From a virus, in the IMG/VR virus record IMGVR_UViG_3300030389_004597, positions 1 through 21,215 of that record: a DNA stretch of 21,215 nt; one strand, 5' to 3'. The translations under genes and the position numbers were made by a program. The stretch's first letter is position 1; every line of letters starts with the position of its first letter. Under the pieces are notes generated by a model. It did no database searches. It saw only the letters and a program-made list of their open reading frames with translations, and was not told where the DNA came from. Positions 1 to 21,215 of this stretch are shown here, one piece after another.

Positions 1-1
1 T

Positions 2-70
2 TATACAGTTCGAGAACCCATGCTGCTTGACGACGGTAAAATTATGCGTGTGATGCTGATGAAGGATTAG
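2..70 (+). CDS. C-terminal end of a head-tail joining gene (partial)
   Basis: The window opens inside a reading frame that closes with TAG two bases before the next ATG. The 22 visible residues end in MRVMLMKD and cannot be assigned to a family by themselves. In lambda-like operons the gene just before the tail terminator is a head-completion or tail-completion protein (FII- or Z-like), so position suggests a head-tail connector component. The tight spacing says it is cotranscribed with the following gene. The function is inferred from position only. Confidence 0.5.
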   Translation, partial: YTVREPMLLDDGKIMRVMLMKD

Positions 71-72
71 AT

Positions 73-498
73 ATGACAACTAAGCGTGAAAACATCTTAG
101 CTGCTGTCAAGACTGCTTTGACAGGAACTGCTGGAGTTGGGACTCGGATTTATCGAAGCCGAGTCGACCCTCTTAGCCGAGGAGAGTCGCCTGCAATCAT
201 TGTCGAGCCTGTAAGTGACACTCCAGAACAAAACACTAGCCTTCCGACTCTGGACTGGACTCTACGAATTCGGATAGTCGTAATTGAACGATCTAACGTT
301 CCAGATCAGGCTGCAGATGACACTATTGAAAGCTTGCATTCAAAGCTGATGTCAGACTTGACTCTTGGCGGTCGGGCGATTGATATACAGCCAGCACAGA
401 CGACTTTTCAGCTTCTAGAAGCAGACCAACCTGCTGGCGTGATTTTTTGTGAATACGAAATTCGATATCGCTCACAGGTCGCTGATTTGTCTCAATAG
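73..498 (+). CDS. Tail terminator / tail completion protein (lambda gpU-like)
   Basis: A 141-residue soluble protein with no signal peptide or membrane segment. The N-terminus (ENILAAVKTAL, residues 6-16) followed by an IYRSRVDPL segment, a short 'PAIIVEP' strand and alternating beta strands through 'IRIVVIERS' and 'YEIRYRS' matches the pattern of minor tail protein U / tail terminator proteins, which form a hexameric ring that stops tail tube growth and makes the head-binding face. The start is supported by an AAGGA ribosome binding site about 7 bases upstream. It sits exactly where gpU belongs, between the head-tail gene and the major tail protein. The family call rests on fold pattern and synteny rather than on a diagnostic motif. 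Confidence 0.75.
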   Translation: MTTKRENILAAVKTALTGTAGVGTRIYRSRVDPLSRGESPAIIVEPVSDTPEQNTSLPTLDWTLRIRIVVIERSNVPDQAADDTIESLHSKLMSDLTLGGRAIDIQPAQTTFQLLEADQPAGVIFCEYEIRYRSQVADLSQ

Positions 499-541
499 AC
501 AGTCGCCTCTAGCCTGAGCCTAACCATGCCTTCGACTTAAC

Positions 542-727
542 ATGTGGGATGAACACAGTGGTCATGGCGGGAGTTACCTCCTTGATCCTGAAACAGGCGT
601 ACGCACTTTGATCGAGCGGACGCTTCCACCACAACCATCACAGGAAAAATCCGATGGCACTGCTACTGCGCAAACGCCTGATAGTGATCGAGACGGAGTC
701 GAGCTATGGGAGTCCAGCAACTCCTGA
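542..727 (+). CDS. Small hypothetical tail-region protein
   Basis: A 61-residue ORF between the terminator and major tail genes. Its first 30 residues (GGSYLLDPETGVRTLIERT) have amino-acid composition and periodicity of a real protein and resemble a short polypeptide often seen just before the major tail protein in phage tail operons. The last 25 residues (rich in D, S, T) are read in another frame of the major tail gene, with which it overlaps by 74 nt. No clear Shine-Dalgarno sequence precedes the ATG. Either it is a genuine overlapping gene, or only its first part was once coding. No function can be assigned. Confidence 0.45.
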   Translation: MWDEHSGHGGSYLLDPETGVRTLIERTLPPQPSQEKSDGTATAQTPDSDRDGVELWESSNS

Positions 728-1592
728 CGGCGCTGATGCTGTTTTGGTTAGAGATCTGAGCATCACTCCTCAGAGCAGTGATGTTGTTAGTCGCGACTTG
801 ATTCGTCCATACTTGGGTGCGTCTCAACAGTTGTTGGCTAACACTCGTGTTGAATGCACCTTTAGTGTTGAGCTTGCCGGTTCCGGTACGGCTGGAACTG
901 CTCCTCAGTACGGAAAAGCATTAAAGGCATGCGGTCTCGCTGAGACGATTGCTGCAGGCACTTCTGTAACATATGACCCTGTCAGTGCAAGTTTTTCTTC
1001 AGTCACAATTCATTACATGATCGATGGTGTTCGTCACAAGGTGACTGGATGTCGTGGAAATGTTGGTATCACAGCTTCGGTTGGAGAAATCCCAACTTTG
1101 GATTTTTCTTTCACCGGCATTTACAACCCACCTGACGACTCAGCGCTTCTTACGCCTACTTACGCAAATCAGGACGATCCTCTGATTTTCAAAAATGGCA
1201 ATACAAGTAGCTTTGCGCTCTTGTCTTATGCTGGCGCTCTTCAGAGCTTCTCATTCGATCTAGGTAATTCAATTACCTACCGTGAATTGGTCGGAGGCAC
1301 TAAAGAGGTGTTGATCACTGATCGTGCTGCCACAGGCTCAGTTTCTATCGAGGCTGTCCTAATGGCAACAAAAGATTACTTTGCTTTAGCCGTTGATGAT
1401 GATGCGGCTCTAGGGAACCTTCAGTTCACGCATGGGACTACAGCCGGCAATATTGTCCAGTTCACCTCTAGCAAGGTAGATATTGGAGATGTGGCTTACG
1501 GTGATTCTGACGGCATCGCGATGCTCGAGATCCCGTACACTTGTGTTCCCGATTCCGCTGCAAACGCTGAATTTGACTTGGTGTTTACTTAA
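654..1592 (+). CDS. Major tail protein / tail tube subunit (gpV-like)
   Basis: A 312-residue protein expected to polymerise as hexameric rings around the tape measure to form the tail tube. The N-terminus (LRKRLIVIETESSYG, then TPDGADAVLVRDL) and the C-terminus (IPYTCVPDSAANAEF then a short strand) are typical of phage tail tube proteins; the middle is beta-rich and free of membrane segments. AGGA about 8 bases before the ATG supports the start even though it lies inside the preceding small ORF. A strong intrinsic terminator follows directly, as expected for the most highly expressed tail gene. The family is clear from both ends of the protein and from synteny. No separate C-terminal Ig domain is evident. 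Confidence 0.88.
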   Translation: MALLLRKRLIVIETESSYGSPATPDGADAVLVRDLSITPQSSDVVSRDLIRPYLGASQQLLANTRVECTFSVELAGSGTAGTAPQYGKALKACGLAETIAAGTSVTYDPVSASFSSVTIHYMIDGVRHKVTGCRGNVGITASVGEIPTLDFSFTGIYNPPDDSALLTPTYANQDDPLIFKNGNTSSFALLSYAGALQSFSFDLGNSITYRELVGGTKEVLITDRAATGSVSIEAVLMATKDYFALAVDDDAALGNLQFTHGTTAGNIVQFTSSKVDIGDVAYGDSDGIAMLEIPYTCVPDSAANAEFDLVFT

Positions 1593-1614
1593 GCTGTAAT
1601 TGTTTGGGGTGATT

Positions 1615-1641
1615 GGGAGCCTTTGCGGGCTCCCTTTTTTT
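1615..1641 (+). terminator. Intrinsic terminator after the major tail gene
   Basis: A perfect 7-bp GC-rich stem, GGGAGCC / GGCTCCC, with a 6-nt loop (TTTGCG) is followed by seven T residues. It lies 22 nt after the major tail stop and 32 nt before the chaperone ATG. It would lower transcription into the chaperone, tape measure and tip genes relative to the abundant tube protein. No convincing promoter is visible between it and the next gene, so read-through probably supplies the downstream genes. Confidence 0.9.
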
Positions 1642-1673
1642 GTGTATGCTGAATCTGCTTATTTTATTATCTA

Positions 1674-2006
1674 ATGGCTTTTGTTCGCAAGAAGGTAAAA
1701 ACTTTTAAGTGGCCTGTTAAGGTCAAAGAGCCTAGTGCTGATCGGCCCGGCGAGTTTGACACTTTTGAGTTTGTTGCGGTGTTTAAACGGGTAAAGCTTT
1801 CAGAAATAGAAAAGATGGGTGAAGACTCTGGACTGCCGTTGCTTAAAAAAGTCCTTGTTGGATGGGAAGCTATTGAAGACGAGGATGGGAATGCCGTGCC
1901 TTTCTCCTTAAAGGAACTCGAGTTTTTCTCAGATGATGTTGATTGGCTGAAAGCCGTACTCACGGCTTACACCAACACTTATGCAGAGGGTGAAGCGGGA
2001 AACTAA
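1674..2006 (+). CDS. Tail assembly chaperone, short form (gpG-like)
   Basis: A 110-residue acidic protein, in lambda terms the G product that coats the tape measure during tail assembly and is absent from the finished virion. Visible features are a beta strand at the start (KTFKWPVKVKEP), 'FEFVAVFKRVKLSEIEKM', and a helical, acidic C-terminal half (LKELEFFSDDVDWLKAVLTAY) typical of phage tail assembly chaperones. No Shine-Dalgarno sequence precedes the ATG; the leader is AT-rich, and translation may depend on an unstructured start. The frame ends in a slippery heptamer directly abutting the stop, which yields the longer GT form. Position between the major tail and tape measure genes confirms the role. 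Confidence 0.85.
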   Translation: MAFVRKKVKTFKWPVKVKEPSADRPGEFDTFEFVAVFKRVKLSEIEKMGEDSGLPLLKKVLVGWEAIEDEDGNAVPFSLKELEFFSDDVDWLKAVLTAYTNTYAEGEAGN

Positions 2007-2359
2007 GAGACGCTGCTGTTTACTGGGCGTCTGGCGGAAAGCTCGTCGAGGACAAGACGCAAGATGATGCAGCAGCTTTTGGTGTAAAACTCCCAGAACC
2101 CAAGCAAGAAAAGTCTGACGACTTTGAGGTTTGGGAGGAAAACTGGGAGGCAGTGATGATGTTCTTGCGTATGCAGACGCAATGGCAGGTATCAATGAGT
2201 GGATATGTCGGTTTGAAATACGAGGTATTGCTAGGCACCGGAGGCTTGTGTGACCTATACAATGTGGAAGACCGCTGTGACGTGCTTGAGCGCCTTCAGA
2301 TAATGGAGGCATCGGCCCTAACTGAACTGAGGAAACGTTCTGATGGCACCGGAGGTTAA
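1674..2359 (+). CDS. Tail assembly chaperone, frameshifted long form (gpGT-like)
   Basis: A -1 frameshift at GGGAAAC (1997-2003) joins the 110-residue G domain to an overlapping -1 frame that is open from the slip site to TAA at 2357-2359, giving about 228 residues. The T domain begins LRDAAVYWASGGK, carries an acidic Lys/Glu/Asp linker, then a helical part with 'WEAVMMFLRMQTQW' and 'RLQIMEASALTELRK'. In lambda the T domain recruits tail tube subunits to the tape-measure/G complex; the same job is inferred here. The -1 frame contains no start codon with a ribosome binding site before 2153, so translation by slippage is the best explanation. The T domain overlaps the tape measure start by 17 nt. 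Confidence 0.88.
1997..2032 (+). promoter_or_regulatory. -1 programmed ribosomal frameshift signal
   Basis: The slippery heptamer G GGA AAC fits X XXY YYZ in the G reading frame and is immediately followed by the TAA stop of the short form. Four bases downstream a 6-bp stem can form (AGACGC at 2008-2013 with GCGTCT at 2027-2032, 13-nt loop). Loop bases TGCTG (2014-2018) are complementary to CAGCA at 2070-2074, so a pseudoknot is conceivable. The heptamer is seen directly; the stimulatory structure is a suggestion. Lambda uses the closely related GGGAAAG at the equivalent place. Confidence 0.88.
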
Positions 2360-5300
2360 GAAGCTTTCCATTGAACTTAAGTTCAAGGATATCGGCAGCC
2401 AAGCAGTAATTCAAAAGCTAAGGGGTAGCCTTAAGACCTTAGAGATGGGCGTTTCTGGCGTTAGACCAAATATAAAAGGATTGAGAGACGAAATACTTTC
2501 ACAAGGGAGAGCAAGTGTAAAAAGTGTTTCAAACATAAATGCTCAACTTGCTGCTCTAAAGGCTTTGCGAGATGAGGCCAGGATTGGGGGCAAAGCTTTC
2601 AACACGCTTACGGCAGATATAGAAAAACTTGATACCCAGATGCGTAAGAGTAGCAAAAGGACCAAAGGTCGGGGAGGCAAGGCTCTTGCCACTACGCAGA
2701 TAGCTGGCGCGGTTGTCTCAGGTGGCATTTTTGGCGGCCCTGAGGGTGCAGTCGGAGCATTAGGCGGTGCCGCACTAGGAGGGGTTCCAGGATCCTTTGC
2801 CGGTGCTGCAATTGGTGCGCAGGTTGGTGGCATAAGGCAAATTCTTGGAGAATTTGCAGATTATGCGGCACAAATTGCAAAATTAGAGATAGCGCTTGAA
2901 GGAATCTCAGGGTCTCAAGGAGAGTTTAATAAGGCACTTAACGCAGCAAGAGACGTGACGGAGCAGTTAAATGTTCCCCAAGAGGTCGCAATTCAAGGGA
3001 TTACGCGCCTTACTGCAGCCGTAAAAGGCGCTGGTGGACAGGTCGCTGACGCTGAACTTGCCTTTAAAAACATTAACAGCGCAATTATTGCAACTGGCGG
3101 GGGATCTGAAGAAGTTCAAGGTGCAGTGACAGCGCTTGTTCAGATTTTCAGTAAGGGCAAGGTTAGCGCAGAAGAAATTAATCAAATTGCAGAAAGATTG
3201 CCAGGAACTTTTAACAAAATTGCTAAGGCGTCTGGTCGTACAGGCCCAGAACTCACAAAGGCATTGCAGCAGGGGCAGGTTGGGTTAAATGACCTAACTA
3301 AATTCTTGGTCAGCTTAGGGGACGAGTATGGAGACTTAGCCTTAAAGATTGCACGTTCTTCTGAGAATGCAGGGGCCAGACTGCAGGTAGCCTTTAATGA
3401 CTTACGAATTGAGGTAGGCGAGGCGCTGCAGCCAATTGGTGCTGAGTTCCAAAATACATTCAAAGAGTTTATTGAAACTATAGCTCCAGCTCTTGTGGAG
3501 GTGCTGCCAAAAATTGGCAAGGTTGCATTAGAGGTAGGAAAAAATCTAGACGTTTTGGCGGCTGCGGCCCTCGCGGCAAGCGCTGCTATGGGCGCTATAG
3601 CCGCGCAAGCAGCAATTATAAAAGCAGGATCAATAGCTGCATTATTTAATAAAATTGCCGTAGCGGCTACTGCAGCAGGCGTCGCGACCAAAGGCATGTC
3701 AGCCGCTGTCTTGCTTAATCCCTACGTTGCGCTAGCGGCAGGCGTTACTGTTGCCACTGTAGGAGTCATAAAGTATTACAAGCATCAAGAAAAACTTAAC
3801 GGGATTCTTGATGAGGGCAAAGCTTCCACTTCAGCGCTGAAAGATAAGATACAAGAATATAAAGATAGTATAGTAAAAGTGGATAGCAAATTAAAAGGAA
3901 TTAATGGAGAGCAGAAAGTAACTGGCCGTAACGCACATAGACTTAAAAAACAAATAAATGAGCTAAAGGGAGAGCTTGAGAGGCTAGAAGGAACTTACAA
4001 CATAAGATTAAGCTATGAAGACAGGGGATTTAAGTTTGACGAGAAAGGCCAGTTAAAAGAGTTTACTGTTGGGGGAAATGTTTATGACGCTGAATCTCGT
4101 CGATTCCTTAGAAAAGAGACACCAGACCTAACTGAGTATCCTGGGACGGAACAAGAAGACGACAGCTCGAAGAAAGCATTAGAAAGAAGACGTGATGCAG
4201 CAGCAGAAATTGTCAGGAAACTTGGAGAGGCATTGAACCTAAGCAAGGCGCAAAATGAAGTAGAAAAACTTCTTGCTAAACAATCAAAAGATCGCAGTGA
4301 CTTGCAAGCTAAATTTAAAAAATTACAGAAAGATGGCGTTGACGCCAAAATTCAACAACAGCAAGAAGAGGCAGAAGAATTGTTGCTTCAAAAGCAAAGA
4401 GTCGAGCTAACAACTCAAACTAATAAGCTATACCAAAAAACACTTGACGACATTACCAAGATTACAGATAAAATTAAGGAAAAGTTTCAAAGCGACAAAG
4501 AGTACCAACGATTGCTTGCAGAGGGCATAAGCCCTGAGCTTGCAAAACAGCTGGTTGCTATTAATCAGCAGTTTGCTGCTGGCGATAAACTATTGAAGCA
4601 AAGAATTTTACATCTTAGAACTCAGCTAAAAGAGACTGGTCTTAGCGATCAGGAGATTGAAAACATAAAAGAACAGATCAGATTGATTGAGGAAAAAAGA
4701 AAACTTTTGGGGGAAGCTGCGGAACAGGCTACGCAAGATGCGACTACTTTTACTAAAGATAAAAGCAACTTTGAGATATTTAAGGAGAGCTTTAAGGCTG
4801 GCATAGAGGAAATGGGCAACATATATGAAAACCTTGGTACTGCAGCTGCAAATGCTTTTTCAGGCATGGCAGACACAGTGGCTGATTTTGTAACTACAGG
4901 CAGTGCCAAATTCAAAGAATTTGCAGCTTCTGTGTTGTCTGATTTGTCAAAAATATTTATAAGATTTGCGTTCTTTCAAGCCTTGAAAGCTTTAAATCCT
5001 GGGCTGTTTGGACTTGAACCTGTCCCTAACACTGCACCGGTTGGATATGCTGCTAATGGATTGGCTTTTGGCAAGAACGGAATCGTCCCGTATGCCAAGG
5101 GCGGCATAGTCAACAAGCCCACGCTGTTTCAATACGCAAGCGGTGGAGCTGGTCGCTTCGGCCTGATGGGTGAGGCCGGACCAGAGGCGATCATGCCGCT
5201 TCGTCGTGGTCGGAATGGCAAACTTGGTGTTGAGTCTTCTGGCAGCGTTGGTAACGTGGTTGTGAACGTTGATGCATCAGGATCTAGTGTGCAAGGCAGC

Positions 5301-5393
5301 CAGCCAAATGCAAAAGCTCTTGGCAAAGCCATTGGCGCTGTTGTGCAAGCTGAGCTAATTAAACAAAAACGCCCTGGAGGAATACTTGCGTAA
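2343..5393 (+). CDS. Tail tape measure protein (gpH-like)
   Basis: A 1016-residue protein that sets tail length and is ejected ahead of DNA. By the usual 1.5 A per residue, the tail would be about 150 nm. Order of parts: helical N-terminus (1-110); Gly/Ala-rich hydrophobic stretch (118-165); conserved tape-measure domain (about 170-365) with 'ALNAARDVTEQLNVPQE', 'KGKVSAEEINQIAERLPG' and 'GLNDLTKFL'; hydrophobic membrane-active segment (about 403-475); long Lys/Glu/Gln-rich coiled-coil (about 490-840); and a C-terminus with 'GLMGEAGPEAIMPL' (about 940-953), the usual end motif of lambda-family tape measures. The ATG overlaps the GT frame by 17 nt and has AGGA about 10 nt upstream. Lambda H is trimmed at its C-terminus; nothing in this sequence shows whether that occurs here. 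Confidence 0.95.
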   Translation: MAPEVKKLSIELKFKDIGSQAVIQKLRGSLKTLEMGVSGVRPNIKGLRDEILSQGRASVKSVSNINAQLAALKALRDEARIGGKAFNTLTADIEKLDTQMRKSSKRTKGRGGKALATTQIAGAVVSGGIFGGPEGAVGALGGAALGGVPGSFAGAAIGAQVGGIRQILGEFADYAAQIAKLEIALEGISGSQGEFNKALNAARDVTEQLNVPQEVAIQGITRLTAAVKGAGGQVADAELAFKNINSAIIATGGGSEEVQGAVTALVQIFSKGKVSAEEINQIAERLPGTFNKIAKASGRTGPELTKALQQGQVGLNDLTKFLVSLGDEYGDLALKIARSSENAGARLQVAFNDLRIEVGEALQPIGAEFQNTFKEFIETIAPALVEVLPKIGKVALEVGKNLDVLAAAALAASAAMGAIAAQAAIIKAGSIAALFNKIAVAATAAGVATKGMSAAVLLNPYVALAAGVTVATVGVIKYYKHQEKLNGILDEGKASTSALKDKIQEYKDSIVKVDSKLKGINGEQKVTGRNAHRLKKQINELKGELERLEGTYNIRLSYEDRGFKFDEKGQLKEFTVGGNVYDAESRRFLRKETPDLTEYPGTEQEDDSSKKALERRRDAAAEIVRKLGEALNLSKAQNEVEKLLAKQSKDRSDLQAKFKKLQKDGVDAKIQQQQEEAEELLLQKQRVELTTQTNKLYQKTLDDITKITDKIKEKFQSDKEYQRLLAEGISPELAKQLVAINQQFAAGDKLLKQRILHLRTQLKETGLSDQEIENIKEQIRLIEEKRKLLGEAAEQATQDATTFTKDKSNFEIFKESFKAGIEEMGNIYENLGTAAANAFSGMADTVADFVTTGSAKFKEFAASVLSDLSKIFIRFAFFQALKALNPGLFGLEPVPNTAPVGYAANGLAFGKNGIVPYAKGGIVNKPTLFQYASGGAGRFGLMGEAGPEAIMPLRRGRNGKLGVESSGSVGNVVVNVDASGSSVQGSQPNAKALGKAIGAVVQAELIKQKRPGGILA

Positions 5394-5779
5394 TGGCTAC
5401 TTTTGATGTCTCTGGAATTTTGAGCGACACTAGCTTGACAGTTTCAAGTATAAGTCCAGACTATGGATTTAAAAAATCTAGTGCCCCACGGGTCCGTACC
5501 GTTCGTTTTGGGGATGGTTATGAACAACGTGTTGGGTTCGGATTGCATCGTAACCCAAAACAATACAGTTTGAGTTGGAGTAATCGAAGCGAGGCTGATA
5601 TTGACGCAATGGAAAAATTTTTTGATAATCGCGCCGATAATAATCTCGAATCATTCAACTGGAACGCTCCGGGTGAGCCTTCAGCAAGCAGGTATATTTG
5701 TCGTCAATGGGATAAAACTATTCCCTACTCTGGTCGGGCTACGTTAACAGCAACATTTGAGGAAGTTTACGAGCCGTGA
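5393..5779 (+). CDS. Minor tail protein, tail tip (gpM-like)
   Basis: A 128-residue protein with the hallmark of the phage minor tail protein M family: 'RVRTVRFGDGYEQRVGFG' (about residues 33-50) and a C-terminal '[17 protein letters not shown]' strand pair. It is expected to sit at the distal end of the tail tube as a ring linking tube and tip complex. It starts in the TAATG overlap with the tape measure gene, with a strong GGAGG ribosome binding site about 11 nt upstream, and ends in a GTGA overlap with the next gene, indicating translational coupling. The protein is of normal family length. Confidence 0.9.
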   Translation: MATFDVSGILSDTSLTVSSISPDYGFKKSSAPRVRTVRFGDGYEQRVGFGLHRNPKQYSLSWSNRSEADIDAMEKFFDNRADNNLESFNWNAPGEPSASRYICRQWDKTIPYSGRATLTATFEEVYEP

Positions 5780-6693
5780 CTGTTCCAGTTAGTGACCTTC
5801 AAGGTGTAAATCCTTCATCTATTATTGAATTATTTCAGCTTGAGTACGACGAAATTATTCACCACAAAGAATGGGTTGCTAGCGAGGAAGTAACCGTTGG
5901 AACGGTAAGACGTTCTAGTGTCCGACGTGGATTTGTTATTGAATGCACTATTGCGGGAACAACAAGCGCAAATGCACAGCCTGATTTTTGGTACGAGGAA
6001 TTTTCAACGCATCGTGATATAGCTACTTACGATCAAGACAAAAACCCATATGTAGTTAAAAACGGCTCTTCAAGTTGGAAAGTAATTAGGATAACTAAAT
6101 ATTATTTTCACTCAGGTAGCAACGACCTCACACAAGTCATAACAGATTCCGATGGAAATAAAACAATTTTAAACCAAGGCGCTATTCAATTTGACGCTTT
6201 TACTTATCAAATCTTGCCAATTGAGGCTTCAGGTTTTGAATACAAAGCAGCTCAAGCTGGATCGTTGCCTCGTCCTAGTATTCGTGCCAGCAACCTTTTT
6301 AGCACTATTAGCGCTATTTTGGCAGACGTTAATCAAGTTGTGCTCGGCAATGATTTAACAGGAGCAAAATTAACACGTATCCGTACGTTGTTAAAATTTA
6401 TTGATTCAGCAAATTTTACAACAATTGACGTTTTTGGGTCGGAAGACGATAATTCGTTTTTAACTGAAGACGGATTTAGCCTTAGTTTTGAGTCTGGTCA
6501 AAATCCTCACGGAGAACCAGATTCTACGCAACAATTTCCCAAGGAAATTTATTTTGTAGATCGTAAGGTTGCAGAAAATAGAGACACAGTTGAATTTGAA
6601 ATGGTCTCAGTATTTGACCTAGCTGGTGTAGTTATTCCAAAACGTCAGGTGCTGCCTAGCAGTTTCCCAACCGTTGGTTCTTTTAAACAATGA
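5776..6693 (+). CDS. Minor tail protein L-like, lacking the Fe-S domain
   Basis: A 305-residue tail-tip protein starting at GTG inside the GTGA overlap with the M-like gene. The L-family core is seen at about residues 138-185 ('[15 protein letters not shown]', then '[13 protein letters not shown]') and near the C-terminus ('[18 protein letters not shown]'). The first 135 residues contain an extra beta-rich region ('[13 protein letters not shown]', '[11 protein letters not shown]') not present in the 232-residue lambda protein. In lambda L, the segment after the 'GRIMLANTC'-like motif carries the cysteines that bind an iron-sulfur cluster; here the chain ends 12 residues after VLP, and only one cysteine (ECTI) exists in the whole protein. 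The family assignment is good, but Fe-S binding is not expected. Confidence 0.85.
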
Positions 6694-7391
6694 TTTGGAA
6701 AAACTGGGCATTACAGCACGCGAAAGAGCAAGCACCGCGCGAAGCTTGCGGCTTATTGGTTTGCATCAAAGGTCGTGAGCGTTATGTGCCGTGTCGGAAT
6801 GTTGCGCCAAATGGTGCTAAACAGTTTGTAATTCATACGGATGACTGGGCATCGGCGGAAGATGCAGGTCAAATTATCGCAGTAATTCACAGCCATCCAG
6901 ACGGTTCTGCAAATCCAAGTGAGATAGATCGGTTGTCGTGTGAAAAAACTCAACTGCCTTGGCATATTGTCAGCGTACCATTCGAACAATGGCAAACATT
7001 ACAACCAACAGGTTATAAACAGCCTTTGATAGGCCGCCAATGGATCTGGGGCGTTGCAGATTGTTGGACGTTAGCCCGTGACTGGTACGCAGAGCAAGGT
7101 TTGAAATTGCGTGATTGGGATCGTCCAGCGAGTCCTAAGCGCTTTATGCGCGAACCAACTTTTGATACAAGTTGGGCGGCTACTGGATTTCGCGAGTTGC
7201 TGCCAAACGAAGTGCTGAAAAAAGGTGATTTATTATTGATGGCTGTGCAATCGCCTGGTTTAAACCACTGTGGTGTGTTCTTGGGAGAGCAAACAGTGCT
7301 GCACCACTTGGAATCTCGCTTATCAAGTCGTGATTTTTACAGCGAATGGCTTATAAAATGCACAGGTAGGAGGCTTAGACATGCTGCGTAA
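6690..7391 (+). CDS. Tail-tip JAMM/NlpC-P60 hydrolase (gpK-like)
   Basis: A 233-residue fusion of two hydrolase domains, as in lambda K. The N-terminal JAB/MPN (JAMM) metalloprotease domain (about 1-100) shows all motif residues: E18 in 'EACGLLV', H67 and H69 in 'IHSHPDG', then S77 and D80 in 'PSEID'. The C-terminal NlpC/P60 cysteine hydrolase (about 112-230) has the nucleophile C125 in '[13 protein letters not shown]', the general base H193 in 'LNHCGVFLG', and H205/H206 as candidate third residue. Such proteins are thought to cut the peptide part of peptidoglycan or to process tip components. ATGA coupling with the L-like gene and an 11-nt overlap with the next gene fit one translational unit. 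Both active sites look intact. Confidence 0.93.
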
Positions 7392-8010
7392 AATTCGGCT
7401 ATATGGACCGCTGGCTGAATTTGTTGGTCATCGTGAGCTAGAAGCCAAAGCAGACACCGTTGGAGAAGCCGTTCGTTTTTTGCTGTGCAACTGGCCTGCG
7501 CTAGATCAGCACATGGCAGAACAGTATTACAAAGTAGAAATAGGCAACTGGAACGTTGCGCTAGATGAGGTCAACTACCCCTCTGGCGCGGAAACGATAC
7601 GAATAATTCCTGTAGTTGAGGGTGCCGGTGGACGTGCAGGATCAATAGGAGCAATTCTCCTTGGTGCAGCACTTATAGGCGTTGCTCTTTCTACTTCAGG
7701 AGTTTCATTAACCCTAGCCGGTTTTACGGCTGGAAAAGCTGCTGCTGCTGGTATTACAGCGGCGGCTGCAGCAGGCAATATCGGTATTAGCCTGGTTTTG
7801 GGAGGTGTTGCAATGTTGCTTACGCCGACGCCTCAAACACCAACCGCAGACAGTGACAACAGTGAACGTCCTAATAACGTTTTTAGCGGTGTGCAGCAGA
7901 CAACACAGGCTGGAACAACGATTCCTGTAATTTATGGCGAAGTTATTACAGGTTCTGTTGTGATTTCTTCCCGTACCATAGTTAATCTTGACGAGGGATC
8001 TGAGGACTAA
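7381..8010 (+). CDS. Tail assembly protein I-like
   Basis: A 209-residue protein with the usual I-family plan: an N-terminal ubiquitin-like beta-grasp domain (1-80; '[15 protein letters not shown]' to '[13 protein letters not shown]'), two Gly/Ala-rich hydrophobic segments (about 87-105 and 132-150), a Pro/Thr linker, and a conserved C-terminal tail ('[16 protein letters not shown]', about 179-194). In lambda, I is needed to assemble the tip complex together with K, J and L and is not abundant in the virion. AGGAGG about 9 nt before the ATG is a strong ribosome binding site. The stop overlaps the J-like start (TAATG). Confidence 0.9.
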
Positions 8011-11000
8011 TGACTATTGAAGCTAAGGTATTTGGTGGGATGGGCGGCTCCGGCAAGGCTGGTGGGGGAGGTGGTACACCAAAAACAGTAGAAGATAATC
8101 TTGAGTCAACCACTAAAGTGCGCGTTTTAGACGTAATTGGTGAGGGCGAGATAGACGGTCTTGTCGACCCGTTTGGAACGAAAACGGGAGCATTTACTCA
8201 AAACGGCACTCAAATTACAGTAAATCTTGTAAATCACGGTTTATTGAAAGACGCAATAGTTACCCTTGATTTTGAGGAAAATATCTCTGAAAACAAAAAT
8301 TTTACGATTAAAAGTACAACTAATAACACATTTACAGTTGAAAGTGAAAATTCTTCAGATACAGATGTTCCAGGAACTGTAAACATAAGCATTAGATCTG
8401 GTCGGCTGCAGTCTGTATTTTTAGACGATGTGGCAGTAATGAACGCCACTGGTGTTCCTAACTTTAAAAATGTTAGGTACAGAGACCGAACAGGAACATC
8501 CGCTCAAAGTGTAATTAAAGGTTATGAAGAAAACTCAACTATCACTTCGGTAAATACAATAGTAACAAAAGATAATCCTGTTACTCAAGCAATATCTAGC
8601 TCAACAAGAAAGGTTGCAGTTGTTATTAACATTCCTCAGCTTCAAAGATACAAAAGTAATGGTGATATTGTAGGATCAAAAGTTATTTTAAGTATTGCTT
8701 ACGCAGGAACAGATGGGGTTTTTGAGCGATTTGTGCTTCGAAGTGATAGTGAAACTGAGGAAGATAGCTTCGGCAAAAAGGCAATAATAATTAAAGGGCG
8801 AACGGGAAACCCATATCAACGCCGTTTTGAATTTGATTTTGATGAGCTTGGCTTAGGTCAAATAACCCAAATACGAGTTGAACGTCGTAATGATGATTCA
8901 GATGACCCTAAAAATCAAAAATCTTTTTCATTTTTTAGTCTTGAAGAAATTGTAGATCAAACTTCTATAGAAGGAATCGATTTAACATACCCAAACACTG
9001 CTCTTGTCGGTCTTCAAGTTGGCGCAGAACAATTTAGCTCAGTTCCTCGTAGAGCCTATAGAGTCCGTGGCATTAAGGTAAAAATACCGCAAGGGGTTAC
9101 TGTAGATCAAAATAACGGACGAATTATTTACCCCGATGACTATGTATTTATTGGATTGCTAGGTGCCGCACAGTGGACAACAGATCCAGCCTGGTGTTTA
9201 TATGATCTTATGACAAACGAAAGGTACGGTCTTGGTGAACATATTAAAGCAGAAAATTTAGATATTTATGCATTTCAAAGCGCTTCTGTCTATTGCAGCT
9301 CATTGGTCAAAAAGGATCCCAATGAAAGTCTTGGCAAAGAACCCCGTTTTTCTTTAAATGTCAATATTCAAAGCCAACAACAAGCTTATAACGTAATTAA
9401 CCAAATTGCATCGGTGTTCCGAGGAATGCCGTTTTATAGCACTGGATCGTTAACACTCACACAAGATAAACCAACAGATCCGAGTTATCTGTTTACCCTT
9501 GCAAATGTTACCGAGGATGGTTTCAACTATGAGGGATCAAGTCTAAAAACTCGTTCCACAGTTGTAATTGCAAAATATTTTGACATGGACGAGCGTGAGC
9601 CCCAATATGAGGAAGTTAAAATTACAGATAGCGATATTGTAGATGTTCACCCGTCGTTTGTAGACGATATAGACCGCTATGGAACAATTATTCGCCATGT
9701 CGATGCTTTTGGCTGCACGTCACGTTTTCAAGCCCGTCGTTTAGCAAAATGGATCTTGCTCTCTGAACGCTTAGAAACTGAAACAGTTACGTTTACAACT
9801 AGCGTCGATGCAGGCGTAGTGGTACGTCCTGGTCAAGTAATCAAAATTGCTGATCCAGTAAAGGCTGGTGTTCGCCGTGCCGGAAGGATTAAAGCCGTAA
9901 CTAATGGAACCCCAGGCACATTAACTGTTGATGATACATCGATTACTAACATTCCAACCGGCACAACATTCAACTTAAGCGTTGTAAACCCAAACGGAAG
10001 CATTACTAAGTACACCGGCACAACTAATCAAGGTAGTGGTGTTTTGCAGCTTGAGGCTGGAACGGCATTTGATCCACTACCCAACGTTAATAGTGTCTGG
10101 TTAATAGACGATGCTGAGCTTAAATCACAATTGTTTAGGGTCATTGGAGTTGAAGAAGAGGATGACATACAGTATAAAGTTACAGCATTAGCACACAACA
10201 GCAGTAAATATGACACTGTCGAAAAAGGTGAGCAACTTATTACTAGAACAGTCTCTCTTTTAAACGAAGTTCCACAAGCACCTACTGTCGCAAGCATTAC
10301 CCAACAGTTATATCAAGAAGGTGATCAGGTGCTGGTACGAATAAATGTATATTGGAAACCAGTTAACGGTGTTAGTAAATACGAAGTCCGTTGGCGTCTT
10401 GATGATAGCAATTACGAGGTTGTTCAAGTTCAGACTGGCACCAGTTACGCAATTAATAATGCACGAAAAGGTCCCTATACATTTAAAATTATAAGCCTTA
10501 GCGCTACAGACAAACGTTCTGTTGATGAATTAGTAAAAAGTTTTACCGCTCTGGGCAAGCAAGCATTGCCAAGTACAGTCAAAGGTTTTAATGCAACTGC
10601 CGATGCAGAGGGCGGTATTGAGCTAACCTGGTCCGCTCCAGACTCAGTAAAGACGGGAACTTATGTGCAACAACATAACTCTGCTTTAGTTACAGCAACA
10701 ATTGTTTCACATGGTTTTACTACTGGTGATCAAGTTTATATAAACATTGCGTCAGCAACCGGTCAGACCAGTAGGGAAGCGTTTTCTCCTGCATCTTCTG
10801 GAACATTTGTAGTTACAAGCACAGGCACGGATACATTTACTTTTTTAGCAAGCGATACCAATTCTAATGACAACAGCGAAGCTTTAGAGGGTGCAATCGA
10901 TACCGGTTTTGCCGATTTAGATATAGTTGGTTACGAAGTGCAGTTGAGTGCAGTTAAAGAAGGCATTTTAACATCTTCTGATTTTGCAAGTGCTGATTTT

Positions 11001-12623
11001 ATTGATAATCCTGCAAGCACATTTATCGAGAGTCTTCCTGTACTGCAGGCAACTAATCTTAGATCGACAACATTCAAAATAACAAGCTTGCCCGATAAGT
11101 TTACAGGGACATCTGGAGCGGCAACGTTAGATTCAAACAATAACCTAAACCACGGATCTGTTATTTATACAATCAAAGCTATTGATGCAGAGGGAAACTA
11201 CAGCAGCACCGCCAGTAAGGTTGGAATAACGCTTGGGGCGTTAGGGCAAGTGCAAAATTTAACATCATTATTTATTGGAGAAAATGTTGCTTTAACTTGG
11301 GCCGCCCCAGACACTGTCAATACTTATAGCGTTGTTGACACCTTTAATGTATTAAGGACAAGTAGATCACATGTTTCTGGTTACAAAATAATTTCAGCCG
11401 CACTAGGCTCAGCACCCGCGATAAATGAATCCATTCAAACTACTGAGTACGTAACAAAAGTATTACATCGTAGCCGTTCTTATGTAATTAAGGCAATAAA
11501 TTTTTATGGGGGAGAAGGCGAAGAAAAATCAATTACAGTTGCAAGTAGTGCCCCAGAAGCCCCATCAAGTTTAGGCGCACGAGTTATTGACAACACGGTG
11601 TTTCTTAGTTGGACCAAGCCTGCGAGCAATCTTCCAATTATTGAGTACCAGTTGCAGTCTAAGAAAGATGGTGAAGCTGAATTTACATCGATTACTGGAG
11701 GCGGAATTGATACAGACAGTATTTCAGCTTTGTTTTTTCTGCACGCAGAAGTAGAATCTGGAACGTATTCTTATCGCGTTAGAGCTGTTGACTCAACAGG
11801 TTTAAAAGACGCTAATTTTGCTGTAACAGAAAACGTAGTTGTAAATGCACCGAGAGATTTTACGCTGGCTTTTGATGAAAACAGCACTTTAAATGAAAAT
11901 TTAGCAGCAGTTACTGTCAGTAACGGTGTTACGGAGGTTGCAACAAATGGCAGTAATGAAATTGTGTTTGCTTTTGATAATACAGAAACTTGGGCTACGC
12001 ATTTTACTGGCAACTCGCAAACTACACTACAAGGTTTTATAGATGATGGATTTACAAAATACCTATCGCCTACAGAAACAGCTGGTTTTTATCAGCAAAC
12101 ATTTGATTTAGGAACTGCTATAAGCGATGGCCAGATAAATATTGCACAAACTATAGTACAAATTTTGGGGACAACAACTGTTTCGCAGGAAGTTAGTTTT
12201 AGTTTAGACAATACCACATTTTATTCTGTAAGTGGAGATAATCCATTTATTAACGCTAAGGTTAATTCAAGCGATGCTATAGAAACTTTTAGATATTTAC
12301 GAGTTAAAGTTAATTTTGCTTCTACGGGCAATAACACCCTGGCACGGTTGACAGGAATGGAGGTACAGGTCGCTCGCCGAACAATTACTATTGAAGGTTC
12401 TGATACTGTCACCTCTGTAGGCATTGTCAGCAAAGTCGTTAACCTTACTGGTTTGACCAGACTGAACAGCGTTGTTGTAACACCAAAAGGGAGTGCTACT
12501 GCCGTTTTTGGCGTGGCTCTTTACTCGGAAACCGTTCCAAGTAGTTTTGGCGTAAACCTTTTTAATGCGGACGGTGATAAAATAACGGGTGACTTCAGTT
12601 ATCTTGTTAGAGGCCAAGCATGA
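8010..12623 (+). CDS. Central tail fibre / host specificity protein (gpJ-like)
   Basis: A 1537-residue hub and receptor-contacting protein. The N-terminus (Gly-rich 8-22, then 'VRVLDVIGEGEIDGLVDP') and the hub region to about residue 745 ('TNERYGLGEHI', 'ARRLAKWILLSERLETETV', 'VVVRPGQVIKIADPV') are characteristic of the J family. About 755-1280 holds four fibronectin type III-like units ('IELTWSAPD', 'VALTWAAPD', 'VFLSWTKPA'). The last 255 residues include a beta-sandwich-like segment ('FRYLRVKVNF', 'RLTGMEVQVA') that could bind carbohydrate. Two related modules interrupt the protein at about 58-128 and 881-967. The length exceeds lambda J (1132) mainly because of these and the FN3 units. The start is in a TAATG overlap with the I-like gene. 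Confidence 0.93.
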   Translation: MTIEAKVFGGMGGSGKAGGGGGTPKTVEDNLESTTKVRVLDVIGEGEIDGLVDPFGTKTGAFTQNGTQITVNLVNHGLLKDAIVTLDFEENISENKNFTIKSTTNNTFTVESENSSDTDVPGTVNISIRSGRLQSVFLDDVAVMNATGVPNFKNVRYRDRTGTSAQSVIKGYEENSTITSVNTIVTKDNPVTQAISSSTRKVAVVINIPQLQRYKSNGDIVGSKVILSIAYAGTDGVFERFVLRSDSETEEDSFGKKAIIIKGRTGNPYQRRFEFDFDELGLGQITQIRVERRNDDSDDPKNQKSFSFFSLEEIVDQTSIEGIDLTYPNTALVGLQVGAEQFSSVPRRAYRVRGIKVKIPQGVTVDQNNGRIIYPDDYVFIGLLGAAQWTTDPAWCLYDLMTNERYGLGEHIKAENLDIYAFQSASVYCSSLVKKDPNESLGKEPRFSLNVNIQSQQQAYNVINQIASVFRGMPFYSTGSLTLTQDKPTDPSYLFTLANVTEDGFNYEGSSLKTRSTVVIAKYFDMDEREPQYEEVKITDSDIVDVHPSFVDDIDRYGTIIRHVDAFGCTSRFQARRLAKWILLSERLETETVTFTTSVDAGVVVRPGQVIKIADPVKAGVRRAGRIKAVTNGTPGTLTVDDTSITNIPTGTTFNLSVVNPNGSITKYTGTTNQGSGVLQLEAGTAFDPLPNVNSVWLIDDAELKSQLFRVIGVEEEDDIQYKVTALAHNSSKYDTVEKGEQLITRTVSLLNEVPQAPTVASITQQLYQEGDQVLVRINVYWKPVNGVSKYEVRWRLDDSNYEVVQVQTGTSYAINNARKGPYTFKIISLSATDKRSVDELVKSFTALGKQALPSTVKGFNATADAEGGIELTWSAPDSVKTGTYVQQHNSALVTATIVSHGFTTGDQVYINIASATGQTSREAFSPASSGTFVVTSTGTDTFTFLASDTNSNDNSEALEGAIDTGFADLDIVGYEVQLSAVKEGILTSSDFASADFIDNPASTFIESLPVLQATNLRSTTFKITSLPDKFTGTSGAATLDSNNNLNHGSVIYTIKAIDAEGNYSSTASKVGITLGALGQVQNLTSLFIGENVALTWAAPDTVNTYSVVDTFNVLRTSRSHVSGYKIISAALGSAPAINESIQTTEYVTKVLHRSRSYVIKAINFYGGEGEEKSITVASSAPEAPSSLGARVIDNTVFLSWTKPASNLPIIEYQLQSKKDGEAEFTSITGGGIDTDSISALFFLHAEVESGTYSYRVRAVDSTGLKDANFAVTENVVVNAPRDFTLAFDENSTLNENLAAVTVSNGVTEVATNGSNEIVFAFDNTETWATHFTGNSQTTLQGFIDDGFTKYLSPTETAGFYQQTFDLGTAISDGQINIAQTIVQILGTTTVSQEVSFSLDNTTFYSVSGDNPFINAKVNSSDAIETFRYLRVKVNFASTGNNTLARLTGMEVQVARRTITIEGSDTVTSVGIVSKVVNLTGLTRLNSVVVTPKGSATAVFGVALYSETVPSSFGVNLFNADGDKITGDFSYLVRGQA
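8181..8393 (+). repeat. His-Gly beta module, copy 1 (inserted in the J hub)
   Basis: Residues about 58-128 of the J-like protein: starts KTGAFTQNGTQITV, then 'NLVNHGLLKDAIVTLDF', 'NFTIKSTTNNTFTVES' and 'GTVNISI'. It splits the usual J N-terminal motif, in which the 'GEIDGLV' and 'LQSVFLDDVAV' segments are normally adjacent. It resembles a short beta module scattered through cyanophage structural proteins; that is recalled, not searched. Copy 2 lies in a fibronectin-like domain. Confidence 0.65.
10650..10910 (+). repeat. His-Gly beta module, copy 2 (inserted in an FN3-like domain)
   Basis: Residues about 881-967 of the J-like protein: starts KTGTYVQQHNSALVTATI, then 'VSHGFTTGDQVYINI' and 'GTFVVTSTGTDTFTF'. 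It interrupts an FN3-like unit between 'IELTWSAPD' and 'DLDIVGYEVQLS', which would otherwise be contiguous. It shares with copy 1 the KTG-x-[FY]-x-Q opening, V-x-HG-[LF], and the F-x-V-x-S...TFT signature, but is 16 residues longer. Confidence 0.62.
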
Positions 12624-13894
12624 CGAACACGAACTGGAATAACCCTACAACAAGCACCAATTACACAGATTTTCCAACTGAAGTAAAGGATCGTGACGTT
12701 GATCTAGCATTAATGTTTCGTGAAGGCAATACTGCAGACAACATTCCAACAAATACTGTTCGATTTAATCCTGATGTTAGCGGAGACAATACCTTTTTTG
12801 CACAATTTCAAAAATGGAGCGGCACAGCTTGGCAAGAATTTAGCAGTAAATACCGATTTGGAAGTTCAACAGTAAACGTTGAAATTAATGGCGGTGCGCT
12901 AAACGCAACAGGTGCGATTACTGCACAATCTTTTACAGGCAATGGTTCAGCGCTTACGAATTTAAACCCTAACAATTTAAGTGGTTCGTTCACAGCAGAT
13001 ATAAACTCTGCATCAGTAACAGGCACTACAGTAACAGGTGGTGAAATTAAAGTTGAACCTGCTAGTAGCAGCGAGGCTAAAATTATTGTCGGCAAACAAG
13101 ATGATGGCAACCGTACTGCATCTATTAATTTTATTACTGACGACACTAATGACGACTACAGTTTTCAATTAATTCGAGGTAATTCCGGTGTAAACGCATC
13201 TTCGATAATACAACATAAAGGAACAGGCTCTTTAAACATTAATGCAGTAAATAACGGTAATATTGTTTTCCAAAGAAGCAGCAGTGCAGTTGCGACAATA
13301 GGTAGTGAATTTACTGCAAATTCTAATCTTAATGTAGAAGTACAAAATGAACTATCTAACGGCGCAGAGTTACATGTTAAAGTTCAAACAGTCTTAGGAA
13401 CTAAATCTGAGGCATTTTTGGGAATCCATAAAAACAGCAGCCAAAGTAGTAGTGCTGGATTTGTTCAACTTTCAAACGGTGATGGAGGAGATCCTGGTAA
13501 GCATATTATTTACTTTAATACGTCTGGTACTTTAATTAAAACTAACAACAATGCAAACATCGGGTCTGGTAGTGGTCAGGTTGTTGGAACGCAAACGTCT
13601 GATGAACGCCTTAAAAATATTGGAGAAACAATTTCAAATGGTTTAAGTTTAGTTAAAGAGTTAAATCCTGTTCGTTTTACATACAAAAACAATTCAGACG
13701 TTCAACGATTAGGTTTCTCAGCGCAGCAAGTGCGAGAGGTTGTGCCTGAAGCGGTTTATGACACCGGGGAAGAAATTGCTGGTAGCAGCTTGACCGAACT
13801 TGCGATGTACTACACAGAGCTGGTGCCCGTGTTGGTTGCTGCAGTAAAGGAGCTGTCTGCGGAAGTAGATGCTTTAAAAGCTGCTCAAGGGTAG
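12620..13894 (+). CDS. Tail fibre with C-terminal S74 intramolecular chaperone
   Basis: A 424-residue fibre starting in an ATGA overlap with the J-like gene. The N-terminus (DRDVDLALMFREGNTAD, about 20-36) probably attaches to the J tip; the middle is a low-complexity Asn/Ser/Thr/Gly beta stalk. From residue 326 on lies a Peptidase_S74 domain: 'TSDERLKNIGETI', 'LNPVRFTYK', 'LGFSAQQVREVVPEAV' and a C-terminal coiled coil ('VLVAAVKELSAEVDALKAA'). Known S74 domains trimerise the fibre and then cut themselves off with a Ser/Lys dyad; S327 and K332 have the expected S-x4-K spacing. Predicted cleavage before S327 leaves a 326-residue mature subunit. Receptor unknown. Confidence 0.9.
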   Translation: MTNTNWNNPTTSTNYTDFPTEVKDRDVDLALMFREGNTADNIPTNTVRFNPDVSGDNTFFAQFQKWSGTAWQEFSSKYRFGSSTVNVEINGGALNATGAITAQSFTGNGSALTNLNPNNLSGSFTADINSASVTGTTVTGGEIKVEPASSSEAKIIVGKQDDGNRTASINFITDDTNDDYSFQLIRGNSGVNASSIIQHKGTGSLNINAVNNGNIVFQRSSSAVATIGSEFTANSNLNVEVQNELSNGAELHVKVQTVLGTKSEAFLGIHKNSSQSSSAGFVQLSNGDGGDPGKHIIYFNTSGTLIKTNNNANIGSGSGQVVGTQTSDERLKNIGETISNGLSLVKELNPVRFTYKNNSDVQRLGFSAQQVREVVPEAVYDTGEEIAGSSLTELAMYYTELVPVLVAAVKELSAEVDALKAAQG

Positions 13895-13924
13895 ACTTTA
13901 TAGCAACGTCTTAGTTATGCGGCA

Positions 13925-14857
13925 ATGACCAATCGTAAGATTACAGAGCTGACTTCGTTGACTGCGCCTGCAGCTTCTGACGTACTGCCGATTATCGATA
14001 TAGACGCAACATCTAACGCACTAAAAAATAAAAAAATAACGTATGCGGAGTTGTTGGCTAGTGGGGTTGATGGATCGCAGGCCGCCCCAACGTTTTCTTT
14101 TGAGTCAGATGCTGACACTGGGATGTACAGCAGCGGAGCAAATAGCTTGGCGTTTACAACAGGTGGAACGGGAAGATTGCGAATTGAATCTGATGGAACC
14201 ACAGTTGTCACAGCAGGCTCAGCAAATAAAGGCATTGAATTAGAGGCGAATGGCGCTCGTGTTGGGCGGTTTGGTGTTCTAAATCCTGGGGTTGAGCACC
14301 AAGTTTACATTGGTACTCTTCTTGGTAATAGTTTTGTCTTTAGAACAAATAACACCGAAAAGATGAGAATTAGCCCAAGCGGAAAAATTACTGCACAAGG
14401 TGTTTATGACTCAACCACAACAGGCGGGTCCGCTGTATACGTCGAGTCGGACGGCGATCTTCTTAGATTCACTTCATCTCTCAAATATAAAACTGATGTT
14501 GAAACTCTTGAAGACGCACGCGCTGATGCAATTTTAAATTGTCGTCCTGTTTGGTATCGTTCAAAGTGCGCTAATGACATCAAAACAGAAGGAGCGGAAA
14601 AGTCGGATTGGGGTTGGTATGGCTTTATCGCAGAGGAAGTTGCAGAAATTGAACCTCGTCTAGTTAGCTGGACCACAAAAGACGCAATACCTCAAGAGGA
14701 TGGTTCAGTCAAATCAGTTGAGCGTGATCCAGCTGACTACGAAGCTGAAGGTGTTCGTTATGAAAATTTTGTTCCGTTGCTTTTGAATCTTGTAAAACGT
14801 CAGCAAGCGGCAATTGAAAGCCTAGAGGCTAAGGTTGCGGCCCTAGAGGCTAGTTGA
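13925..14857 (+). CDS. Second tail fibre with S74 intramolecular chaperone
   Basis: A 310-residue fibre of different build from its upstream neighbour. The N-terminus 'ITELTSLTAPAASDVLPI' is a common attachment-type start in marine phage fibres; residues about 56-90 contain 'FSFESDADTGMYSSGANS' followed by a 'TGGTGRLRIESDG' turn, a motif frequent in phage fibres. From residue 183 an S74-type domain follows: 'TSSLKYKTDVETL', 'ILNCRPVWYRS', 'WYGFIAEEVAEIEP' and a final coiled coil ('RQQAAIESLEAKVAALEA'). S184 and K189 keep the S-x4-K spacing of the cleavage dyad. No Shine-Dalgarno sequence is visible before the ATG, 30 nt after the previous stop. Cleavage would leave a 183-residue shaft. Confidence 0.88.
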   Translation: MTNRKITELTSLTAPAASDVLPIIDIDATSNALKNKKITYAELLASGVDGSQAAPTFSFESDADTGMYSSGANSLAFTTGGTGRLRIESDGTTVVTAGSANKGIELEANGARVGRFGVLNPGVEHQVYIGTLLGNSFVFRTNNTEKMRISPSGKITAQGVYDSTTTGGSAVYVESDGDLLRFTSSLKYKTDVETLEDARADAILNCRPVWYRSKCANDIKTEGAEKSDWGWYGFIAEEVAEIEPRLVSWTTKDAIPQEDGSVKSVERDPADYEAEGVRYENFVPLLLNLVKRQQAAIESLEAKVAALEAS

Positions 14858-14891
14858 CGGCATTTGCTAGTATTGTCCCAGGAGGCTTTTC

Positions 14892-15233
14892 ATGGCAACT
14901 TCGCCCGGTACTTATAATATTACACTGCAGCGAAGGGCAGATTTTAGTGTCCTTCTTCAATTCAAGGACAGCACGAATCAAGAAATTAATATTGCAGGTT
15001 ACACAGTTTATGCGCAAGTTTGGAATACCGCTAGAAGTAAAAAATACGCTGATTTTGCGGTCGCTTACACAAGTATGGCATTGGGCAAGGTTACTTTAAG
15101 CCTGACAGATTTGCAAACAGCAGAGTTTCCAGACAATCTTGTATACGATGTTTTATTAGAAGACAATAATGGAATCCGTGAGTATTATCTAGAAGGCACT
15201 ATTACCGTAAGCCAAGGGTACACTTCACCATGA
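14892..15233 (+). CDS. Small virion structural protein, beta-sandwich type
   Basis: A 113-residue protein with alternating short strands: 'TYNITLQRRADFSVLLQF' near the N-terminus, 'INIAGYTVYAQVWN', 'KVTLSLTDLQTAEFPDN', 'LVYDVLLED', 'REYYLEGTITVSQGYT'. This pattern is seen in small proteins found among fibre genes of cyanophages and in the N-terminal domain of baseplate upper/adaptor proteins. It may act as an adaptor joining fibres to the tail tip; that role is inferred. A strong GGAGG about 8 nt before the ATG sets the start, and the gene ends in an ATGA overlap with the next one. Confidence 0.72.
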   Translation: MATSPGTYNITLQRRADFSVLLQFKDSTNQEINIAGYTVYAQVWNTARSKKYADFAVAYTSMALGKVTLSLTDLQTAEFPDNLVYDVLLEDNNGIREYYLEGTITVSQGYTSP

Positions 15234-15487
15234 CAACTGTCAACGTCACTACAACGACAAATACGGTTCATGTTACCGGTAGTTCTGGTACTGTTGTCGT
15301 TGAAACGCCAAAAACATCAGTTGTAACCGCAACAACTGTTGGTCCACAAGGCGCAAGCACTGATTTTCATGTGAATGATGTGACTAAAGTGGACAAGAGC
15401 CTCATCTACTACGACGCGGCTTCTGCCGAGTACCGTGCAGATGACAGCATTACCTTCTCCTCCGTCGTTAAAGGCGGTTCGTTCTAA
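15230..15487 (+). CDS. Short fibre-region protein ending in GGSF
   Basis: An 85-residue Thr/Val-rich protein. The first half is a run of beta-prone TVNVTTTTN-type residues with 'VVVETPKTSVV', then 'GPQGAS', a collagen-like turn seen at the head of many phage fibre shafts, then 'KSLIYYDAASAEYRADD'. It ends VVKGGSF, close to the DGGVF end of the next protein. It overlaps neighbours at both sides (ATGA, TAATG), so its product is probably made together with the fibres and may be a small adhesin or fibre base. No family is recognised with certainty. Confidence 0.65.
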   Translation: MTTVNVTTTTNTVHVTGSSGTVVVETPKTSVVTATTVGPQGASTDFHVNDVTKVDKSLIYYDAASAEYRADDSITFSSVVKGGSF

Positions 15488-16632
15488 TGGCTAACGCAAT
15501 CAGACTAAAGAAGCGGGCTGCTACAGGAGCGGCTGGAAGTCCTTCTTCACTAGCTCCTAGCGAGGTCGCCTTTAACGAAGCAGATTCAAAACTGTATTAT
15601 GGCTTTGGGGATGATGGTGATGGCACTAGTTCGTCAATCATTGTCATAGCCGGGGAAGGTGGATTTACGACCCTAGGCACGGCTCAAACCATTACTGGAA
15701 ACAAAACGTTTACTGGAACCGTCGATTTAAGTGGAGCGACACTTTCCGGCAACACAACTTTTGATAACAACCTAACTGTTACCGGCAATTTAATAGTCAA
15801 CGGCACAACTACAACCGTAAACTCAACTACTTTAAGTGTAGATGATAAAAATATTGAGTTAGGTTCTGTCAGTAGTCCTAGTGACTCGACTGCAGACGGT
15901 GGCGGTATTACATTAAAAGGCGACTCTGATCATACAATTATTTGGACAAACAGTACTGATAGTTGGGATTTTTCTGAACATATAAATATTGCATCTGGCA
16001 AAGAATTTAAAATTGATGGCACAAGCGTTCTTACTAGCACTGCTCTTGGCAATAACGTTACTAGCTCTGCTCTTACATCTGTTGGAACTCTGACTAGTGG
16101 CACTTGGTCTGCTTCAACTATTGCTGTTAACAAGGGCGGCACTGGTCAGACTAGTTATACAGACGGTCAGCTGTTAATAGGAAATACCAGCGGCAACACG
16201 CTCAACAAAGCCACTTTAACTGCTGGCAGCAATATTACGATTACTAATGGCAACGGTGCAATCACAATAGCAGCAGCAGCAGGAGCACCTGTTGCTGGTG
16301 ACGGCATTGATGTTTCCGGTTCAACAGTCAGTGTTGATTTAAAGGCTAACGGTGGTTTAGTTATTGAATCAACTGAGCTTGCTATTGATTTAGCAGCTAG
16401 CTCTATAACAGGGAGTCTTCCTGTAAGCAAGCTTGGAAGTGTAACGTCAACTGCTGCTGAATTAAATATTGTTGATGGAGGCACTAGTGCAACTTCAACA
16501 ACGCTTGCAACAGCTGATCGTTTGGTAGTTAACGATGCGGGAACTATGGTTCAAGTCGCTTTAAGCGATTTAGTTGACTTTTTAGCAAACGGCAGTGTTT
16601 CAAGCTTTGTATTGGACGGTGGAGTTTTCTAA
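15487..16632 (+). CDS. Tail fibre protein, cyanophage type
   Basis: A 381-residue fibre. The N-terminus 'AIRLKKRAATGAAGSPSS' plus 'LAPSEVAFNEADSKLYYG' is a widespread fibre-base signature in marine phages. It is followed by a repetitive beta shaft ('NKTFTGTVDLSGATLSGN', 'LTVTGNLIVNGTTTTVNS', 'LSVDDKNIELGS', 'SALTSVGTLTSGTWSAS') and a Gly/Ala-rich distal part ('ITIAAAAGAPVAGDGIDV'). The chain is hydrophilic, with little Cys or Trp, as expected for a fibrous homotrimer. It ends FVLDGGVF. It begins in a TAATG overlap with the preceding gene. No enzymatic domain or S74 chaperone is visible, so folding may need a partner such as the chaperone-like protein at 19120-19560. Confidence 0.82.
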   Translation: MANAIRLKKRAATGAAGSPSSLAPSEVAFNEADSKLYYGFGDDGDGTSSSIIVIAGEGGFTTLGTAQTITGNKTFTGTVDLSGATLSGNTTFDNNLTVTGNLIVNGTTTTVNSTTLSVDDKNIELGSVSSPSDSTADGGGITLKGDSDHTIIWTNSTDSWDFSEHINIASGKEFKIDGTSVLTSTALGNNVTSSALTSVGTLTSGTWSASTIAVNKGGTGQTSYTDGQLLIGNTSGNTLNKATLTAGSNITITNGNGAITIAAAAGAPVAGDGIDVSGSTVSVDLKANGGLVIESTELAIDLAASSITGSLPVSKLGSVTSTAAELNIVDGGTSATSTTLATADRLVVNDAGTMVQVALSDLVDFLANGSVSSFVLDGGVF

Positions 16633-16641
16633 GGACAAAGC

Positions 16642-17910
16642 ATGGCAAACACTATTAAACACAAACGTGGCACGTCCAACCCAGGGGCATCAGACCTTGT
16701 GGTTGGAGAGCTTGCCATTAACACTAGTAGTGGCGGTGTTTTTACTAAAACAGACAGTGGTTCTGTTGTTCAATTTGGTGGTGCTGTAAGCAATGCTGCA
16801 TTTAAAGGGGTTTTTCTTGGTTTCAATGATTACTTTGGGACTGGCACCACCGGTAATCAGTTTTTTGATTACAGCGATTACAACACGCCGCTTTTAGATA
16901 CAAACTCGTTCTACTCATCTTCAACTGGAAGAATAACAGTTCCTGCCGGAGTATCAAAAGTAAGGTTAAGTATATCTGTTATACGAGATGGCAGCACTAC
17001 TAGTGTTACTAGAAATAACGCATGGAGAGTTGCCAAAAATGGCTCTATCTTGCAGCCTAAAGATGGCGGGTTTGTTGTTGAGGTAGAAGAAGAGTCTGGC
17101 TTTAGTGACGTAGGCTGTTCAGGCATAACGGCAGTATTAAGTGTATCTGAAAATGACTATTTTGAATTGCATCATAACCTTGAAAGCAATAATCGCTCGT
17201 ATGCAGGTTTTTTTGGGATGGAGGTTATTGAAGGGGATATATTAGGTTCGTATTTTACTGCGACTAATATTGTTGACGACACCTCGCCACAGCTTGGCGG
17301 TGATTTAGACATGAACGATAAATTTATTTCTAGCGGTATTCTTGGTTTAAAAAACGAAGGGCAGCAATCAGAATTGCGTCTTTACTGCGAAGCGAGTAAT
17401 GCTCATTATGCTTCAATAAAAGCACCTGCGCATGCTGATTTTGGCGGTAATATAACTTTTACAATGCCAGCAACAGCAGGCAGTGATGGCCAAGTGCTAA
17501 AAACAAACGGCAGTGGAGCCTTAAGTTGGGTAGATCCAATACTCGATGATGCGGTTACTGCCGCAAAACTTGCAAATACGGCTGTAACGCCAGGCAGTTA
17601 CACCTCGGCTGATATCACTGTTGATGCACAGGGCAGAATTACAGCAGCGTCAAACGGCTCTGGAGGGGGAGGAGGAGGTGGAGAGTCAAATACCTTTAAA
17701 ACAATTTCTGTCTCAGGCCAGACTGACGTAGAAGCTGACAGTGCAACGGATACTTTGACCCTCGTTGCTGGAAGTAATATGACCATTACAACTAATGCAT
17801 CTGGCGACAGTATTACGTTTGCCTCTTCTGGCGGAGGTGGTGGTGGTGGTGGTGGTGGAAGTGGTATGTCTAGAGCCCAATCCACTGCTATTGCGCTAAT
17901 CTTTAGCTAA
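16642..17910 (+). CDS. Tail fibre protein with C1q-like domain and polyglycine hinges
   Basis: A 422-residue fibre whose N-terminus ('ANTIKHKRGTSNPGASDL', 'VVGELAINTSSGGVFTKT') is a paralogue-like version of the preceding fibre base. About residues 75-195 form a compact segment with 'GRITVPAGVSKVRLSISV' and 'VSENDYFELHH', ending 'FFGMEVIEG', resembling a C1q/TNF-type jelly roll. Then come fibre shaft motifs ('TSPQLGGDLDMNDKFI', 'GQVLKTNGSGALSWVD', 'SADITVDAQGRITAASN') and two polyglycine runs of 7 and 10 residues around a beta segment. The last 16 residues are short and mildly hydrophobic (MSRAQSTAIALIFS). AAGGA about 8 nt before the ATG supports the start. Confidence 0.82.
   Translation: MANTIKHKRGTSNPGASDLVVGELAINTSSGGVFTKTDSGSVVQFGGAVSNAAFKGVFLGFNDYFGTGTTGNQFFDYSDYNTPLLDTNSFYSSSTGRITVPAGVSKVRLSISVIRDGSTTSVTRNNAWRVAKNGSILQPKDGGFVVEVEEESGFSDVGCSGITAVLSVSENDYFELHHNLESNNRSYAGFFGMEVIEGDILGSYFTATNIVDDTSPQLGGDLDMNDKFISSGILGLKNEGQQSELRLYCEASNAHYASIKAPAHADFGGNITFTMPATAGSDGQVLKTNGSGALSWVDPILDDAVTAAKLANTAVTPGSYTSADITVDAQGRITAASNGSGGGGGGGESNTFKTISVSGQTDVEADSATDTLTLVAGSNMTITTNASGDSITFASSGGGGGGGGGGSGMSRAQSTAIALIFS
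17836..17856 (+). repeat. (GGT)7 trinucleotide repeat
   Basis: Seven uninterrupted GGT units lie inside a 10-glycine run (17830-17859, flanked by GGC, GGA and GGA codons) near the C-terminus of the fibre gene. Unit gain or loss keeps the frame and would change hinge length only. A second glycine run at 17662-17682 uses mixed GGA/GGG/GGT codons. Confidence 0.85.
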
Positions 17911-17921
17911 CAGGTAATGCT

Positions 17922-18284
17922 ATGACCGCTCCAAACATTGCAGGACTTACAACAGTTACCGGAAAAGTTGCTGGCTTGGCTCTTGGAACATCAGCAGCTG
18001 ACCTTGTAGCGAATGCTTCATCTAGCAATAAAGTTCTTAAAATTAATTCTTTAATAGTGTCAAATATTGATGGGACAAGCTCTGCAACTTGTGATATTTA
18101 TATAAGAAAAAATGACACAACAAATTTTTATCTTTTAAAGGAAGGGATTGTTCCTGCGACTGTTAGCTTAGTTGTGCTTAACAAGGAAACTCAGGTATAC
18201 CTGGAGGAAAACGACAAAATACAAGCGCAGGCAAGTGCTGCAGGTGACCTAGAAGCCATTGTTTCTTACGAGGAAATAAGCTGA
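17922..18284 (+). CDS. Small virion-associated protein of cyanophage type
   Basis: A 120-residue protein opening 'TAPNIAGLTTVTGKVAGL', continuing with 'SSNKVLKINSLIVSNIDG' and strands 'TCDIYIRKND', 'VSLVVLNKETQVYLEEND', 'DKIQAQASAAGDLEAIVS'. The pattern is a single beta-sandwich, like small proteins found next to fibre genes in many marine cyanophages, where they are usually listed as structural without a proven role. A modest AGG lies 8 nt before the ATG. The TGATG overlap with the next gene suggests the two products are made together, possibly as subunits of one adhesin. Confidence 0.7.
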   Translation: MTAPNIAGLTTVTGKVAGLALGTSAADLVANASSSNKVLKINSLIVSNIDGTSSATCDIYIRKNDTTNFYLLKEGIVPATVSLVVLNKETQVYLEENDKIQAQASAAGDLEAIVSYEEIS

Positions 18285-19120
18285 TGAACCGCTGGAACGG
18301 TAGTCGTATTGGTGTTGAAAAGTCGTTGCCAGGCGGTTCAGGTTTGTGGAATTTAGCGTCACAATCGGTTTTTACCGACGAAGGATCATGGCCTAGCTTG
18401 GAAAATTGCACTAACCAAATGGTATCTATAGCCAATAGAATTATTAACACAACATCCCAGTCTGATTACAATGGTTCGTGGGACGTAAGTGAAACTTTTG
18501 TGCCTGTTAATTTTAGCGGTTCAGCAAGGATTTATATTGGCGCAAAGATAACAACAGTAGAGACGTACTATAGTGATTGGTGTGTTGCTGCTGTTCAAAT
18601 TGTGAATAATGCTGGCGATACTGTTATGGAAAGTTGGGTCTTCCATCTCGATAGTCAAGCTGCAGAGTGGGAAACTCCTCACGGTAGAATTGCTGGCACT
18701 TCTACGGTTGGTTATCCCGCAACACTTAGCACGTTAACTGCGCAAAGTTATTATCAAATATCTACTAGTGTTTTTAGTAATAGATGGATTCAAGCAAATG
18801 GTACAGCTACTTATTACACTGGGGCGAATGGCGGAATACAGACTACTTATACTAACGATAACGCTACGTTATTGCCTGTTGGCAACGGAACTGTACCAAA
18901 GTATACGAGTAGTACTAGATACCTTTTTACAGAAGCCAGTACAGGTGTAAGCCCTGGAGGCTTTGCAAGGTATTCTTCGGTGGCAATGCGAAGCCCCTCA
19001 TATAATTTTTCTGGCGGTGAAAGAATTAGGGTCTGTCATGTATTAGTCCAACCTGATCCTTCTATAAATAGCAACGGTCAAGGAGATCCAAACGATTCAC
19101 TCTATCTAGGAGTTGCCTAA
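18284..19120 (+). CDS. Unknown fibre-locus protein, candidate receptor-binding protein
   Basis: A 278-residue protein of no recognised family. The N-terminus ('MNRWNGSRIGVEKSLPG', then 'SGLWNLASQSV' and 'EGSWP') is a style of start seen in marine phage adhesins. The body is rich in Tyr, Trp, Ser, Thr and Asn with few charged residues ('SARIYIGAKITTVETYY', 'DWCVAAVQIVN', 'WIQANGTATYYTGANGG'), as is typical for carbohydrate- or protein-binding beta folds. There is no signal peptide or membrane segment and no catalytic motif. It is the last large gene of the fibre run, coupled on both sides (TGATG and TAATG), with the assembly chaperone candidate next. A receptor-binding role is inferred from position and composition. 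Confidence 0.6.
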   Translation: MNRWNGSRIGVEKSLPGGSGLWNLASQSVFTDEGSWPSLENCTNQMVSIANRIINTTSQSDYNGSWDVSETFVPVNFSGSARIYIGAKITTVETYYSDWCVAAVQIVNNAGDTVMESWVFHLDSQAAEWETPHGRIAGTSTVGYPATLSTLTAQSYYQISTSVFSNRWIQANGTATYYTGANGGIQTTYTNDNATLLPVGNGTVPKYTSSTRYLFTEASTGVSPGGFARYSSVAMRSPSYNFSGGERIRVCHVLVQPDPSINSNGQGDPNDSLYLGVA

Positions 19121-19560
19121 TGATTTATTCATTCAAGAACCAATACCCAAAACCTCTTCCTGACAAAATCCGATTATCGAATGGCAGCTTACGCACAGAT
19201 CGGTCGTCTTTTACAAATGCCGAAATAGCGGACGCTGGTTATGTCTTAATAGCAGAGCCAGAATATGACTTGGGCACTGAAAAACTAGAGTGGAACGGAA
19301 CAACCCTTACTGTTGTTTCCTTGACCGAGAAAGAGTTACAAGCTTTTACAGATGAAGCCTGGAAGGAAGTAAGGTCAGTCCGTGATTCAATTTTACAAAA
19401 TTTTGAATGGCGAATATCGAGATATTTGAGCGAAACACGTCAGGGAATAAATCCAACAACAGATAACATTGCAGAGCTAGACGCATATGCACAAGCGTTG
19501 CGTGACATAACTAAGCAAGCAGACCCAAGTACGATTACATGGCCTATTGAACCGGTTTAA
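19120..19560 (+). CDS. Candidate tail fibre assembly chaperone
   Basis: A 146-residue protein. The C-terminal half has the pattern of phage tail assembly chaperones of the type placed after fibre genes: 'VRSVRDSILQNFEWRISRY', a variable stretch, then 'LDAYAQALRDITKQ' and 'TITWPIEP' at the end. The N-terminal half (about 1-75) is a small beta part starting IYSFKNQYPKPLPD, perhaps contacting the fibre client. Such proteins help fibres trimerise or attach and are usually absent from the virion. It lies directly after the last fibre-type gene and overlaps both neighbours by 1 nt (TAATG), which fits a helper made in step with them. Confidence 0.75.
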   Translation: MIYSFKNQYPKPLPDKIRLSNGSLRTDRSSFTNAEIADAGYVLIAEPEYDLGTEKLEWNGTTLTVVSLTEKELQAFTDEAWKEVRSVRDSILQNFEWRISRYLSETRQGINPTTDNIAELDAYAQALRDITKQADPSTITWPIEPV

Positions 19561-19751
19561 TGCAAAGACCTGATCCCCTAATTTCAGGGTGCCCTGGAGC
19601 GGAAGATGTTGTGGCCGAGCGCAACAAGGCAGCATGGCTCGATGCTTTGTACTTTCTAGATGGCAGAGACCTGCTGTCTCATCCTCAACACGGTTTATTT
19701 ACCGGCTTGGCCATTAAGTACGCCAACATTGACTCGACAGACGGTTATTGA
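19560..19751 (+). CDS. Small hypothetical protein
   Basis: A 63-residue soluble protein: 'DPLISGCPGAEDVVAERN' followed by a helical part 'KAAWLDALYFLDGRD', then 'HPQHGLFTGLAIKYANID'. No signal peptide, membrane helix or catalytic motif can be seen and no family is recognised. It begins in a TAATG overlap with the chaperone-like gene and is the last member of the coupled + strand run, so it is probably expressed with the tail genes. An 88-nt gap follows. Confidence 0.65.
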   Translation: MQRPDPLISGCPGAEDVVAERNKAAWLDALYFLDGRDLLSHPQHGLFTGLAIKYANIDSTDGY

Positions 19752-19839
19752 TGGTCTGCCGACACAGTGACACACTCCAACAACTGGCACAGTAACAGCT
19801 CTAGTAGTCTGTCAAAGGAAAACGTTAATCCTCTTCCAA
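19752..19839 (+). other. Short intergenic gap before the Lom-like gene
   Basis: The 88-nt gap has no credible gene or terminator. AAAGGAAAA lies about 18-20 nt upstream of the ATG, too far for an ordinary ribosome binding site. A weak promoter for the following gene could lie here, but no good -35/-10 pair was found. Confidence 0.3.
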
Positions 19840-20199
19840 ATGATCAAGTCTCTAATTGTGAGTGGTGCCGTCGCTATAGCCAGTGCGCTGGCATCTCCTG
19901 CATCCATCGCCGGCAACATATTTTTCAACCCGGAATATAATGCCGGATTTTCGGGAGCCAAATTTGTCGGAAGCTCACTAGAGGCTCACGTAGGATTTCA
20001 AGAAGGTCCTTTTTACATTCAAGCTGGACCGGCTCTGTCTAATGATGGATCGGACTCTGAATGGGGTTTCTCTGGCAAAACCGGCGTCTCTGCTTCTGTA
20101 AGCGACAGCCTGAGCCTTTACACAGAAGTTGGTTATGCAAAGTTTGAGGACGTTGACGCTGCTTATGCAATCAAGCTAGGTGGCAAATACGCATTTTGA
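19840..20199 (+). CDS. Secreted small outer-membrane beta-barrel-like protein (Lom-like position)
   Basis: A 119-residue protein with a clear Sec signal peptide (IKSLIVSGAVAIASALASPA), probable cleavage after A24 (SIA|G), and a mature part of about 95 residues made of alternating amphipathic strands ('SSLEAHVGFQEGPFYIQA', 'WGFSGKTGVSASVSDS', 'LSLYTEVGYAKF', 'AYAIKLGGKYAF'). It ends in Phe, the residue the Bam machinery recognises at the end of outer-membrane barrels. At this length it could form only a small barrel or one that oligomerises. Lambda carries the OmpX/Ail-type gene lom just after J; this gene closes the tail region similarly. A role in altering the host surface or excluding other phages is inference. 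No good ribosome binding site is seen. Confidence 0.8.
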   Translation: MIKSLIVSGAVAIASALASPASIAGNIFFNPEYNAGFSGAKFVGSSLEAHVGFQEGPFYIQAGPALSNDGSDSEWGFSGKTGVSASVSDSLSLYTEVGYAKFEDVDAAYAIKLGGKYAF

Positions 20200-20229
20200 G
20201 CTAGCCTAAGCAAGTTGATGCGTAGCCTG

Positions 20230-20266
20230 CCCTCTCTTGGTGCTCACACAGCAAGAGAGGGTTTTT
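20230..20266 (+). terminator. Intrinsic terminator after the Lom-like gene
   Basis: A perfect 10-bp stem CCCTCTCTTG / CAAGAGAGGG with a 12-nt loop is followed by five T residues, 30 nt after the beta-barrel gene stop. It closes the long + strand tail transcript. Confidence 0.93.
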
Positions 20267-20311
20267 AATGGGCAGCAGACTTAACATAAGTGTGACTTGC
20301 GTTTAGTTTGA

Positions 20312-20545
20312 ATGCAAAAGGTTTTTAATGCTTTGTCCCTAGTGTCCTTCTGCATTTCAGCGGGGCTTCTGGGAAGTTCAATCATGATCTATTCAAGATT
20401 GCCAGGCATGATCACTCGCTGGTCTGAAAGCGTAACCGGCAACGTGACAGGAAAGGTTACTGAGATGCTTCCTGAGCAGATTGAGGAAGTAATGCCTGAG
20501 TTGCCAACAATGACCGGTCCTGCCATCCCTTTTAAAATGCCTTGA
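20312..20545 (+). CDS. Small membrane protein with one N-terminal helix
   Basis: A 77-residue protein with one hydrophobic helix (about residues 5-27, 'LSLVSFCISAGLLGSSIMIY') followed by a basic residue and an exposed tail with 'SESVTGNVTGKVTEMLPEQ', then a Pro/Met/Glu-rich segment 'EEVMPELPTMTGPAIPF'. It resembles small membrane proteins common in cyanophage genomes that have no proven function. A holin or spanin role is possible given the size and topology, but there is no second helix, no lipobox, and no endolysin gene nearby in the window. It lies between a + strand terminator and the convergent minus genes, so it should have its own promoter; none is convincing. Confidence 0.65.
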   Translation: MQKVFNALSLVSFCISAGLLGSSIMIYSRLPGMITRWSESVTGNVTGKVTEMLPEQIEEVMPELPTMTGPAIPFKMP

Positions 20546-20553
20546 CACAAGAA

Positions 20554-20574
20554 AACCCCGCCTAGGACGGGGTT
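20554..20574 (-). terminator. Terminator for the convergent minus-strand genes (possibly bidirectional)
   Basis: A 7-bp stem AACCCCG / CGGGGTT with a 7-nt loop. Read on the minus strand it is followed by TTCTTG, giving TTTTCTTG with the stem end, a reasonable U-tract, 31 nt after the stop of the last minus gene. On the + strand it lies 8 nt after the membrane protein stop, but the following bases are not U-rich, so it would act weakly in that direction. Confidence 0.75.
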
Positions 20575-20594
20575 CTCAAGAGATGATCAATCTA

Positions 20595-20615
20595 AACCCG
20601 ATGATCATTCGGGTT
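20595..20615. other. Second hairpin overlapping the minus gene stop
   Basis: AACCCGA (20595-20601) pairs with TCGGGTT (20609-20615) around a TGATCAT loop, a perfect 7-bp stem. It spans the TGA stop of the minus-strand gene (20605-20607). It has AACCC...GGGTT ends like the neighbouring terminator but no U-tract of its own. GATGATCA also occurs twice here (20582-20589 and 20600-20607). Confidence 0.7.
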
Positions 20616-20829
20616 GAGCAGCGGCCCTGTCTAGCAGAGCACTCCCGCTCAAATAACGCCAACGCTCTAGCAAAACAGAGGCTGATTTAACAGCTTGGGA
20701 GCTAGGTCTAGCGTACGCAGTGGCAAGGTCCGACGCAGGGATTGCTTGGTTGCGTATGCCTTTTATAGCACAGGAAAAGTTAGGTAACCATCTTGGTATT
20801 GGCAGTGGGGTCAGTTTCTGGAACGTCAT
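20605..20829 (-). CDS. Small hypothetical protein, minus strand
   Basis: A 74-residue ORF. From about residue 14 on it looks like a genuine helical protein ('AIPASDLATAYARPSSQA', 'VKSASVLLERWRYLSG', 'SALLDRAAAQPE'), while the first 13 residues (MTFQKLTPLPIPR) are read from the end of the upstream minus gene, with which it overlaps by 50 nt. The true start may be inside, but no ATG or GTG with a ribosome binding site is visible there. No family is recognised. It is transcribed opposite to the rest of the window and ends at the tandem hairpins. Confidence 0.5.
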   Translation of the reverse strand: MTFQKLTPLPIPRWLPNFSCAIKGIRNQAIPASDLATAYARPSSQAVKSASVLLERWRYLSGSALLDRAAAQPE

Positions 20830-21043
20830 TCAATGGCTTCTGCTCAAATGATGCAAGCCATTCACGCAAAGCATCTCCTGTTGGCGTTTTTGCTGGCCAT
20901 TTGACGAACTTCAACAGTGCCTTGGGATCAGTAAATAGTCTTGAGGTATTGCCTGAAAGGCAGGCATAGACGTAAGGCGGACCTTCTCGTTGCTTACTAC
21001 GGTTAATCCAAAGTTCGCCTGCTGTAAAGCGTTCAGACTTCAT
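20780..21043 (-). CDS. Small hypothetical protein, minus strand
   Basis: An 87-residue protein: 'FTAGELWINRSKQREGPP' followed by 'YVYACLSGNTSRLF', then 'DPKALLKFVKWPAKTP' and 'GDALREWLASFEQKP', ending in a disordered Thr/Pro/Asp tail. The mix of Trp and charged residues suggests a small folded soluble protein; no DNA-binding or catalytic motif stands out and no family is recognised. On the minus strand, AGGA about 9 nt before the ATG supports the start. Its ATG overlaps the ATG of the divergent + gene (CATG). It forms a two-gene minus unit with the downstream ORF. Confidence 0.65.
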   Translation of the reverse strand: MKSERFTAGELWINRSKQREGPPYVYACLSGNTSRLFTDPKALLKFVKWPAKTPTGDALREWLASFEQKPLNDVPETDPTANTKMVT

Positions 21044-21215
21044 GCCAGAAATTCCTGAGATTGGTATTGGAGCGGTAAACGTGCCAGTGATTCCGGCTTG
21101 GCGGAGTATGCCGCCTCAAAGCATTCCAACTGAACCGCCAGTCACTTTGCAGCTTGGCTTTCCAGTTATACAAGTGCCTGGATGCGTTGAATCTCGCAAT
21201 ACACAGCCAGGCAAC
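21042..21215 (+). CDS. Start of a Pro-rich phage protein (partial)
   Basis: An ORF that runs off the right edge with 58 codons visible and no stop. It reads 'PEIPEIGIGAVNVPVIPAWR', then 'MPPQSIPTEPPVTLQLGF' and 'PVIQVPGCVESRNTQPGN'. The Pro/Ile/Val-rich start and the VPGCVE motif resemble a structural or hypothetical protein found in many cyanophages. The ATG overlaps the divergent minus gene start and lacks a Shine-Dalgarno sequence; an internal ATG at 21108 is a less likely alternative because the conserved-looking part begins earlier. Function unknown. Confidence 0.65.
   Translation, partial: MPEIPEIGIGAVNVPVIPAWRSMPPQSIPTEPPVTLQLGFPVIQVPGCVESRNTQPGN

Follow-up and report, generated by a model that had tools for sequence, protein, structure and literature searches.

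The window, by which we mean the whole stretch of DNA analysed (a virus record of 21,215 bases without a close DNA match among phage records), encodes a 119-residue protein that, judging from its sequence and from structure models, very probably resides in the outer membrane as a barrel, and in relatives of this protein the mature barrel is exchanged behind a constant leader and signal peptide. The family itself, PF24653, is already known in Pfam; it is the exchange that is new here. The initial annotation had proposed an exported outer-membrane barrel of the phage, smaller than the OmpX type, and the computations support this proposal. The features concerned are collected in Table 1.

Table 1. 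Features at the PF24653 locus (positions in the window)
Feature	Position	Strand	Basis
Gene of the probable outer-membrane barrel protein (PF24653), 119 aa	19840..20199	+	ATG start, TGA stop; profile matches, AlphaFold2, dN/dS
Putative Sec signal peptide MIKSLIVSGAVAIASALASPASIA, residues 1-24	19840..19911	+	Read from sequence
Mature part, six predicted strands and beta-signal KLGGKYAF at the C-terminus	19912..20196	+	AlphaFold2, alternation/beta-signal test
Conserved non-coding leader	19752..19839	+	No indels, 92% mean column identity, 16 contigs
Terminator hairpin followed by TTTTT, directly 3' of the gene	20229..20262 (with T run to 20267)	+	-22.4 kcal/mol, z -3.2
p63, 63-aa protein, usual upstream neighbour	19560..19751	+	In 63/76 contigs
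p77, 77-aa protein, usual downstream neighbour	20312..20545	+	phrog_568; in 66/76 contigs

The reading frame is a genuine gene, since its dN/dS against close relatives is about 0.05-0.09. Residues 1-119 of its product align with positions 1-122 of the PF24653 profile ('Cyanophage outer membrane protein like beta barrel domain', Phage_OMP; E = 1.4e-21, 77.4 bits against a cut-off of 27), phrog_417 is matched as well (E = 2.8e-19), and all 36 of the 36 relatives examined match PF24653. The last 59 residues match the autotransporter barrel domain TIGR01414 (2.3e-5, 23.6 bits, cut-off 16), although only model positions 376-432 of 432 are covered and, unlike in an autotransporter, there is no passenger. 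A search for the family in other cyanophages, proposed in the initial annotation, returned relatives in many of them: 394 phage records, named as Synechococcus, Prochlorococcus, cyanophage, marine or uncultured phages, and 516 IMG/VR stretches, with no match in 14 control genomes. One match lies in a Bacteroidota MAG (L043), which we read as a binned viral contig because p63 and p77 are also present. Among solved structures no sequence relatives were found, the three listed matches (E ~1.5) being short chance matches.

With the other members the window protein shares its length, signal peptide, strand pattern, C-terminal F and cyanophage origin, but it is only 26-49% identical to ten aligned members and differs in its siphovirus tail-end setting and in the exchange of its mature part while the signal peptide stays the same. 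Protein length is near constant in the family, whole proteins measuring 113-125 residues; in ADD95009.1 (L044:7779-8279), annotated with 166 residues, the family part begins at about residue 54, so that its start codon was probably placed too far upstream. The family also goes by the names phrog_417, cyanophage 'DUF680' and PhCOG173, and S-TIM4 ORF224, S-SZBM1_90 and Syn19_210 ('DUF680' in GenBank) belong to it. Cyanophage proteins annotated as 'DUF680' (L045:3926-4303, L125:11633-11992 and L126:5051-5419) match PF24653, a DUF680 model did not come up for proteins so annotated at E <= 1, and the name appears to be wrong for them. S-PM2d169, a phosphate-induced gene of similar size, does not match the family and was rejected as a relative.

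A Sec signal, amphipathic strands, a terminal Phe and about 95 mature residues had all been claimed for this protein, and these claims have held up. Residues 1-24 read as a Sec signal peptide with likely cleavage after A24, its MIKSLIVSG leader is common to 21 distinct relatives, and the mature length of about 95 residues is constant in the family. Six strands are predicted (residues 26-38, 41-55, 58-68, 73-86, 91-102 and 105-117), and over 69 relatives their outward/inward difference in hydrophobicity stood out against within-strand shuffles (p = 0.0011), in a test for which we chose strand limits and register of alternation manually, guided by the sequence and by the first model, and whose shuffles were also allowed their own best register. 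With the exception of the C-terminal F, all 14 near-invariant strand residues of these 69 relatives lie on the polar face, and the opposite face is hydrophobic and more variable. The C-terminus takes the form polar-x-G-x-x-hydrophobic-x-aromatic in 69/69 relatives, each of which ends in F.

Structure prediction, which had been put forward as a check, gave six strands and, as the nearest folds, mostly membrane barrels at non-significant E-values. AlphaFold2 with 73 sequences reached a pLDDT of 84.8 and a pTM of 0.69, the 10-residue blocks from residue 31 onward scoring 89-95, and a first run with 36 sequences likewise produced six strands at a pLDDT of 74.7 (52-62 in the other four models). When the 73-sequence model was compared by Foldseek, the closest solved folds were mostly outer-membrane barrels, with every E-value non-significant: OmpX was the top match (E = 0.036, TM 0.54), and OprF (TM 0.64), a designed membrane barrel (TM 0.61, 2.7 A) and Ail were among the others. 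With about 32 effective sequences, covariation agreed with the predicted hairpins to within one residue in the best antiparallel register of each of the five pairs of adjacent strands, but scores as high were reached by several pairs that are not adjacent and by parallel registers, and the pair of strands 1 and 6 does not stand out.

The first, shallower model had halves of soluble GFP-like barrels as its top fold matches, and this, together with Foldseek E-values that are weak throughout, would be compatible with a secreted soluble protein instead of a membrane barrel. We consider a soluble protein most improbable, as a soluble barrel would show the opposite of the polar invariant core and hydrophobic variable exterior seen here, the beta-signal is found in 69/69 relatives, the better model shifts to membrane barrels, and several outer-membrane profiles match individual members of the family. 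The eight-stranded barrels OmpX, OmpA and OprF, which are the nearest solved folds and have the polar core in common with the window protein, possess two more strands, and to our knowledge no membrane barrel has fewer than eight. A possible precedent is offered by YadA-type trimeric membrane anchors, in which short chains jointly build one barrel; the YadA_anchor profile is weakly matched by one PF24653 member (E = 0.1). The YadA anchor has four strands per chain, whereas the window protein has six and lacks a stalk or coiled coil. The suggestion of a new small barrel class is weaker than it was put: the family is not new because Pfam already contains it, though we found no solved example of its predicted six-strand architecture.

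Four mature classes, 35-51% identical in protein, all follow the common leader and MIKSLIVSG signal peptide. Among related contigs, leader, signal peptide and flanks are near identical and another allele, of about 60-70% identity, takes the place of the mature barrel. In the pair picked as the clearest (L027:5800-7800 compared with L034:1350-3350; in most of the compared pairs whose upstream DNA is similar, similarity is lower downstream), identity is 96% over some 200 bases upstream, 100% in the signal, 69% in the mature part and 100% over at least 1.4 kb downstream, and identity drops immediately past the signal peptide and recovers at the stop codon. A second strongly divergent region of this pair (~60%), situated beside conserved DNA about 700-1000 bases upstream, is the end of the fibre gene. 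Across the gene, one flank correlates with the other in a set of 15 contigs (rho 0.53, p 0.001), while neither flank correlates with the mature part. Since exchange of genes between similar flanks, or mosaicism, is common in phages, the exchange as such is ordinary; what is notable is that its limits are sharp and that leader and signal are spared. Coupling of the mature allele to the tail-fibre allele was rejected, no link having been seen in a comparison of little power in which the fibres are mostly unalignable.

The leader was rejected as coding sequence, as its variable columns carry no codon-position bias. It contains a 19-bp palindrome, AACTGTCACAGTGACAGTT, that is perfect in five contigs (L008, L027, L031, L034 and L038), degenerate in the window (19782-19800) and possibly a regulatory site. 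No sigma-70-type promoter was found on the gene's strand at the leader, and Pho-box control was rejected for the window phage, no Pho box being found near the gene. The terminator is retained in most aligned relatives, in several of which the stem is re-formed by other bases. The conserved leader and own terminator therefore make the gene a moron-like unit, its own promoter not being recognised on its strand.

The remainder of the window carries the genes of a lambda-like siphovirus tail, namely a tape measure, a JAB/NlpC tip protein, J, two fibres with S74 chaperone and a tail-fibre-assembly-like protein, and the closest J is that of cyanophage MED4-117 (33% over half of the J length); the setting is therefore that of a cyanophage siphovirus. 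The 27.9 kb of MED4-117 that were covered hold no PF24653 relative, and no defence family and no credible RNA family was matched. The gene order runs from J through a series of fibre-type genes and the tail-fibre-assembly-like gene to the PF24653 gene, near the end of the + strand operon. Lambda lom sits between J and the side fibre, so that the 'lom position' of the initial annotation is right in approximation, the gene following the fibre genes in the siphovirus clade, but not in the sense of lying between J and the side fibre. Nor is such a position conserved: the gene usually stands between p63 and p77 in siphovirus-type contigs, adjoins psbA or a capsid gene in podoviruses, and in T4-like phages adjoins nrdC or, as two tandem copies, precedes pstS. 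The lom-like place is thus a feature of the window's siphovirus clade and not of the family. Lambda Lom, of the Lom/Ail family, is also a small phage-encoded outer-membrane barrel near tail genes, and Ail is among the fold matches, but kinship with Lom found no backing: the Ail/Lom profile gave no match at E <= 1 with the window protein or at E <= 0.1 with 36 members, and both AlphaFold2 models have six strands in place of the eight of Lom.

The late position in the window and the small hydrophobic neighbour p77, present in 66/76 contigs, would suit a role in aiding lysis by weakening the outer membrane late in infection, perhaps together with p77. Such a role is very unlikely, given that none of the window's genes was recognised as a lysis gene, that T4-like copies lie among nrdC, psbA and other takeover genes, and that p77 matches phrog_568 and not a holin or spanin family. 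The p77 protein has a hydrophobic N-terminal stretch, its phrog is one called 'plasmid stability' by name, and its relatives number 262 cyanophage records.

Among several options, our best hypothesis for the function, and one that quite possibly holds, is that the protein remodels or masks the surface of the infected cell. After export by Sec and cleavage after A24, the host's outer-membrane insertion machinery would recognise the C-terminal beta-signal, and the six strands would insert with their hydrophobic faces toward the lipid. The polar, near-invariant faces (E32, N34, Q61, K80, Y94, E96, K112, K116 and glycines) would meet in the core, and three acidic-rich loops would be exposed on the outside of the cell. 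The protein may thereby remodel the infected cell's surface: a receptor might, for instance, be masked or crowded, which would keep other phages or freed progeny from binding. A change of surface or resistance to superinfection is plausible. The gene would form a module that brings its own leader and terminator, and the exposed mature part would be exchanged between phages. We count the exchange of the mature part between near-identical flanks for a surface role; counting against it, selection within one allele class is strongly purifying and the loops show no sign of fast change.

The literature on relatives, in whose consulted passages (PMC6224464, PMC9146016 and PMC3686209) no description as outer-membrane barrels was found, bears on this role and on two others. 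When S-TIM4 evolved alone on Synechococcus WH8102, its gene of this family gained 13 mutations, many of them disruptive, with a summed frequency of about 100%, and its function was lost; the authors speculated on a fitness cost on WH8102 under the growth conditions used (PMC6224464). We count this loss for the surface role as well, since it fits a gene that is dispensable in the absence of a rival phage. It fits equally a pore or uptake aid in the outer membrane for phosphate or another scarce nutrient, in which several six-stranded subunits would form the channel, and the same text suggests that PhCOG173 responds to phosphate limitation, its function being lost in replete medium (PMC6224464). 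A DUF680 cluster, assignable to a sequence family by name only, is over-represented at BATS, as is PstS (PMC3686209). In S-SCSM1, two divergent tandem copies lie directly before pstS (L046:3932-4860), which are possibly partners in one barrel. We nevertheless regard a nutrient pore as rather unlikely: neither a Pho box near the gene nor a phosphate gene occurs in the window, pstS is near only 4/80 S-TIM4-type copies (loci with short flanks), and the charged and aromatic conserved core of a single six-strand chain would leave little room for a channel.

Detection of S-SZBM1_90, a confirmed member, by two peptides in CsCl-purified particles (PMC9146016) and the place of the window gene at the end of the tail operon would agree with a virion component, such as a tail-associated barrel for adsorption or DNA entry. 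This too is quite improbable, as the S-TIM4 copy was called nonstructural in a particle mass spectrometry study (PMC6224464), signal peptide and insertion signal indicate a membrane, fragments of which can co-purify, and in other phages the gene lies among metabolic and not tail genes.

A fuller reading, which we put forward tentatively and consider doubtful as a whole, is that of a natural family of transmembrane barrels with six strands per chain, either closed mini-barrels or oligomeric pores, in which the leader and signal peptide stay fixed and the exported part is swapped behind them like a cassette; cyanophages would in this way vary the surface of infected marine cyanobacteria. The family is found in hundreds of cyanophages and has hitherto been filed as a DUF or a phosphate-response gene. 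To see in it an outer-membrane protein of six strands whose mature part can be swapped would link its name, its loss in experimental evolution and its disputed detection in virions, and may bear on the minimum size of a natural membrane barrel and on whether marine viruses rebuild the surface of their host during infection.
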